From positions 3,451,501 through 3,515,500 of the forward strand of contig NZ_CP110009.1 in assembly GCF_025947305.1 (NCBI RefSeq): DNA of 64,000 nucleotides, written 5' to 3'. Both the position numbers and the translations under genes were made by a program. Each line of letters begins with the position of its first letter. Position 1 is the stretch's first letter. The DNA is from Flavobacterium sp. N3904 (lineage in GTDB: Bacteria > Bacteroidota > Bacteroidia > Flavobacteriales > Flavobacteriaceae). Below the pieces are notes generated by a model, which saw nothing but the letters and a program-made list of their open reading frames with translations, ran no database searches and was not told where the DNA came from. Positions 1 to 64,000 of the stretch are shown here, one piece after another.

Positions 1-1155
1 AATATCTCTATTTCCCGGCAATTGATCGCATTTATGGCCGTGTTCTCTACCGCCTTGCCCGTTACCTTGTCCCGTTATTGTTCCATATCCACAATACGGT
101 CTACCAATTCTTCCTGTAGCCAAAACCAAGTTGATGCAACCCAAAACATTATCTACTCCTTTTGAGTGGTGTTCTATTCCACGGGCGTGAAGCAAGAAAC
201 TCGTTTTGGCCTTACCCCATAACTCGGCCGCTTCGCGTATTTTATTTCTGTCAATTCCAGTGACTTCCTCCGCCCATTCTAAGGTATAATCTTTTATTGC
301 ATCAATCGTTTCCTGAAAACCCGAAGTATAGTTATTGATAAAATCATGGTCCAGCATATTGTGATCCACCAAGTATTTCAGCATCGCTCCGTACAAAGCT
401 GAGTCTGTCCCAGGACGTACGTCCAAATGAATATCGGCAGTTCGTGCCAGCGGAATCATTCTTGGATCAATTACTATAATTTTGGCACCGCGATCACGGG
501 CTTTCCAAATCCAATGCGTTAATGTTGGAAATGTTTCACTGATATTGGCTCCAGCAACAATAATCACTTCGGCATATTCCAGATCCGAATAATTATTTGA
601 AGCTCTATCAAGTCCAAATGCTTTTTTGTTACCCGCGCCGGCACTCACCATACACAAACGTCCATTGTAATCTAAGTTTTTAGTTTTTAGTGCCACACGA
701 GCAAATTTACCAACAAGATAGCTTTTCTCATTAGTCAACGAAACCCCTGATAACATGGACATGGCATCATTCCCATATTTTTCTTGAATTCTTTTAATTT
801 CCGAAACCGTTTTACTCATCGCTTCATCCCAAGAAGTTGGCACAAATCCTTGCCCTTCAATCCTTTTCAACGGAGTCATCAAACGATCAGGATGGTTATT
901 TTGCAAGTAGCGTTGTACCCCTTTCGGACACAATCTTCCCTCATTAAAAGGAAATTCCATCCAAGGCTCAAACCCCACCACTTTATTTTCTTTCACCAAC
1001 AATTGGATTCCGCATTGCATTCCACAGAAACAACAATGGGTCTTTACAGCCTCATCTGGTTCATCCCTGCCTACATAGCCATCCTTTGGCGCATAATTTA
1101 GAGTAGGTCCAAAATGTTTAATTATATTCTCTTCTGATACTGGTAATTTTGCCAT
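1..1155 (-). CDS. Molybdopterin nitrate reductase, cytoplasmic NasA/NasC/NarB type (N-terminal 385 residues, cut by window edge)
   Basis: The gene starts at the ATG at 1155 and reads off the left edge, so only the N-terminal half is visible. It would reduce nitrate to nitrite at a Mo-bis-MGD centre. Cys41, Cys44, Cys48 and Cys76 (CxxCxxxC...C) bind the N-terminal [4Fe-4S] cluster. The stretch GREHGHKCDQLPGNRDI near residue 380 resembles the Bacillus NasC / cyanobacterial NarB group. No twin-arginine signal peptide is present, so it should be cytoplasmic rather than periplasmic like NapA. Upstream genes encode a NarI-like cytochrome b and two NarK transporters, which argues for nitrate rather than formate as substrate. 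A formate dehydrogenase-like enzyme is the alternative. The respiratory versus assimilatory role cannot be settled from this fragment. Confidence 0.85.
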   Translation of the reverse strand, partial: MAKLPVSEENIIKHFGPTLNYAPKDGYVGRDEPDEAVKTHCCFCGMQCGIQLLVKENKVVGFEPWMEFPFNEGRLCPKGVQRYLQNNHPDRLMTPLKRIEGQGFVPTSWDEAMSKTVSEIKRIQEKYGNDAMSMLSGVSLTNEKSYLVGKFARVALKTKNLDYNGRLCMVSAGAGNKKAFGLDRASNNYSDLEYAEVIIVAGANISETFPTLTHWIWKARDRGAKIIVIDPRMIPLARTADIHLDVRPGTDSALYGAMLKYLVDHNMLDHDFINNYTSGFQETIDAIKDYTLEWAEEVTGIDRNKIREAAELWGKAKTSFLLHARGIEHHSKGVDNVLGCINLVLATGRIGRPYCGYGTITGQGNGQGGREHGHKCDQLPGNRDI

Positions 1156-1229
1156 TTTTTAATTTTTATACCTTAAAAAAATAAAGTTGCAATCTTAATT
1201 TCAATCCTTATTTCTGAGCTGTTTATTTT

Positions 1230-2279
1230 TTATCCAAATAAATTTCCACCTTCTAACCTAGCTTTCAAATGTGCTTGGGCTAGTCTTGATCTTTTTCCCT
1301 CAGGACTCAAATCCAGATGAGATGTTCCATCATCGTGGTTGAAATCAAAACCTAATTGTTCTGTTACAATTTTCAAATCTTTAATATGTAATTGGGTTGC
1401 GAATTCTTCCCCCGTATGAGGGCAAAGTGCCATTCCCATTTTCATTCCTTCTTTCTTGTAAATATGCGCTCCAATTTGTGCTGGTCTCTGTATAATGTGA
1501 AAGAATTTCCCGAACGGAATCCAAATCAAAAACATAATTACCGTTACAGCGTGTAAAACCGCCAAGAAATCAAACGCAAATCCTTTCATAAATTGATACG
1601 AATAGGTAAGACCTAAACCTGTTACCGAAATGGCAATCAATAAAATAAGGGGCAACAAATCGCCCTCAAAAGACTGAGTGGCAATCAATCCAGGATTGGT
1701 CAAACGACGTCTTAAATAATACAGTGATCCGAAAATAACCAGATACGAAGACCAGTTCAAGGCATGAAACGTCAAAAACGCAACAATAGAATCCAATCTA
1801 AAATCCATTACTTTAAATCCAAAAAAGTACGCTTCATATACCGAAATTGTATTGGGAGCCATTGCAAAATTAATCCAACCAAAAGTAAGAGGTATCGTAA
1901 CCATAAAAGCCGAAGTACAACCCACCGCAATCATAAAATGCGCTATCCAACGGTATTTTCCTCTAGGATAAATAAACTTTTGAAAAGCAATATTCTCAAC
2001 CGATTCTTTGGTGGCAAACCAAAAATGAGAAAACACTTTTCCAGTTACCAAATACGTTATACCGCGTTTAAAATAGATCCATGTCGGTGGTCTTTGCAAC
2101 CAAACCGAATAACGATAAACAATTCCGAAGAAAGCAAATACCGTCCCAAATAAATAGGTCACCAATGCCGCATCAAAATTTTGCAGTTTTCTGGAACCGA
2201 AAAACACAAGGGCAATCATAAAGATTGAAAGCCCGGTCGCAATGAGTATTGCTTTGGTGTTATACGTTTTGTTTTTCAT
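1230..2279 (-). CDS. NarI/HdrE-like membrane cytochrome b, probable quinol-oxidising partner of the nitrate reductase
   Basis: This is a 349-residue integral membrane protein with about six hydrophobic helices (roughly residues 10-28, 40-58, 110-130, 165-188, 208-226, 236-256). Histidines lie within or at the ends of helices: H114, H172, H243 and H261. The pattern LHAVTVIMFLIWIPFGKFFH resembles the haem-b ligand pattern of NarI, DsrM and HdrE subunits. The C-terminal tail (about 90 residues) is hydrophilic and contains a CPHTGEEF segment. It lies 74 bp upstream of the nitrate reductase on the same strand, so it plausibly passes electrons from menaquinol to that enzyme. The family assignment is inferred from topology and histidine placement; it might instead be an uncharacterised flavobacterial membrane family. 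Confidence 0.6.
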   Translation of the reverse strand: MKNKTYNTKAILIATGLSIFMIALVFFGSRKLQNFDAALVTYLFGTVFAFFGIVYRYSVWLQRPPTWIYFKRGITYLVTGKVFSHFWFATKESVENIAFQKFIYPRGKYRWIAHFMIAVGCTSAFMVTIPLTFGWINFAMAPNTISVYEAYFFGFKVMDFRLDSIVAFLTFHALNWSSYLVIFGSLYYLRRRLTNPGLIATQSFEGDLLPLILLIAISVTGLGLTYSYQFMKGFAFDFLAVLHAVTVIMFLIWIPFGKFFHIIQRPAQIGAHIYKKEGMKMGMALCPHTGEEFATQLHIKDLKIVTEQLGFDFNHDDGTSHLDLSPEGKRSRLAQAHLKARLEGGNLFG

Positions 2280-2461
2280 AAATTCAATTTAAAGGACACT
2301 TTTATTTTATTGTAAAATTAACAAAAGAAAAAACTAAGTTAAAATACTTTTCAAAACACAAATAGATCAAAACATGTTACAATAACTACTATATACATTG
2401 CAATTTAAGATATTTAACTGTCTTTATATTAATTATTCTAATGATTTTCAATACTTAACAT

Positions 2462-4054
2462 TTAGCTCGGCTTCTCACAACCCTTACGGTTGTAAAACCA
2501 CCAATTAATTGCTGTAGCTAATATTGCGAAAACAATCAAGCCTATAAAGAACTGATTAACTGTTCCATTTGCCGCAATATTATTTCCTATGAATATCGAA
2601 AAGATAAAAGGGCCAAAAGCAGCAATTGCAGCAGTCCATCCAATTACCCCAGCAGCCTGACGCTGATTCTCTGAAAATATGATAGGAAATTGTCTAAAAG
2701 TACCCGCATTACCGATTCCTGTAAAAAAGAATATTGCTAAAATTACACCTACAAAAAGCGGAAACTGATCCATACTCGTTGGTGAAACCAATCCTTGAGT
2801 AACCAAAATTATTGCTCCCACCAAAATCCCGATTCCGGTAATGGTTGTCAATATGGCTCCTCCTATTTTATCGGCCACAAAACCAAAAGCTACTCTACTA
2901 GCAGAACCAATCAATGGCCCATAAAAAGCATAAACCAATGGATCTGGAGCATCAGGAAAATCGCCATACAAATATTTAATCATCAATGGAAATGCTGCCG
3001 ATAATCCTGCAAATGTTCCAAATGTCATCAAATAAGTAATTGTACAATACCAAGTATGCTTATTTTTAAAAATATCCATTTGCTCTTTTATTGAAGCTTG
3101 CATTGGAATGCTTCTTAAAAATAACCAACTGACAAGTGCCAAGCCCAAAAGAAATCCGGAATACCAAAATGCAGCGGATTGGATGTAGATGTTTATATTT
3201 TTAACCGCCTCATTGTCGGGACTAATTTTGTTTATTATTTTTTCGGCCAATTTAGGATTGGAGTTAGCAATCGCTCTCGATTTCACTTTCTGTGGCAATG
3301 CTGCAAAAATTTCGACATTTTCATTCGAGCCCGTTGCCGCAATAACCGAATCTAACACTGGTTTTTTCACATTGGCCAAAATATTATTCTGTGCTTTGGT
3401 ATCCAAAGCTGCAAAAACTTCTTTTTGTTTTCCAATTGTTGAGTCTATAAAAACATTCTGTGTTTCTTTAGCATTTATACTTGTAAATACCGATGAAGCA
3501 CCGTAGATACTAACACTCAAAATAAGCGGCGTAACAAATTGAGCTAAACTAACACCAAAATTCCCAATTCCTGCTTGGATTCCCAATGCTGTTCCTTTCA
3601 GCCTTTTTGGAAAAAACAAACTTGTGCTAGGCATAAAGGATGAAAAATCTCCACCACCAAAACCTGTGGCAAATGCCAAAAGAACAAAGACCCAAAAAGG
3701 AGTATTGGTGTCCATTACCGCAAATCCAACTCCAATTGCTGGAATTAATTTAAGTAAAGTTGCCACGGTTACTACGTGCCTTGTCCCAAAAATAGGCAAA
3801 ATAAAGGTGTGTATAATTCTTAAAAATCCAGCAGCCAATCCAGGAATGGCAACCAGCCAAAAAAGCTGATCCTTAGAAAATGGAAAACCAAGACCTGGCA
3901 ATTTCACTGCTATTACACTCATCATAAACCACGAGCCAAAAGACATTATTAATGACAAAGTCGTAATTATCAATGTTTTCCAAGCTATTTTACTACCTGT
4001 TTTTTTCCAGAAAATTTCATCTTCAGGATCCCATTTTTCTAACCATGTTTTCAT
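2462..4054 (-). CDS. narK: NarK2-like nitrate/nitrite transporter (MFS) with a large periplasmic insert
   Basis: This 530-residue major facilitator protein belongs to the nitrate/nitrite porter family. The first nitrate signature is around GFGGGDFSSFMPS (residues 131-143) and the second around GIGNAGTFRQFP (446-457). R79 and R387 sit where the two substrate-binding arginines of E. coli NarK are found. The protein is about 65-70 residues longer than E. coli NarK. The extra length is a hydrophilic stretch at about 188-290, between predicted helices 5 and 6, so it should face the periplasm. It follows a second NarK-type gene with a 164-bp gap, resembling the NarK1-NarK2 pairs of denitrifiers, where one member acts as nitrate/H+ symporter and the other as nitrate/nitrite exchanger. 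Which is which here is not shown. Confidence 0.85.
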   Translation of the reverse strand: MKTWLEKWDPEDEIFWKKTGSKIAWKTLIITTLSLIMSFGSWFMMSVIAVKLPGLGFPFSKDQLFWLVAIPGLAAGFLRIIHTFILPIFGTRHVVTVATLLKLIPAIGVGFAVMDTNTPFWVFVLLAFATGFGGGDFSSFMPSTSLFFPKRLKGTALGIQAGIGNFGVSLAQFVTPLILSVSIYGASSVFTSINAKETQNVFIDSTIGKQKEVFAALDTKAQNNILANVKKPVLDSVIAATGSNENVEIFAALPQKVKSRAIANSNPKLAEKIINKISPDNEAVKNINIYIQSAAFWYSGFLLGLALVSWLFLRSIPMQASIKEQMDIFKNKHTWYCTITYLMTFGTFAGLSAAFPLMIKYLYGDFPDAPDPLVYAFYGPLIGSASRVAFGFVADKIGGAILTTITGIGILVGAIILVTQGLVSPTSMDQFPLFVGVILAIFFFTGIGNAGTFRQFPIIFSENQRQAAGVIGWTAAIAAFGPFIFSIFIGNNIAANGTVNQFFIGLIVFAILATAINWWFYNRKGCEKPS

Positions 4055-4089
4055 ATTGTGTGTATTTGAATTATTGTATTTTACAGTTC

Positions 4090-4215
4090 CTTAGCTACTA
4101 AGATACTAAGATTTCCTAAAATCGTTTAAAAACGTATTTAATTATTGATAAAACTAAAATTTAAAAACCTTTGTAAGTCAAAATCTTAGAATCTCAGACC
4201 CTTAGAGTCTGTTTT
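4090..4215. repeat. Intergenic imperfect inverted repeat of CTAAGATTCTAAG type
   Basis: The left arm (near 4095-4115, ctactaagatactaagattt) pairs imperfectly with the right arm (near 4176-4196, aaaatcttagaatctcag). It fills the gap between the two narK genes. A related sequence occurs at 10915-11075 downstream of norF. It may act as an mRNA-stabilising or terminator-like stem, or may be a dispersed repeat. Confidence 0.5.
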
Positions 4216-4218
4216 TTT

Positions 4219-5694
4219 TTAATGATTATGCTCGATGTCTTTTGTAAAAGTCGGCGATTTGATTCGTAGAATTTTGATAATCGTGCGGTGCATCCAAAGC
4301 AGGCAAAGAACGGAAATCACAAAAATGAAAATCCAGGAACTCGTCCAAAGTCCAGTGAAATTAAGAAGATATCCAAAGATAATTGGACCTACAAAGCCAC
4401 CCAATCCACCTATTAGCCCGACCATTCCGCCTACAACACCTACTTCATTCGGAAAATATTCTGGAATGTGTTTGAAAACCGCCGCTTTACCAATTCCCCA
4501 AGAAATCCCGATAAGAATGACTAACACTAAGTAGACCCACATATTGGCTTCAAACTTAATCTGTGTGATTCCTTTGGCCAATAGCTCTTTCTTTTTTACC
4601 TCTTGATTTTGCTGTACGACAATTTCTTGCCATGATTTTTTAACGGGAAGAATCGATTTTACTTCTTTTTCCGAAACCACTTTGGTATTTACACTTTGGA
4701 CTTTCCCATCAATTTTAATTTCGGAAGCCGATATCTCAGTAATCATACCACTTTCTGCCGCAAGCACTCCAGGACCTGCAGTAAAGATTTCCATTTTCGG
4801 GAACATCAATAAAAAGCTGATTATTATAGAAGATCCCAATACCCAATACATCACTTTTCGGGCACCAAATTTATCGGATAAATACCCTCCGAAAGCTCTA
4901 ATTACACCAGATGGCAAACTAAACATTGTTGCAAACATACCTCCCATAACTAACGAGGTTTGATACACATTCATAAAATTAGGAAGTAACCATTGAGAAT
5001 AAGCAACAAAACAACCAAAAACTAAAAAGTAATAGGCTCCAAAACGCCAAACTCTAATCGATTTTAATGGTATTAAAAGTGTTTTTAAATCTTTTGAATC
5101 CCCTAAAGGTTTTTTATTTTTAGCAAATACAACATAGATAATACCAATTACAACCAATACAACAGCATAGGTTATTGGCAACATTTTCCAACCATTGATA
5201 GGATCATTTTTTGAAAAATCATTCAATAAAGTTGGCGCTACAAAAGTGGTAATGGCTGCACCTGCATTTCCCATTCCAAAAATACCCAATGCTCTTCCTT
5301 GCCAATTTTGTGGATACCAAACTGATGTGTATCCAATTCCAACAGCAAAACTTGTCCCAACCAAACCGAATAGAAAACTCAGAACTGCAAAACTCCAAAA
5401 TGAATTAGCCAATGGCAATATAAAAAGAGGAATAGAACAAAGTAACAATAAAGCAGAAAAAACTATTTTACCACCATATTTGTCAGTCATAATACCGATT
5501 GGTAATCTGAAAATTGCGCCAGACAAAATAGGAATCCCTAATAACCAACCTACTTCAACTACTGACCAATTAAATATTCCTTTATCAACCAAAAAAGTGA
5601 CCAAAACACCATTTAAAGTCCAGCAAGCAAAACAAATAGAAAAAGCTAAAGTATTAAGAAATAAAATTTTGTGAGATTGGTATAAGTTGCTCAT
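4219..5694 (-). CDS. narK: NarK1-like nitrate/nitrite transporter (MFS) with a periplasmic insert
   Basis: This 491-residue MFS protein has nitrate-porter signatures: LVGTSFAVGIGYTSVWYP (about 111-128) and WGIGKAAVFKHIPEYFP (399-415). R63 and R266 are candidate anion-binding arginines. A hydrophilic insert at about 300-385 lies between predicted helices 9 and 10, on the periplasmic side. It is unlike the insert of the neighbouring NarK, which lies between helices 5 and 6. This is the first gene of the leftward nitrate group. Two candidate regulatory palindromes lie 57-130 bp upstream of its ATG, so oxygen/nitrogen-oxide control is likely. It probably takes up nitrate and/or exchanges nitrite. 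Confidence 0.85.
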   Translation of the reverse strand: MSNLYQSHKILFLNTLAFSICFACWTLNGVLVTFLVDKGIFNWSVVEVGWLLGIPILSGAIFRLPIGIMTDKYGGKIVFSALLLLCSIPLFILPLANSFWSFAVLSFLFGLVGTSFAVGIGYTSVWYPQNWQGRALGIFGMGNAGAAITTFVAPTLLNDFSKNDPINGWKMLPITYAVVLVVIGIIYVVFAKNKKPLGDSKDLKTLLIPLKSIRVWRFGAYYFLVFGCFVAYSQWLLPNFMNVYQTSLVMGGMFATMFSLPSGVIRAFGGYLSDKFGARKVMYWVLGSSIIISFLLMFPKMEIFTAGPGVLAAESGMITEISASEIKIDGKVQSVNTKVVSEKEVKSILPVKKSWQEIVVQQNQEVKKKELLAKGITQIKFEANMWVYLVLVILIGISWGIGKAAVFKHIPEYFPNEVGVVGGMVGLIGGLGGFVGPIIFGYLLNFTGLWTSSWIFIFVISVLCLLWMHRTIIKILRIKSPTFTKDIEHNH

Positions 5695-5751
5695 ATTTTA
5701 ATTTTTCTATTATTAATGCAATTCCTTTTAAAATAAATTTACTAATTAAAA

Positions 5752-5824
5752 AAAGACAAAAAAGTCCTTTATTATGTATATCAAAAATAACACCTTTATA
5801 AAAAACAAAATATGATATTTATCA
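5752..5824 (-). promoter_or_regulatory. narK promoter sites: AAGGAY-type palindrome and FNR-like box
   Basis: Positions 5752-5769 read on the minus strand as AAGGACTTTTTTGTCTTT, the palindrome shared with nirK, norC and the RIC gene. Positions 5813-5824 are TGATATTTATCA, a perfect TGAT-N4-ATCA dyad of Crp/FNR type. The two centres are 58 bp apart. The proximal site is centred 66 nt before the narK ATG. The regulator identity is inferred. Confidence 0.65.
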
Positions 5825-6080
5825 GTTGGCAGTAATAAGCATATCCACTCCTAAATATTTCGTTGGTTGTCCAAAAAATCAATAGAATGAAATCCTCTTT
5901 GAGTACCAAAATGATTAGTTGTCTTGTCTTTTTAAATACCCTCATTTTTTTATTAAATTAAAAAACTAAAATGTTTTGAACAGATTTATGTGCATAATTC
6001 AATTAAGCTAAATTTTAAAACTCTTTTAATAAAATCTGATTCTCTAAGTACTTTTCTGCCCGGTCACAGTTCATCACAAA

Positions 6081-6128
6081 CAAAAGAAAACTATCTGAAA
6101 AATACTTTTCGGATAGCTTCTTTTGTTG
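6081..6128. terminator. Strong hairpin at the end of the nirK operon
   Basis: The left arm caaaagaaaactatctgaaa (from 6081) pairs with the right arm at 6106-6128 (ttttcggatagcttcttttg). It lies just past the stop codon of the outer-membrane barrel gene. The stem is AT-rich with a G+C centre, and A/T runs on both sides would let it work on either strand. The rest of the gap from about 5830 to 6080 shows no gene. Confidence 0.7.
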
Positions 6129-6144
6129 GCATAAAATTAATAAA

Positions 6145-7419
6145 TTATTTAAAAGAAAAAATCTGCGGATTCACATTCACCATCACCCATGCCCAGTTAT
6201 TGGTATGATCTACGTCACCGCCTTTTAATCTCTGCAGAGTATCTGTTCCAAACATTTGAGAGTACCCTCCGGAAACCGTTACATATTTTTGAACAGCATA
6301 ACTAGCTGTAAAATCAACTTCTGTTCCTAGGTAATTGTTCATTTCATTTTTGTTTGCATCTAACACTGTATTGGCAGCATTAAAAATATGAGGCATTAAA
6401 TTAAACTGCCATTTTGTTGTAGAATATCCAAATTTTAAAAAGGCATCTTGCAAACCAACAGTATTTTTATAATTTCCTACATAGAAATAATCCATCAACC
6501 CATTAAATCCATGATTGGTTCCAAATAATGGGTAGAATGATTTTACATCAGTACTGGTACTCTTTTGGCTTTTTCCTGATAAAAATTCATACCCTAAACC
6601 TGCTTTAAATTTGTCTGTTACTGCATAATTGAAATTCAAAGCTGCATCATAAGCACTTACATTAAATGTATTGCTTTTTCCTGTTTGTCCATAAATCCAA
6701 AGATTTGCATCCCATTTTGTTCCCTTACTATTTAGATAAGTTCCAAAAGTTTGCATATAATCTACTTTCAATTCTGGAAGTGGGGTTGGAATTGGGGTTG
6801 CTAATTTATTTTCATAACCTGTGTTTAAGAACAACAAACTCATGTTTATTTTACTTAATTCTGTATGGTACCAAGCATATTGCATTGCTTTGTAATTTTG
6901 AACAATATATGGAGTAGCAAGATCTGATTCGGCATTTGCATTGTAAGCTACTGCTAAGTCTAATTGGCTCTTTTTATGTTTGTATGTCACTAACGCAGCA
7001 TCGTGACTTTGTCCTTGTTGCAACCAGTCGATTTCTCCAAAAATACGTTGGTTATCATATGAGATTACTTGGCGACCTAGTCGAGCACTCCATGTTTTAT
7101 CAAAATTGTATTGCACCCAAGCTTCAAATAATTCAATTCCATTAACATCCGATTTGGCTGTGGTTTGAACATCTCCCCAAACTCTAATATTTTGCATCGT
7201 AAGTTTAGTAACAAATTTTTCTTGCTTGAAATTAAAATTCAAACGTGTCCTTTCCGATATAAATTGACCTGGTGTTTCTCCAAAAGGAATTGGCGCTTTA
7301 TACCCATTTCTAAATTCGTAACGGGGTCTGATTTGTAAATTTGCGTCAAATTCTTGAGCATTAACTCCTATGCTTACCATTATTATAAATGATAAACTGA
7401 TTTTTTTAAGTAAGTTCAT
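6145..7419 (-). CDS. Outer-membrane beta-barrel protein, alginate-export/porin-like
   Basis: This 424-residue protein has a signal peptide ending near ...GVNAQ (about residue 22). Repeated amphipathic strands follow, with alternating aromatic residues, ending in an aromatic-rich segment and a terminal Phe-Lys. Phrases such as RTRLNFNFKQEKFVTKLTMQN and SARLGRQVISYDNQRIFGEIDWLQQG resemble alginate-export-family barrels (PF13372 type). It is the last gene of the operon that begins with nirK, 11 bp after the SCO gene. A role as an outer-membrane channel for nitrite or another anion of the denitrification pathway is plausible but inferred; no alginate genes are nearby. Confidence 0.65.
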   Translation of the reverse strand: MNLLKKISLSFIIMVSIGVNAQEFDANLQIRPRYEFRNGYKAPIPFGETPGQFISERTRLNFNFKQEKFVTKLTMQNIRVWGDVQTTAKSDVNGIELFEAWVQYNFDKTWSARLGRQVISYDNQRIFGEIDWLQQGQSHDAALVTYKHKKSQLDLAVAYNANAESDLATPYIVQNYKAMQYAWYHTELSKINMSLLFLNTGYENKLATPIPTPLPELKVDYMQTFGTYLNSKGTKWDANLWIYGQTGKSNTFNVSAYDAALNFNYAVTDKFKAGLGYEFLSGKSQKSTSTDVKSFYPLFGTNHGFNGLMDYFYVGNYKNTVGLQDAFLKFGYSTTKWQFNLMPHIFNAANTVLDANKNEMNNYLGTEVDFTASYAVQKYVTVSGGYSQMFGTDTLQRLKGGDVDHTNNWAWVMVNVNPQIFSFK

Positions 7420-7430
7420 TGGTATTTAAT

Positions 7431-8072
7431 TTAGTTTAACTTTTCAGCTTCTTCAGTTATTTTTTGAATGGTTTCATCCGAGTTTACTCCTAATCCTTCT
7501 TGTTGATAAACTAATTCACCCTCGACATTAAAAACACTTATAATATTGGAATGAGAAAACTCTAAAGGTGCAATTTTCTTGTAATTTACAGCCAAAACTG
7601 CCGCAAACTCTCTTGTATTTTCTTCGGTAGACCTCAAAAACTCCCATTGTTCGCCATCCATTTTACTGGCAATAGCAAATTCTTTCAAACGTTTTGGGGT
7701 ATCCACTTCGGGATTAATACTCACTAATACCAATTTGACATGTTCTTTGATATTCTCTGGTAAACGGGATTCGATATTTCTCATATCAGCCACCAACCGA
7801 GGACAAGCCGATTTACAAGAAGTATAAATCATGACCATTACCAGCACTTTTCCTCTCAAATCTTTCATTTCAATATTTTGACCGTTTTGATTGGTCCATT
7901 TCGAAGGCAAATTGTAAATTGATAAATCCGAAATAGGTTTATCTTTCACCACAGTTTCTTTTTTATGGCATCCTTGAATAGCAAAAAAAAGTATCAGAAT
8001 AGGGAAAACAAGAATATATGACCATCTTATTTTAAGCGTTCTTTTTTGGTTTAGGACTAAATTTGATTTCAT
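7431..8072 (-). CDS. SCO1/SenC-family copper chaperone/thioredoxin-like lipoprotein
   Basis: This is a 213-residue SCO protein. A hydrophobic N-terminus (about 17-34) ends at Cys35, which could be a lipobox cysteine (AIQGC) or the end of a membrane anchor. The thioredoxin-like domain carries the copper-binding CxxxC motif at C86-K-S-A-C90 and the third ligand H174 (FSHSN). SCO proteins deliver copper to CuA or other periplasmic copper sites. Between nirV and the porin, downstream of a copper nitrite reductase, it most likely assists NirK copper loading or redox protection of its site. It is 32 bp after the nirV-like gene. Confidence 0.85.
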   Translation of the reverse strand: MKSNLVLNQKRTLKIRWSYILVFPILILFFAIQGCHKKETVVKDKPISDLSIYNLPSKWTNQNGQNIEMKDLRGKVLVMVMIYTSCKSACPRLVADMRNIESRLPENIKEHVKLVLVSINPEVDTPKRLKEFAIASKMDGEQWEFLRSTEENTREFAAVLAVNYKKIAPLEFSHSNIISVFNVEGELVYQQEGLGVNSDETIQKITEEAEKLN

Positions 8073-8104
8073 TGTATTTGATTTTGGTAGAGTTTCGAAA
8101 GCTA

Positions 8105-8875
8105 TTATTTATCTTTAGCACATCGAAAACCTAAATTTTTTGTAGTATAATTTGCTTTGAGACTTCCTCTAAACGCATAGCGCATAAAAGCGGCATAATT
8201 CATCAAATCGGTTGCATTTACGGAACCGCTTCCGCAAAAAAGATTGGTATCGGTGTCTTTGTCTTTCCTGGATTCGCCTGAAAGAAAGATACTGTTGAAG
8301 TCTGCTGTCCATTCCCAAACCAAACCATGCATATCATAGACACCCCAATAATTTTTGAAGGTATGGCCTACTGGATTCGAATAGGTTTTTGGTTTTTCGT
8401 ACCACGATAAAATATACCGATTGAATTGTTCTTTGTTACGGGCATCAGTACGTTTTTCATCGGCCATAGCCACATATTCCCACTCGTCCATTGTTGGCAA
8501 ACGTTTCCCTTCACACTCGCAATATTTTTTGGCAGCAAACCAAGAAACATTAGTTATTGGAGCGTTACTCAAATTAGTGGTTCCATAATTGAAATCACTC
8601 GCCCATTGGGTTAAATAACTTTTATCAGCATACAATCCTTTCATTTTAGATCGGCTGTATTCTGGATACTTTTTTACAAAAGCAAGATATTGGGCATTGG
8701 TCACAGGATAGACATCCAAGTTAAACGGAGCTACTTTAACCGGTTTTTTGGTAGTAGCACCATACAGGGGAACAAAAGTCCCCCCGCCTATTGGTACCAT
8801 TTGAACTTCTTGAGCACAAAGAGTAATTCCTACAATCAATGAAAAGGAAGCTACTATATTTTTCAGTTGAAACAT
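8105..8875 (-). CDS. nirV: NirV-like formylglycine-generating-enzyme-fold (SUMF1) protein
   Basis: This 256-residue secreted protein has a signal peptide (about 1-21, ending TLCAQ) and then a single FGE-sulfatase/SUMF1 domain. Hallmarks are VPIGGGTFVPLYG, LDVYPVTNAQYLAFV, NAPITNVSWFAAKKYCECEGKRLPTMDEWEYVA, GVYDMHGLVWEWTADF and the terminal NLGFRCAKDK. Proteins of this fold encoded beside nirK are named NirV; their role in nitrite reductase maturation is not established. Operon position directly after two cytochrome c genes and before SCO supports this name. A standalone sulfatase-activating role is unlikely because no sulfatase is in view. Confidence 0.8.
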   Translation of the reverse strand: MFQLKNIVASFSLIVGITLCAQEVQMVPIGGGTFVPLYGATTKKPVKVAPFNLDVYPVTNAQYLAFVKKYPEYSRSKMKGLYADKSYLTQWASDFNYGTTNLSNAPITNVSWFAAKKYCECEGKRLPTMDEWEYVAMADEKRTDARNKEQFNRYILSWYEKPKTYSNPVGHTFKNYWGVYDMHGLVWEWTADFNSIFLSGESRKDKDTDTNLFCGSGSVNATDLMNYAAFMRYAFRGSLKANYTTKNLGFRCAKDK

Positions 8876-8902
8876 GGGGGACTCTTTTTGCTTAGTTTTA
8901 TA

Positions 8903-9280
8903 TTATTTTCTTTGGGCTTTTACCATTGCTACTGTCACTGATTTCTTGCTATTTCCCCAGCTGGCGTATACATAGGTAAGTACATCAGCAATTTGTTGAT
9001 CACTCAAAGCTTGAGGAGGCATAGCTGTAGTGTATTTTTTTCCATTTACAGTTATAGGAGCATTTGACCCTTTGATTACCTGCTTAATGGCTCGGTTCAC
9101 ATCGGCATTTAAATAATCTGATTTTGCCAATGGAGGAAAAGCACCTGGAATTCCTGCTCCAGTAGCTTGATGACAAGCAATACAGGTTTTGGCATAAACC
9201 CCTTTCCCTTTGTTTGCATCTTGGCTAAAACCGTGTAGACTTAATCCAATTAATGCTATTCCTAAAATGTATTTTTTCAT
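8903..9280 (-). CDS. Periplasmic monohaem cytochrome c, paralogue of the NirK C-terminal domain
   Basis: This 125-residue protein has a signal peptide (1-20, GFSQ). Its cytochrome c domain has the haem motif C33-I-A-C36-H37 and a likely axial methionine M87 (AMPPQ). By direct reading about two thirds of roughly 99 aligned positions match the cytochrome domain fused to NirK in the next gene upstream (both share [38 protein letters not shown]). It lies 27 bp downstream of nirK, so the pair probably arose by tandem duplication of the domain. It is likely an electron donor to NirK or a shuttle from the quinol pool. Confidence 0.85.
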   Translation of the reverse strand: MKKYILGIALIGLSLHGFSQDANKGKGVYAKTCIACHQATGAGIPGAFPPLAKSDYLNADVNRAIKQVIKGSNAPITVNGKKYTTAMPPQALSDQQIADVLTYVYASWGNSKKSVTVAMVKAQRK

Positions 9281-9307
9281 GATTTTTAAATATTTAGTTA
9301 ATGATTA

Positions 9308-10768
9308 TTATTTTCTTTGAGCTTTTACCATTGCTGGTGTTACGACAGTTTTATTATTGCCCCAGCTACTGTAAACATAAGTCAATACATCAGCAATTTC
9401 ATCATCAGTTAGATTTTGACTTGGCATTACACTGTTTATTTTTTTGCCATTTACAGTAATCTCACCACTTAATCCTCTAATTACTGCTTGAATTGCGCGT
9501 TTTGGATCAGCATTCAAATAATCTGATTTCGCCAATGGTGGAAAAGCATTTGGCACCCCTTGCCCTTCAGACTGGTGACAAGCGAAACAAGTTGTTCCAA
9601 ATATTCCTTTTCCTGATTTAATTTGTTCAGGTAATGTTTTGGCGACAGTAGATTTGGCTTCTTTTTTCCCTTCAGGCATATTTTGAATATTTCCACCCTC
9701 AGGCAAATAAATCCCTTCTTGGGTAGTTCCAGAATAGATTTTCTTATTTTCTTCACCAGTTACTTTCAGCATTCCCAAAGCTCCTTTGTTGAATGCTCTA
9801 AAAATAGAGTGATCCACCAAAATAAATGTTCCTGGTACATCAACTTTAAACTCTACAATAGCCGATCCTCCTGCTGGAATCAAAGTTGTTTGAACGTTTG
9901 TATTAATTGCATCGCCTCCCTCAATATGCACTTTATCAAATATTTCACCAATCACATGGAAAGAGGAAACCAAATTTGGTCCACCATTACCCATATAAAT
10001 ACGAACGGTTTCTCCCACTTTGGCGGTAAGCGCATTATCACCTGCTATGCTACCTACTTTTCCATTGAAAACTACATAATCGGGTTCTTCTTTTAAAGCT
10101 TTGTTCATATCAAAAGGCTGGACTCCTTGCTCGCCATAGCTTCCTTTGGTATAGAAATCCCCTTGCATCACGTAAAATTCTTTGTCAACTGGAGGCAAAC
10201 CACCTTCTGGTTCTACAAGAATTAATCCATACATTCCATTTGCGATGTGCATCCCAACTGGTGCTGTTGCACAATGGTACACATACAATCCTGGATTTAA
10301 AACTTTGAAATTAAATACTTTTTCGTGTCCAGGTGCTACAATCGAAGAAGCCGCTCCACCACCTTGTCCTGTTACGGCATGCAAATCGATATTGTGTGGC
10401 AATTTATTATCGGGATGATTTTTTAAGTGAAATTCAATTTCGTCTCCCACCCTTGTTCTAATAAAACTTCCGGGCACTGATCCTCCAAAAGTCCAATAGA
10501 TGTATTTTGTCCCATCAACCATTTCACCTTCTTGTTCTTTGATTTCCATGTTAACTACCAAACGCATTGCTGGTCTGTCACCAACAGGTTTTGGAACCAT
10601 TGGCGGAGCAGTCAGTTCGGCTTCTTTTTGCCCTTCTACTTTTATTTTTTCGTAATAATCAACACCATGCTTTTCTTCTTTTTTGTCACAAGAAAAGAAA
10701 CTAACGGCCGCAAATAGTGCAAAAACAATAAGTTTGTTGGACTTGCTGAAATTGGATGGTTTTTTCAT
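9308..10768 (-). CDS. nirK: Copper-containing nitrite reductase NirK with fused C-terminal cytochrome c
   Basis: This 486-residue protein reduces nitrite to NO in the periplasm. A lipobox-like Cys27 (FFSC) suggests membrane anchoring. Two cupredoxin domains follow. Type-1 copper ligands are H125, C166, H174 and M179; type-2 ligands are H130, H165 and H320; the catalytic Asp is D128 in HNIDLH. A linker (about 345-380) leads to a cytochrome c domain with C394-F-A-C397-H398 and probable axial M448. Such fusions can accept electrons within the same polypeptide. It is the first gene of the operon nirK-cytochrome c-nirV-SCO-porin, and its promoter region carries both denitrification palindromes. 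All copper ligands are present, so it should be active. Confidence 0.95.
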
Positions 10769-10799
10769 AATTTTATAGTTTTAGAAAAGGTTTTCAATT

Positions 10800-10870
10800 A
10801 AGGATAAGTTTGTCTTTTATTATGCTGTAAAATTAAAAGATGAATTTTGATTAAATAATGATAAATATCA
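10800..10870 (-). promoter_or_regulatory. nirK promoter sites: AAGGAY-type palindrome and FNR-like box
   Basis: Positions 10800-10817 (AAGGATAAGTTTGTCTTT on the plus strand) are a copy of the shared palindrome, centred 40 nt before the nirK ATG. Positions 10859-10870 (TGATAAATATCA) are an FNR-like dyad with perfect TGAT/ATCA arms. Centre-to-centre distance is 56 bp, as at norC. A clear TAnnTTTG box was not found at the expected place. Confidence 0.65.
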
Positions 10871-10914
10871 TGTTTTTAACTTTTTTTTAAGAATCTTATT
10901 TTACCAAATTAATT

Positions 10915-11075
10915 AAGAAGTTAAGATTCTAAGTAACTAGGATTATAAGTTGAAAAAAAGTTCACAGCCCTTTTCTAACCACTTTCACATTTTACCAATT
11001 CCATAGATTAACTGCGCATAATTTTTAGATTATCTTCATAATCTTAAAGACCTAGAATCTTAGACACTTAGTAAC
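10915..11075. repeat. Intergenic inverted repeat between norF end and nirK promoter
   Basis: The left arm near 10919-10942 (agttaagattctaagtaact) pairs imperfectly with the right arm near 11051-11075 (cctagaatcttagacactta). It is related to the repeat at 4090-4215. It sits just past the norF stop and could terminate or stabilise the nor transcript. Confidence 0.45.
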
Positions 11076-11078
11076 TAT

Positions 11079-11318
11079 TTAATCCCATATAATCAAAACC
11101 ACAATCAATCCTAAAGTTATTGTTAAGCTGATTTTCCAAAACAAATGGGCCTTTTTCAATTCCATAAATTGAAAAGCAACCAATAAAAATTTAAAAGCGG
11201 CCAAAACCATTATCAAAGGGGCAATAAAAGCAGAGACTGAAAAAGAAATTGCTATATAAGAAGTTACTATTGTGATAGTTAATAACAAAATAAAGATTAA
11301 AAGTAGTGAATTTTTCAT
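11079..11318 (-). CDS. norF: NorF-like small membrane protein (cytochrome c oxidase subunit IV family)
   Basis: I chose the ATG at 11318, giving 79 residues. A longer frame opening at 11381 would overlap norE by 61 bp and lack a membrane-protein-like start. The protein has three hydrophobic helices (about 3-22, 26-50, 58-78) with the phrase LVAFQFMELKKAHLFWK, typical of the COX IV/NorF group. It begins immediately after the norE stop (two bases between). NorF with NorE supports full NO reductase activity in denitrifiers without being catalytic. Last gene of the nor operon. Confidence 0.75.
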   Translation of the reverse strand: MKNSLLLIFILLLTITIVTSYIAISFSVSAFIAPLIMVLAAFKFLLVAFQFMELKKAHLFWKISLTITLGLIVVLIIWD

Positions 11319-11320
11319 TG

Positions 11321-11902
11321 CTAAAAGAATAAATAAAGTGTAGGAAACAAAAGCAGCCAAATCAAATCGCACATATGCCAAAAAGCAGCACAGGCTTCAA
11401 TATCTTCAATAGTAGTGTCTGAATTTTTCTTTTTCATTCCGTAATTTGTCCAAGCCAAAATCACCAATCCCATAATCACGTGAATTACGTGAAATCCTGT
11501 CAATAGCCAATAAAAAGTGTAAAACATATTGGTGTCTAATGTAATTCCGCTTTCTATTTTATGGTAATATTCTGCACTTTTGAGTGCCAAGAATAAAAAA
11601 CCTCCCAACATTGCCAACTTAAAGAATAATGAGGATTTCTGAATCTCCTTTTCTTTGAAATGATCTACTGCATTGGCCATAAAAAAACCACTTGTCAATA
11701 AGAAAACGGTATTTATTGCACCAAAAGCGGTATTGAGTTGCAATCTAGATTGATGAAACAAGGCTGTTTGTTCGCTTCCGTAATACACAAATGCAACCAA
11801 GGCCATCCCGAAAGTAATGAGTTCGAGAAAAATGATAATCCACATCAGGATTCCTCCTGGTGGATAATAGATGTTTTTGTAATTTATTTTAAGGGTACTC
11901 AT
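11321..11902 (-). CDS. norE: NorE-like cytochrome c oxidase subunit III family protein
   Basis: Starting at ATG 11902 gives 193 residues. An upstream in-frame Met at 11950 would overlap the preceding gene. Five hydrophobic helices are visible, with COX III-like phrases GILMWIIIFLELITFGMALVAFVYYG, TGFHVIHVIMGLVILAW and ACAAFWHMCDLIWLLLFPTLYLFF. The HVxHVxxG and WHxxDxxW patterns are typical of COX III/NorE. It lies at the end of the nor operon, followed directly by norF. NorE is thought to aid assembly or maturation of the NorBC complex; it has no metal site of its own. Confidence 0.85.
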   Translation of the reverse strand: MSTLKINYKNIYYPPGGILMWIIIFLELITFGMALVAFVYYGSEQTALFHQSRLQLNTAFGAINTVFLLTSGFFMANAVDHFKEKEIQKSSLFFKLAMLGGFLFLALKSAEYYHKIESGITLDTNMFYTFYWLLTGFHVIHVIMGLVILAWTNYGMKKKNSDTTIEDIEACAAFWHMCDLIWLLLFPTLYLFF

Positions 11903-11915
11903 AATTGTTTTTTGT

Positions 11916-12884
11916 TTATTCCCAATCCAGCAAACGCTTTTCGCCTTCAATTTTTTTGATGTCTGTAATATCCTGAGACATTTCGATCACACCTTTGTAG
12001 TTTTTATTGGCATCCCTAACTGCGAAATAGCGAATGTAAATCAGGCGTTCTTTATAGTTAATCCAAAACGAAGATTCATTTTGAGTTCCTTTTCTAAATT
12101 CATCCAAAATTTTAAGAACGGTTCCCACACTTTTTGGAGGATGGCAAAATTTCACTTCACGACCAATGATTCCAGCACTTCTAGGAAAGACTCGTTCTTC
12201 TCCTCTGTTGTAAAAAATAACTTTGTCATTTTCATCGACATAAGTCAAATCCAAAGGCATTGTTTTGAAAAGCAGATTCACTTGCTCCACTGTCATATAC
12301 CCTTCATCGTAATGGGATGTATTTTCTAATGAAAAAGACAAATCTCTTTGAGTGAAATCTTGACTTGGGTGTATATATTCCAATTTGGGGAAAGGAGGAG
12401 GTGTTTGTGCTAACATCCATCCTATTTCCTCTTCGCCTTTTCGCATTTCTATCCAATCACTTTCGGTTAGGATTTCTATTGCGTTTGGAAATAAAACATT
12501 TTCTTCAACTCCCAACAATCGATAAATTCCGTCGACCAAAAAAGGAGTATTGGTTTCAATTCTTTCGGGATTAATCATTTTAATATAATACTGAATCAAA
12601 CGAAATTGCTCTCGCAAATTGTCGTGAAACGACCACATTCCCTGTGAAGGTCCAACCCAGCCTTTTTTCTCCAAAAAAGGAAAAAGCTGATTTTCTTTTC
12701 GGGCAAACCGTTTCTCTATCGTCATTAACTGATTGAATATATTGGTGTATTTTGGCAAATCTATCAACGGATTAACTGCTTTAATTTCTTCTAAAAGTGA
12801 AGTGATTAATTCTTTTTCTTGAAAATAAATCCAAACGGGATGTCCTTCTGGCAATGCTGCGGTATTGTTAATTGTCTCTGTCAT
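11916..12884 (-). CDS. Hemerythrin-like HHE domain plus PAS domain protein (DUF438-like) in the nor operon
   Basis: This 322-residue cytoplasmic protein has two parts. Residues about 10-160 form a hemerythrin/HHE-type helical bundle with candidate iron ligands H15 (EGHPVW), E in KENQLFPFLE, H in WSFHDNLRE and E in EENVLFP. Residues about 195-315 form a PAS domain (MPLDLTYVDENDKVIFYNRGEERVFPR ... GREVKFCHPPKSV ... YIRYFAVRDANKNYKGVIEMSQDIT). The combination matches DUF438-type proteins. No kinase or output domain is present. Placed between norD and norE, it may sense or bind NO or oxygen; that is inference. Confidence 0.75.
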   Translation of the reverse strand: MTETINNTAALPEGHPVWIYFQEKELITSLLEEIKAVNPLIDLPKYTNIFNQLMTIEKRFARKENQLFPFLEKKGWVGPSQGMWSFHDNLREQFRLIQYYIKMINPERIETNTPFLVDGIYRLLGVEENVLFPNAIEILTESDWIEMRKGEEEIGWMLAQTPPPFPKLEYIHPSQDFTQRDLSFSLENTSHYDEGYMTVEQVNLLFKTMPLDLTYVDENDKVIFYNRGEERVFPRSAGIIGREVKFCHPPKSVGTVLKILDEFRKGTQNESSFWINYKERLIYIRYFAVRDANKNYKGVIEMSQDITDIKKIEGEKRLLDWE

Positions 12885-12937
12885 TTTAATTAAATTTTAT
12901 TTTGAACTATTTTCTTTTTTCCTTAAAGTATTTTTAA

Positions 12938-13017
12938 AACCATTGAGAGATTAAGAAAATTAAGCTTTGATTCAATATTTAAACTTTGACTTAATGCGAC
13001 TTAATACCTTGATGGTT
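12938..13017. repeat. Imperfect long stem-loop of AACCATTAAG type
   Basis: The left arm starting near 12938 (aaccattgagagattaag) and the right arm ending near 13017 (cttaataccttgatggtt) are imperfect reverse complements (13 of 18 by eye). It lies between norD and the hemerythrin-PAS gene. It could partly terminate transcription or mark an mRNA processing point. Confidence 0.45.
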
Positions 13018-13042
13018 CAATAAAAAAATGGTTATTATATTC

Positions 13043-14818
13043 TTATTTCTGGTGTTTAATCTTTTCGTATAGTTTCACTAAAGATTGTAACAACTCAACA
13101 GGAGTGGTCAAAATTTGATAGTGATTTTGTCCGAACATTTGTGGCAGATAATATTTCGCTTCGGCTTCAATGGCCAATGCGTAGGAATTAATGTTTCTAG
13201 AATTAAGTTCACGAAGAGCCTGCTTTACATCATTAACCCCATATTTTCCTTCATATTTATCGTAGTCGTTTGGTTTTCCGTCAGAGATTAAAATTACCCA
13301 TTTGTTTTTGGTACTTCGTTTGTCGAGACGTGTACCAGCGTGCCGCAAAGCAGCTCCAATTCTAGTATAACCGCTTGGTTCAATAGCTCCAATTTTATGT
13401 TTTGCAATATTCCAACTTTCATCAAAATCCTTAACCGTTAAATACGTCGAGTAATTTCTAGTTTTGGAATAAAAACTATCAATAGAAAAATCAATATTGA
13501 ATTCGTTTAAAATTTCTCCAAACAAAATGGAAACCTCTTTTTCTACATCAATTACTCGATTCCCTGCGGCATATCCATCACTGGAAAGACTAATATCCAA
13601 CAGAATTAGAATCGACAAATCCTTTTCCTTTTTTCGGTTCGAAATATAAATTTTATCCGAAGGCGTTCTTCGAGAATGCACATCTACATACAAATCGGTA
13701 ATGGCGTCAATATCAAATTCATCACCTTGAGTTTGTCTTTTTTGTTGTTGCATTTTATTATTGACATTGGTCAACATTTTGCGCAAGCCCATTAAAGTAG
13801 AGGCATTCTTTTGCAATGTTTTTTTATAATAATCGTTATCTGTTTTTAACTGTGATTTTGGATATACTTTGCAAAAATTTTCTTTGTAGCTGTTTTTGCT
13901 AAAATCCCATTCATCGTAACTGTGATGAAAACCTTTGTCATCGACAGAAGCACTTTCGGAAATTGTCGTATTTTCCATAAAATCAGCTTGATATACGGAA
14001 TGTGACGTATCATCCACTCGAACGGTGTATTTCATGTTCAATTCTTCCAATGCGCCTTGATGGTCTTCGAGTTCATCAGACCCATCAAAATCACGCCAGT
14101 TTCCGTTGAATTCTTCGGCAGTTTCCACTTTTTCAAAATTATGTAGCATTACATAATCTTCTTGTTGCTTTTTGTCGAGTTCGACTGTGATCACTTCCTC
14201 AACGGCTTTTGCTTTCAGCGTGGTTAAAGGTTGAATTTCGTTTGGCTTTTTGGTCTTATCCGAGAAGTTATGCAACACATTTTCGCTTTCGATTGCCACT
14301 TCGTTTTTCATCCATTTGCCAAACAGCCAAGAAAAATCAGGGCCATTTTTAGCAGTTGCTTTTTGGATAAAATGATTTTTGGCATTCGCCAAGAACTGTC
14401 TGTCAATCGAAAATTCTCCGAACAAAACGGAAAGAATTCCATCGGATGTTTCCAATGCTTTTTGTTGGGAAAGAACTAAAGTTGGTTCTGTTTCTTCTAG
14501 TGCCCAATTGTAATTTAAACGTTGTTGTACACTTAAAAACAAAATTCTAAAATGATAAAAAGTAAGATTCTCTTCCAGCGTAGGGAATTCAGCAAACGAA
14601 ATTGGGAGAAAAAAGCTATTGTTTTTGTATCCCCCTTCTCTCTCGGCAGGAAATATTTCGATAGGATTTCCTGTTATGGCTCTAGCCAAAATAGTCAAGC
14701 GCGATTTAATTTCGCTCAAAAAAACTGTTCTTGCTTCAATTTCGGGATTTGTTTTTTTTCTGCTTTTTAAATGCTTGAAAAACTTCCCAACTAAGTATTC
14801 ATCTATCTCGAAACCCAT
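13043..14818 (-). CDS. norD: NorD-like von Willebrand factor A domain protein
   Basis: This 591-residue cytoplasmic protein has a C-terminal VWA domain (about 396-591). The MIDAS residues are intact: D408-I-S-L-S412, T485 in PSGYTRIGAAL and D513 in ISDGKPND. The N-terminal half is helical and charged, without signal peptide, as in NorD. NorD acts with the AAA+ ATPase NorQ to insert the non-haem iron (FeB) into NorB. Its gene follows norQ with 57 bp between, the usual order. The next gene downstream is the hemerythrin-PAS protein. Confidence 0.9.
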   Translation of the reverse strand: MGFEIDEYLVGKFFKHLKSRKKTNPEIEARTVFLSEIKSRLTILARAITGNPIEIFPAEREGGYKNNSFFLPISFAEFPTLEENLTFYHFRILFLSVQQRLNYNWALEETEPTLVLSQQKALETSDGILSVLFGEFSIDRQFLANAKNHFIQKATAKNGPDFSWLFGKWMKNEVAIESENVLHNFSDKTKKPNEIQPLTTLKAKAVEEVITVELDKKQQEDYVMLHNFEKVETAEEFNGNWRDFDGSDELEDHQGALEELNMKYTVRVDDTSHSVYQADFMENTTISESASVDDKGFHHSYDEWDFSKNSYKENFCKVYPKSQLKTDNDYYKKTLQKNASTLMGLRKMLTNVNNKMQQQKRQTQGDEFDIDAITDLYVDVHSRRTPSDKIYISNRKKEKDLSILILLDISLSSDGYAAGNRVIDVEKEVSILFGEILNEFNIDFSIDSFYSKTRNYSTYLTVKDFDESWNIAKHKIGAIEPSGYTRIGAALRHAGTRLDKRSTKNKWVILISDGKPNDYDKYEGKYGVNDVKQALRELNSRNINSYALAIEAEAKYYLPQMFGQNHYQILTTPVELLQSLVKLYEKIKHQK

Positions 14819-14875
14819 TTTTTTTAGTTTTCAGTTTTCAGTCTCAGTACAAACTGATAACTGATAACTTTTTTC

Positions 14876-15655
14876 TTATATCATCAAATTGCATAAATCT
14901 TTCAGCGCTTCTAATGTTTGCAAATCGTCTGTCAATGGTTCAACTACTGCTACGTGAACCGACAGTCTTTTTGGCAATCCGCTGTGAATAATTTTTGCGG
15001 CATCTACCAAAAGTCGTGTTGAAACGGTTTCGGTCAATCCTAATTCGGTAAGATTTCTAATCTTGTTACCAATAGCGACTAGTTTTTTGGCAGTTTCGCT
15101 GTCAATATTGGTTTCGTTAACTAAAATTTCAGTTTCAATTTTCGGCTCGGGATAATCAAAAGAAACGGCAATAAATCGCTGACGGGTGGAAGGTTTTAGT
15201 TCTTTAAAACCTCTTTGATAGCCAGGATTAAAAGAAGCAACCAGCATAAAATCATCGTGCGCTTTAATCGTTTCTCCCAATTTATCAATGAACAGTACAC
15301 GACGGTGATCGGTCAAGGAATGAATCGCTACAATTACATCGGGACGGGCTTCGGCTACTTCATCTAGATAGATAATTGCTCCTTCTTTTACGGCAGTGGT
15401 CAAAGGCCCGTCAAGCCAAACGGTTTCGGCTCCTTTGATGATGAATCGACCAATTAAATCGGTTGAAGAAGTTTCTTCATGACAACTGATGGTAATGAGT
15501 TTTTTATCCAATTGATGTGCCATATACTCCACGAAACGAGATTTTCCCGTTCCAGTCGGGCCTTTCAGCAAAAAAGGGATTTTATTTTTATAGGAATGTT
15601 CAAAGACTTCGACTTCTTTGCCTACAGTGTGATAGTATGGTGTGTTTAGTGACAT
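14876..15655 (-). CDS. norQ: NorQ/NirQ/CbbQ-type MoxR AAA+ ATPase
   Basis: This 259-residue protein has Walker A GPTGTGKS (32-39) and Walker B IIYLDE (D98, E99), a sensor-1 region (LVASFNPG) and the C-terminal CbbQ-type segment. It is a hexameric ATPase that works with NorD to remodel NorBC and insert FeB. Its start at 15655 gives MSLNTPYYH, typical of the family. It lies directly downstream of norB (116 bp gap holding a short inverted pair cagaacgc/gcgttctg) and upstream of norD. Confidence 0.93.
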   Translation of the reverse strand: MSLNTPYYHTVGKEVEVFEHSYKNKIPFLLKGPTGTGKSRFVEYMAHQLDKKLITISCHEETSSTDLIGRFIIKGAETVWLDGPLTTAVKEGAIIYLDEVAEARPDVIVAIHSLTDHRRVLFIDKLGETIKAHDDFMLVASFNPGYQRGFKELKPSTRQRFIAVSFDYPEPKIETEILVNETNIDSETAKKLVAIGNKIRNLTELGLTETVSTRLLVDAAKIIHSGLPKRLSVHVAVVEPLTDDLQTLEALKDLCNLMI

Positions 15656-15771
15656 TACTATGGTATTTTAATAATAAAAAAACAGAACGCGATACCTATT
15701 ATTTTTCTGGAAATACAAGTTTAAAAAACCATTGGTAAAGCGTTCTGATTAAAAAAAAGTGAATTAGTAAA

Positions 15772-17106
15772 CTATTTTATATCTAAAGCTTCATCGGTTG
15801 GTCGCCCGTATTTTATAAAATCATAAATAAACAAAGCAATTCCGGTGGTAAACATTGTGGCGCAAATCAATAATACCACAAAGTGAATACTGATTTCGTT
15901 TTGTACAACCATGAATTCCATTTTCATTTTTCTTTCCAAATACACTTGCACTACTCCCGCTACTCCAAAAGCAACTGTCATTCCCAACATTCCGATATTG
16001 GACAGCCAAAAAGCGGCCATCCCTGTTGCGCTTTGATATCTTTTTCGGCCCGTTAAATTGGGTAAAGCATAACTTATTATTGCTAAAACAATCATCGCAT
16101 ACGCGCCCCAGAACGCATAATGTCCGTGCATAGCAGTGACCAAAGTTCCGTGAGTGTAAAGATTAGTTTGTGGCAAAGTATGAGCAAAACCCAGTAAGCC
16201 TGCACCTATAAAAGAAACGATAGAAGAACCAATTGTCCAAAATAAAGCGATTTTGTTGGGATGGCTTTTTTCGCCTTTGCGATACATATTCACAGCAAAC
16301 AAAGCCATTGCCAAGAAAGCTAAAGGTTCCAATGCAGAGAAAATACCACCTACGATTAACCAAATTTTGTTTACTCCTATATAATAATAATGGTGTCCTG
16401 TTCCCAAAACTCCAGAAAGGAATGTTAATCCAACGATTACATACAGCCATTTTTCGATCACTTCTCTATCTACACCCGTCAATTTAATTAATAAATACGA
16501 AAGAATACCTCCCATAATTAGTTCCCAAACACCTTCAACCCACAAGTGAACTACCCACCAACGGAAGAATGAATCCATTACCTGACTGTCAAACCAAATC
16601 ATTCCTGGCAAATACAGCAAAGCCGCAAACAATAATCCCATTGACAATACCAGGGCTGTTGTGGTTTGGCGTTTTCCTTTGAAAAGTGTTCCTAAAATCA
16701 ATCCTAAAAAAAGCAGTACATTGATTACTACAAGAAAATCCAATTCTCTTGGAATTTCTAGAAATTTTCTTCCTTCCCAGTGGTTGAAGTGGAAACCTAC
16801 AATGGCTACAACGCCGACAACGGCGAGTGAAATTAATTGTACATATGCCCATTTTACGCTTATCAGTTCGCGTTGTGCTTCTTCGGGGATGATGTAATAG
16901 GCTGCTCCCATAAAACCAGTCAACAACCATACTACCAACAAATTGGTATGTACCGCTCTTGCAACATTAAAAGGAACAATATCATGCAATCCCTGCATTC
17001 CTATTCGGTCAAAGCCCATGATAAAACCATAGATAATTTGCAAAGAGAACAATAACATGCACAGTGCAAAAAACCAATAGGCTACTTTTTGTGATTTATA
17101 TTTCAT
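15772..17106 (-). CDS. norB: Nitric oxide reductase subunit B (cNorB)
   Basis: This 444-residue membrane protein with about 12 helices is the catalytic subunit that reduces 2 NO to N2O. Ligands visible: H53 (ARAVHTN) and H329 for low-spin haem b, H327 for haem b3 (MHGHYAFWGAY), and H187, H238, H239 for FeB. The NOR-specific glutamates E191 and E195 (HLWVEGVWE) and E260 are present. Its length and the separate norC gene show the short cytochrome c-dependent type rather than the fused quinol-oxidising qNOR. It lies 11 bp downstream of norC. Confidence 0.96.
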   Translation of the reverse strand: MKYKSQKVAYWFFALCMLLFSLQIIYGFIMGFDRIGMQGLHDIVPFNVARAVHTNLLVVWLLTGFMGAAYYIIPEEAQRELISVKWAYVQLISLAVVGVVAIVGFHFNHWEGRKFLEIPRELDFLVVINVLLFLGLILGTLFKGKRQTTTALVLSMGLLFAALLYLPGMIWFDSQVMDSFFRWWVVHLWVEGVWELIMGGILSYLLIKLTGVDREVIEKWLYVIVGLTFLSGVLGTGHHYYYIGVNKIWLIVGGIFSALEPLAFLAMALFAVNMYRKGEKSHPNKIALFWTIGSSIVSFIGAGLLGFAHTLPQTNLYTHGTLVTAMHGHYAFWGAYAMIVLAIISYALPNLTGRKRYQSATGMAAFWLSNIGMLGMTVAFGVAGVVQVYLERKMKMEFMVVQNEISIHFVVLLICATMFTTGIALFIYDFIKYGRPTDEALDIK

Positions 17107-17117
17107 ATCTTTTATGT

Positions 17118-17552
17118 TTAATTATTTGCTTTGGCTAAAGGGGAGACGATACGGTCAAACCCATTCAAATCAATTTTTCCGATCCATTTAAAGTAAGCAA
17201 CAACTGCATCAGCATCTTTTTCGCTCATATTGTAGGCTACCATTTTTCGCCCGTTTGGTGCCCAAGGTATTGGCGACATCAATACGGCCTTGACATAGCC
17301 TTCGCCTCTACGGTCAATAACTTTTGTCAGTTCTGGAGCATAATAGCCTCCTTCTCCCAAAATGGTATGACACCCCATGCAATTGTTGTGTTCCCAAATT
17401 TCTTTTCCTCTCACTACTTGCTTGTTTATTGCCTTGTAGTTGGTTTGATCATTTCTGGGCATAAACGAATATACGGTCAATCCTATAAAGATTAAAAAGG
17501 TGACCAATGTTCCTCCCAGAAAAAATGCTCGTGCTTGTGATTTTGAAAGCAT
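17118..17552 (-). CDS. norC: Nitric oxide reductase subunit C, membrane-anchored cytochrome c
   Basis: This 144-residue protein has one N-terminal transmembrane anchor (about 10-30, GGTLVTFLIFIGLTVYSF) and then a periplasmic cytochrome c domain with C58-M-G-C61-H62 and the NorC-typical GEGGYYAPELTKV. It receives electrons from periplasmic cytochromes and passes them to NorB. It is the first gene of the operon norC-norB-norQ-norD-hemerythrin/PAS-norE-norF. Its upstream region carries two copies of the shared palindrome and an FNR-like site. Confidence 0.95.
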   Translation of the reverse strand: MLSKSQARAFFLGGTLVTFLIFIGLTVYSFMPRNDQTNYKAINKQVVRGKEIWEHNNCMGCHTILGEGGYYAPELTKVIDRRGEGYVKAVLMSPIPWAPNGRKMVAYNMSEKDADAVVAYFKWIGKIDLNGFDRIVSPLAKANN

Positions 17553-17595
17553 AATAATCTGTTTTTTGTTAGTTAATAAATTACATTTTTAAATA

Positions 17596-17666
17596 AAGGA
17601 TAGTTTTGTCTTTTATTTAAATGCAAATATAAAGGATAATTTTATCTTTTATTATGATAAATGTCA
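17596..17666 (-). promoter_or_regulatory. norC promoter sites: two AAGGAY palindromes and one FNR-like box
   Basis: Palindrome copies at 17596-17613 (AAGGATAGTTTTGTCTTT) and 17632-17649 (AAGGATAATTTTATCTTT) are followed by TGATAAATGTCA at 17655-17666 (one arm mismatch). The proximal palindrome centre is 52 nt before the norC ATG. The proximal-to-FNR-like spacing is 56 bp. The middle copy is extra compared with nirK and narK. A TATATTTG box at 17631-17624 (minus) is a possible -7 element. Confidence 0.65.
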
Positions 17667-17794
17667 TTTTTTTTAATTTTCGTATAAAAAATGACACCCA
17701 ATACTTAAACCCATGAAAATAGTGCATCAAGCTTATTTTATATTTTTGTAAAAAGTTTTCAACAGCAGAATGTCCTTAACGAGCGCATAAAATA

Positions 17795-17806
17795 TGATAA
17801 AAATCA
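17795..17806. promoter_or_regulatory. FNR-like dyad in the norC/RIC divergent region
   Basis: TGATAAAAATCA is a perfect TGAT-N4-ATCA dyad. It lies 192 nt before the RIC start and 248 nt before norC, so it may serve either gene. Same class as the sites at 5813, 10859 and 17655. Confidence 0.5.
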
Positions 17807-17920
17807 TGTTCTACCTTTTTAAATAATCATAAAATTATAAAGTCAAAAAAAGAAGATTCCTAAATCTCATTCTTTTAGTTTTTAATCATTTACATAAAAC
17901 AAAAAATAATATATTTAATT

Positions 17921-17961
17921 AAGGATAAATTTGTCTTTTATTGAAATAATAACTATTTTTG
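17921..17961 (+). promoter_or_regulatory. RIC/ScdA gene promoter with overlapping palindrome
   Basis: The palindrome AAGGATAAATTTGTCTTT (17921-17938) contains a TTTG at 17930-17933. Twenty bases later TATTTTTG (17954-17961) matches the Bacteroidetes -7 consensus TAnnTTTG. The palindrome is therefore centred about 37 bp before the expected start site, a position typical for an activator contacting RNA polymerase. Confidence 0.65.
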
Positions 17962-17992
17962 TACTCTAATCTTAATTAAAAAAAACAGTATT

Positions 17993-18724
17993 ATGGAAAA
18001 TTTAGAGAAAATTACAATAGGTGAATATGTTGCAAAAGATTTTAGAACCGCAGCTTTATTTTCAAAATATAGCATTGATTTTTGCTGCAATGGCAACAGA
18101 AGCATTGAAGAAGCTTGTCAGAAAAAAGCAGTCAATCCTGATGTTTTATTAGGGGAAATTGAAAATATTTTAGCATCAAAAAGCGATTCAGGAATCGATT
18201 TTAATGCGTGGCCAATCGATTTATTGGCCGATTATATTGAGAAAACGCATCACCGTTATGTAGTTGAAAAAACACCTGTTTTGCTTCAGTTTTTAGATAA
18301 ATTAAGCAAAGTGCATGGGGCAAATCACCCTGAATTGTTAGAGATAAATGAGCTCTTTAAAGGTTGCGCCGAAGAATTGGCACATCATATGAAAAAAGAA
18401 GAAATGATTTTGTTTCCTTTTGTAAAGAGCATGGTTCATGCCGTTATCTCGGATGAATTAATTGAGCAGCCACATTTTGGAACAATAGAAAACCCTATTG
18501 CCATGATGATGCACGAACACGATGCAGAAGGAGAACGTTTTAGAAAAATAGCAGAGTTAAGTAATAATTACACACCGCCAGCTGACGGTTGCAATACCTA
18601 TAAAGTAACATTTGCCATGCTGCAAGAATTTGAGGCCGATTTGCACAAACACATCCATTTGGAAAATAATATTTTATTCCCAAAAGCAACCAAGCTCGAA
18701 AAGGAATTTTCGGCACAATCATAA
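17993..18724 (+). CDS. ric: Iron-sulfur cluster repair di-iron protein (RIC/ScdA/YtfE)
   Basis: This 243-residue cytoplasmic protein has an N-terminal ScdA_N domain with the signature FCCNG (C31, C32) and a hemerythrin-like di-iron domain with HHRYVVEKTP, HPELLEI, HHMKKEE, MMMHEHDAEGERF and HKHIHLENNILFP. RIC proteins repair Fe-S clusters damaged by NO or peroxide and can release or scavenge NO. It is transcribed divergently from norC and shares its regulatory palindrome, so it should be induced with denitrification. It is full length for the family. Confidence 0.93.
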   Translation: MENLEKITIGEYVAKDFRTAALFSKYSIDFCCNGNRSIEEACQKKAVNPDVLLGEIENILASKSDSGIDFNAWPIDLLADYIEKTHHRYVVEKTPVLLQFLDKLSKVHGANHPELLEINELFKGCAEELAHHMKKEEMILFPFVKSMVHAVISDELIEQPHFGTIENPIAMMMHEHDAEGERFRKIAELSNNYTPPADGCNTYKVTFAMLQEFEADLHKHIHLENNILFPKATKLEKEFSAQS

Positions 18725-19252
18725 ACTTATATTAAACAAAAAAAATCAACAACTATGGAGAATTTGTAATAAAGCGAAATTGGAAATACAAGCATTTTGA
18801 AAGTTTTAAAATAAAAGATGCAATTGAGAAGAGTTTCAAAAGTTTTTCCATAGTTGTAATAATAGTATTCTTGAAAGTATTGTCATTCAATTAGAAAGAC
18901 AAGAAAAATGGCTGTTGAAGTGATTCAGAATTTAATAGGAAACATTTTCTCCAAAATAAATACTTCGATGCGAAGGGCGCTTTTATGTTACTTGACCACA
19001 CCATAAAAATATAGCATGAACCGCTTGTTGTACAGTTTCGAGTTTGTGTGTCTTATTCAACGAAGATTTCAATGGTGAGCGAGGTAGGGAGCAAATAGCC
19101 TTCCCCTTTTTAGCAAAACATTGGGTCAATTGGTATTTTTATCCTTTTGTGGATAGAACTCTAACAATAGAAAAAATAGGACATTCATTCGAAGAATTAG
19201 GAATCAAAAATCTTTCAACAAAGAAAATTAACTTACATTTTAGAGGATAATT
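18725..19252 (+). other. Gene-poor 528-bp stretch after the RIC gene
   Basis: No gene is recognised. An 11-bp inverted pair, acaactatgga at 18749-18759 and its complement at 18847-18857, could fold after the RIC transcript. A short open frame (19044-19250) ends two bases before the next gene but has no recognisable family and no start-site support. The segment may be decayed coding DNA. Confidence 0.4.
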
Positions 19253-20464
19253 ATGAAAAGGAGCTGGATTTTAGTATGTTTTGTCAATTTTTTTATTGCT
19301 TCATTGATGGGATTATTACTTCGTTGGATATATATTGTTCCTATTCCGGGAATTAATTTTCAATTTTTAATGCATGGTCATTCTCATGTAGCCATGCTAG
19401 GCTGGGTATATTTAATGTTGTATTGCTTAATTTTTCATTTTTATGTTCCAAAAGAGGCACAACAAAAACCCGTTTATAACCGATTATTTTGGGTAACGGA
19501 ACTTGCTGTAGTGGGTATGATGATTGATTTTCCTGCCCAAGGATATGCCTTTGCTTCTATTCTCTTTTCAACTTTACATATTTTTTGCAGTTACTATTTC
19601 TGTTATTTGATGTGGAAAGATACCAAACCAAGCACATTTCCAGAAAAAAAAATGTTGAACACTGCACTGTTTTTTATGGTTTTCTCTACACTCGGAGTTT
19701 GGTGTTTGGGTCCTGCTGTTGGAATTATGGGAAAAGAAAGTCCATTTTACCAAATCGCCATTCAGTTTTTTCTTCATTTCCAATTTAATGGTTGGTTTTT
19801 GTTTGCAGTTTTGGCTTTGTTTTTCAAACAATCCAAACTAAATATCGACGATAAAAAATTTCGTTTGTTTTATAATTTATTCGTCAGCTCGACAGTATTG
19901 ACATTGGCTTTGCCGGTGAGCTGGTCGTTGCCGAATCCAATTTTTTATTGGATAAATGCTGTTGGAGTTGTTCTTCAATTGTGTTTGGCAATCGTTTTTA
20001 TACAGTTAATTCGATCTCAATTTCAAACTTTCTTTGCTCCGCTTTCTTCATTGGAAAAAACGGTTTACCGATTTGCCCTGTTTTCATTGGCTTTAAAAAT
20101 CATCATTCAGTTGGTGGTTTTAGTTCCTGAACTGGCGCAGGTTTCGCATCAGATTCGGAATTTTGTCATTGGATATATTCACTTGACTATGTTGGGAATT
20201 ATCACTGGTTTCCTGTTTGGATTTGCGTTGCAAAATGATTTCATAAATTCGAAAAACACGATTCAGAAATTGGGAATCTATATTTTTTTACTGGGATTTG
20301 TGGCAACCGAAATCCTTTTGTTTCTTCAGGGCATTTGGCTGTTTTTGAATAAAGGTTCATTCCCCGATTATTATCAAAATTTATTTTGGGCGAGTATCTT
20401 TTTGCCTGCCGGACTTTTGCTGATGACGATTGGCATTTTTAAACTAAAATCAAAAATTATATGA
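19253..20464 (+). CDS. Polytopic haem-copper-oxidase-like / NnrS-like membrane protein
   Basis: This 403-residue protein has about 12 transmembrane helices. Conserved-looking histidines lie inside helices: HGHSHVAMLGWVYLMLY (about residues 43-59), HFQFNGWF (near 183) and IGYIHLTMLGI (near 310). The first resembles the AHAH..xxxGW pattern of CcoN-like subunit I proteins. No full set of CuB ligands is evident. It sits between the RIC gene and an Rrf2 regulator and overlaps a CopD-like gene by 4 bp, so a role in NO tolerance or copper/haem handling is plausible. NnrS-like proteins are the closest functional guess. The exact family is uncertain. Confidence 0.6.
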   Translation: MKRSWILVCFVNFFIASLMGLLLRWIYIVPIPGINFQFLMHGHSHVAMLGWVYLMLYCLIFHFYVPKEAQQKPVYNRLFWVTELAVVGMMIDFPAQGYAFASILFSTLHIFCSYYFCYLMWKDTKPSTFPEKKMLNTALFFMVFSTLGVWCLGPAVGIMGKESPFYQIAIQFFLHFQFNGWFLFAVLALFFKQSKLNIDDKKFRLFYNLFVSSTVLTLALPVSWSLPNPIFYWINAVGVVLQLCLAIVFIQLIRSQFQTFFAPLSSLEKTVYRFALFSLALKIIIQLVVLVPELAQVSHQIRNFVIGYIHLTMLGIITGFLFGFALQNDFINSKNTIQKLGIYIFLLGFVATEILLFLQGIWLFLNKGSFPDYYQNLFWASIFLPAGLLLMTIGIFKLKSKII

Positions 20465-20910
20465 ACCACCATTTATTATTAATCATTCATCTTTTGTGTG
20501 CCACGATTTGGGTAGGCGGTCATTTATTGCTCGTCTTAGGTCATTTGCCTCAGGCGCTCAGGGAGAAAAATCAAAATATAATCCTCGACTATGAACGAAA
20601 GTACGAGCCGGTGGGAATGACTGCATTGGTTTTGCTGGTAGTCACAGGAATTATGATGGCTTATAAATATGGCGTGAGCATTGAATATTGGTTTCATTTT
20701 GCAACACCAATCGAAAAAGTGGTGTCTACCAAATTGCTGTTGCTTTTGCTAACCGTACTTTTTGCTTTGAGCGCCCAATTCCGAGTATTGCCAAAACTTA
20801 AAAACAGTCCCATTAAATTGCCTGAAATGACTTTTCATATTATATCTGTCACCTTGATTGGTGTTTTGATGCTGATTTTTGGGTCTTTTGTGCGTTTTGG
20901 AGGGTTTTGA
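20461..20910 (+). CDS. CopD-like small membrane protein
   Basis: This 149-residue protein has four predicted helices with histidines near the membrane: HHLLLIIHLLCATIWVGGHLLLVLGHLP at the N-terminus, then FHFATPIEKVVSTKLLLLLLTV and FHIISVTLIGVLMLIFGSFVRFGG. The IHxxxxxxWVGGH pattern is typical of the CopD/YcnJ copper-handling and HemJ-like membrane families. The start codon overlaps the stop of the preceding haem-oxidase-like gene (ATGA), so the two are translationally coupled and probably act together. The substrate is not known; copper or haem is the best guess. Confidence 0.65.
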   Translation: MNHHLLLIIHLLCATIWVGGHLLLVLGHLPQALREKNQNIILDYERKYEPVGMTALVLLVVTGIMMAYKYGVSIEYWFHFATPIEKVVSTKLLLLLLTVLFALSAQFRVLPKLKNSPIKLPEMTFHIISVTLIGVLMLIFGSFVRFGGF

Positions 20911-21046
20911 TTTTGTCACTTGCCTCTAGAAAATGAATGAATATCAAAAATGGCTTTAGCCAAAAAAGAATGCAATTTTGGCTAAAGCCATTAAAATGTA
21001 ATTTCTAAATTTTATTCCTCCAGTTGAAGATGGAGGCAAGTCAAAA
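20911..21046. repeat. REP/BIME-like nested inverted repeat
   Basis: The outer arms ttttgtcacttgcctc (20911-20926) and gaggcaagtcaaaa (21033-21046) flank a perfect inner hairpin: aatggctttagccaaaa (around 20949-20965) and ttttggctaaagccatt (20976-20992). A smaller hairpin cctcca/tggagg lies at 21017-21036. It resembles dispersed palindromic elements and may also terminate the preceding operon. Confidence 0.65.
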
Positions 21047-21123
21047 CAGGAATAATTTAAAATTTTGACTCAAAAAAACCTAAACCTTTACTCCTATTAC
21101 TATGGAGAATAAAAGTAATTTCT

Positions 21124-21131
21124 TAAATTTG
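21124..21131 (+). promoter_or_regulatory. -7 promoter element of the Rrf2 gene
   Basis: TAAATTTG matches TAnnTTTG exactly. It implies a transcript start near 21136, only about 9 nt before the probable first codon at 21145. No good -33 TTTG was found 19-21 bp upstream. Confidence 0.5.
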
Positions 21132-21144
21132 TAAAAAACCGATT

Positions 21145-21579
21145 ATTTTTTCTAAAACCTGCGAATACGGCATTCGAGCCACAATTTTCATTGCCTCACA
21201 ATCTTGTCAAAACAAAAGAGCGGGACTTAGGGACATTGCCAAAAAAATTGATTCCCCAGAAGCTTTTACGGCCAAAATTCTTCAAATTTTATCCAAAAAC
21301 AACATTATAAATTCCATAAAAGGCGTAGGTGGCGGATTTGATATTCCTCGAGAAACGATGAAAGATATCAAATTGGCTCAAATAGTAAATGCCCTTGAAG
21401 GAGACCGAGTATTTACGGGTTGTGGATTGGGACTAACTCATTGTTCTGAAGACCATCCTTGCCCAATGCACGAAAAATTTAAATCCATTCGAAACGAATT
21501 GGCTTACATGCTTGAGAATACAAATCTGGAGGAATTGGCTTTAGGAATAAAGACTGGTGATACTTTTTTACGATATTAA
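21145..21579 (+). CDS. Rrf2-family Fe-S transcriptional regulator (NsrR/IscR-like) with apparent ATT start
   Basis: The reading frame from 21145 encodes 144 residues, normal for Rrf2 proteins. It begins (I/M)FSKTCEYGIRA, where family members normally read MFSK(S/T)CEY. The codon at the Met position is ATT (21145-21147). No ATG, GTG or TTG lies in frame between the stop at 21124 and Met72 (21358), and starting at Met72 would remove the whole winged-helix domain. Cys93, Cys100 and Cys106 are candidate Fe-S ligands. The wing GVGGGF is intact. It lies downstream of NO-response genes, so NO sensing is plausible. Either a rare ATT start, a sequencing error, or a recently inactivated gene is possible. 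Confidence 0.75.
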   Translation: MFSKTCEYGIRATIFIASQSCQNKRAGLRDIAKKIDSPEAFTAKILQILSKNNIINSIKGVGGGFDIPRETMKDIKLAQIVNALEGDRVFTGCGLGLTHCSEDHPCPMHEKFKSIRNELAYMLENTNLEELALGIKTGDTFLRY

Positions 21580-22107
21580 CTGAGAACAATCCACAAAAAT
21601 ATACATCGGTGCCGTATTATCCTTATATGTATAGATGCTTAAGTCGCAAATAATTATCTTAACCTAATGACAGATAGAAATATTTTTCAGAGATGCTGTT
21701 TCGCTTTATTGATATACAATACACTACGAACCTTTTTTTCTATTGCTAATATAAATCTAATTTTATTATCTAAAATAAAATATTTCGCAGTTCTATTTTA
21801 ACTATTTAATAATAACCCACAATCCATAGAGAATCGAAATGGCACTGTCCTTGAAATCATGTCACGTTAATAGGAATACTCAGTAAACGTTCCAAATCCT
21901 CTACAAAAAAGTTCGACATTTGTCGGGGATAGGTTAATGGACAGAGCAGTTCGATCCAACATTTTTTCCTTAATGGATTAGATTTCTTATAGTCCTGTAA
22001 CTAATAATCATTAGAAATTATAAGCCAAACTCCCCCTTTAAAAGACATCTTTTAACTCCAATGTTGGCAATAAATACTTTTACATGAGATTTTAATAATA
22101 AATCACC
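21580..22107. other. 528-bp region without a recognised gene
   Basis: There is no open frame of convincing length. On the minus strand near 21910-21845 a short peptide frame (MSNFFVEDLERLLSIPINVT) could be a fragment of a lost gene, but I do not recognise it. Together with the HTH gene that follows, this may be a scar of a lost mobile element. Confidence 0.3.
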
Positions 22108-22431
22108 ATGAAGCCATTTACTTTTGACCAAATACCTGTAATGATGAACAAGATTCATGATAAATTGGAGCATTTGGAAAAACTTATTTTAAGAATCTCT
22201 ACTATAAAAGAAGATAAGGAAGATATTCTAAATATTGAAGAAGCCTCTAAACTTTTAAACCTATCGGTATCAACTATCTATAGTAAAGTAAGTAGGAGAG
22301 AAATTCCAGTTAATAAACAAGGTAAACGTATTTATTTCTACAGACATGAATTAATGCAATGGATTAAGTCAGGTCGGGTAAAAACTTATCTAGAAATTCA
22401 AAATGATATTGAGAAAAGGTCAAAAATCTAA
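22108..22431 (+). CDS. AlpA/excisionase-type helix-turn-helix protein
   Basis: This 107-residue protein has an N-terminal helical region (PVMMNKIHDKLEHLEKLIL) and an excisionase/MerR-like DNA-binding domain at about 48-92: ILNIEEASKLLNLSVSTIYSKVSRREIPVNKQGKRIYFYRHELMQWI. Such proteins are common on Bacteroidetes conjugative transposons and genomic islands, usually beside a tyrosine integrase. No integrase, primase or mobilisation gene is in view, so it may be an orphan left by an excised element. Its target is not known. A hairpin overlaps its stop codon. Confidence 0.75.
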   Translation: MKPFTFDQIPVMMNKIHDKLEHLEKLILRISTIKEDKEDILNIEEASKLLNLSVSTIYSKVSRREIPVNKQGKRIYFYRHELMQWIKSGRVKTYLEIQNDIEKRSKI

Positions 22432-22448
22432 TATTTAGATTTTTAACC
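22422..22448 (+). terminator. Hairpin at the end of the HTH gene
   Basis: aaaaatcta (22422-22430) pairs with tagattttt (22436-22444), overlapping the stop codon and running into a short T stretch. A weak intrinsic terminator. Confidence 0.5.
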
Positions 22449-22740
22449 TTTTTTACTTTTTAACCTATCTGTCTAAGTACTCTAATCATACATCACTTAG
22501 CCTTTTTTATGTCAGTGATATCATTTATATTCAAAGTTTATAACTATTTTTGTGAAAACAACTCCCATGAGTTATGTTATCTTGATAAGGATACCTTTGT
22601 TTTATTTTGCGATAGTTTGCTTAAAATTGTACCATAATTGTACCACTGAAAGTGGAAACCCTTTTAAAGTAAAGAAACTTATTTTCTGTATCGGGAAGTA
22701 ACCATATCTTTCAATTTAATGGTAAACAATCCTTCAGTAT
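22449..22740. other. Intergenic stretch with an 11-bp-phased direct repeat
   Basis: Two copies of attgtacca (22626-22634 and 22637-22645) lie one helical turn apart. Similar GTACC repeats can occur near integrase genes or attachment sites in Bacteroidetes. No integrase is present, so an attachment-site remnant is only a guess. Confidence 0.3.
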
Positions 22741-23760
22741 TTATTTTTTTTCAAAATAAAGATAATTCGTAGTATTGCTTCCATCACGTAATCTTATTTT
22801 CGAATTATTAAATTCAAACAATTTCCAATTATTATTCAATTTACTGAGCAATTCTGTACTGAAATCTATTTTTAATTCCGTAACGCCATCTTGAATTTTA
22901 GTTTCCCAATTCCCAGTTTCCAAAATCGCTCCTTTAGTGGCAACTACAGTTTTATCACTTTTAAATACAAATGAATAACCACTATATGAGGAAGTCTTCT
23001 CTGAATCATCAAAAAAATAGGGTATTTCCCAAGAACCTTTTGTTATTGTTTCTACAAAATCAAGTGCCACAATGTTATTTTCTGGGCAGTAATCTATGGC
23101 ATATTTTATAGCATTTTCAAAATCTAAATTATTCGTAATTGATCGCGTTTGATTGTTATAATCCACTATTGAAATTGGATAATTTAATGAAATATACTGA
23201 CTGTCGTTCAAATTTTTAATAAAATTGAAAAATGCCTGATCACTAATAATCGAAACCGAACTCCCTACTTGATTTGCGCTATTATAAATATTAATCGTTA
23301 TAGGATAATTGATATTTAGTCCATTTATTTTTGATAAAAGATCAGGATAACGATTCCAATAATCGATTAAGGAATCAAAATCAGCTTCATTCGGAATTAG
23401 CTTTTCGTAGTAATTATAGTAAATCATTGTAACCGGAAAATCTATTTTCACAATATCATCATCGGAAGTATTTGCATTGATATTATCTGTTACTTTTTGA
23501 TAATCGTCGGTTGTATTAACTGCAATTTTCACATTATTAACAACAACCGTATAAGGAAGTTTTATAGTACAGTAATTGGACTTATCGATTACATTGTCCT
23601 GCACTGTTTTCACCATAGCAACTCTTTGCAGATATGAAGTAAGAGGAGAAGTATTATTGACTGTTTCCTGAGTATTATAATCTTGCTTCTCCATTTCACT
23701 TTGACAGGAAAGTAAAAACAAGCAAGTTACAATTGATAAATATTTTTTTAAAGCAAACAT
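22741..23760 (-). CDS. Lipoprotein with four internal repeats and a lipocalin-like C-terminus; ECF-regulon candidate
   Basis: This 339-residue protein has a lipoprotein signal (LLSC19). Residues about 60-230 hold four copies of a motif of the form (L/F/Y)P(Y/V/I)(T/S)(V/M/I)...(D/A)(D/Y/F)...: LPYTVVVNN, FPVTMIYYN, YPITINIYN and YPISIVDYN, each followed by a helix such as DFDSLIDYWN. The C-terminal 100 residues (GSWEIPYFFDDSEKTSSYSGYSFVFKSDKTVVATKG...GNWE) look like a small lipocalin-type barrel. It is divergent from the sigma factor gene, and its upstream region carries the promoter motif shared with fecR and the cytochrome operon. I do not recognise the function; ligand binding at the cell surface is possible. 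Confidence 0.65.
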   Translation of the reverse strand: MFALKKYLSIVTCLFLLSCQSEMEKQDYNTQETVNNTSPLTSYLQRVAMVKTVQDNVIDKSNYCTIKLPYTVVVNNVKIAVNTTDDYQKVTDNINANTSDDDIVKIDFPVTMIYYNYYEKLIPNEADFDSLIDYWNRYPDLLSKINGLNINYPITINIYNSANQVGSSVSIISDQAFFNFIKNLNDSQYISLNYPISIVDYNNQTRSITNNLDFENAIKYAIDYCPENNIVALDFVETITKGSWEIPYFFDDSEKTSSYSGYSFVFKSDKTVVATKGAILETGNWETKIQDGVTELKIDFSTELLSKLNNNWKLFEFNNSKIRLRDGSNTTNYLYFEKK

Positions 23761-23773
23761 ATTTATATTTTTA

Positions 23774-23781
23774 CAAAGATA
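23774..23781 (-). promoter_or_regulatory. Possible housekeeping -7 element of the repeat lipoprotein gene
   Basis: Read on the minus strand, TATCTTTG matches TAnnTTTG, 14 nt before the ATG. It could give a second, constitutive start in addition to the sigma-dependent motif further upstream. Confidence 0.4.
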
Positions 23782-23883
23782 ATAAAATTAAAAGAAACTG
23801 TTTTTAATAAATTCGTAACCAAGGTTTCACTTTTATTTCTAAACTCTTAATTATCAAAAGAAAAATAACATTTCATGCATCTA

Positions 23884-23912
23884 TAAAACAATCAGCTTTA
23901 CTTTTACCCTAC
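23884..23912 (-). promoter_or_regulatory. ECF-type promoter motif, copy 1 (GTAGGGTAA-N14-GTTTTA)
   Basis: On the minus strand GTAGGGTAA (23912-23904) and GTTTTA (23889-23884) are separated by exactly 14 bases. It points toward the lipoprotein gene, whose ATG is about 120 nt downstream. The same motif with identical spacing occurs at 24478 and 28033. Confidence 0.7.
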
Positions 23913-23928
23913 TTAAACTAAAAATAAA

Positions 23929-23936
23929 TACTTTTG
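23929..23936 (+). promoter_or_regulatory. -7 element of the ECF sigma gene
   Basis: TACTTTTG matches TAnnTTTG, 23 nt before the ATG at 23960. It suggests the sigma gene itself is read by the housekeeping sigma factor. Confidence 0.5.
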
Positions 23937-23959
23937 CTAAGTACAAATTGAAAATCTAA

Positions 23960-24475
23960 ATGCCAAACAAAACCAAATCAAACACTTGTGACGAAATAAT
24001 CTTTTCGTCTTTTTTTAAAAGTCAGATAAAAGCACTTAGAAATTTTCTTTTTTACAAATTTGGCAATATAAACCAGGCAGAAGATTTAGCTCAGGAAGCA
24101 TTTATAAAACTTTGGCAAAACTGTGCTTCGGTTCCAATGGAAAAAGCAAAATCATATATATATACAATTGCAAATAATAGCAGTCTCAACGAAATTGCAC
24201 ATCAAAAAGTTGTTTTAAAATATGAAAAAAACTTCACTGGTTTGGATAAAACAAATGAAAATCCAGAATATCTTTTGGAAGAAAAACAATTTAAAATCAA
24301 ACTTTTGAAAGCTATTGAGAACTTAAACGAAAAGCAACGCATTGCCTTTTTGATGCATCGAATTGATGGAAAAAAATACAGCGAAATTGCTTTGGTTTTA
24401 AATATTAGTATAAAGGCAGTAGAAAAGCGGATTCATTTGGCTTTGCTAAGCTTACGCAAGGAAATTGAGTTATGA
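23960..24475 (+). CDS. ECF-family RNA polymerase sigma factor (FecI-like)
   Basis: This 171-residue protein has a sigma-2 region (LRNFLFYKFGNINQAEDLAQEAFIKLWQN, about 25-55) and a sigma-4 region (QRIAFLMHRIDGKKYSEIALVLNISIKAVEKRIHLALLSLRKEI, about 126-170). There is no sigma-3 domain, as expected for ECF factors. A FecR-type anti-sigma factor and a TonB receptor with a signalling domain follow, forming a cell-surface signalling unit. A promoter motif begins 2 bases after its stop codon, so fecR can be transcribed separately from it. Confidence 0.93.
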   Translation: MPNKTKSNTCDEIIFSSFFKSQIKALRNFLFYKFGNINQAEDLAQEAFIKLWQNCASVPMEKAKSYIYTIANNSSLNEIAHQKVVLKYEKNFTGLDKTNENPEYLLEEKQFKIKLLKAIENLNEKQRIAFLMHRIDGKKYSEIALVLNISIKAVEKRIHLALLSLRKEIEL

Positions 24476-24477
24476 AA

Positions 24478-24506
24478 GTAGGGTAAATTTAGTCGCAGTT
24501 GTTTTA
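24478..24506 (+). promoter_or_regulatory. ECF-type promoter motif, copy 2 (GTAGGGTAA-N14-GTTTTA)
   Basis: GTAGGGTAA (24478-24486) and GTTTTA (24501-24506) with a 14-base spacer, directly in front of fecR (ATG 24526). The expected start near 24514 would leave a leader of about 12 nt. Confidence 0.7.
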
Positions 24507-24525
24507 ATGATATAATACCAGTATA

Positions 24526-25425
24526 ATGAAAAAAGATCGCTTATTAGCAAAATGGCTCAACAATGATTTGTCGGAAGATGAAGTGGCTGAATTTAAAGCA
24601 AGTCCCGATTTCGAAAAATACCAAAAAATTAAAAATTATACGGAACATTTGGAGGTAGCTGATTTGGATGAAAACGCAATGTTATCAAACATACTTAAGC
24701 AGAAAAAAACGACTCCAAAAATAGTGCCTTTATACAAAAAATGGATGTTTCGAGTTGCAGCCGTCTTTGTCCTTGCACTTGGAATTACCTTTTTGTTGAA
24801 AAATTTTGTACCCCAAACACAAATAGCCAATTTTGGAGAAAAAACAACTTTTTCATTGCCTGATAATTCTGAAGTGGTGCTAAATTCCGGCTCTGAAATA
24901 AACTATAAAAAATGGAACTGGGATAACAACAGACGTCTTGAACTAAAAGGAGAAGCGTATTTCAGGGTATCCAAAGGCAGACGGTTTGAAGTACAGACCA
25001 ATCTTGGAAAAGTAACGGTTTTAGGAACTCAATTTAATGTGAAAGCCAGAAAAAACAGATTTGATGTAGTGTGTTATGAAGGACGTGTAAAGGTAAATTA
25101 TGCAAATACTCAAATACTGTTGACTCACGGACAAAGCGTTAGTTTTGAAAACGGAAAACAAGTGAACATGAGGGTGAATTCATTGAAACCAGAATGGACA
25201 GAAAATCAAATTTGTTTTTATAAAGAAAATATCAGGGCCATATTAGACGAAGTAGAAAGGCAATACAATGTTACAATCGAATTAAATACGAAAGACACAA
25301 ACTCCCTATTTACAGGAAAATTACCAAGTAAAGATTTGGATGTAGCCTTACAAATCATTAATACTACCTATCATTTAAAAGGAATAAAAGTCGCAAAAAA
25401 TAAAATAATTTTTGACAAAAAATAA
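24526..25425 (+). CDS. FecR-family anti-sigma factor
   Basis: This 299-residue protein has a short cytoplasmic N-terminal region (about 1-70, MKKDRLLAKWLNNDLSEDEVAEF) for sigma binding, one transmembrane helix (about 77-96, MFRVAAVFVLALGITFLL) and a periplasmic FecR domain (TTFSLPDNSEVVLNSGSEINY ... LKGEAYFRVSKGRRFEVQT ... VLGTQFNVKA). A C-terminal DUF4974-like region (ILDEVERQYNVTIEL ... ALQIINTTYHLKG) receives the signal from the receptor. It touches the TonB receptor gene (stop at 25425, ATG at 25426). Confidence 0.93.
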   Translation: MKKDRLLAKWLNNDLSEDEVAEFKASPDFEKYQKIKNYTEHLEVADLDENAMLSNILKQKKTTPKIVPLYKKWMFRVAAVFVLALGITFLLKNFVPQTQIANFGEKTTFSLPDNSEVVLNSGSEINYKKWNWDNNRRLELKGEAYFRVSKGRRFEVQTNLGKVTVLGTQFNVKARKNRFDVVCYEGRVKVNYANTQILLTHGQSVSFENGKQVNMRVNSLKPEWTENQICFYKENIRAILDEVERQYNVTIELNTKDTNSLFTGKLPSKDLDVALQIINTTYHLKGIKVAKNKIIFDKK

Positions 25426-27960
25426 ATGTTGCGCCCAAAACAATTTCATTTTTTGTTTTTTATATTTTTTCTTGTCTTGAATCTATCTGCTCAAGACAAA
25501 AGAACAGTCATGCCTTTTAAAAAAATAATACTTGAAATTGAAGAACAACATGATGTTACTTTTAATTACACTGAAGATAATATAGCAGGCTTACTAATAA
25601 TTCCTCCAAAAAAATCACTTACCCTAGATCAAAAACTGCTATATCTGGCAAAAGAAACCAATTTATCTTTTGAAAACTTAGGAGATAAATTCATTAATAT
25701 CTATAAAAAAGATAATGAATCCAAAATAATATGTGCATACGTTTTTTCCAGTTCAGATAAAAAGCCTATTGAAGACGCAAATATCAATTTTATTAATAAA
25801 ACGCTGATTACAACTGATTCAAACGGTTATTTTGAGTTTAAAAAAAATGATGCCACTATATTTTCGGTTAGTCACATTGGCTTTATAACCAAAAGAATTG
25901 AAGTAGATAATCAAGACTCCAAAGATTGTCTCCAAATACTATTAGAACCTGAAATTACAGAGCTTGAAGAAATTAAAACCAATGCTATTTTGGCTTCAGG
26001 AATTTCAAAAAACAAAGATGGAGCATTTCAAATTAAGCCTAAAAAATTTGGTATTCTTCCGGGACTAATAGAACCCGATGTCTTGCAAACGATGCAACAA
26101 ATACCCGGTGTAAACAGCATAGACGAAAGTGTTTCGAGCATCAATGTACGTGGCGGTACAAACGATCAGAATTTATTTTTATGGAACGGAATACGAATAT
26201 ACCAAACGGGACATTTTTTTGGTTTAATATCGGTTTTCAATCCCTATTTGGCACATACCATTTCTATTTATAAAAATGGAAGTTCTGCATTTTACGGAGA
26301 AAGTGTATCCAGTGTTGTAGCAATTTCTTCTACTCCTGAAACAACAGAAAAAAACTATTTTAGTGCAGGAATAAATATGATTAATGCTGATATTTATACG
26401 AAATACAATCTTTCGAAAAACAATTATATCGAACTTTCGGTGCGCAAATCCATTACTGATTTTGTAGAAACTCCAACTTATAAAGAATATTTTAATAAAG
26501 TATTTCAAAACACTACCATCACCGATTTTTCACAAAACCAGAATGTCAATTATCAAAGCGATAAAAAATTTGGTTTCTACGATGCTACTCTTAAATATTT
26601 TCAAAAAGTAGGTCTTAAAGATCTATTGATACTAGACCTGATCACCATAAAAGACAATTTACAAGTTTTTCAAAGTGCAACTGCAAATAACATAAACAAA
26701 TCGGAAAACAATATTTTGCGCCAACAAAATTATGGCGCAAATTTGTCTTGGATAAGAAACTGGAATAACTTCAATACAACTAAAATTAACATTTATAGTT
26801 CTTCCTATGGACTTTTGGCCGACCAAAAAAACACCTTTGGAAATCAAATTGTCATTCAGGAAAACATTGTTAACAATAATGGAATTAATTTAGAGAATAA
26901 CCATATTATTACATCAAAATTTAGTTTTAACGATGGGTATCAATTTAACGAAATAGGTATTACTAATTTAGAGCAGGTAAGTAATCCTGATTTCTATCGA
27001 AAAGTTAAAAATGTCCTTAGAACACAAGCATTAATTTTAGAAGGAAAATACAATGACACACTTTCGAGAATTTATTTGAAAGCAGGAACCCGAATTAATT
27101 ATATTCAAAAGTTTGAAAAATATATTGTAGAACCCAGAATACAATTTAGTTATGGTGTCACTAAAAATCTAAATTTAGAACTGCTAGGCGAGCTAAAAAG
27201 TCAAAATTCCCAACAAATCATTGATTTGCAAAAAGATTATTTTGGCATTGAAAAAAGACGTTGGGTTCTCTCAAACAACACAACAATCCCTATTCAAAGA
27301 AGCAAACAAATTTCATTAAATATATTCTATAAAAAGAATAATTGGCTGTTGGATATAGAAAATTTTTATAAAAAAGTAGCAGGAATTACAACTTCCAGCC
27401 AAGGTTTTCAGAATCAGTTAGAATTTATTCGAACAAATGGCGATTATCAAGTTTTGGGAACAGAGATACTAGTTCAGAAAAAAATAAATCACTTTCTGAC
27501 TTGGTTGAGTTATACCTATAATAAAAATAATTATTATTTCTACAATTATGAATATCCAAGATTCCCAAATAATTTTGAGTTAATTCATACTTTATCCTGT
27601 GCCGCAATTTATGAGAAAAACGATTTCAAAATAGCTTTAGGAACAAAATTATCTTCAGGAAGGCCTACAACCTCACCCCACAGTTCTCAAATTGATCCTT
27701 CAAATCCTGTTCTGATTTATAACAAGCCGAATAACACCAATTTAAATATATTTTCACAAGTCAATTTTTCTTCCACTTACCAATGGGAAACTACAAATAG
27801 AACCCAATATAAGTTGGGGCTATCTGTATTAAATATCCTAAATAGAAAAAATGAAATCAATGAATATTACAGAATAAGTTCTTTAACAAATTCTATAGAG
27901 GAAGTTGAAACATTCGCACTGCAAAGAACTTTAAACATGAGCTTTAGAGTTTCATTTTAA
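25426..27960 (+). CDS. TonB-dependent receptor with N-terminal signalling (STN) domain
   Basis: This 844-residue outer-membrane protein has a signal peptide (1-22, LNLSAQ). An STN signalling domain follows (about 26-92, KKIILEIEEQHDVTFNYTEDN...LYLAKETNLSFE), then a carboxypeptidase-regulatory-like domain (about 100-185), a plug (about 205-300, MQQIPGVNSIDESVSSINVRGGTNDQNLFLWNGIRIYQ) and a beta-barrel ending in the terminal aromatic (RVSF). It is shorter than SusC proteins and has no SusD partner. STN plus FecR plus sigma indicates transcriptional autoregulation by ligand uptake. The ligand is unknown; a metal complex, haem or small organic ligand would fit the downstream cytochromes. Confidence 0.92.
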   Translation: MLRPKQFHFLFFIFFLVLNLSAQDKRTVMPFKKIILEIEEQHDVTFNYTEDNIAGLLIIPPKKSLTLDQKLLYLAKETNLSFENLGDKFINIYKKDNESKIICAYVFSSSDKKPIEDANINFINKTLITTDSNGYFEFKKNDATIFSVSHIGFITKRIEVDNQDSKDCLQILLEPEITELEEIKTNAILASGISKNKDGAFQIKPKKFGILPGLIEPDVLQTMQQIPGVNSIDESVSSINVRGGTNDQNLFLWNGIRIYQTGHFFGLISVFNPYLAHTISIYKNGSSAFYGESVSSVVAISSTPETTEKNYFSAGINMINADIYTKYNLSKNNYIELSVRKSITDFVETPTYKEYFNKVFQNTTITDFSQNQNVNYQSDKKFGFYDATLKYFQKVGLKDLLILDLITIKDNLQVFQSATANNINKSENNILRQQNYGANLSWIRNWNNFNTTKINIYSSSYGLLADQKNTFGNQIVIQENIVNNNGINLENNHIITSKFSFNDGYQFNEIGITNLEQVSNPDFYRKVKNVLRTQALILEGKYNDTLSRIYLKAGTRINYIQKFEKYIVEPRIQFSYGVTKNLNLELLGELKSQNSQQIIDLQKDYFGIEKRRWVLSNNTTIPIQRSKQISLNIFYKKNNWLLDIENFYKKVAGITTSSQGFQNQLEFIRTNGDYQVLGTEILVQKKINHFLTWLSYTYNKNNYYFYNYEYPRFPNNFELIHTLSCAAIYEKNDFKIALGTKLSSGRPTTSPHSSQIDPSNPVLIYNKPNNTNLNIFSQVNFSSTYQWETTNRTQYKLGLSVLNILNRKNEINEYYRISSLTNSIEEVETFALQRTLNMSFRVSF

Positions 27961-28032
27961 TTCTATTTCTACAAGGTTTCAAAAAAATTATTACTCTTTT
28001 TTTAATTTTTTTCATAAAATAACAATTCTTTG

Positions 28033-28061
28033 GTAGGGTAATCTGCATCAAAGCTGTTTTA
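28033..28061 (+). promoter_or_regulatory. ECF-type promoter motif, copy 3 (GTAGGGTAA-N14-GTTTTA)
   Basis: GTAGGGTAA (28033-28041) and GTTTTA (28056-28061) with a 14-base spacer, in front of the cytochrome operon (ATG 28122). The spacer shares the ag(t/c)t before GTTTTA with copy 2. Confidence 0.7.
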
Positions 28062-28121
28062 CTATTGAATCCTATTAAAAGGATAAAATGATTCCTTATT
28101 AACCCAATAAATTAATTGACT

Positions 28122-28505
28122 ATGAAAAAATTTAAAGCAGCCTGTTCAGTGTTAGTTATAGCTTTTGCAATGATGTCATGTAGCGGAGGTAGTGATGATC
28201 CAGTGACTCCTCCAGTGACACCCCCAACAGATGGAGGTGGTGGCTCAACAGTAACCAATCCAACTTATACGGCAAATATTAAAGCAATTATTGATGGAAA
28301 TTGTATATCCTGCCATGGTCCAGGAGGAGAACAAAGCGATCATCCACTTCTAACGTATGCACAAGTAAGTGCCAGATCTTCGGATATAAAAGAAAGAATA
28401 GCAAAACCGGCCGGAGACCCTATGGTGATGCCTAAAGGCGGAAAATTGTCACAAGCTAATATTGATTTGATTAATAAATGGATTACCAACGGTATGCCTA
28501 ATTAG
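28122..28505 (+). CDS. Lipid-anchored small cytochrome c
   Basis: I chose the ATG at 28122 (127 residues) over a TTG two codons earlier. The lipobox is MMSC (about residue 20), followed by a Pro/Thr/Gly-rich linker (DDPVTPPVTPPTDGGGG). A single haem-binding domain contains CISCHG, and MPKGGKLSQANIDLINKWITNGMPN supplies a likely axial Met. The domain resembles the short cytochromes fused to PSD1-type proteins. It is the first gene of the cytochrome/OB-fold/DUF5777/cytochrome/YceI operon and lies behind the sigma-type motif. It probably transfers electrons in the periplasm or at the outer membrane. Confidence 0.85.
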   Translation: MKKFKAACSVLVIAFAMMSCSGGSDDPVTPPVTPPTDGGGGSTVTNPTYTANIKAIIDGNCISCHGPGGEQSDHPLLTYAQVSARSSDIKERIAKPAGDPMVMPKGGKLSQANIDLINKWITNGMPN

Positions 28506-28533
28506 AGCCACGTATCAAAAAAGGAAAAAAGAA

Positions 28534-28929
28534 ATGAGTAAAAAAGCCAAATTAATTATTTTAATACCTATCATAATTGGGTTGTTTGGCTTTTTCGCCT
28601 ATAATTATGTCATGTATGGCGGTGCCCGAAATTTGACAACCGAAGAAACCATTTTTGCAGTTACTTCTTCATCCATTAGCTCAGAATTTATCACAAACAT
28701 TGAAAAAGCAAATGAAAAATACCTTGAAAAAGCAATAACGATAAAAGGAAAAATCACTGCATCTAATACAAACAATGTTATCCTGGACGGGGTTATTATT
28801 TGCAGTTGTAACAATCAGGAATTACCAATTAAAACAGAAGAAATAGTAACCGTAAAAGGGAGGGTCGTTGGTTATGATGATTTGATGGGGGAATTAAAAT
28901 TGGATCAATGTTTTGTAATCAAAAATTAA
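28534..28929 (+). CDS. Membrane-anchored OB-fold (tRNA_anti-like) protein
   Basis: This 131-residue protein has an N-terminal membrane anchor or uncleaved signal (about 5-27, LIILIPIIIGLFGFFAYNYV). An OB-fold like the tRNA_anti-like family follows (YLEKAITIKGKITASNTNNVILDGVIICSCNN...EEIVTVKGRVVGYDDLMGELKLDQC). Such domains in Bacteroidetes often bind nucleotides or small ligands extracytoplasmically, but no function is established. It is 28 bp after the first cytochrome gene and 5 bp before the DUF5777 gene. Two Cys near ICSCNN are notable. Confidence 0.75.
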   Translation: MSKKAKLIILIPIIIGLFGFFAYNYVMYGGARNLTTEETIFAVTSSSISSEFITNIEKANEKYLEKAITIKGKITASNTNNVILDGVIICSCNNQELPIKTEEIVTVKGRVVGYDDLMGELKLDQCFVIKN

Positions 28930-28934
28930 ATTAA

Positions 28935-29798
28935 ATGAATGTAAAATTAATATTTTTCTTATTATTTGGACTTTTGGTTGCAAGCCACGCCTCTGCTCAG
29001 GATGATTTGTTAAAGGAATTGGATACCGTAAAATCCAAAGAAAAACAAGTTGCAGTTGCAGCTTTCAAAGGGCTTCAGATTTGCAATATGCAATCGACAA
29101 AGTTAGCTGGTAAAGGTGAATGGTATGTGCTGATTTCACACCGCTTTGGCGATTTGACTGAAGGTTTAGACAATTTTTTTGGACTGGATGATGCTTATAC
29201 AAAATTAGGTGCAATTTATGGGGTTACGAATTGGCTGTCCATCGGACTGTCAAGACAAACCAATAATAAAATTTACGAATTAACGGCTAAATATAGATTT
29301 AAAAGCCAAGAAATAGATGGGTTTCCAGTCACGATTGTGGGCTACAATACTATGGATATTAATTCCAATTTAAGCACGGATATCTACCCGGGATTAAAAC
29401 CCTATAATCGTCTGGCTTATAGCACCCAATTATTAATTTCAAGAAAATTTACTGATAAGTTCTCTGCCGAATTAACACCAATTTATATTCATAAAAACCT
29501 ATATGATCAAACTACCGAAAAGGAGAATCAATTTACATTAGGAATGGGAGGAAGATATAAATTGACGAAAAGATTAAGTGTGAATTTTGAATATGCGCCT
29601 CGAATAGATGCTCCTGAAAATATTGTTTACCATGATTTGCTTTCGCTGGGTTTGGATATTGATACAGGAGGGCATATTTTTCAGTTGGTATTCTCCAATT
29701 GTCAGACAATGAATGATGTTTATGTGTTTACTGATGCTACTGGAAAATGGAATGGGGGGAGTCTGTATTTTGGATTTAACTTGTATAGAGTTTTTTAA
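28935..29798 (+). CDS. DUF5777-type outer-membrane beta-barrel protein
   Basis: This 287-residue protein has a signal peptide (1-21, SHASAQ) and then a barrel-like sequence with repeated amphipathic strands, for example GEWYVLISHRFGDLTEGLDNFFGLDDAYTKLGAIYGVTNWLSIGLSRQ and KPYNRLAYSTQLLISRKF. These match the DUF5777 family as I remember it. It ends with an aromatic residue (YRVF), as outer-membrane proteins do. Flanking cytochrome genes suggest it may be the outer-membrane component of a redox module. No enzymatic residues are evident. Confidence 0.75.
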   Translation: MNVKLIFFLLFGLLVASHASAQDDLLKELDTVKSKEKQVAVAAFKGLQICNMQSTKLAGKGEWYVLISHRFGDLTEGLDNFFGLDDAYTKLGAIYGVTNWLSIGLSRQTNNKIYELTAKYRFKSQEIDGFPVTIVGYNTMDINSNLSTDIYPGLKPYNRLAYSTQLLISRKFTDKFSAELTPIYIHKNLYDQTTEKENQFTLGMGGRYKLTKRLSVNFEYAPRIDAPENIVYHDLLSLGLDIDTGGHIFQLVFSNCQTMNDVYVFTDATGKWNGGSLYFGFNLYRVF

Positions 29799-29816
29799 AA
29801 TTAATAAAATATACAG

Positions 29817-30161
29817 ATGAAAAAAAAGCAACTATTCTTGATATTATTATGCGGTGCATTCGTTGTTTCCTGCGAGTCAAACACTTATGATGAGATAAGC
29901 AAACAAACTGAAAATCCTACTTACGAAGCGGATGTAGAGCATATTATGCATCATAATTGCCTTAGTTGCCATTATGGAACGAATCAATATCCTAATCTGG
30001 AAACCTATGATGGCGTGAAAAATGCTTGCATTAATGTTAATTTAGTTTGTAGAATCGAATCGGAAAAATGTGGGGAAAGAATGCCGCAAGGAGGAAAATT
30101 GCCACAATCGGATATTGATTTGATAAAACTCTGGGTGGCTAACGGATTTGTGGAAAAATAA
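29817..30161 (+). CDS. Lipid-anchored small cytochrome c (second of operon)
   Basis: This 114-residue protein has a lipobox (VVSC19) and a haem motif NCLSCHYG. The terminal part GERMPQGGKLPQSDIDLIKLWVANGF closely parallels the first cytochrome of the operon (MPKGGKLSQANIDLINKWITNGM), so the two are paralogues. Two extra cysteines (NACINVNLVC and SEKCGERMP) may form a disulphide. It is 18 bp after the DUF5777 gene and 6 bp before the YceI gene. Confidence 0.85.
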   Translation: MKKKQLFLILLCGAFVVSCESNTYDEISKQTENPTYEADVEHIMHHNCLSCHYGTNQYPNLETYDGVKNACINVNLVCRIESEKCGERMPQGGKLPQSDIDLIKLWVANGFVEK

Positions 30162-30167
30162 ACTAAA

Positions 30168-30713
30168 ATGATAAAAAAAACAGCATTCTTGATAATGTGT
30201 TTTTTTGTGGGAAACATAATTTTCTCCCAAAAAATGATGACACGAACCGGGCAAATAAAATTTGAGGCCTCTGAACCTTCCTTTGAGCCTGTTGCAGCCG
30301 AAAGTAATTCGGTTTCTGCAGTTCTAGATGGATCGAATGGTGAATTTGCTGTATTGGCTTTAATAAAGACTTTCAAGTTTAAAGTTCCTTTGATGGAAGA
30401 ACATTTTAATGAAAATTATTTGGAGTCTTCCAAATATCCAAAAGCAACTTTTAAAGGTAAAATTATAAATTTTGATGCCTCAAAATTGACTACTTCCGAA
30501 AAATACGATTTAGAAGGCGATTTGACCATACATGGTGTAACCAAAAAGATTAAAACAAAAATCACATTAGTTTCAAAAGATGGAAAATTATATGTGACCA
30601 ATAGTTTTAACGTAAAAGCTCATGATTTTGATATAAAAATACCCAGTATTGTGAAGAGTAAAGTATCGGACGATGTAAATGTTGTCTTTGATTTTATTCT
30701 TGATAAAAAGTAA
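30168..30713 (+). CDS. YceI-family periplasmic lipocalin-like protein
   Basis: This 181-residue secreted protein has a signal peptide (1-21, NIIFSQ) and the YceI barrel: RTGQIKFEASEPSFEPVAAESNSVSAVLDGSNGEFAVLALIKTFKFKVPLMEEHFNENYLESSKYPKATFKGKI...GDLTIHGVTKKIKTKITLV. YceI proteins bind isoprenoids such as quinones or polyprenyl lipids. Last gene of this tight operon, only 6 bp after the cytochrome. A quinone-binding role near cytochromes would make sense but is inferred. Confidence 0.9.
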   Translation: MIKKTAFLIMCFFVGNIIFSQKMMTRTGQIKFEASEPSFEPVAAESNSVSAVLDGSNGEFAVLALIKTFKFKVPLMEEHFNENYLESSKYPKATFKGKIINFDASKLTTSEKYDLEGDLTIHGVTKKIKTKITLVSKDGKLYVTNSFNVKAHDFDIKIPSIVKSKVSDDVNVVFDFILDKK

Positions 30714-30896
30714 TCTTTTCAAAATCATATTATTCAAATCATAAGGCAAGCATATTTTTTTAAGTGACAATTGCATAATTGGAATGACATTTTAAAAAAC
30801 ATGCCCAACCAGCAATTTGTAATACACATATTTAAATAATAGCAAAATTTAACAATTGACTTTTCAACCTTTATATAACCTTAAAAATATTTAATT

Positions 30897-31376
30897 ATGA
30901 AATCTGTATTTAATTTTTCAGTAATCTTATTATTGCTTTTTATTGGAGTTTCTTGCTCCAATAGTGATGACAATCCTACCCCTACACCAACTCCGATAAT
31001 TGTTACCTTCAACGCTACTTTGGATGGTGCAAGTGAAGTCCCGGCAAATGCTTCAACTGCAACAGGAACCGCAACATTGAGTTATAATAAAACTACAAAA
31101 ATCTTCACACTCAATCTAACCTATTCCGGATTAACACCAACCATGGGTCATATCCACGTTGGAGCGGTAGGTGTTAGCGGCTCTGTTGTATTTCCTTTTT
31201 CCAACTTGATGTCACCTTTTAGTTATACAAGTGCTGCCTTGACTACTGCACAAGAGGCTGATCTTTTGGCTAATAATTACTATGTAAACTTACATACTGC
31301 TACTTTTCCTGGAGGGGAAATCAGAGGCCAACTAACTACCTCAAATCCTGGTGGAACTGGCGGAGGCACTTACTAA
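30897..31376 (+). CDS. CHRD-domain lipoprotein
   Basis: This 159-residue lipoprotein has a lipobox near GVSC20, a Thr/Pro linker (NPTPTPTPI) and a CHRD domain: VTFNATLDGASEVPANASTATGTATLSYNKTTKIFTLNLTYSGL...GHIHVGAVGVSGSVV...YYVNLHTATFPGGEIRGQL. CHRD domains occur in chordin and in many bacterial secreted proteins and have no assigned activity. It lies 183 bp after the YceI gene without a copy of the sigma-type motif, so it is probably a separate unit. A strong terminator follows. Confidence 0.88.
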   Translation: MKSVFNFSVILLLLFIGVSCSNSDDNPTPTPTPIIVTFNATLDGASEVPANASTATGTATLSYNKTTKIFTLNLTYSGLTPTMGHIHVGAVGVSGSVVFPFSNLMSPFSYTSAALTTAQEADLLANNYYVNLHTATFPGGEIRGQLTTSNPGGTGGGTY

Positions 31377-31398
31377 CACTTCTTCACCGTATAAAAAG

Positions 31399-31438
31399 CA
31401 AAGCCTTACTAATTTAATAGAAAGGCTTTGTTTTTTTT
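31399..31438 (+). terminator. Intrinsic terminator of the CHRD gene
   Basis: caaagcctt (31399-31407) pairs with aaggctttg (31422-31430), followed by eight T. Confidence 0.85.
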
Positions 31439-31507
31439 AAGACAACTAGTGAGCTAATTTTCGGATTGAAAAATAGCAACCCAAACCATTGGAAAGTATA
31501 CTATCAC

Positions 31508-31553
31508 AAAAAAATAAAATGCTATAAATTATATTATAGCATTTTATTTTTTT
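31508..31553. terminator. Bidirectional hairpin between convergent genes
   Basis: aaaaaaataaaatgctataa (31508-31527) is the exact complement of ttatagcattttattttttt (31534-31553). It lies between the CHRD gene and the convergent amylase gene and has A and T runs on either side. Confidence 0.8.
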
Positions 31554-31611
31554 TATACATCAGTTGCCTAAAATCAGATTAGTAAATACAAGTTGTTAGA
31601 ATACTATTTTT

Positions 31612-31679
31612 ATTTTCGCAATTCAATGGCATAACGGTTAACATCGGCGCTCCCAAAATAAATAGTATTGTTAGCCACC
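31612..31679 (-). pseudogene. Possible C-terminal remnant of a secreted protein
   Basis: After the amylase stop, a minus-strand frame reads ANNTIYFGSADVNRYAIELRK and then stop. It looks like the tail of a coding sequence, perhaps of a duplicated glycosidase, but has no start. Low confidence. Confidence 0.2.
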
Positions 31680-33533
31680 TCATTTTTTCAATTCCATTAC
31701 CCACATTCTCATCGCAGGAATCGCAGTTTTCTTCGAAGTATCAAACCCTTCCTCGGTTATAACATTTTTTGCTGATGCAAAACCGGCAGTTCTTTCGTTA
31801 TACTTTTTAAAATCAATTTCTTTTTCAGAATTGCTTGTATTCATAACACACATTATGGTTTGATTTTCATCGTATCTGAAATAAACATACAAACCATCTA
31901 CAGGAACATAGTGCATCATTTTTCCCGTCTTAAGCGCCGAAGCATTTTTCCTGAAATTGCCGAGTTTACGTACTAAGTCCTGCGTTGATTTTTCATCGTC
32001 GGTCATTCCTTTTCCTGTAAAGGCATTTTTGGAATCTTCTTTCCAACCACCAGGGAAGTCAGAACGCACCAGTCCATCGGGATTTTTAAATCCTTTCATC
32101 AATACTTCAGATCCATAATACAATTGTGGAATTCCTCTACAAGTTAACAACCACTGAAAACCCATTTTCTGCTTTTCGACATTCTCTCCTACTACGGAGA
32201 AAAAACGTGGTTCATCATGATTATCCAATAAGAGCACTTTCTGCATTGGATTCTTACTCAAATAATCACTGCTCAATGTATAGTACAATCTGTTCACGCC
32301 TTCTTTCCAACCAAAAGGCTCAGTCAAAGCAGGTATAATTCCGTAATACAAACTCTGGAAATCTACTACAGATGGTAAGTTGCTTTTGAAACTAACATCC
32401 ATATTATTTTGCTCAAAATACGCCTGATTGGCCACACCATGAACCATGATTTCTCCAAATATACTTATCTTAGGAAACTCATCCATTATGGCTTTATTAC
32501 AGCGATTCGCAAAATCCAAATCATTATAAGTATAAGTGTCAAGGCGAACTCCATCAATACCAAATTTTTCAATATGCCAAATACAATTTTGAATAATAAA
32601 ATTGGCCATAAATGGATTACCTTGATTGATATCGGGCATTATCTTGTCAAACCAACCATCACTCATTCTTTTTTTATCTGATTTTGCACCATACGGATCA
32701 AACAGAGGGATTTCTCTATAATTGGTTTGAGTATAAGTTGGCCAACGATGTACCCAATCATTGGCAGGCGGATCCAGTTCTAAAAAATGGAAAGAGCCAA
32801 TATGATTGTAAACCGCATCAAAAATAAGCTTCATGCCTCTTTTATGTAATTGATCACTCAACTTCTCATACAAAGCATCGTCACCATATCTTTTATCAAT
32901 TTTATAATGATTCGTGATGGCATATCCGTGTTCAGTTCTTTTCTCCATATCATTTTCCATAATTGGAGTAAACCATAATGTGGTAACGCCAAGCCCTTGA
33001 ACATAATCCAGATTATTCAATACTCCCTGTAAATCGCCTCCATGACGATCAAACATTTCGTTTCGGTTAAGGGACTGATCTCTCATTCCTTTTACCTTGT
33101 CATTTGTTACATCGCCATTACTGAAACGATCCACCATAATTAGATCTATAAAATCACTAGAAGTAACCCCTTGGGCATATTCTGTTCCATTGCCTGATCT
33201 TCGATTATAAAGTGGCCATTTTATTTTTTGCTTTCCAACTTTTTGATTCAATTCAATAGTTACATCTCCAGCGACTGTCTCGGGTGCAATAACAATATCT
33301 ACGGCAATATATTTTTGGTTTGGAAATGAATGCGTTTTGACTACAGTTATTCCTGGATAGTTTATACTTACTTTATCCGAAGCAAACGAATCATCAGTAC
33401 TTCGAATCAGTAATTGGATAGAATTAGTCTTCATGCCTGTCCACCAATTTGTGGGATAGACCTCAATATTTTTGGCATTTGCTACCAAAGAAAAACCAAA
33501 TAATAGCATTAAAATTAAAGCTGATTTCTTCAT
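31680..33533 (-). CDS. Periplasmic cyclomaltodextrinase/neopullulanase-like GH13 (SusA-like)
   Basis: This 617-residue enzyme has a signal peptide (1-20, LVANA), an N-terminal beta-sandwich of cyclomaltodextrinase type (about 21-115), the GH13 barrel and a C-terminal domain. Catalytic residues by motif: nucleophile D332 (DGVRLDTYT), acid/base E361 (IFGEIM) and D440 (LLDNHDEPR). Region I is DAVYNH (239-244). It hydrolyses alpha-1,4 (and possibly alpha-1,6) linkages in maltooligosaccharides, cyclodextrins or pullulan. No SusCD pair is directly adjacent. The neighbouring LytS/LytR pair is divergent and may regulate it, with a 208-bp shared upstream region. Confidence 0.92.
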   Translation of the reverse strand: MKKSALILMLLFGFSLVANAKNIEVYPTNWWTGMKTNSIQLLIRSTDDSFASDKVSINYPGITVVKTHSFPNQKYIAVDIVIAPETVAGDVTIELNQKVGKQKIKWPLYNRRSGNGTEYAQGVTSSDFIDLIMVDRFSNGDVTNDKVKGMRDQSLNRNEMFDRHGGDLQGVLNNLDYVQGLGVTTLWFTPIMENDMEKRTEHGYAITNHYKIDKRYGDDALYEKLSDQLHKRGMKLIFDAVYNHIGSFHFLELDPPANDWVHRWPTYTQTNYREIPLFDPYGAKSDKKRMSDGWFDKIMPDINQGNPFMANFIIQNCIWHIEKFGIDGVRLDTYTYNDLDFANRCNKAIMDEFPKISIFGEIMVHGVANQAYFEQNNMDVSFKSNLPSVVDFQSLYYGIIPALTEPFGWKEGVNRLYYTLSSDYLSKNPMQKVLLLDNHDEPRFFSVVGENVEKQKMGFQWLLTCRGIPQLYYGSEVLMKGFKNPDGLVRSDFPGGWKEDSKNAFTGKGMTDDEKSTQDLVRKLGNFRKNASALKTGKMMHYVPVDGLYVYFRYDENQTIMCVMNTSNSEKEIDFKKYNERTAGFASAKNVITEEGFDTSKKTAIPAMRMWVMELKK

Positions 33534-33741
33534 AATTATTGTTTAAGGTTTAAATAGTTTGCGAAAGATATTTTACTTTTCATTTATCTTAAAGTGTCTT
33601 ATTTAAACAACCTGATTTGTGTTGCAAACAACATTTTAAAGTCTCATGTCATTTAAATACAAAAAAATGTTTTCTGCAACAGATCAATTTTAATTCTAAA
33701 ACAAAACACTTAGCTTTACATTTCAGAAAACAAATTCGGTA

Positions 33742-34812
33742 ATGAATGATTCAGTTATGTATTCCGGGAGTACATCCCAAAAAATAAAAATGTATACTAT
33801 CTATTGGTTGGGATACATCTTGTTGTTCAGTTTAATTCAAGGTTTGCCTACAGCCGATTTTTGGAGAGCCTTATCCAATGAATGCTATAGTGTACTTCCT
33901 AAAATATTGTTTGTTTTACTTATTGTCGAAGTAGCCATGCCGCTTTTATTCTTCAAAAAAAAGAGAGCCCTTTTCATTTTAATTTATGTGCTTTCAATAC
34001 TTTTCTTTGCTTTTATTCAGCGGTTAATTGATAATTACATTATAATAGCTTTTAATTTAACCGAATGGAAAATCGAACCATTATTTTCAGCTCCCGCATA
34101 TTTGTATAATGTGATTAAACTACAGTTTGTTATTACTATCCCTTTGGCAATAAAATTAGTATATTATCTTGCTGAAGAGAAAAACAGGGTTCAAGCAATC
34201 CTGTCCGAGAAGCTGGAAGCTGAATTATTTTCATTGCGAAATCAGTTTCATCCTCATTTTTTATTTAATGTTCTCAATAGCTTGTACTCCAAAATCTTGA
34301 GTAAATCAGATGATTCTGCTGACATTGTACTTCAAATTTCAGATTTTCTTAGATATTCTGTTTATGATGTGAATTCCAGACACATTCCTTTGGAAAAAGA
34401 AATTGAATATCTAAAAAACTACATTTCGTTGCAACAATTGCGATTTGATAACCGACTTGAACTGAGTTTTAGTACCAATGGAATTTGTAAAAATCAATTT
34501 ATCGAACCATTTTTAATCCTTCCATTTATTGAAAATAGTTTCAAATATTGCTTAGACGATGTCAATTCCCAAGCATGGATTACCATTTCTATTTCAGCTT
34601 CAGAAGATTGGTTGACAATTAAAATTGAGAATAGCTTACCGCCAGACTTTTCGAAAAACAGAAATATCGAAAATCAATACAGCGGAGTCGGGATCGCTAA
34701 TGTGAAAAGAAGATTGGAATTGCTTTATCCAAATCAGCATAATTTGATCATCAAAAATGAAGAAGATTCGTTTTTTGTTTCTTTAAAAATAAAAATAAAT
34801 GACACCCACTAG
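33742..34812 (+). CDS. LytS-type sensor histidine kinase
   Basis: This 356-residue membrane kinase has four N-terminal helices (about 18-35, 52-70, 75-95, 120-143), a coiled linker and the His_kinase domain with the phospho-acceptor region NQFHPHFLFNVLNSL (H170/H172). A GHKL ATPase domain follows (PFIENSFKYCLDD, GVGIANVKRRL). It has no extra sensor domain. It overlaps the LytTR response regulator gene by 14 bp, so the two are co-translated. Nearby amylase and sugar genes are possible targets, but the stimulus is unknown. Confidence 0.9.
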   Translation: MNDSVMYSGSTSQKIKMYTIYWLGYILLFSLIQGLPTADFWRALSNECYSVLPKILFVLLIVEVAMPLLFFKKKRALFILIYVLSILFFAFIQRLIDNYIIIAFNLTEWKIEPLFSAPAYLYNVIKLQFVITIPLAIKLVYYLAEEKNRVQAILSEKLEAELFSLRNQFHPHFLFNVLNSLYSKILSKSDDSADIVLQISDFLRYSVYDVNSRHIPLEKEIEYLKNYISLQQLRFDNRLELSFSTNGICKNQFIEPFLILPFIENSFKYCLDDVNSQAWITISISASEDWLTIKIENSLPPDFSKNRNIENQYSGVGIANVKRRLELLYPNQHNLIIKNEEDSFFVSLKIKINDTH

Positions 34813-35533
34813 AATCAATTGTATCATTATAGAAGATGAACTTCCAGCATCCATATTACTTGAAATGCATATAGCCAAATTTGATTTTTTGGATTTGAAA
34901 GGAAAGTTCATGAGTACAAACAATGCTGTGAATCTTTTGAAGACCCAAAAAATAGATTTGCTTTTTTTGGATATAAATTTACCTGGAAAATCGGGTATAG
35001 AATTTGCAAAATCATTGCCAAATGATATTGGAATCATTTTCACAACCGCCAATCCACAATATGCTGTAGAAGGATTTGAATTGGAAGCGATTGATTATTT
35101 ATTAAAACCCATTTCATTCGATCGTTTCTCGAAAGCTATACAGAAATATTGCAAAATTCAGAAAACAAATCAGGAATTCGAGCAACTTTCTAAAGCAGAA
35201 ACGGAACGTCCCTTTGTATTTGTAAAATGCGAAAGAAAAAAACTTAAATTATATCTCGACGAAATTGATTATTTTGAATCGCAAGGCAATTATCTCTTAA
35301 TTCATACTGAAAAAGATTGCTTTAAAACACATCAATCCATTACGGAAATGATTGAGAAATTACCCGAAGGCTTTTTTTGCAGAATCCATCGTTCTTTTCT
35401 CATTACACTGAAAAAAGTTTCTCAATTCAACAGTCGTTCAGTAACTATTAAAAATAAGGTTTTACCCATCGGACGATTATACGCTTCAAAAACGAATGTT
35501 TTATTGCAATCTATTTTGATAAATCATTGCTGA
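34799..35533 (+). CDS. LytTR-family response regulator
   Basis: This 244-residue regulator has a receiver domain (about 5-120) with acidic pocket E12-D13 and phospho-acceptor D58 (LLFLDINLPG). A LytTR DNA-binding domain follows (about 140-240, FVFVKCERKKLKLYLDEIDYFESQGNYLLIHT...FCRIHRSFLI). It is cotranscribed with the LytS-type kinase. LytTR proteins bind direct repeats near promoters; I did not find an obvious pair in the adjacent intergenic regions. Confidence 0.92.
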   Translation: MTPTRINCIIIEDELPASILLEMHIAKFDFLDLKGKFMSTNNAVNLLKTQKIDLLFLDINLPGKSGIEFAKSLPNDIGIIFTTANPQYAVEGFELEAIDYLLKPISFDRFSKAIQKYCKIQKTNQEFEQLSKAETERPFVFVKCERKKLKLYLDEIDYFESQGNYLLIHTEKDCFKTHQSITEMIEKLPEGFFCRIHRSFLITLKKVSQFNSRSVTIKNKVLPIGRLYASKTNVLLQSILINHC

Positions 35534-35594
35534 TTTTTGAGATTTAAAAACATATGAGTGAAAAGTACGTTTGATAGCGACTGAACTTTAATTA

Positions 35595-36821
35595 TTATTT
35601 GCGCATTTCGTCAAAAAATGGAGTTGTTTTTTCCTCTACGCATTTAGCCGCGTATAAATACATAGCCGCACTCCAAGTTTGCCAATTTTGACCTTTGGGT
35701 TCACCGTCCTGCGCTTTTATCCATTCATTAAAACCAAATTCCATATTTGCTTCATTTATATAATTGGAGGATTTTTCGTTATTGTTGGCCGCTGATTCAG
35801 TCAATAGATTCGTTTTTTTCAAACATTCCGTTAATATTATTAATTTCTGTTCTGCCAATGCAAATCTTTTTGCCGCCACTAATGCTGCAACATAAAAACC
35901 ACATATAAATGGCCAAATACCACCATTATGATAATCACCCGGATTATTAAATTCAGAATATCTATCGTGCCAATCAGGATCATTTGGATTGGTATAAGGA
36001 AAAAAATTTGGAGGCAAATCAACTGCCAATAATCCTTTATTTTTCATTTCTTCACATTCGGTCTCTATCCAAGAAATCATTTCATCAGCTCTTTTTGGCG
36101 AGGCAATTCCCGATAAAATAGCAATACAATTCCCTAACAAATCAAAACGTTCACTACTATACACTTTATAGGCCCAAAAAGCATAATACGGTTTGTGTTT
36201 CAATACCAAACCTTCATGTACATGATGATGAATCACACCTCCCGTAATGGTAAAACGTTTCATTTCATGGTATAGATTATCTGCCCTTTTAGATTGATTT
36301 AAAATTTTTAAAAAACTATAGGTCAAAGTATTCACAAACAATCCGTATCCGAGTACCCATTGCTCGTCTCGCCAGTCGCTAGTGGGTTGTTGGGCTACTA
36401 AATACATATCGGATGGACTTTGATATTCCATCCAAACTAATGCTTTTTGAACAGCTTCTTTTAAAAAATCAGGTTCGTTAATTATTTGTCTGTATATACC
36501 CACTCCCAATAAAAACAAGGGTGTTGTATCACTCGCTCCCCTGTCATCAGAATCATGAACCAGAGAGGGAATATGTCCTCTTTCAGATTGGTTTATTGCC
36601 AAAGTTTCCAAAACCTTCCGAATGCTATTTACTAACAGTTCATTTCCAGAAACGACAATTCCGAGAATCGAAATCAACAAATCTCTGGTGTAGGGCTCTG
36701 GATACCCCCAGCCCGCAGTTCGAGGTAGCCCATGAAATGGACCATGCATGTTGTGCAAAAGCACTTCAAGAGCTGCTTTTTTGGCTGTATTTATTGCTGA
36801 AGTATGTTGAGAATTTATCAT
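35595..36821 (-). CDS. GH100-like (alpha/alpha)6 glycosidase, neutral/alkaline invertase-like
   Basis: Using the ATG at 36821 rather than the GTG one codon earlier gives 408 residues without a signal peptide, so it is cytoplasmic. The fold is (alpha/alpha)6, with phrases like those in GH100 invertases: TAGWGYPEPYTRDLLISILG, SDWRDEQWVLGYGLFVN, DYHNGGIWPFICGFYVAALV and EWIKAQDGEPKGQNWQTWSAAMYLYA. D and E in PTSDW and FNEWI are candidate catalytic acids. Sucrose or a related glucoside is the expected substrate; a trehalase-like or amylo-alpha-1,6-glucosidase activity is an alternative. It starts 6 bases after the stop of the glycosyltransferase gene. Confidence 0.75.
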   Translation of the reverse strand: MINSQHTSAINTAKKAALEVLLHNMHGPFHGLPRTAGWGYPEPYTRDLLISILGIVVSGNELLVNSIRKVLETLAINQSERGHIPSLVHDSDDRGASDTTPLFLLGVGIYRQIINEPDFLKEAVQKALVWMEYQSPSDMYLVAQQPTSDWRDEQWVLGYGLFVNTLTYSFLKILNQSKRADNLYHEMKRFTITGGVIHHHVHEGLVLKHKPYYAFWAYKVYSSERFDLLGNCIAILSGIASPKRADEMISWIETECEEMKNKGLLAVDLPPNFFPYTNPNDPDWHDRYSEFNNPGDYHNGGIWPFICGFYVAALVAAKRFALAEQKLIILTECLKKTNLLTESAANNNEKSSNYINEANMEFGFNEWIKAQDGEPKGQNWQTWSAAMYLYAAKCVEEKTTPFFDEMRK

Positions 36822-36827
36822 CACAAT

Positions 36828-37970
36828 TTATTTTAGACCTAATTTATCATTCATTATAGCTATAAATTTTTTGGCAACAATTCTATAATCAAAGTTTTCG
36901 ACTACTCTTTTCCTGCCTTCTTTTCCCATTTTTTTCCTTAATTCGGCATCATTCATCAAGGTTAATAATCCACTGGCAATATCTTGAACATTGGCGCGAT
37001 AATCAACGGTTCGAGGCTCATTAAATATAACTTTATAATTGTTTTCAAATCCTGATTCATCACCAAGAATAACTTCATTCACCACAATTTTTTTGGCAAC
37101 ATTGGCTAAAAATGCGGTTTTGCCATCAATCAAAGTGTCTAACATTCCCATAGCTTTAATACCAATGACCGGTTTTTCACATGCTCCTGCTTCTACTTGT
37201 GGCATTCCAAATCCTTCTAATCGAGAGGGAGCCGCATAAATATCGCAGGCACCAATGAGGTAAGGCATGAAATTTCGAGAAATAGTGTTGGTTGTATAGG
37301 TAATGTTTTTTTCTATACCCAAATTGGATGCGATCTGTAGATCTTCAAGATTTTGGGACTTTGTTCTTTGTTGAGGCCAAACTTTACAAACATATTTCCA
37401 ATCAGGTGCTTTAGTGTCAATAATAGATAAGGCTTGCATAACTTCCTGAGCCCCTTTGGATGCGGCATCTCCACCAACCGTTAAAATCATTAATTGATCT
37501 GGAGAAATACCCAAAGATTCACGAACGTCCAGAATTTTGGGATCGTTTTTATCGTAAGCTTTAAAAGAATCGGTATCGCAACCCACAGGCAAAACTTCAA
37601 TTTTATCTCCATTGATACCGTCCCTAACATACATTTCTTTTACCCAATGCGATGTGACCAATATTAATGGAAGTTCATTTAAAACTTCCTGATAATTAGC
37701 AATATAACCATCAGCAACCAACCATGGAACTGGCTGAATTCCATATCGTTGTGGATGTAAAATCAACTGTGGCGTGTGACCCCAGTAACCAATACCTACC
37801 ACTACATCGGGTTCAAACCAGCGATAATACCATTCTTTTTCTTGTGCTGAATCAAAGTGAACTGCATGGGCGTCAACACCCAATTCTAACAAACCTTTGT
37901 ATAAAAGATCTCCTTGAGTTGCAAGCCCACCTGGCGACGGCGGATAATCATAAAGCACTAATACTTTCAT
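36828..37970 (-). CDS. GT4-family glycosyltransferase
   Basis: This 380-residue cytoplasmic protein has a GT-B fold. The N-terminal Rossmann domain includes MKVLVLYDYPPSPGGLATQGDLLYKGL, and the C-terminal nucleotide-sugar-binding domain includes VLPVGCDTDSFKAY, LMILTVGGDAASKGAQEVMQAL and the GT4 motif APSRLEGFGMPQVEAGACEKPVI (EGFGMPQVE, where family members usually have E(x)7E). It lies 19 bp after the PIG-L deacetylase gene and just before the GH100-like gene. The three-gene set suggests making or remodelling a glycoside, possibly sucrose-like or a GlcNAc conjugate. Confidence 0.9.
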   Translation of the reverse strand: MKVLVLYDYPPSPGGLATQGDLLYKGLLELGVDAHAVHFDSAQEKEWYYRWFEPDVVVGIGYWGHTPQLILHPQRYGIQPVPWLVADGYIANYQEVLNELPLILVTSHWVKEMYVRDGINGDKIEVLPVGCDTDSFKAYDKNDPKILDVRESLGISPDQLMILTVGGDAASKGAQEVMQALSIIDTKAPDWKYVCKVWPQQRTKSQNLEDLQIASNLGIEKNITYTTNTISRNFMPYLIGACDIYAAPSRLEGFGMPQVEAGACEKPVIGIKAMGMLDTLIDGKTAFLANVAKKIVVNEVILGDESGFENNYKVIFNEPRTVDYRANVQDIASGLLTLMNDAELRKKMGKEGRKRVVENFDYRIVAKKFIAIMNDKLGLK

Positions 37971-37989
37971 CTAAATTAATTTTATTAAA

Positions 37990-38619
37990 TTATTTATTCA
38001 AAAATTGAATCGCATCATCTGAGTTATTGAAAATCCAAAATGCCTCAACTTTTGGTGTTGTTTTTGCTTCCCAACTGTTTTCCTCGAAGCCGTATGTCTC
38101 GGTTATTAGCTTATATTTTTTAATCCATATCTCGTTTTTGAGCGTTTCAAAGTAAGAGGCCTTTTCAATTGCTCTTGGAAAATATTTTTTTTCCCCATCT
38201 TCATAGGCAAAAGCCCAAAGTGCATCAGCATAAATTTTGCCTTCACTCCAAAGCATAATAACAGCTCTACTCACTTCCTCGTGACGTAAATGTTTTGTGT
38301 ATTCCCCTTTCGGACTATGTGTTATTATTAAATCAAAATGTTTTTGGGGCAATAAATCCAATAGGTGTTGTTCGACTTCAATTGTCTCCAAAGATCTTTG
38401 TTCAGGACCATCATCAAGATTTCCCATTATTCCTTGTGCATTAAGAATTTTTAAAACCTTGCAAAATTTAGAGGAGCGGTCTTCATCATTTTTTCTACAA
38501 AGACAAATAATAAAATAGTTCCAATAAGGATTACTCAAGATTGTTCCTCCTGCCCAAAGGATTTCATCATCAGGATGTGCAACTATTATGAGTACTGATC
38601 TATTTAATTTAGCATCCAT
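37990..38619 (-). CDS. PIG-L family N-acetylglucosaminyl deacetylase-like protein
   Basis: This 209-residue protein has the PIG-L/LmbE zinc motif AHPDDE (VLIIVAHPDDEILWAGG, about residues 14-19) and the distal THSPKGEYTKHLRHEEVSRAV with the HxxH-type ligand. These enzymes deacetylate GlcNAc conjugates such as GlcNAc-inositol or GlcNAc-malate (bacillithiol). As first gene of an operon with a GT4 and a GH100-like gene, it may act on a product of that glycosyltransferase, as in the BshA/BshB pair, though no BshC is in view. Function is inferred by family only. Confidence 0.85.
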   Translation of the reverse strand: MDAKLNRSVLIIVAHPDDEILWAGGTILSNPYWNYFIICLCRKNDEDRSSKFCKVLKILNAQGIMGNLDDGPEQRSLETIEVEQHLLDLLPQKHFDLIITHSPKGEYTKHLRHEEVSRAVIMLWSEGKIYADALWAFAYEDGEKKYFPRAIEKASYFETLKNEIWIKKYKLITETYGFEENSWEAKTTPKVEAFWIFNNSDDAIQFLNK

Positions 38620-39015
38620 TTTTTCAAAATTATTTTTTAACTACCTGATTAATGTTAGTGATTACTATTGTTTAATCTTTGTCTGTTGTTAATAATTTTA
38701 ACTTCATTAAAAGCACTAGAAATGTAATGATTTTTTTTATTTTTTTGTATCAATTTAATCAATAAAATTTTCATAAATAACTGATTTTCAATCTACATAT
38801 CCTTTTGTGTAAAAACAAGAAAGCAAAAGAAATGAATGAACCATCCTAAATTTAAATTCGACTTTACAATTTGTTTTCACAATATTCTATTATGAATAAA
38901 GTACCTAAAATCAAAAACCAATAAATCTGCAAAAAGCCTGTACTACTAATACTTCAAAGAACGAATCGTACCATTTTCAAAACGACTTTCTATCATTTCT
39001 TCAAAAACATAATAG
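38620..39015. other. Divergent intergenic region between PIG-L and ArsR genes
   Basis: About 400 bp of very AT-rich DNA with no gene recognised. It must hold the promoter of the minus-strand sugar operon, but no clean TAnnTTTG box with spacing was found. The ArsR operator lies at its right end and is listed separately. Confidence 0.5.
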
Positions 39016-39042
39016 ATATATCGGGAAAAGTCGATATATTTG
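39016..39042 (+). promoter_or_regulatory. ArsR operator overlapping the -7 element
   Basis: ATATATCG (39016-39023) and CGATATAT (39032-39039) form a perfect inverted repeat with an 8-bp centre. TATATTTG (39035-39042) is an exact -7 element overlapping the right arm. It ends 4 bases before the ATG, so binding should block transcription of arsR-OYE, and the mRNA would be nearly leaderless. Confidence 0.75.
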
Positions 39043-39046
39043 CCTT

Positions 39047-39346
39047 ATGAATTATGTAGAACTATTTAAGGCATTATCTAACAAGTCCAGATTACAAATG
39101 CTGGAATGGTTAAAAGAGCCTGAACTAAATTTCCCAGAACAGTTAGTTGCTGGTTTTGAGCATGGTGTTTGCGTAGGACAAATTCAGGCCAAAGCGGGAC
39201 TAACCCAATCCACTGTTTCAGAATATTTGTCAATTCTTCAGCGTGCCGGATTCATAGAATCTAAGCGTGTTGGACAATGGACCTATTACAAACGCAACGA
39301 AAAAGCATTTACTGCATTGAGCGAATTAATTGAATCTAATTTATAA
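39047..39346 (+). CDS. ArsR/SmtB-family winged-helix repressor
   Basis: This 99-residue protein has the ArsR fold: LFKALSNKSRLQMLEWLKEPEL, then VCVGQIQAKAGLTQSTVSEYLSILQRAGFIESKRVGQWTYYKRNE. A cysteine lies in GVCVGQ, but no ELCVCDL-type metal site is seen, so it may sense an electrophile or thiol state rather than a metal. It is followed 6 bp later by an Old Yellow Enzyme gene, an arrangement known for reactive-electrophile response. It probably represses both genes through the operator at its own start. Confidence 0.88.
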   Translation: MNYVELFKALSNKSRLQMLEWLKEPELNFPEQLVAGFEHGVCVGQIQAKAGLTQSTVSEYLSILQRAGFIESKRVGQWTYYKRNEKAFTALSELIESNL

Positions 39347-39352
39347 AATAGT

Positions 39353-40456
39353 ATGAACACAAATAGTTTATTTACGCCCTTCAACTTGAAGACGCTAAAT
39401 CTTAAAAATAGAATAGTAATGGCGCCAATGACGCGTTCATTTTCTCCAAATGGAGTACCTACAGATAAAGTGGCTGCTTATTATCAAAAAAGAGCCGAAG
39501 GCAAAGTTGGATTAATATTATCGGAAGGGACTGTTATTAATAGACCTTCGTCATCAAATGATGCCAATGTTCCTCACTTTTATGGAGACCAATCATTAGC
39601 TGGATGGAAAAAAGTAATTGATGGCGTTCATGCTGTCGGCGGCCAGATGGGACCACAAATATGGCATATGGGAATTATGGACAATCACCATTCGGGTTGG
39701 GTCCCTCCTGTTCCTTTTGAAGGTCCATCAGGATTAAACAGACCTGGTTTTAGTAATGGCAATACAATGACCATAAAAGACATTGAAGACACCATAGTAG
39801 CTTTTGGACAAGCTGCCGCTGATGCCAAGAGATTAGGATTTGATTGTATCGAAATCCATGGCGCCCACGATTATCTAATAGACCAATTTTTCTGGGACGC
39901 AACAAATCAGCGTACCGATGTTTATGGCGGAAAAAGTCTAGCGGAACGTACTCGTTTTGCGGTTGAAGTCATCAAAGAAATCAGAAAACAAGTAGGTGAA
40001 GATTTTGCCGTTATTATGCGAATTTCTCAATTCAAACCCGCTGATTATAATTTCAAACTAGCGAAAACCCCTCAAGAAATGGAAGCTTGGCTTACCCCAT
40101 TAATAGATGCTGGCGTAGATATTTTACATTGTTCACAGCGTCGTTTTTGGGAACCTGAATTTGAAGAGAATGACCTTAACTTTGCAGGATGGGCAAAAAA
40201 AATAACAGGTAAACCAACAATTACTGTTGGCTCAGTAGGACTTTCTAGTGATTTCTTTGGAGCATTTGCTGGCGAAAGTTCACAGCCAACCTCTTTAGAT
40301 GAACTCATAAGACGTTTAGACAGAGGAGATTTTGACCTTGTAGCGGTAGGACGACCTCTTTTAGCCGACCCAAATTGGGTAGCCAAGATAGAATCAGGAA
40401 AAATGGATCAACTGATAGGCTTTAGTAAAGAAGCTTTGGGTGAATTGGTATTATAA
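39353..40456 (+). CDS. Old Yellow Enzyme family NADH:flavin oxidoreductase
   Basis: This 367-residue FMN enzyme has the OYE barrel: N-terminal LFTPFNLKTLNLKNRIVMAPMTRSFSPNGVPTD, QIWHMG, the active-site region GFDCIEIHGAHDYLIDQFFWDATNQRTDVYGGKSLAERTRFAVEV, and the C-terminal phosphate-binding GRPLLADPNWVAK. The usual HxxN substrate pair appears as HGAH, as in some bacterial enzymes. It would reduce activated C=C bonds of enals, enones or nitro compounds using NAD(P)H. It is cotranscribed with arsR. Confidence 0.92.
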   Translation: MNTNSLFTPFNLKTLNLKNRIVMAPMTRSFSPNGVPTDKVAAYYQKRAEGKVGLILSEGTVINRPSSSNDANVPHFYGDQSLAGWKKVIDGVHAVGGQMGPQIWHMGIMDNHHSGWVPPVPFEGPSGLNRPGFSNGNTMTIKDIEDTIVAFGQAAADAKRLGFDCIEIHGAHDYLIDQFFWDATNQRTDVYGGKSLAERTRFAVEVIKEIRKQVGEDFAVIMRISQFKPADYNFKLAKTPQEMEAWLTPLIDAGVDILHCSQRRFWEPEFEENDLNFAGWAKKITGKPTITVGSVGLSSDFFGAFAGESSQPTSLDELIRRLDRGDFDLVAVGRPLLADPNWVAKIESGKMDQLIGFSKEALGELVL

Positions 40457-40494
40457 TAAATTTGTAGAGGGTAATAATCTATTAAAAGAGTTAA

Positions 40495-40534
40495 AAACAG
40501 AAAGGAATTTTAACAATTTCTTTCTGTTTTTTTT
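40495..40534 (+). terminator. Intrinsic terminator of the arsR-OYE operon
   Basis: aaacagaaagga (from 40495) pairs with tttctttctgttt (to about 40529), followed by a T run. Confidence 0.8.
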
Positions 40535-40587
40535 ACACTTAAACCTAAACAAGACATTAAAGACCTGATAACTATTTTTGCAACTAA

Positions 40588-41103
40588 TTATCTCCCAAAG
40601 TCATCTTGCAAACGAACAATATCCTCTTCATCTGAAGAGTTTTCTGGGTCTGTATGCTCCCAAATCTCAGCAACTACTCCCCAAGATTCCAATCCAATTA
40701 AGCGATGACGTTCTCCTTTGTCCATTTGTATAAAAGTGCCAGGTGCAAGCTCTTGAATTTCTCCTTCTTCATCTGTCATACTGGTCTTCACACCTACTAA
40801 ACCAGATAGTATTTCCCAGATTTCCGCTCTGCGAAAATGATATTGCCATGACAAACGTTTATGAGGAGCCACAACCAAAATCTTTGGACTTAACTTATTG
40901 GTAATTGTAATCGCTTCCATCTCCAAATGTGGAAAAAATTTTGCTACAAAAGCACCCGCCTGACTTTCATCAATTACAAAAAAACCTCCCCATGGTCTGG
41001 TTTGATCTTCTTGAACGACTGAGAAATTTTCTTTTTTTAATGCTGCTGCAATTTGCTCAAAAACGGCAATTTTATCTAAATTATTTGAGATATTTAAATT
41101 CAT
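40588..41103 (-). CDS. Cupin protein, mannose-6-phosphate isomerase-type
   Basis: This 171-residue cupin resembles the C-terminal domain of ManC and type II phosphomannose isomerases: RPWGGFFVI, SPKILVVAPHKRLSWQYHFRRAEIWEIL (metal-ligand His, His, Glu), VGVKTSMTDEEGEIQELAPGTFIQMDKGERHRL, VVAEIWEHTDPENSSDEEDIVRLQDDFGR. It would bind a divalent metal and a sugar phosphate. It lies at the end of the utilisation locus, beside the GH13 gene. GH130 activity releases mannose-1-phosphate, so a mannose-phosphate role would fit. Isomerase activity of the lone domain is unproven. Confidence 0.75.
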   Translation of the reverse strand: MNLNISNNLDKIAVFEQIAAALKKENFSVVQEDQTRPWGGFFVIDESQAGAFVAKFFPHLEMEAITITNKLSPKILVVAPHKRLSWQYHFRRAEIWEILSGLVGVKTSMTDEEGEIQELAPGTFIQMDKGERHRLIGLESWGVVAEIWEHTDPENSSDEEDIVRLQDDFGR

Positions 41104-41159
41104 TTTTTTAGTTTTATTTTTAAAGTAAATGTTCTATTCGAAATTAAAGTTTGTTAATT

Positions 41160-42782
41160 CTAATTTCTGTAAATAATAAAATCATTGGTTTTTAATTGGG
41201 TACTGCCCATTAAAATTTGCCCTCCTTTTGGAAGGCTTATTTTCTTTTCCGAACCAAAGTTAATCAGGACCGTAATTTGGTCTCCTTCAAAAGATCGGGT
41301 AAATAGAATTTGATCTTCTTTATAGTCAAGCCTATCATACTTACCATATTGCAAGACTTTTTCATTATTTCTTAAGGCAATCAACTTTTTGTAGCGATTA
41401 AGAATTGAATTTTCTTTGGTTAATAACTCTAAAACATTATTTTTTTGGTAATCAGAATTGGTTTTAATCCAAGTTTTCTCTTTTGAAAATCCTGCAAAAG
41501 CATTTCCATTCCACTGCATTGGACTACGCGATTTATCCCGATTGTGTTCATTCCCTTCCTTGAGTGCCTCATCGGGATTATTACCTTTGGCAAGGGTCAA
41601 TTCATAATGCGTTTTCCCTTGAATATCGACCATTTCTTCAAGATTTTTAACAATGATATTGTGCATTCCTATTTCTTCGCCATAGTACACAAAAGGAACT
41701 CCTTTGGCGGTAAGCATCAAAGCCGCCAGTGCCAAAGCTCTGTTGGGACTTCCATCAGCCAATCGATCGATCATTCGAGGCATATCATGGCTTCCAAAAA
41801 ACAAAGTTGGATAATTACTCATGTTTTTCTCCATGCTTTGCAACTCATCAAAAATACGTTTTGATGAAAATGTTTTGATGCTTCCAAAGTTGAAATTAAA
41901 AACCACATCCAACAAATCCTGTGATTGGTATTGTTTCAGGACTTCTATTTTGTCGCTACCAATTTCTCCAACAATAAAACGATTATTATACTCGTTCACA
42001 GTCGATTTTATGATTCGCATCGCGTCTTTCACGCCTTTTTGGTCGATGTCGTTTTTGTGATCTTGCACACCCTCTTTCATAGGATTGTCTGTCGTAATTC
42101 CGTCAGTGTTCAAAAAATTGATAACATCCAGTCGAAATCCATCTACACCGGCATCCAACCAAAAGCGAAGTACTTTTTGAACCTCAGCCACCACTTTTGG
42201 ATTTGCCCAATTGAGATCGGCCATTCTTACATCAAACTTATGATAATAAAATTGATCCGTCAAAGTGTCTTTTTGCCAAGCAGTTCCTCCGAAAAAAGAT
42301 TCCCAATTGTTGGGTTTATCTTTCCAGATATAATAATCACGATAAGGATTGTCTTTTGATTTTCGAGATTCCTGAAACCACTTACAATCGGTGGAAGTGT
42401 GATTCAAAACCATGTCCATTATCACTTTGATTCCTCTTTTGTGTGCTTCCTTCAAGAAAACCTCAAAATCGGATTTATTGCCATAAGTGGGATCAACTTT
42501 ATAATAATTGGCAATATCATAGCCATTATCCACTTTTGGCGAAGTGAGAAAAGGAGTCAACCAAATGCCCTTTATACCTAGCGATTGCAAGTAATCTAAC
42601 TTCACAGTCATTCCTTTAAAATCACCATAGCCATCACCGTTGCTATCGGCATAACTCGGCATATAGATTTGGTAAAAAACAGATTCTTTCCACCATTTCT
42701 TTTCTGTGTTCTGTGCTTTTAAAGAACCCGACTCAAACATAAAGAAAGAAAGGAGCACGATAATTATTAATTTAGATTGCAT
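41160..42782 (-). CDS. Periplasmic GH13 alpha-glucosidase/alpha-amylase
   Basis: The ATG at 42782 (540 residues) was chosen over a GTG three codons upstream; it gives a clean signal peptide (MQSKLIIIVLLSFFMFESGSLKAQ). The GH13 barrel carries D219 (DGFRLDVINF), E273 (FIVGEIGSD) and D333 (FFGSHDMPR). Region I is DMVLNHTS. The pattern YADSNGDGYGDFKGMTVKLDYLQSLGIKGIWLTPF is that of oligo-1,6-glucosidase/alpha-glucosidase subfamilies. It releases glucose from alpha-glucosides exported to or imported into the periplasm. It follows a putative (alpha/alpha)6 enzyme gene with 11 bp between. Confidence 0.9.
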   Translation of the reverse strand: MQSKLIIIVLLSFFMFESGSLKAQNTEKKWWKESVFYQIYMPSYADSNGDGYGDFKGMTVKLDYLQSLGIKGIWLTPFLTSPKVDNGYDIANYYKVDPTYGNKSDFEVFLKEAHKRGIKVIMDMVLNHTSTDCKWFQESRKSKDNPYRDYYIWKDKPNNWESFFGGTAWQKDTLTDQFYYHKFDVRMADLNWANPKVVAEVQKVLRFWLDAGVDGFRLDVINFLNTDGITTDNPMKEGVQDHKNDIDQKGVKDAMRIIKSTVNEYNNRFIVGEIGSDKIEVLKQYQSQDLLDVVFNFNFGSIKTFSSKRIFDELQSMEKNMSNYPTLFFGSHDMPRMIDRLADGSPNRALALAALMLTAKGVPFVYYGEEIGMHNIIVKNLEEMVDIQGKTHYELTLAKGNNPDEALKEGNEHNRDKSRSPMQWNGNAFAGFSKEKTWIKTNSDYQKNNVLELLTKENSILNRYKKLIALRNNEKVLQYGKYDRLDYKEDQILFTRSFEGDQITVLINFGSEKKISLPKGGQILMGSTQLKTNDFIIYRN

Positions 42783-42793
42783 ACACAACACTT

Positions 42794-44512
42794 TTAATTT
42801 TTCAGTTGAAAATTGTAATCCACCACGACACCATTTACCAACATTTTCGAGCCCGAGTAAGTGATTTTTCCATTAGCAGGAACGACTACAATTACAGCTG
42901 AATTTAATGCCCCAATTTTAATATTTGCGGAAGCAGAAACGTTTTTTGCAACAAAAGTTCCAGAAACGGTATTGTATAAATTCACTTTTTTATCTTTCCC
43001 AATTTTTAATGAAACCGTTTTGTCCGTCGTATATGGGTTGTAATACAAGAACGAAGGATAGGCTTTGTCATGGAAAAAATCGGTTGCTAGCAAATTCAAT
43101 TGCAAAATTCCTTCTACATTGGTCGTCTTGATAATACTACCAAAGATTCCCACATGAGCACTACCATAAACACTCAATTGTGATTCTTCTGGATTTTTGC
43201 CCGGTACCCAAAGCGGTCCGTCTCCTTGTGCAACAGGAGCTGGCACATAATCATATTTATCGTAATTCGATTTTTTAATCATTCCTTCATAGGCTATTAC
43301 TCCTTTTCCTGCTTCGGCTAATTGTGGAATTGTTTCATGCTCATCCGGCATGTATTTTGGATAAAAATAACGAGATGCATTTGCTGCATTCAACATCCAT
43401 TTCCCGATAGCCGAGGCATACGATTGGTTGTATCGCACCATTGGTACCAACGGCCAAGCCATATCATAGGTATTCATCAAAAAACCATAACCACCATGAT
43501 CCACAGTGCTTCCTACAATACCTGAAATATCAAACCCATTCCAGTTTCCAACCAATACGCCCCAACCTTCACGGCATACAGCGGTTCCATCAAAAGTCCA
43601 GCCCAACATTTTATCGGTATCATAATGAGTTCCTTCTATGGCATTCATTTTTGCCGATAAATAGGCTCCAAATGGCATTAATAATTCATAGGTTGGATTT
43701 ATTTTTTGCGATTCTAAAGCTGCCATGGCACTTTTTGCACCTTTTAAATATTTTGGATCTCCAAACTTTTTATAGGCGGAGTATAAAACCCATGCATGTC
43801 CGGCTGCGGCATCTGGTTGTGCACAAATGGTGTTTTTCATGGGTTGCATTTTGGCATAATCAAAATAGGAATAATCATAATTCCCATTCAAAACTACATC
43901 GGCCTCATAGAATTTATCAGCAATTTTTCTAGCAATTTTTTCCAATCCAGGTTCGTTTGGATATTTGTCATATATCGCATAAAACAATAAATTTGGATAC
44001 ACATCATACCACCAATCTCGTCCATACCCACCTCCCAATAAAGCTACTTCGGGGCATGTATTATTCATCATAATATCCCAACTGGTTTCGCTGTTGAAAT
44101 AATTTTTGGTCATGCCAACATAATTCAGTTTCTGCTGATTTGTTTTGTCAATCCCAACCAAACTAGCGCCCAATGTGGCTCCCATAGTGGCCAGAGCCTC
44201 ATGAAACATTCCTTTATTGTTCGTTCCTTGACGTACATCTGCCATAGCTGTATATAATCCCACCACTTCTTGCGGGTAATTTTTTCGGCTATTGTCTTTC
44301 CATACTAAAGGCCAATATTTGCCTTTTGCATTAAAATCGAAAACTGTTTTATCAAAATCAAGCGCCAGTTTTTTATAATCAATGATTTCCAAATGAGCAG
44401 GAACATTAGGCATTTGTTCTACACGAGCTATCTTTTTTTGTACTGTTTGTGCTTCTATGCTGAGGCTGAAAAATAATAGCCCTGCAATAGCAATTTTAAA
44501 ATAAGTTTTCAT
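42794..44512 (-). CDS. Secreted (alpha/alpha)6-type putative glycosidase, family unassigned
   Basis: Starting at ATG 44512 gives 572 residues with a signal peptide (ending SIEAQ, about 22). The middle is rich in helical Trp/Tyr/Gly-Asp stretches typical of (alpha/alpha)6 toroids: ATMGATLGASLVGID, GGGYGRDWWYDVYPNLLFYAIYDKYP, AAAGHAWVLYSAYKKFGDPKYLKGAKSAM, DISGIVGSTVDHGGYGFLMNTYDMAWPLVPMVRYN. The C-terminal 120 residues look like a beta domain. I do not recognise the family. Its place between an MFS permease and a GH13 gene in a utilisation locus makes a glycoside hydrolase or lyase likely. Confidence 0.6.
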   Translation of the reverse strand: MKTYFKIAIAGLLFFSLSIEAQTVQKKIARVEQMPNVPAHLEIIDYKKLALDFDKTVFDFNAKGKYWPLVWKDNSRKNYPQEVVGLYTAMADVRQGTNNKGMFHEALATMGATLGASLVGIDKTNQQKLNYVGMTKNYFNSETSWDIMMNNTCPEVALLGGGYGRDWWYDVYPNLLFYAIYDKYPNEPGLEKIARKIADKFYEADVVLNGNYDYSYFDYAKMQPMKNTICAQPDAAAGHAWVLYSAYKKFGDPKYLKGAKSAMAALESQKINPTYELLMPFGAYLSAKMNAIEGTHYDTDKMLGWTFDGTAVCREGWGVLVGNWNGFDISGIVGSTVDHGGYGFLMNTYDMAWPLVPMVRYNQSYASAIGKWMLNAANASRYFYPKYMPDEHETIPQLAEAGKGVIAYEGMIKKSNYDKYDYVPAPVAQGDGPLWVPGKNPEESQLSVYGSAHVGIFGSIIKTTNVEGILQLNLLATDFFHDKAYPSFLYYNPYTTDKTVSLKIGKDKKVNLYNTVSGTFVAKNVSASANIKIGALNSAVIVVVPANGKITYSGSKMLVNGVVVDYNFQLKN

Positions 44513-44544
44513 CAATTAAATTTTAGAATAAAGATTAACGATTT

Positions 44545-45837
44545 TTAAACAATATGTTCTGCCACATGATCCAGAACTTTTAGGTCAATAGGTTCCTCTT
44601 TTTCTGGAGAAAGAATATTCCCTTCGGCAATTATTTTTTTACTGATATAAATAGAACACAATTGCAAAAGCGCAATAATACCAATGGCATAACGCAAGGC
44701 AAAATCTTCGGAAAGGGCATAATATAAAACCAAAAATGTTCCCGCTCCACAAAGTCTACCAACATACAAACCCGCTTCATGATTTAATATATAAGTGAAT
44801 TCCCCTCTCTTTTCGATATGGGAAACAATATCAATAACTCTCAACTGAATCGGAAAATAAGCTAGATCCATTAAGGGTTTAGCTATTAACAATAACAATA
44901 AGAATATAATAACACCTGTTTTATTATAAAAGAATCCATTCAAACAAGCACCCAGAGCAAAAAGTATCAATCCTACCGCAAATATTTTTATTCTGTCGGA
45001 AGGTTTAGAAAAACGGCCAATAAGGTAGATAACGATGGCGGCTAATATTGCTCCTATCGATTGTGCATTACCCAATGCGCCTTCTTCTCCCAATAATTTA
45101 AAGATAAGCATAGCCGGAGCGGTTACCAAAAATCCTTGTGCCAATCCTTTGAAGGTAGCCAAAGATAAAAGCTTATACCACAAGGGATGAAACTTGAAAA
45201 AGATATATTGTTTCTGTGCCGGGTTTTCAAATTTACCCCTAAAACAAACAATTGAAGCCACAATTGTAATAAGAAAAACAACTCCCGTAATGATAATATA
45301 GGCACTATGTTTTTCTGCTTCTCCAGTTTTGGATTGAATAAACCAACCTATAGTGGCTGGGATTACAATGGCAATTATGGTATAGAAAAAAGTCTCCAAA
45401 CCATAATAATAGTTGCGATTTTTGTCATTTGTAATAGCTAATGCCAAATAATCTCTATTGGACCAATACAAACCGAACGACATTCCCATGATGATTCCCG
45501 CGATTCCGATTCCGGTTAAATCCAATATCTTGAACGACATCATGATAATCATGGCAACACCGCTAAGCATCATTCCTGTTGAATATAATTTTCGAATGTT
45601 AAAATGTTTCAACAAAAACCCATTTAGTAAAAAGGTAAGCGGAATCCCTGTATAAATTGCCAATTGGTAAATAACAACTTTGGAAGTGTCATTGGAGTTT
45701 CTCATGATATAGGCCGCCACGAAAATATCAATTACAGGCAACACCAAAGCATACACCAAATTGGTAAAAATTAAGATCCGAAAATTACGGGTCTGACTTT
45801 GAAAATGATCAATTTCGGTTTGGATTTTTTTAAACAT
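44545..45837 (-). CDS. MFS transporter, probably for GH130 substrate oligosaccharide
   Basis: This 430-residue protein has about 12 helices and the general MFS pattern (helices near 24-46, 54-76, 84-104 and so on). It has no signal peptide and an N-terminal cytoplasmic tail. Its gene overlaps the upstream GH130 gene by 8 bp, so the two are coupled. In Bacteroidetes mannan loci an inner-membrane MFS permease next to GH130 imports mannosyl disaccharides for cytoplasmic phosphorolysis; that is the favoured role here. Substrate cannot be read from the sequence. Confidence 0.85.
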   Translation of the reverse strand: MFKKIQTEIDHFQSQTRNFRILIFTNLVYALVLPVIDIFVAAYIMRNSNDTSKVVIYQLAIYTGIPLTFLLNGFLLKHFNIRKLYSTGMMLSGVAMIIMMSFKILDLTGIGIAGIIMGMSFGLYWSNRDYLALAITNDKNRNYYYGLETFFYTIIAIVIPATIGWFIQSKTGEAEKHSAYIIITGVVFLITIVASIVCFRGKFENPAQKQYIFFKFHPLWYKLLSLATFKGLAQGFLVTAPAMLIFKLLGEEGALGNAQSIGAILAAIVIYLIGRFSKPSDRIKIFAVGLILFALGACLNGFFYNKTGVIIFLLLLLIAKPLMDLAYFPIQLRVIDIVSHIEKRGEFTYILNHEAGLYVGRLCGAGTFLVLYYALSEDFALRYAIGIIALLQLCSIYISKKIIAEGNILSPEKEEPIDLKVLDHVAEHIV

Positions 45838-46891
45838 TGTTAAATTTTAAAAGTGAATAGATTTCTTCGATTGAAAATTTAGCGCCACACACAAATTCAT
45901 CCGAAGCGCCATAATAAATGGTAATGGTGTCTCCATCCGGTTCTACAATGTGACCATTTGTGAATACTACATTTCCAAAGAAACCGCTGACTTCGTATTC
46001 TTCTGTTGGCACCATAATTGGCAATTCCGTTTGGGCAATTACTTTTGAAGGATCTTTTAAATCCATTAAAAAAGCCCCCAAACAATACTGATGATTTTCG
46101 TTGGCTCCATGATAAATGGATAGCCATCCCTTTTCTGTTTTTATAGGAGCTGCACCCGCACCAACTCTTTTGCTGTCCCAAAGCCCTTTTCTAGTTTTGA
46201 TAATGCATTTGTGGTTTCCCCAGTGCAATCCGTCTGGAGATGACGTAATCCAGATATAATTTCCACCAATTTCCACACTACTCGGACGGTGAAGGGCATA
46301 GAACATCCCGTTGATTTTTTCTTCAAAAATGGCGCAATCTTTATTGTGAGCCGGCAATATCATACCGTGTTTCTCGAATGTTTTCCAATCGGTAGTGGTA
46401 CGCAAACCTACGCCAACCCCATTGTCCGAAACAGAAGTGAAAGTCAAATAGTATTTTCCTTCAATCAAAGCTACTCTACAATCTTCTATTCCAAAAGCTT
46501 CCAAAATTCCTTCGCCTACCAATAATGGATAGCCTTCTGGCTCATAAAAATTGATACCATCTTCGCTACACAACAAACGTAAATGAGAAAGCGTAGTCAA
46601 ATAATCAACCCCTTTGTAATTAATTATTCTTGCATCAGAAGCATCCAATTCTGGTGCATTTGTTGGAATTTCAATAATTTCGGTGCCAGTTTCGGTAAGA
46701 ATAGGAAAAGAAATCACACCTTCTTTTTGTTCGGGTCTTTCGGCAACTCTTACTAGTAGCCAAGTTTTACCTTCGTATTGAAACACACCTGGATTCAACA
46801 AACAAGTAATTTGTAAGCCATCGATGCTCGCTGGTAAATCTTTGGGTGATAATAAAGGGTTTTGTTCGAATCGTTTTGCTATGTCTATCAT
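45830..46891 (-). CDS. GH130-family beta-mannoside phosphorylase
   Basis: The ATG at 46891 (353 residues) is preferred over a TTG three codons upstream. There is no signal peptide, so the enzyme is cytoplasmic. Five-bladed propeller features of GH130 are visible: RFEQNPLLSPKDLP, ITCLLNPGVFQYEGKTWLLVRVAERPE, FGIEDCRVALIEGKYYLTFTSVSDNGVGVGLRTTTDWKTFEKHGMILPAHNKDCAIFEEKINGMFYALHRPSS and IYHGANENHQYCLGAFLMDL. The Asp in IEDCRV is the expected catalytic acid. It would phosphorolyse beta-1,4-mannosyl-glucose or mannooligosaccharides to mannose-1-phosphate. Confidence 0.92.
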   Translation of the reverse strand: MIDIAKRFEQNPLLSPKDLPASIDGLQITCLLNPGVFQYEGKTWLLVRVAERPEQKEGVISFPILTETGTEIIEIPTNAPELDASDARIINYKGVDYLTTLSHLRLLCSEDGINFYEPEGYPLLVGEGILEAFGIEDCRVALIEGKYYLTFTSVSDNGVGVGLRTTTDWKTFEKHGMILPAHNKDCAIFEEKINGMFYALHRPSSVEIGGNYIWITSSPDGLHWGNHKCIIKTRKGLWDSKRVGAGAAPIKTEKGWLSIYHGANENHQYCLGAFLMDLKDPSKVIAQTELPIMVPTEEYEVSGFFGNVVFTNGHIVEPDGDTITIYYGASDEFVCGAKFSIEEIYSLLKFNNV

Positions 46892-46924
46892 TATCTTCAA
46901 TTTTAGTTCTTAATTTTCAACATC

Positions 46925-49381
46925 TTAATTTTTAAAGTCCGGATCCATTTTTGCCGTTCTTTTTCCTGCTACCTCATCTGCCATTAGAATAAATACATTC
47001 CAACACAAACCTCGTGTTGAAGGCCACCATGAATCGGTTGTTGTCCACTTTGTTGGAATAAATTCTTTGCTGTAAGGCCATTCGGGATTTAAATTAATTT
47101 CGGCCCAAGCTCTGTTTTCCATTAACTTTTCGGCTTTTTTCCAACCATGTTTTACTCCCACAACATAAGCGCTATACTCAGCTCGAAACCAACTCCCTCC
47201 ATTGTAATAAATGCCATCATTCGCACCGCCTACATAATTTGATTTTCCAAATTCGTCAAATGGCTGGTACTCTGTATTAATATAATCATATCCCTTTTTA
47301 TCCTTTGTTAATCGGATGCAAATTGGTGCGGTTGTACCATATTCTGGATGCGGAGAATTAGCAACTTTATTGAGGATTGGCATTTGATTTAAATGATTAA
47401 TAACCATCTCGTCCGTTAAAATGGGTTTGTTGAACAGCCATAAAGAAAAGAATTCTGGCTCCAAATCCGTCAAGGAGATAATATCCGGAAAATCTTTATC
47501 AAACAACAGATGTTTTCTTTTTACATCATAAAAATTTCGATACTCTTTTTCAGCTTTTTCAATATATTCATCTGCAATAGGAAACCCTAATTCTTTAATT
47601 GTTCTAAGCGCGATAACTAGCATTCCTTGATTGACAGCCAATTTATCCGTTTTTGGTTCATAAGTTCTGACATCAACCTGACTCATGCTAAAATGGGATT
47701 TACAAATACCATCCTTATCATCATCAAATTCATTTAAAACGAAATTTACGGCTTTTTTTATTTTATCTTCTGGTAATACTACTCCAAAACGTCTTTTATT
47801 CATCATAGCCCAAACAAGCCATTCAATAGTTGCTTCATTATCCTTCGCTTCAATCGTTCCCATATAAGGAGTGATAATGGTGGCAATAGCACCATTTTTA
47901 TTTTGTGTTTTTGCCCATTGATTCCAGATACTAAGGTTCAATTCTTTGTTATAACTTGAAACAATAGAGAAAAAAGAATCTCGATTGTACATATCCGGAG
48001 AATAGTTCATGTTGGGAACATTGAAAGGGGCAAAATCATCTATAGACGTAATCCAAGTCAACATGTTGAAATTGGCATACAGCATTTTGTCAATCGGAGA
48101 ACCCTCAAAACCTTTTGCTTCAGCAAGACGTATTTGGGAAGAGACTACAAAATCATGATGATTTTTCCAAGGTTCAACAAAAACAAACGTTGTTTTTGTA
48201 TTTATTTCACCCATATTCATTTTGTCGTATGGTTCTTTTTGCGGTTGATGAGCCACAATTTGCAAATTTTTTATTTGGAGTTCACATTCTTTGGCATCTT
48301 GCGCACCAACAAATAACGAAACACTATCATTTTCTATATAAGGCACCAAAATACTCCCTTTAAAAAGAGTCCACTCCTTTTCACTAGTAGGGAATTTGTC
48401 AATATATTTTACCCCGTCTTCTAATTCAACTGTTTTTTTACCATTTTTAATTCTAAAAATTTTTAGCGACACAGCGGCTGTTCCTTTCGAAAGAAAAGAA
48501 ATAGTATATATATTTTGATTTTTGAAAGGTGCAATAATTTCAAAGCCAGAACGATTATTTTCTTTAAAATTAAGAGAAAAAATACTGTCTTTCTTTTCAA
48601 TTTTGACTTCCCCAAATTTTTTAAATTGATCGTTGATTTTTAATTTTACTTCTTTTCCGGCATCTAAATTGTACATCTCTCCAAAGGTTTGTTTGATGTA
48701 CTCTTGATTTCCGGCTCTTTCCTCAACAGAGGCAACAGAAACCAAAGCAGGATCTGGCAATTTTCTCATTCCTACAAAACCACCACCATGACCGTTAAAA
48801 CGACGACGGGTGGTTCGTGTATAATGATTTTTGTATCCAGCATCCATCAAGAATCCAACCAATTGGTTATCGGGAGTTACAAATCCAGCCGCAGGAAACA
48901 TTTCGTGAACGAAACCACCAGGAAAATTATCGTGTTCAAAAGTCACATATCTTGACGGTTTTTGAGCAGGCTTTGCAGTTTCTTCAATTGTAAAATACAA
49001 AGTAGGCATCCCTGTTTGAAGTAAATCAATGGTTTTTTTGACAACGTTACCACTAATTACCTGATACGTTACAGTTATCGATACATTCAAATCAAACTCT
49101 GATACGTAGGTTTCCCTTGTTAATTGAATGTAATTTTTATCAACAGTATAACTTGATCCTTTCCATGCTTCTATTGTTGCATTCTCACTTAAATCAAGAT
49201 TCGCCATTTTAAGCGAAAACTCTTCGGTGTTATGAACAAGCAATTGACTACCGTTATAAATATCAACATTAAATCCGTGCTCTTTATCACCTACAACTTT
49301 TAAATTAATATTTTGACTCCACGATAGTGTTCCTATAAAACAAAATAGTGAAACAAAAAGAGCCCTACTGTATTCTTTCAT
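46925..49381 (-). CDS. Large secreted (alpha/alpha)6-like putative glycosidase, family unassigned
   Basis: This 818-residue protein has a signal peptide (1-22, LSWSQ). An N-terminal beta-sandwich region (about 25-270) is followed by a carbohydrate-binding-like segment (about 265-380). A C-terminal helical-barrel domain (about 420-810) has MLTWITSIDDFAPFNVPNMNYSPDMYNRDSFFSIVSSY, NEATIEWLVWAMMNKRRFG, YVGGANDGIYYNGGSWFRAEYSAYVVGVKHGW and WTTTDSWWPSTRGLCWNVFILM. The arrangement resembles GH63/GH37/amyloglucosidase-like enzymes, but I cannot name a family. It is the gene after SusD, where the main polymer-degrading enzyme of a utilisation locus is often found. Confidence 0.6.
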   Translation of the reverse strand: MKEYSRALFVSLFCFIGTLSWSQNINLKVVGDKEHGFNVDIYNGSQLLVHNTEEFSLKMANLDLSENATIEAWKGSSYTVDKNYIQLTRETYVSEFDLNVSITVTYQVISGNVVKKTIDLLQTGMPTLYFTIEETAKPAQKPSRYVTFEHDNFPGGFVHEMFPAAGFVTPDNQLVGFLMDAGYKNHYTRTTRRRFNGHGGGFVGMRKLPDPALVSVASVEERAGNQEYIKQTFGEMYNLDAGKEVKLKINDQFKKFGEVKIEKKDSIFSLNFKENNRSGFEIIAPFKNQNIYTISFLSKGTAAVSLKIFRIKNGKKTVELEDGVKYIDKFPTSEKEWTLFKGSILVPYIENDSVSLFVGAQDAKECELQIKNLQIVAHQPQKEPYDKMNMGEINTKTTFVFVEPWKNHHDFVVSSQIRLAEAKGFEGSPIDKMLYANFNMLTWITSIDDFAPFNVPNMNYSPDMYNRDSFFSIVSSYNKELNLSIWNQWAKTQNKNGAIATIITPYMGTIEAKDNEATIEWLVWAMMNKRRFGVVLPEDKIKKAVNFVLNEFDDDKDGICKSHFSMSQVDVRTYEPKTDKLAVNQGMLVIALRTIKELGFPIADEYIEKAEKEYRNFYDVKRKHLLFDKDFPDIISLTDLEPEFFSLWLFNKPILTDEMVINHLNQMPILNKVANSPHPEYGTTAPICIRLTKDKKGYDYINTEYQPFDEFGKSNYVGGANDGIYYNGGSWFRAEYSAYVVGVKHGWKKAEKLMENRAWAEINLNPEWPYSKEFIPTKWTTTDSWWPSTRGLCWNVFILMADEVAGKRTAKMDPDFKN

Positions 49382-49511
49382 TTTTTTTATAGAATTAATT
49401 ATTTTTTTTATCTATACTTATTTTTAACATTTGATCCGAAATCAAATATAACCCCATGCACGATGTTAGGAACCCCATGCATGGGGTTATTAAACTATTT
49501 TAAGTTAAAAC

Positions 49512-50990
49512 CTAATAACCAGGATTTTGAGTTAACAACCCTGCTGATGAAGCAATTTCCGATTGAGGAATTGGATACAACATATGTTTATCTAGGAATA
49601 CTTTCCCATGGGCAGTCATTACTTGTTTAGCAATACCCCATCTTTTCAAATCAGCTATTCTTTGATTTTCAAAACCAAGTTCAGCTCTTCTTTCAGAAAT
49701 CAACCAATTTTTTATTTCTGTTTTACTTGTAGATAATGGTCTGTCTGCTAGTGTTCCTGCTGGTGCAAAAGTTCCGTTTACAGTAATTGTGTTTCTTGCT
49801 CTTGTTCTAATTTTATTGATATAGACTACTGCACCCGAATAATCACCCGTCTCATTAAGCGCTTCCGCTTTCCAAAGCAGTACATCGGCCATACGGATAT
49901 ACACTTTGTTACTCGGAGAATCATCAAATCCTTTGTTAGTGCCATCTATACTACCTAATATTTTATTTACTCTTTGATCTGCTGTATTTACAGTATAATC
50001 TTTTCTAGGGTCATTAGGTTCAAACGAATTCATGAAATCGGTAGTGGGAGCAAAAAATCCCCATCCAGCTAATGCACAATGACCATTTCCTCTTGGAGGA
50101 ACAGCATTACTTTGATGATCAAAAGAAAAAATAACTTCATTGTCAGCGTATTCCTTTTGACTGCTGAAATTATCAAAATAATTGTCATTCAAACTATATG
50201 TACTTTCTAATTCCGTAGCCAAAGTAATTACCGTTGACCAATCATTATTGTATAATGCTGTTTTTGCCAAGAGCGCAGTTACAGCGCCTTTAGAAACTCT
50301 CCATTTTTCAGTGTCAGAACTGAATTTTGAATTAGGCAAAAGTGTTTTTGCTTTCTCTAAATCGGTTTTAATTTGACTCCAAACAGTTTCTTTCGGTGCT
50401 CTAACCGCTAAATCGAAAGCATCTTGATATGTTTTTACGGGGGCTAAAATTAAAGGTACATCTCCAAAATTAGTTACCAGTGAGAAATAATATAATGATC
50501 GTAAAAAATAGACTTCACCTAATAATTGGTTTTTTCTGTCGGTAGAAATTCCTGTGATCGTTTCAATTTCTGGGTTCAAAAGAAAACCTAAAGCAGTATT
50601 AGTTCTTTTTATTCCTTCATAATTGTATTTCCAAATACCATTAGCCCCTCCGTTGGTCGAGGTAAAAGTATAATTATCGACCTCGTCCATCCATGCTTGG
50701 TCAGAATCGGAAATCCATTTTTTTTGCATATCATCTGATGCAATGTCTTGCATGATTATATCATTATTGGAAACAAGTCCATCGTCCCAATTCCATGTTC
50801 CCATTACGTTCAGCGTATTAGACAACATTAAATAAGAAGAACTAACAGAATTCTCTACCGCAGTAATAGTAGGTGTTGCAGTTATTTGGTCTGCAGTTAC
50901 TAAACCTACAGGCTCTATTTCTAATTGATTTTCACAACTTGTAAACGCTACAAGTCCAATTAGGAGTGTTGATATATATATATATTTCAT
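49512..50990 (-). CDS. SusD/RagB-family outer-membrane lipoprotein
   Basis: This 492-residue lipoprotein (lipobox FTSC20) has the SusD fold: YEGIKRTNTALGFLLNPE, LGEVYFLRSLYYFSLVTNFGDVPLI, TPKETVWSQI-type segments with helical TPR-like stretches, NKVYIRMADVLLWKAEALNETGDY and the C-terminal ERRAELGFENQRIADLKRWGIA...LYPIPQSEI. It acts as the surface glycan-binding lid of the SusC transporter, whose gene ends 10 bp upstream. Confidence 0.95.
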   Translation of the reverse strand: MKYIYISTLLIGLVAFTSCENQLEIEPVGLVTADQITATPTITAVENSVSSSYLMLSNTLNVMGTWNWDDGLVSNNDIIMQDIASDDMQKKWISDSDQAWMDEVDNYTFTSTNGGANGIWKYNYEGIKRTNTALGFLLNPEIETITGISTDRKNQLLGEVYFLRSLYYFSLVTNFGDVPLILAPVKTYQDAFDLAVRAPKETVWSQIKTDLEKAKTLLPNSKFSSDTEKWRVSKGAVTALLAKTALYNNDWSTVITLATELESTYSLNDNYFDNFSSQKEYADNEVIFSFDHQSNAVPPRGNGHCALAGWGFFAPTTDFMNSFEPNDPRKDYTVNTADQRVNKILGSIDGTNKGFDDSPSNKVYIRMADVLLWKAEALNETGDYSGAVVYINKIRTRARNTITVNGTFAPAGTLADRPLSTSKTEIKNWLISERRAELGFENQRIADLKRWGIAKQVMTAHGKVFLDKHMLYPIPQSEIASSAGLLTQNPGY

Positions 50991-51000
50991 AATCGCTTTT

Positions 51001-54000
51001 TTATAAATTTAATTTTAATCCAAAAATGAAGGACTTAGATTGTGGGTAGGTTCCCATATCAATCAAACTTGTAGACTCAGGATCTAGTCCTGTATATTTT
51101 GTAACAGTCCATAAATTTTGACCCGATAAATAAATCCTCATATTCGCCGACCCAAGAACTTCAGGATCAAAAGTATACCCTATTTCTAAATTTTTCAATC
51201 TCAAATAAGAAGCATCTTCAACAAAAGCGCTAGACATCTGTCCTCCTCCATTAGCGTTAAATGTTACTCTCGGAATTGTGTTACTCGTTCCTTCTCCATT
51301 CCAAGCATCCAAAATCATTTCACTAGAATTAAGAGGCATTTTAATACTGTAGGCGGTAACTTGTCTTGAATTATTATAACGATCTACCCCTTCAACTCCT
51401 TGAAAAAGGAAGGATACATCAAAGTTTTTATAACTTCCGTTAAAAGATAATCCATAAGAAATTTCTGGAATCGGATTGCCTATAAATGTTTTATCATCGG
51501 CATTGATTTGACCATCATTATTTAGATCTTTAAACTTCATGTCGCCAGGGACTACTCCGTTTGTATTACTATATAATTGTGTATTGATTTCAGCCAAATT
51601 TTGATAGATTCCATCAAACTCATAACCATAATAAGAGTTTATTGGTTGTCCAACAGTAGTCCGAGTATTTGATTGTAAATTATCAAGATAAGAGATGTAT
51701 TGTTGCAATGCCTTAACTCTATTGGTCAGCGTAAAAACATTTCCATTTATACCGTATTTAAAAGCATGGTCGTTATTTTGAAAATCAAATGCAAATTCTA
51801 AACCTTTATTATTAACAATACCAGCATTGACATACGTTGGGTCGATAACACCTACGGTAGCAGCCGGCAAGCCTACTGTTAATAAAATATCATTGGTAGT
51901 TTTGTCAAAATAATCTACAGTAAATGTCAACTTGTTTTTCAGAATACTCAAATCCAAACCAACATCGGTTTGCGTAGTAGTTTCCCATTTTAGATCCGGA
52001 TTTCCATAACGTATAATTTTAACATTTCCATCTGTTTGTGTAACAAGTGTTTGATAGGCGTTGTTTGGGATCTCTTGATTCCCAGATTGTCCCCAACTGG
52101 CTCTTAGTTTCAAGTTTGAAATCCAATCTGCCTTTTCCATGAATTTTTCCTTAGACATTACCCAACCTCCAGAAACCGAAGGGAAATAACCCCATTTATT
52201 ATTGGGACCAAAACGTGAAGAACCATCGGCTCTTAAAGTTCCTGAAGCAAAATATTTATTGTCAAACCCGTAATTGATCGATCCAAAGAAAGAAACTAGT
52301 GCCCAGCTACTGGCACTTCCGCCAGCATAGTTTTTTGAATTTAGTTCTCCATAATCCAAATATCTAAACGGATCCTCAGTATTAACATAATTTTGTCTAG
52401 CCCCACCTATGTTTTCACTGTTATTCGTAATGGTTTCAGTACCCAGTAATGCATTGATACTGTGTTTCTCATCGATAGTCTTTACGTAATTAAAAGTGTT
52501 GCTAAAGGTAAAAGTCATATCTTGCCCCATACTTTCATTAAGAGAAGAGGGTCTATTTATCCTTCCCAAAGTTGGATATAAAGGGTCTCCCCCATCATTA
52601 TCTCCGAAGTTCTGACTGAATTTTTTATCATGGGCAAAAGTAATATCAGCACCAAAACTACTTCTAAATTTCAATGACTTATCACTCAAAAAACTATACT
52701 CTCCATAAACGTTCCCAAAAGTTCGAAAGGCACTGATTTTATTATCTATAAAATTAACAGCTGCCATTGGGTTGTATGCAGAGTCATAATCATGACTCCA
52801 CCCATTAACACTATCAGGGCCTAAATAAAATGGCAAATCAGTATAAGGGTTTTCTACAGAATAGGTTGGATCATTAACATCTTTATAAACACCAAAAATG
52901 GCAGGTCTAAACATAGCATAACGAATTATTCCCATATCATCGCCGCTAGAAGCTAATTTATCTCTGATGCTATTGGTAATCTGTATATTTGTCCCTACTT
53001 TTAAGCGATCTGAAAAATTAGAATTTATATTAGCTCTAAAATTAAGACGTTGGTATTTATCATGGTCACCCTCAACAATACCGTTTTGTCCAAAATAACC
53101 TCCGGAGATCAAATATTGTGTAGTTTCATTACCTCCACTGGCCGAAAGTTGAAAATTAGTCGTTTGTCCTGTCGTAAATAATTCGTCTAACCAATCAGTA
53201 TTTGCTAATGGTATTCCGTTTACGGATCCTGCAGTTTTAGCGGCTTGATATGGGCTTATGGCATTTGCAGCATTGCCAGTTGTATTGTGCCAAGCACGAT
53301 CCACTACTGTTAAATATTGATCCGCATCAAGTAGCTTAGGAAGATTTGTTGCATAGTTTATACCAGTATAATACTCGGCATTAATATTCGATTTCCCTTT
53401 TATTCCATTTTTGGTGGTAATAACAATTACTCCTCCAGCAGCACGAGAACCATAAATGGCAGTAGCAGCAGCATCTTTCAAAACAGTCATCGATTTTACA
53501 TCAGATTGGTTCAAAAAATTTATATCTCGAGTCGAAACACCATCAACAACATACAAAACTTCGTTGTTCCCAAGAGTCCCTACTCCTCTTATACGAATCT
53601 CTAGGCCATCTCCTGGCTGACCCGAACTTGAGGTTACAGAAACACCTGAAACTTGTCCTTGCAAAGCTTGCGCCACATCGGCAACTTTTGTTTTTGATAG
53701 TTCACTCATATTAACTTGTGCAACGGCACCCGTTATTGTAGATTTTTTTTGACTGGTGTACCCAACCACAACTACTTCATTTAATTTTTGCGAATCACTT
53801 GTCAATACCACATTAACAACTTTGCTCCCATTACTAGGAACTTCTTTCGTTTGATAGCCAATAAAACTAAATATCAAAACGGCGTCAGAATTAACATTGC
53901 TAATCGTATAGTTTCCGTCAAAATCAGTTATGGCGCTTGCAGCCGTTTCTTTTACAACAACATTTACCCCAGGTAGTGGGCCACTATTATCCGAAACATT

Positions 54001-54087
54001 ACCTTTTATCGATTGAGCATGTATAATGCTCCCTGATAATAATATTCCAAAAAGGAATAAATTATAAATAAAATTTTTCTTCATCAT
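51001..54087 (-). CDS. SusC/RagA-family TonB-linked outer-membrane transporter
   Basis: This 1028-residue protein has a signal peptide (1-24, IIHAQ), an N-terminal carboxypeptidase-regulatory-like domain (IKGNVSDNSGPLPGVNVVVKE), a TonB-box-like segment (LNEVVVVGYTSQKKSTITGAV), a plug with VSGVSVTSSSGQPGDGLEIRIRGVGTLGNNEVLYVVDGV and the SusC phrase VLKDAAATAIYGSRAAGGVIVITTK, and the barrel ending FGLKLNL. It imports oligosaccharides with the downstream SusD. Its upstream hybrid sensor gene suggests substrate-controlled expression. No STN domain is present, so control is by the hybrid sensor rather than by a sigma/anti-sigma pair. Confidence 0.96.
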   Translation of the reverse strand: MMKKNFIYNLFLFGILLSGSIIHAQSIKGNVSDNSGPLPGVNVVVKETAASAITDFDGNYTISNVNSDAVLIFSFIGYQTKEVPSNGSKVVNVVLTSDSQKLNEVVVVGYTSQKKSTITGAVAQVNMSELSKTKVADVAQALQGQVSGVSVTSSSGQPGDGLEIRIRGVGTLGNNEVLYVVDGVSTRDINFLNQSDVKSMTVLKDAAATAIYGSRAAGGVIVITTKNGIKGKSNINAEYYTGINYATNLPKLLDADQYLTVVDRAWHNTTGNAANAISPYQAAKTAGSVNGIPLANTDWLDELFTTGQTTNFQLSASGGNETTQYLISGGYFGQNGIVEGDHDKYQRLNFRANINSNFSDRLKVGTNIQITNSIRDKLASSGDDMGIIRYAMFRPAIFGVYKDVNDPTYSVENPYTDLPFYLGPDSVNGWSHDYDSAYNPMAAVNFIDNKISAFRTFGNVYGEYSFLSDKSLKFRSSFGADITFAHDKKFSQNFGDNDGGDPLYPTLGRINRPSSLNESMGQDMTFTFSNTFNYVKTIDEKHSINALLGTETITNNSENIGGARQNYVNTEDPFRYLDYGELNSKNYAGGSASSWALVSFFGSINYGFDNKYFASGTLRADGSSRFGPNNKWGYFPSVSGGWVMSKEKFMEKADWISNLKLRASWGQSGNQEIPNNAYQTLVTQTDGNVKIIRYGNPDLKWETTTQTDVGLDLSILKNKLTFTVDYFDKTTNDILLTVGLPAATVGVIDPTYVNAGIVNNKGLEFAFDFQNNDHAFKYGINGNVFTLTNRVKALQQYISYLDNLQSNTRTTVGQPINSYYGYEFDGIYQNLAEINTQLYSNTNGVVPGDMKFKDLNNDGQINADDKTFIGNPIPEISYGLSFNGSYKNFDVSFLFQGVEGVDRYNNSRQVTAYSIKMPLNSSEMILDAWNGEGTSNTIPRVTFNANGGGQMSSAFVEDASYLRLKNLEIGYTFDPEVLGSANMRIYLSGQNLWTVTKYTGLDPESTSLIDMGTYPQSKSFIFGLKLNL

Positions 54088-54216
54088 ATGGAAGTGTTAA
54101 ATTGATTACTAATCTGAGTTAAATTTTTCATGTCAATAAAATTTAGGTTAATTAAATGCATTAATCATTTTTTTAAACAATCAAAAAACGATTTCGTAAA
54201 TTTATCTTGTAGACAC

Positions 54217-54260
54217 AAAAAAAGGTGTACACTATTTCATCAAAAGTGTACACCTTTTTA
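54217..54260 (-). terminator. Terminator hairpin after the hybrid sensor gene
   Basis: The left arm aaaaaaaggtgtacac (54217-54232) pairs with the right arm gtgtacaccttttt (54246-54259). It lies between the hybrid sensor stop (54298) and the susC start (54087), so it separates the two transcripts. The susC promoter must lie between 54216 and 54088. Confidence 0.8.
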
Positions 54261-54297
54261 AAAAGTATTGATTTTCAGTATTTTAAAACTAAATTTA

Positions 54298-57200
54298 TTA
54301 CTTTCCTTTGTATTTTAATTGATAATTTTTAGGAGTTGTATTATACATTTTATTAAACTCACGGTAAAAATAAGAACGGTTATTAAATCCCGATTGGTAA
54401 CATACCTCCGATACTGTAAGTACATTTTTACGAAGAAGTTCCGCAGCATATTTTAATCGCACAGTCCGTATTAAATCTGCCGGTGTAAAACCAAAAATCT
54501 GCTTAATTTTTCGATACAATTGTGAATTACTAATGCCTAATTCCTTTTCTATTAATAAACTTTGAAGATTTTCATTATCAATATTAGTGCGAATCAATTC
54601 AATCACCTTTTTTACAAAATCTTTTTCATCCTTGTTAATCGGAAGTGTAGCCAGATTTTCTGAAAGCGTATCTTGTGTAAAATGTTTTAGTATTAGTTCT
54701 TTTTCTTCAAGAAGCTTTTGTATACGTATTAATAAATGGTCTGGATAGAAAGGTTTTGGAATATAAGAATTGGCACCACTTTCCAGTCCTTCAATTCTAT
54801 GAATAACCGAATCTTTTGCAGTAAGCATTATAAACGGAATATGACAGGTTTTTATATCCTGCTTGACTTTTTTACAAAGTTCAACTCCATCCATCATCGG
54901 CATCATTACATCGCTAATAATAATATCTGGCATCTCCTTTTCAAGAATCTCGATCGCTTCCAAACCATTATAAGCAGGCATAATTTTATACTTTTCGCCT
55001 AATAAATCTTCTAGGAACAAATGGATTTCTTTCTCGTCCTCCACTAACAAAATTGTTTTACGATTGTCTTGAATATCCAGAAGTGAAACAATTTTATTCG
55101 GCGTATCATCAGACTTGTTTGGAATCTCTTCAAGAATATTTTTAAGATGTTGGGAAATCAAAATTGGACTGACTTCTACATCCAATTCTTTTTCGGTAAA
55201 AGACTCTTCACTGCAAGGAATCAGAACGGTAAAAGTGGTCTGTTCATTAGCAATACTCGAAACCAGAATTTCTCCTCTCAATACAGAAACCAGTTTTTTA
55301 ATATAGGCCAACCCAATACCGGTTCTAAACAAATCGTTCTCTGGAGCTTTATTGGTATCCGACAGAAAAAATCGATCAAATAACGAGTCTAATTTCTCCT
55401 TCGGAATTCCGCTTCCTGTATTTACAATAGTTATGTTCAAGATTTTGGAATTATCCTGAAGCGCAAACTTAACATCAATTTTTCCATTTATTGGAGTGTA
55501 TTTGAATGCATTTGACATCAAGTTGAACACTATTTTTTCAATCTTATCTTTGTCAAACCAACCCGGCAATGCAGATGGAATATCAAGCTTATAATCAATC
55601 ATTTTATCCAATGCCCATTCATCAAACAATTCAGCAATTTGCTCTACCAAGCTAACAAGATCAAACTCTCTTGCCGTAATCTCCAGATAATCGTACTCAG
55701 CTTTTCGAAACTCCAATAATTGTTGGGTCAAAAACAATAACCTTGACGAATTGCGTTGAATCATATGCAAGAACTTTTGATTACGCTCGCTGAGATTTGC
55801 CGTTTCTGCTAGTTTTTGTACTGGCCCGACTATCAAAGTCAGAGGAGTCTGAAATTCATGTGCAATATTGGTAAAAAAGGTAAGCCTGTTTTCGTGAAGT
55901 TCTTCTTCTCTTTTTCGGAAGAGAATATTTTGGCTCAATGACTGACGTTTTTTATAATAGCTTAATACAAAAAGTATAAAAAGTGCCGTTAGTATCATAT
56001 AAATAACAAGCGCAAGATTGGATTGCCAAAATACAGGTTTTACTCTTATATCAATGGCATGAACAGGTTTACTCCAAACTCCATCACTATTGGACCATTT
56101 GATCCACAACGAATAATAGCCTTGTGGAACGTTTGTAAAGGAGATAATTCTTCGATTATTAATGCTGTTCCACTCCTTATCAAAATGCTTCAGTTGATAG
56201 GCATATTGACACTTTTCACTGTTGACATAAGTCAAAGCTGCCAATTCAATGTCAAAAAAGTTTTGATCATGATCCAACACAATAGAAGGATTTGTCTTAG
56301 AATCTGGAGCTATCACCAATCCCTGATAATACGGAATAGGCTGATTTTGACCACTAATTTTATCAATTAAAATATCTGGAATTACAGAAGATTCTATTAT
56401 TTTTTGAGGTAAAAAATAGTTAAATCCTTTTATACCTCCCATAAAAACAAAATCCGATTTCTGGTCTTGATAAAATGCACCGTCTGCAAATTCATTATTC
56501 TGAAGACCTTCGTTTTTGGTGTAATTAATAAACTTAGACTCATTAAGATTGAAATTGGACAAGCCAAAATTGGTGCTTATCCATAGATTCGATTTTTTAT
56601 CGGTAACTATTCCATGAATGGTATTATTTGGCAATCCTTCTTTGACAGTAAAACTTCGAAACACAGCTTCCCCATTTGTTTTTAAATCTTCCAATAAGTT
56701 CAAACCAAAACTCGTTCCTATCCAAAGTCGGTTGTTTGCATCAGTCTGCAAACACAAAATATCATTATTGGAGAGACTTTTGGGATCATTCTTAATATTT
56801 TTATAGGTGCTAAACTCTCCCGATTCTTTATCAAAAAGATTAAGACCACCCAAGCGGGTTCCTATCCAAAGTTGTTGGTCATTCCTGGAAACTATAGAAA
56901 AAATAATATTACTGCTGAGTGATTTTGCATTGTTACTCGCAACGTATCTTTTGATTTCGGTTACTTTTAATTGATCTCCTGAACGCAAAATTTTACAGCG
57001 AATCATTCCATAGCCATTAGTACCAAGCCATATAAATCCTTTTTTATCCTGAAAAATGGAATAGACAGACTTAAAATAATCACATTTTTCATTCCCTTTA
57101 ATAGCAGACCAATTAATAAGTTTAGATTTTTTTAAGTCAAACACAGTTACTCCATTACCATCAGTACCAATAAAAACAAGATTATCTTGCCCTTCGCATA

Positions 57201-58479
57201 AAGCAAATACTGCATTATTAATTGGACTGTTACTTTCGTTAAAGTTCTGATATTGTATCGCTTTGTCGGGATTCAAATAGAAATTTGATGCAAAACGAAA
57301 TAGTCCTTTCCCTTTTGTACCCACCCAAAAAGAATTTCCATCCACTTCCAAAAATGCCCTAATAATTCCACCGTCCAGCTGAGGAACCTGTGCTTTTGAA
57401 ATTAAATTAAAAGCTTTTTTCAGCGGATATATTTTAAATAAACCATCTCCATCAGTTCCCGTCCAAAGCACATTTTCGCTTCCTTGTATTAATGTGGTTA
57501 TTTTTTGGCTTTTGAGGTATTTCAACCAGGGTTTGGAAACCATATTGCCGTAACTGTCAATAATAAAATAACCTGATTTACCCGATAGCACAATTCCTTC
57601 CGGAATATGTCCAATAATATTGTCAATATTTTGGGTCGGCAGGATTTGATTTTTATTGTCGGATAAAGAATGTAACACAGCATTTCCAGTAGTTGATACA
57701 ATACAGACATATTTATTGGAAATCACTTCAAATGTGTGAATGTTTTTTGAAATCAATTTGATTTTTGAAATTATCTTTTTCCCGTCATTGACCGTTTTAA
57801 CAGATAAAGCATAAAGTTCATTGTTCTCAAACAGTACCAACAATTCTCCGTTTGGAGAAAATTCCATTTTTTTGACCGCTTTGGCAGAAAGATTTTTGAC
57901 ATTGAGCAATTGAAAAACAGTTCCGTCAAAATAACCGATTCCCCAATCTTTTACTGCACAAAATACTTTTTTGGAAGCATCCAATGCCATATTAAACTCA
58001 GACTCAGACAAGGGTGGTTTGTTTTCTCTGGAAAAATAAAAACGCTGGAATGCATCTGTTTTTTTATTGTATCGATTAATTCCATGAATTGTCAATATCC
58101 AAATCTGCCCCGAATTATCTTCGGCTATTTTGAGGATTACCTGATTACTAAGACTATTTTCATTATCCTGTTCCGGTCTGAAAATCTTGAAACTATTTCC
58201 GTCATATCGATTCAATCCATCCCAGGTCCCGATCCAAAGTAAATTCTCAGAATCCTGAAAAATGGTATTAACAGAACTATTGGACAATCCCTTGGTATTA
58301 TCCAATTGCTCCAACGAATATTTTAAATCAGAAATCTTGGATGAATCTAAAAGTGATATATGATTAATAGTCTCAGTACTTTTAGTAAATTCCTTATTCA
58401 GAGACGAAAGATTTTCTTTTTGATTGCAGGCTATAAAACCTCCAAAAATAAAGATGAAGAATACAATTTTAATTTTCAA
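54298..58479 (-). CDS. Hybrid two-component system sensor/regulator (HTCS) of the utilisation locus
   Basis: This 1393-residue protein starts at a TTG (58479); no ATG lies nearby and the signal sequence with lipobox-like GGFIAC fits this start. The periplasmic part (about 40-760) has repeated Reg_prop propeller motifs (NTIFQDSENLLWIGTWDGLNRYDG, LWIGTRLGGLNLFD) and then a Y_Y_Y domain (about 740-800). One membrane helix (about 815-835) is followed by a kinase with H in FFTNIAHEFQTPLTL, an ATPase domain, a receiver (DIIISDVMMPMMDGVELC) and a C-terminal AraC HTH (about 1285-1390). It would sense an oligosaccharide and activate susCD and downstream genes. Confidence 0.95.
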   Translation of the reverse strand: MKIKIVFFIFIFGGFIACNQKENLSSLNKEFTKSTETINHISLLDSSKISDLKYSLEQLDNTKGLSNSSVNTIFQDSENLLWIGTWDGLNRYDGNSFKIFRPEQDNENSLSNQVILKIAEDNSGQIWILTIHGINRYNKKTDAFQRFYFSRENKPPLSESEFNMALDASKKVFCAVKDWGIGYFDGTVFQLLNVKNLSAKAVKKMEFSPNGELLVLFENNELYALSVKTVNDGKKIISKIKLISKNIHTFEVISNKYVCIVSTTGNAVLHSLSDNKNQILPTQNIDNIIGHIPEGIVLSGKSGYFIIDSYGNMVSKPWLKYLKSQKITTLIQGSENVLWTGTDGDGLFKIYPLKKAFNLISKAQVPQLDGGIIRAFLEVDGNSFWVGTKGKGLFRFASNFYLNPDKAIQYQNFNESNSPINNAVFALCEGQDNLVFIGTDGNGVTVFDLKKSKLINWSAIKGNEKCDYFKSVYSIFQDKKGFIWLGTNGYGMIRCKILRSGDQLKVTEIKRYVASNNAKSLSSNIIFSIVSRNDQQLWIGTRLGGLNLFDKESGEFSTYKNIKNDPKSLSNNDILCLQTDANNRLWIGTSFGLNLLEDLKTNGEAVFRSFTVKEGLPNNTIHGIVTDKKSNLWISTNFGLSNFNLNESKFINYTKNEGLQNNEFADGAFYQDQKSDFVFMGGIKGFNYFLPQKIIESSVIPDILIDKISGQNQPIPYYQGLVIAPDSKTNPSIVLDHDQNFFDIELAALTYVNSEKCQYAYQLKHFDKEWNSINNRRIISFTNVPQGYYSLWIKWSNSDGVWSKPVHAIDIRVKPVFWQSNLALVIYMILTALFILFVLSYYKKRQSLSQNILFRKREEELHENRLTFFTNIAHEFQTPLTLIVGPVQKLAETANLSERNQKFLHMIQRNSSRLLFLTQQLLEFRKAEYDYLEITAREFDLVSLVEQIAELFDEWALDKMIDYKLDIPSALPGWFDKDKIEKIVFNLMSNAFKYTPINGKIDVKFALQDNSKILNITIVNTGSGIPKEKLDSLFDRFFLSDTNKAPENDLFRTGIGLAYIKKLVSVLRGEILVSSIANEQTTFTVLIPCSEESFTEKELDVEVSPILISQHLKNILEEIPNKSDDTPNKIVSLLDIQDNRKTILLVEDEKEIHLFLEDLLGEKYKIMPAYNGLEAIEILEKEMPDIIISDVMMPMMDGVELCKKVKQDIKTCHIPFIMLTAKDSVIHRIEGLESGANSYIPKPFYPDHLLIRIQKLLEEKELILKHFTQDTLSENLATLPINKDEKDFVKKVIELIRTNIDNENLQSLLIEKELGISNSQLYRKIKQIFGFTPADLIRTVRLKYAAELLRKNVLTVSEVCYQSGFNNRSYFYREFNKMYNTTPKNYQLKYKGK

Positions 58480-59071
58480 TTTAATAAATTTTACAAGTTT
58501 TGTGTTATTTAAAATTAGCAGTAGCTTTATTTCTATACTATCAATAATTATTTAAACATTCACTTTTGGAAATGTTTTTTCAATTTCAAAAATTTGAAGG
58601 GGGTAGGATTTGTTAAGAAGTGTTTGTTTTTTTAAGCAAATTGAAATCAAATGTACAAAAAAAGCAAGCTCAAAATAATTGTTAACTATCGGGTTTTGCA
58701 ATGCTATACCAAAACCGAATAATCTTCTTTCGCTTTACTTGCAATTTCAATCCAAAAAACAGATATCTTATTCAAAATAAATTTAATCAAACAACTTCTC
58801 AATGCATTGGTTTTAATTTCATACGTGACTTACAATTCCGCTTTACTATACATAAAGACAGTCTATTCCAAAGATTTAAACAATTAAATACTTTGACGGA
58901 AATTACCAGAAAAAAATAACCATTAATTTATGCTTAAGTAAAAAAACACCAATATTGTTCTTTTTAATTACTTATATTTGCGCCGTTTTAAAACTGAACA
59001 AATTCAATCTAGAAGTAGTTGCAATTCAAGAGTTATAGGACCTAAAACCAATTTATAAATTAAAACCAAAT
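58480..59071. other. AT-rich intergenic region before the DUF3943 gene
   Basis: About 590 bp with no gene recognised. It holds the promoter of the hybrid sensor (minus) and, at 58973-58980, TATATTTG, an exact -7 element pointing toward the DUF3943 gene (start about 58986). An open frame at 58701-58919 has no coding character. Confidence 0.5.
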
Positions 59072-59110
59072 ATGTATTTGGCCCACTTTTTAACCGCTTT
59101 AATTCCTCCA

Positions 59111-59971
59111 ATGAATCCATTTAAAACCGTTTTATACGCATATTTAATTTTACTTTCAGGGAACACTGTTTTTTCGCAAGAATTAGAAAACAATACCACA
59201 CAACAAAGTTCCAATCTACCGCTATTAGAGAATACAGTAGCATATGCCAATCCGAAAAATGACAATATATTAAACAGTTTTAACTACAATTCATTATCGC
59301 AAATTGACACTACTCATGCAAACAAAAATACAATAGCGTATCCTCCAGCATTTAAAGACTACAGAAGATTAGCCTATGATACCGGAATGTACGTAGGAGC
59401 TACTGTTATCGCATTTGGAATTCTGTATGCCATGCCAGAAAGTGCAACCAATTGGGATAAACAAGCCATGAAAGAAAATGGTTTTGCGTATAAATGGAAA
59501 CAAAATGTAAAAGCGGGTCCAGTTTGGGACGAAGATGATTGGGTTTTAAATTATGTGACCCATCCCTATTCAGGTGCGGTTTATTATATGACTGCACGAA
59601 GTAGTGGTTTTAATATTTTTGAATCCTTTTTATATTCGGCCTTTATGTCTACTTTTTTCTGGGAATATGGTATCGAAGCTTTTGCCGAAATTCCTTCAAA
59701 ACAAGACTTAATAGTAACTCCTGTAATAGGCTCGGCAGTAGGCGAATGTTTTTTCTATGCTAAAAAAAGTATTATAAAGCATGATCGAAGAGTATTAAAA
59801 TCTCGTTTTTTAGGATACACCACCTTATTTGTTATCGACCCATTTAATACTTTATTGGATAGTTTTGGCTATAAAGAAAAACAAAAAACACAACTGAATG
59901 TAGCTCCTATAGGTTTTGATAAAGGAACAAATAAAACTGTTTGGGGACTTAATTTTAGTATGCAGTTTTAA
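59111..59971 (+). CDS. DUF3943-family outer-envelope protein
   Basis: The second in-frame Met (59111) is preferred because it gives a normal signal peptide (MNPFKTVLYAYLILLSGNTVFSQ); an upstream ATG at 59072 adds 13 residues. The mature part holds the DUF3943 core: YDTGMYVGATVIAFGILYAMPESATNWDKQ, DDWVLNYVTHPYSGAVYYMTARSSGFNIFESFLYSAFMSTFFWEYGIEAFAEIPSKQDLIVTPVIGSAVGE. Histidine, Glu and Tyr in these conserved stretches are notable. No function is established. It stands alone. Confidence 0.8.
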   Translation: MNPFKTVLYAYLILLSGNTVFSQELENNTTQQSSNLPLLENTVAYANPKNDNILNSFNYNSLSQIDTTHANKNTIAYPPAFKDYRRLAYDTGMYVGATVIAFGILYAMPESATNWDKQAMKENGFAYKWKQNVKAGPVWDEDDWVLNYVTHPYSGAVYYMTARSSGFNIFESFLYSAFMSTFFWEYGIEAFAEIPSKQDLIVTPVIGSAVGECFFYAKKSIIKHDRRVLKSRFLGYTTLFVIDPFNTLLDSFGYKEKQKTQLNVAPIGFDKGTNKTVWGLNFSMQF

Positions 59972-60651
59972 TAAATAAGATTTTACAAGATACTGTATAT
60001 CAAATTATTAAATCAATTCTTTCATTAATAAACAAAAATGTTAAAGTTTTAAATAAAGAAAAAAATAAATTCTTTTTTAACAATCGCAAATAGAATTATT
60101 TATTACTTTTATTTCATGCTAATCAATAAAATACATTAAAACAATGTTAGTTATTAGTTCAGATTAGCACGACTTCTTTCACTGATTTATTAACCTAAAA
60201 AATGATTTTTTTTGAGTAAAATTGAAATTATTGTCGCTTTTGTTTTTATGGTTTTAAATTATATAATTATTTCAAAAACTATTTTAAAATACAAGCAGAT
60301 AAATAAAACATTTGCCAAAATTGTAACCGATAGAAAGTAGCACCTAGGGTTAAACAAAAAATTTTACAATCAACAACTTTGTTTCAAAAGAATTAAGCTT
60401 CAAAGAATTGTTTCAAGAAAGTAAATTTTCAATATATATAGACAACCAATGGTTTTAATGTGAAATTGTTTCTTTACAAAATAAGCAGACTATTATTTAT
60501 AGACAATCCATTTACAAGGAGATTTACACTACAGTAATACTAGTATCAATATACAATTAGTATTTAATAAAAGTGCTTAAATATACTTTTAAATTGTAAG
60601 AAAGTTAATTTATTTTTGTTTAAATCTATAAGGTAAAAACAAAAATAAAGA
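59972..60651. other. Very AT-rich 680-bp intergenic region, no gene seen
   Basis: It contains only short open frames and many stop codons. It lies between the ends of convergent genes. Confidence 0.55.
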
Positions 60652-60692
60652 GAGAAAGGCTAATCAAAATGACTAGCCTTTCTTTTTTTTTA
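60652..60692. terminator. Hairpin between convergent genes
   Basis: gagaaaggcta (60652-60662) pairs with tagcctttct (60674-60683), followed by nine T on the plus strand and A-rich DNA on the other side. It can end transcription from the CvfB-like gene (minus) and from any plus-strand read-through. Confidence 0.75.
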
Positions 60693-61544
60693 TTCCTTAA
60701 CCAAGTAGATTCCATCATCTCTAATCTCGATTAGTTTTTCTTTGTATAAAGCTCCGATGGCTTTTTTGAATGTTTTTTTACTCATCTTCAAAACGGTCTT
60801 AATATCTTCGGGATGCGAATTATCCGTTAGTCGTAAAAAACCTCTACTGGCTCTTAATTCGTCTAGAATCTTTTCAGCATTGGGTTCTATACTCTGATAT
60901 CCTTGAATCTGTAGCGAAACATCAATCTTATTATCAGGTCTGACATTCTTGATATAACCGCGCATACGATCTCCTGTTCGAATAGCATCATCATACACCT
61001 CGTCTTTGTATAACAGTCCTTTATATTGCTCGTTGATAATAACGTTGATTCCCAATTCGGTAATATGCGAAACGATCAAATCTACTTCTTCCCCTTTTTC
61101 AACAGTAAGATGGTCATTTTTTAAAAACTGATTTAATTTGCTGGAAGCTACCAAACGATTGGTTTTTTCATCCATATAAAGATACACCAAATAGCGCTTT
61201 CCTTTCTCCATAGGACGTGCTTGCTCCTTGAACGGAACAAGTATGTCTTTCTCCATTCCCCAATCCATAAAAGCACCAATTTGATTGGTATAATTTACGC
61301 GTAAAAGCGCAAACTCATTCAACAAAATATAAGGCTCAAGAGTTGTAGCAACTGGGCGTTCTTCGTGATCCAAATAGACAAAAACAATAAGCTCCTCGCC
61401 TATTTCAAATTCGTTTGGTACGTATTTATTGGGTAAAAGTATATCGTGTATTCCTTCTGGATCTTTTTCTGGATTTCCTAAAAACAAACCCACTTTGGTA
61501 TCACGCAATATTGTTAGCGTATTGTATTTTCCTATTTCAATCAT
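60690..61544 (-). CDS. CvfB-like S1 RNA-binding domain protein
   Basis: The ATG at 61544 (284 residues, MIEIGKYNTLTILR) is preferred over an upstream Met at 61589. It matches the CvfB/YitL family: several OB/S1 units (about 1-60, 70-130 and 140-200, for example NQIGAFMDWGMEKDILVPFKEQ and ELGINVIINEQYKGLLYKDEVYDDAIRTGDRMRGYIKNVRPDNKIDVSL) and a C-terminal winged-helix segment (GFLRLTDNSHPEDIKTVLKMSKKTFKKAIGALYKEKLIEI). It probably binds RNA and influences gene expression or virulence-type traits as in S. aureus CvfB. Single gene. Confidence 0.88.
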   Translation of the reverse strand: MIEIGKYNTLTILRDTKVGLFLGNPEKDPEGIHDILLPNKYVPNEFEIGEELIVFVYLDHEERPVATTLEPYILLNEFALLRVNYTNQIGAFMDWGMEKDILVPFKEQARPMEKGKRYLVYLYMDEKTNRLVASSKLNQFLKNDHLTVEKGEEVDLIVSHITELGINVIINEQYKGLLYKDEVYDDAIRTGDRMRGYIKNVRPDNKIDVSLQIQGYQSIEPNAEKILDELRASRGFLRLTDNSHPEDIKTVLKMSKKTFKKAIGALYKEKLIEIRDDGIYLVKE

Positions 61545-61631
61545 TTTGTAAAGATTCTGAGTTGCTAAACAACCAATTTTAAAGTGCAAAGGTACGAAGT
61601 TTGAAAATGGGAATTCGAAAAAATAATTTCA

Positions 61632-61662
61632 TAAAAAAACGCCCACTTAGGACGTTTTCTAT
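61632..61662. terminator. Weak hairpin after the DUF2853 gene
   Basis: aaaaaacgcccacttaggacgttttct contains complementary aaaacg and cgtttt arms with a short loop. It lies just downstream of the DUF2853 stop on the minus strand. Modest support. Confidence 0.4.
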
Positions 61663-61679
61663 TTATTGAAAGTATTTAC

Positions 61680-62021
61680 TTAATTGTATACACTTTGCTT
61701 CCCAAAATAAACAGCTAATAAATAATATACAACTGCTCTGTATTTATTTCTGTTTGACTTACCATATTGCTCCAATACGGCATTAATTCCTACATCTAGT
61801 GCTGAACCACTTGATAATCCTAATTTCTTGATTAAAAAATTATTTTTTATTGTATCTAATTCAGCTTGTTGACTTCCAGCAACTACTGAAGAATCTGGAT
61901 TATATATTGACGGGCCACAACCTATTGTCACTTTTGTCAATAAGTCCATATCAGGACTAATACCGCATTTGTCTTTCAAATCGGCTGCATATTTTACAAT
62001 TAATACATCTCTTGCACTCAT
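61680..62021 (-). CDS. DUF2853-family small protein
   Basis: This 113-residue soluble protein is helical: DVLIVKYAADLKDKCGISPDMDLLTKVTIGCGPSIYNPDSSVVAGSQQAELDTIKNNFLIKKLGL and KYRAVVYYLLAVYFGKQ. It fits DUF2853, a structurally known but functionally unassigned family. The DIDLLxKVxxxLGPSIY-type core matches. It is a single gene with about 170 bp upstream of unrecognised AT-rich DNA before the menD end. Confidence 0.8.
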   Translation of the reverse strand: MSARDVLIVKYAADLKDKCGISPDMDLLTKVTIGCGPSIYNPDSSVVAGSQQAELDTIKNNFLIKKLGLSSGSALDVGINAVLEQYGKSNRNKYRAVVYYLLAVYFGKQSVYN

Positions 62022-62194
62022 AAAAATATATTTAAAGATTTGTTTGTTTTTATAACCTACTCAAATTTAGCAATTTATTATTTATGTGTGCGATTTTTAT
62101 TCATTATTTTTTCATAAAATTTTAATTATTTGATAAAAAACTGATTCAAATAAAAAGAATCATTCCTACAGAATGGACGAGCTAAATACTACAA

Positions 62195-63856
62195 CTATAT
62201 CAATTCCTTGAAATACTGCAATAGAACAGTATTATTTTCTAAAGTTGGTGTAAAAACTTCCAAAATACTTGGTCGGTCATTTTGGGCATACAATGAATCT
62301 AATCCTTCGAATAAACTCATCTCATCATTTGCAGCGGCATAATCCAAGCCATACATTTTTGCCAAATGTTCTGCTGTTAAGTTATGAGAAGTTTCAAAAA
62401 AAGTATTAAAAACAGGCGTTTCATTATGTCCTGGTAAAATTCTAAAAATTCCTCCGCCTCCATTATTTATTAAAATGATTTTAAAGTTTTTCGGAATGTA
62501 ATTGTTCCAAAGCGCATTGCTGTCGTACAAAAATCCAATATCTCCAGTTATAAAAACCGTTTGCTTGGCGTTGGCGGCAGCTGCACCAATAGCAGTAGAA
62601 GTACTGCCGTCTATTCCGCTGGTACCTCGATTGCAATACACTTCGATGGATGGGTCTATGGGAATTAATTGGGCATAACGAATAGCCGAACTATTACTGA
62701 TTTGCAATTGACTATTTTGAGGCAAAGTAGTAATTACTTTTTCGAATACTTTAAAATCAGTAAAAGGGATTTTAGACAGATAAATTTCGTGTTTCTCTTT
62801 GCGTATGCCTTTAATTACATTTAAATTCGAGAAATAATTACTTTCAATTGTTTCTGTCAAAGGTAAAAAAGCATTGAAAAAAGCATTCGGTTCAATTTCA
62901 AAATGATGTGTCAAACAACCAAATGTGTCATACGCTCTTAAAGAATCAATATGCCAATGGTATTTCGGCTGATACTTTCTTAGGAACGCTTTAATACGTT
63001 TGGAGACAACCATTCCTCCAAAAGTAATTAGAATTTCTGGTCGAAAATCTTCAAAATCTTCTGCTGAAAAAGGTGTAATTATGGTATCGATGTTACTTAT
63101 AAAACTGGAATGATGCACATTTGAAGTGTTTTCGGTCATTACCACAACCGATTCATCATTGGCAAAAGCTTCAATAGTTGAATCAGCGATAGCATGAGGG
63201 TCGTTTACACCTATCAATATCAATTTTCGGGAAGATTTGTTCCAAATGTTGGCGTATTGTTGTAATTCTTTGATATCAATCGTCTGTGGTTCTTTTGGGG
63301 AAGCGAAGACAAGACTATTGACACTTAGCTCTGAAACCGTTTCGTACAAAGGTTCTTCAAATGGCGCGTTGATGTGCACTGGTCCTTTTTGGTCAATAGC
63401 GGTGTTAATGGCTTCGTTAATTTTTCTATCATTCTCTTCAGAAACTGTTTCCAACAAATTGGCATTGTACAGCGAATGGTTGGCAAATACATTTTCCTGA
63501 CGAATGGTTTGACCATCGCCAATGTCAATCTTGCTCTGCGGTCGGTCTGCCGAAATCACAATTAATGGAATCTGGCTGTAGAATGCTTCTGCAAAAGCAG
63601 GATAATAGTTCAACAAAGCCGATCCAGAAGTACAAACAAGAACGGTGGGTTTACCAGTTTGCTGGGCTATTCCTAAGGCAAAAAAGGCTGCAGCACGCTC
63701 GTCGGCAATGCTATAACATTGAAAAGCAGGATTACTGGCAAAACCTATTGTAAGGGGGGCATTTCTTGAACCCGGAGATATGATAATGTTGATTATTTCT
63801 TTGGCTAAAAAAATTTGAAGTATACTTTGTGCTAAAGGTATTTTGGGGTAAGTCAT
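62195..63856 (-). CDS. menD: MenD, SEPHCHC synthase of menaquinone biosynthesis
   Basis: This 553-residue thiamin-diphosphate enzyme joins isochorismate and 2-oxoglutarate. The N-terminal ThDP-binding domain has IINIIISPGSRNAPLTIGFASNP and DERAAAFFALGIAQQTGKPTVLVCTSGSALLNYYPAFAEAFYSQIPLIVISADRP. The C-terminal domain has CNRGTSGIDGSTSTAIGAAAANAKQTVFITGDIGFLYDSNALWNNYIPKNFKIILINNGGGGIFRILPG, whose GDIGFLYDSN...NNGGGGIF is the ThDP/Mg motif. Menaquinone is the quinone of Bacteroidetes and the electron source for the respiratory chain seen at the left of the window. Confidence 0.96.
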   Translation of the reverse strand: MTYPKIPLAQSILQIFLAKEIINIIISPGSRNAPLTIGFASNPAFQCYSIADERAAAFFALGIAQQTGKPTVLVCTSGSALLNYYPAFAEAFYSQIPLIVISADRPQSKIDIGDGQTIRQENVFANHSLYNANLLETVSEENDRKINEAINTAIDQKGPVHINAPFEEPLYETVSELSVNSLVFASPKEPQTIDIKELQQYANIWNKSSRKLILIGVNDPHAIADSTIEAFANDESVVVMTENTSNVHHSSFISNIDTIITPFSAEDFEDFRPEILITFGGMVVSKRIKAFLRKYQPKYHWHIDSLRAYDTFGCLTHHFEIEPNAFFNAFLPLTETIESNYFSNLNVIKGIRKEKHEIYLSKIPFTDFKVFEKVITTLPQNSQLQISNSSAIRYAQLIPIDPSIEVYCNRGTSGIDGSTSTAIGAAAANAKQTVFITGDIGFLYDSNALWNNYIPKNFKIILINNGGGGIFRILPGHNETPVFNTFFETSHNLTAEHLAKMYGLDYAAANDEMSLFEGLDSLYAQNDRPSILEVFTPTLENNTVLLQYFKELI

Positions 63857-63861
63857 TTAAA

Positions 63862-63893
63862 AGATTTAAAAGTTTAAAGTTTAAAAGTTTAAA
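63862..63893. repeat. Short tandem AGTTTAAA-like repeats upstream of menD
   Basis: Four imperfect copies of agtttaaa lie just before the menD start on the minus-strand leader. No function known. Confidence 0.5.
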
Positions 63894-63969
63894 AACAAAA
63901 CTTCTAAAAAGTGTTTTGCAAAGTTACAAAGTTGCCAAGGGTTTTCCATTCATTTCGGGCTATTTTTCT

Positions 63970-63977
63970 TAAATTTG
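63970..63977 (+). promoter_or_regulatory. -7 element for a gene starting at the right edge
   Basis: TAAATTTG matches TAnnTTTG and points right. An ATG occupies the last three bases of the window, so the next gene probably starts there; it cannot be identified. Confidence 0.4.
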
Positions 63978-64000
63978 AAATCAATAAATAGCTACAGATG

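Follow-up and report, generated by a model that had tools for sequence, protein, structure and literature searches.

A putative promoter code for an ECF sigma factor at a FecI/FecR-type locus of Flavobacterium sp. N3904

What reads the two-part motif GTAGGGTAA-N14-GTTTTA, which stands in three exact copies, all within 4.2 kb, beside a sigma factor gene of Flavobacterium sp. N3904? An exact pattern search finds the three copies in the window (i.e., the whole 64-kb stretch analyzed here, at 3,451,501–3,515,500 of a genome that forms one contig of 4,380,744 bp). An earlier note on this DNA had proposed that they are promoters of a local regulon and had placed them correctly, at 23912–23884 on the minus strand and at 24478–24506 and 28033–28061 on the plus strand. 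Its statement that the fixed bases are identical across the copies holds, but its count of 15 does not, since 16 are shared: a T precedes GTTTTA in every copy (TGTTTTA). The spacers are completely different. The three copies are very probably the −35 (GTAGGGTAA) and −10 (TGTTTTA) elements of promoters read by the sigma factor encoded at 23960–24475, acting in the circuit proposed below.

The locus and its three motif copies

The gene order is lipoprotein (minus strand), ECF sigma factor, fecR, TonB-dependent receptor, cytochrome c, OB-fold protein, DUF5777 protein, cytochrome c, YceI protein and CHRD protein, with the following features:

22741–23760, minus: lipoprotein with a repeat domain and a lipocalin-like C terminus (model mean pLDDT 83.7; best fold match DUF4847, 4zgf; no match in Pfam or NCBIfam)
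23884–23912, minus: putative ECF-type promoter, GTAGGGTAA-N13-TGTTTTA, for the divergent lipoprotein (exact match; same place in 68/83 homologous genes)
23929–23936, plus: TACTTTTG, −7 box of the sigma gene, of the housekeeping type TAnnTTTG (kept in almost all 37 aligned loci)
23960–24475, plus: ECF sigma factor, 171 aa (Sigma70_r2, 4e-11; Sigma70_r4_2, 1.2e-16; profile matches SigW and RpoE in the PDB)
24478–24506, plus: putative ECF-type promoter for fecR and the TonB-dependent receptor (exact match; same place in 71/78 fecR genes)
24526–25425, plus: FecR-type anti-sigma factor or regulator (FecR, 4.3e-19; FecR_C, 7.3e-11)
25426–27960, plus: TonB-dependent receptor with an N-terminal STN/FecR_C-like domain, a carboxypeptidase-regulatory-like domain and a plug (Pfam; model matches FoxA, FecA and FpvA)
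28033–28061, plus: putative ECF-type promoter for the cytochrome/OB-fold/DUF5777/cytochrome/YceI operon (exact match; ∼4.07 kb past the sigma start in most close relatives; moves with the operon)
28122–28505, plus: c-type cytochrome lipoprotein (Cytochrom_C, 1.2e-4)
28534–28929, plus: OB-fold (tRNA_anti-like) protein
28935–29798, plus: DUF5777 outer-membrane barrel (3.1e-83)
29817–30161, plus: small c-type cytochrome (CxxCH; cytochro_C551, 4.9e-5, below cut-off)
30168–30713, plus: YceI-family lipocalin (3.5e-18)
30897–31376, plus: CHRD-domain lipoprotein (1.1e-30), possibly the end of the redox operon across a 184-bp gap

With 171 residues and σ2 and σ4 regions only (Sigma70_r2 and Sigma70_r4_2), the sigma factor has the build by which ECF sigma factors are recognized, namely these two regions alone in about 170–190 aa; at 112.3 bits against a curated cut-off of 126.4, it is related to the Bacteroidetes subfamily TIGR02985 without being a member. 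As expected of a FecI/FecR/TonB-dependent receptor system, a fecR gene with a FecR domain adjoins the sigma gene. The N terminus of the receptor matches FecR_C in 7 of 12 members (best 1.8e-5) and STN in 5 of 12 (best 0.026) and is modeled as an α/β domain (pLDDT about 70–86), and a PDB sequence search with it gave no match; the receptor fold, in a structure model of modest confidence, is that of TonB-dependent receptors including the transducers FoxA and FecA. Among named relatives, the nearest belong to Flavobacterium, and their sigma factors are up to 92% identical; a plasmid search did not find the locus.

When all 4,380,744 bp were searched with gaps of 13–15 bp, the only exact matches were the three in the window, so that the absence of a further copy, noted earlier for the window, extends to the 4.38-Mb genome, and the genome-wide search set beforehand returned one locus rather than random hits. 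The reversed pattern, used as a control, has no exact match in the whole genome, and 100 dinucleotide-preserving shuffles of the window contain no copy. A relaxed pattern, GTAGGGTW-N14-TGTTNTA, adds one site, C1:1031659–1031687, which we regard as a coding coincidence because it is situated within an AraC-type coding sequence, at its 5′ end, and recurs nearly identically in two congeners that lack the sigma factor (G336 and G343); no gene follows it on its own strand. Sites with three mismatches are background (169 genome-wide versus 462 in the control), and those with two to three mismatches across the genome were likewise dismissed.

Conservation, co-occurrence and covariation with the sigma factor

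The earlier note had held that absence of the motif from homologous loci would speak against a promoter; instead, the motif is kept across 80 named Flavobacterium loci. Scored with at most 2 mismatches over 15 positions and a 14-bp gap, it stands upstream of fecR in 71/78 cases, of the divergent lipoprotein gene in 68/83 and of an OB-fold gene in 21/45, and was found upstream of neither the sigma gene (0/76) nor the receptor gene (0/74). About 20 further close relatives carry it upstream of a lipoprotein gene that leads the redox operon (in one, L091, the protein is PF03640, Lipoprotein_15), and where the redox operon is displaced, in seven loci, the motif precedes the operon or its new first gene. 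A comparison of 220 sites shows positions 1–7 and TGTT to be nearly invariant and the spacer variable. The sites thus have the marks of an ECF-dependent promoter, i.e., a pair of conserved elements, set a constant distance apart, that precede genes and point toward them, and the element is shared by species with sigma factors of 60–90% identity and by other genera.

Motif and sigma factor also occur together. Among 150 Flavobacterium genomes, the motif is present in 55/59 that bear the sigma factor versus 7/91 that do not (P 4e-28, kinship ignored). When the relaxed motif was scored in 199 Flavobacteriaceae genomes, almost one per genus, it was found in 80/140 sigma-bearing versus 2/59 sigma-less genomes (Fisher P 2e-14, kinship ignored), with 216 versus 2 sites in total, compared with 19 versus 5 for the reversed-pattern control. 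The 60 sigma-bearing genomes without a match to the exact relaxed pattern presumably carry variants of the motif. It should be noted that the cut-off for a close sigma factor (1e-20) admits paralogs too; since paralogs with the same motif are present in some genera, remote sites there may serve another sigma copy.

The −35 element tracks region 4 of the sigma factor. Thirty sigma loci, mostly from different genera, were typed by sequence: IS[VI]KAVEKR-like helix types have GTAGGGT at 35/35 adjacent sites, whereas in a sister subtype, whose recognition helix differs (ISTKAVEKR), 16/18 sites read GTAGG and then A or T and 1/18 has GGGT, so that GTAGGA replaces GTAGGGT beside an unchanged TGTT box. 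Sigma recognition predicts that helix and −35 box change together, and their joint change, a correlation over these 30 loci, therefore points to direct reading of the motif by the sigma factor.

Could something other than a promoter for this sigma factor explain the motif? It might be the site of a separate, co-regulating transcription factor, with the sigma factor reading something else, which we regard as improbable: the motif is two-part and non-palindromic, always faces a gene and has an invariant 14-bp gap, its first part varies with the sigma recognition helix, its TGTT resembles ECF −10 elements, and the loci have no other regulator gene in common. The crowding of the three copies into 4.2 kb would suit copies that arose recently within one genome, by duplication of a promoter fragment or by gene conversion; yet the spacers are entirely different and the element persists beside sigma factors of 60–90% identity and in other genera, which leaves this explanation with almost no credibility. 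Equally little can be given to chance, with no copy in 100 shuffles and three in 4.38 Mb, all at one locus. Conserved placement, co-occurrence and covariation together support the earlier proposal that the sigma factor drives fecR and the receptor, the lipoprotein and the redox operon.

The predicted circuit and its known relatives

The sigma gene itself had been assigned a housekeeping-type box, TACTTTTG, and this stood up: the box is conserved in Flavobacterium, and no motif points toward the sigma gene. It lies 16 bp from the motif in the window and in 36/76 loci, and 12–20 bp in most others; a box is found near a random point 17% of the time. If the box is taken as −12 to −5, where the Flavobacterium housekeeping box has been placed (PMC9723704), the −33 region of the sigma promoter is placed near 23908, within the divergent −35 element (23904–23912); the −33 box is poorly defined in Flavobacterium johnsoniae (PMC7366714). 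From this geometry, which is new here, we infer that the sigma promoter and the divergent ECF promoter are mutually exclusive, and auto-repression of the sigma gene through the overlapping −35 element is possible on the same grounds.

As read from its sequence, the locus is a predicted FecI/FecR/TonB-receptor surface-signaling circuit with its own promoter code. Basal sigma factor would be made from the housekeeping promoter and held or licensed by the FecR membrane protein; a ligand at the TonB-dependent receptor would signal through the N-terminal domain to FecR, and the freed sigma factor would transcribe three units, namely fecR-receptor, the divergent lipoprotein and the periplasmic/outer-membrane redox operon. 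Transcription of fecR-receptor would provide feedback and more receptor. The sigma gene would not activate itself, and polymerase bound to the divergent promoter would be expected to occlude the −33 region of the sigma promoter, limiting sigma synthesis.

With the E. coli FecI-FecR-FecA system, the locus shares an ECF sigma factor, a FecR protein with FecR and FecR_C domains, a receptor with an N-terminal signaling domain (here a candidate) and a sigma gene that is not self-activated. Unlike in E. coli, fecR and the receptor gene are predicted to form one sigma-driven unit, the predicted targets include a lipoprotein and a cytochrome/YceI operon where E. coli has a ferric citrate transporter, and neither the promoter code nor the housekeeping box is that of E. 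coli. Another putative ECF promoter of the genus, SM6 of Flavobacterium psychrophilum (PMC9723704), has a CGT box in place of GTAGGGT/TGTT and is associated with type IX secretion genes. In Bacteroides thetaiotaomicron, the mapped start sites of an ECF regulon are preceded at about −10 by TGTT (PMC12596196), and the ECF-linked promoter motif 2 and SigW-1/SigH-1 promoters (PMC7366714, PMC12596196) resemble the present motif in having TGTT at ∼−10, a comparison of the −10 part alone; their regulons differ from the one described here. YceI lipocalins have been linked with cytochromes in the defense against lipid peroxides (PMC9113575); the redox operon resembles this pairing, so that a role in envelope redox chemistry is plausible. 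In BcnA/LcoA, a YceI lipocalin is genetically tied to a cytochrome, as YceI occurs with cytochromes here, but that cytochrome is a membrane b561, in contrast to the c-type cytochromes and DUF5777 barrel of this locus (PMC9113575).

A wider regulon in the family and a candidate small RNA

The description of the regulon as local is right for the N3904 genome; in other genera, the predicted regulon is wider. Of the remote sites retrieved there, 69/83 are intergenic. They precede the cytochrome-YceI-OB-DUF5777 cluster with a plastocyanin-like protein (three loci: L197, L226 and L249), relatives of the lipoprotein (three sites), a di-haem peroxidase (MauG) operon and a YHYH protein. Some remote sites are coding coincidences and were rejected, with GTAGGGTTCCGGCCCGTTCNGTTGTTATA in a conserved open reading frame (L175, L204, L208, L225 and L238).

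The cytochrome c, YceI, OB-fold and DUF5777 genes travel together in shuffled order (28116–30713 in the window, and L197, L226 and L249), and the set is an uncharacterized conserved redox module across genera. In eight genera, the motif is followed directly by a gene for a 55-aa membrane protein (MDVINEII...FGY) that matches no Pfam family above cut-off. Hydrophobic peptides of 27–40 aa are encoded behind the motif in four loci, and in three of these (L206, L233 and L245) they adjoin an apparent cyclophilin gene.

In the interval from pdxH to guaA, two genes named from Pfam matches in L203, motif sites are followed not by an open reading frame but by a conserved 3′ core, TTCATGTGTTTAGGTTGGTTTTGATTT, with a terminator hairpin. 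The RNA-like unit is ∼110 nt long (L203:2015–2125, plus strand; also L254–L278, L280 and L282). Covariation supports its hairpin, which shows 40 double-changed cells versus 9.0 in shuffles and is 96.7% paired, in an alignment that was fitted to the model and so favors structure. An RNA model of the 3′ part only, built from six sequences with the motif excluded, gave 27 good matches in 27 genera, all of them sigma-bearing, and the motif lies 23–189 nt upstream in 27/27 (24 exact, two with one mismatch and one with two), including all 21 matches outside the building set. Three weaker matches without the motif (L279, L281 and L283) are regarded as false. A scan of 10 loci against Rfam gave no match to the RNA at gathering thresholds, and the pdxH-guaA RNA is absent from the N3904 genome. 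In some genera, the sigma gene has as its divergent neighbor an RNA-like unit with a AGTTGGTT core and a terminator (L213, minus strand, from 29 nt past the motif; L043, upstream of the sigma gene), and these units are perhaps related to the pdxH-guaA RNA. The enterobacterial RNAs RybB and MicA are Sigma-E-dependent sRNAs; the flavobacterial candidate would likewise be an ECF-driven small RNA, of unrelated sequence.

It is thus likely that the sigma family and GTAGGGTW-N14-TGTTNTA define a Flavobacteriaceae-wide regulon that includes small membrane proteins and a sigma-dependent pdxH-guaA small RNA, found in 27 genera, and that is a purely local set in N3904. Bacteroidetes genomes encode up to dozens of ECF sigma factors, and to our knowledge few of their promoter codes are known. 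The motif had been called unreported, and a search of open-access literature gave no description of it among the matches listed; in the same literature, the subtype switch and the associated RNA also appear undescribed. Because the code is shared by many genera and its specificity switches naturally from one sigma subtype to another, the recognition of promoters by sigma factors can be tested on it directly; it also yields a ready regulon, with an apparently undescribed small RNA among its members, and, for flavobacterial genetics, a candidate orthogonal promoter.
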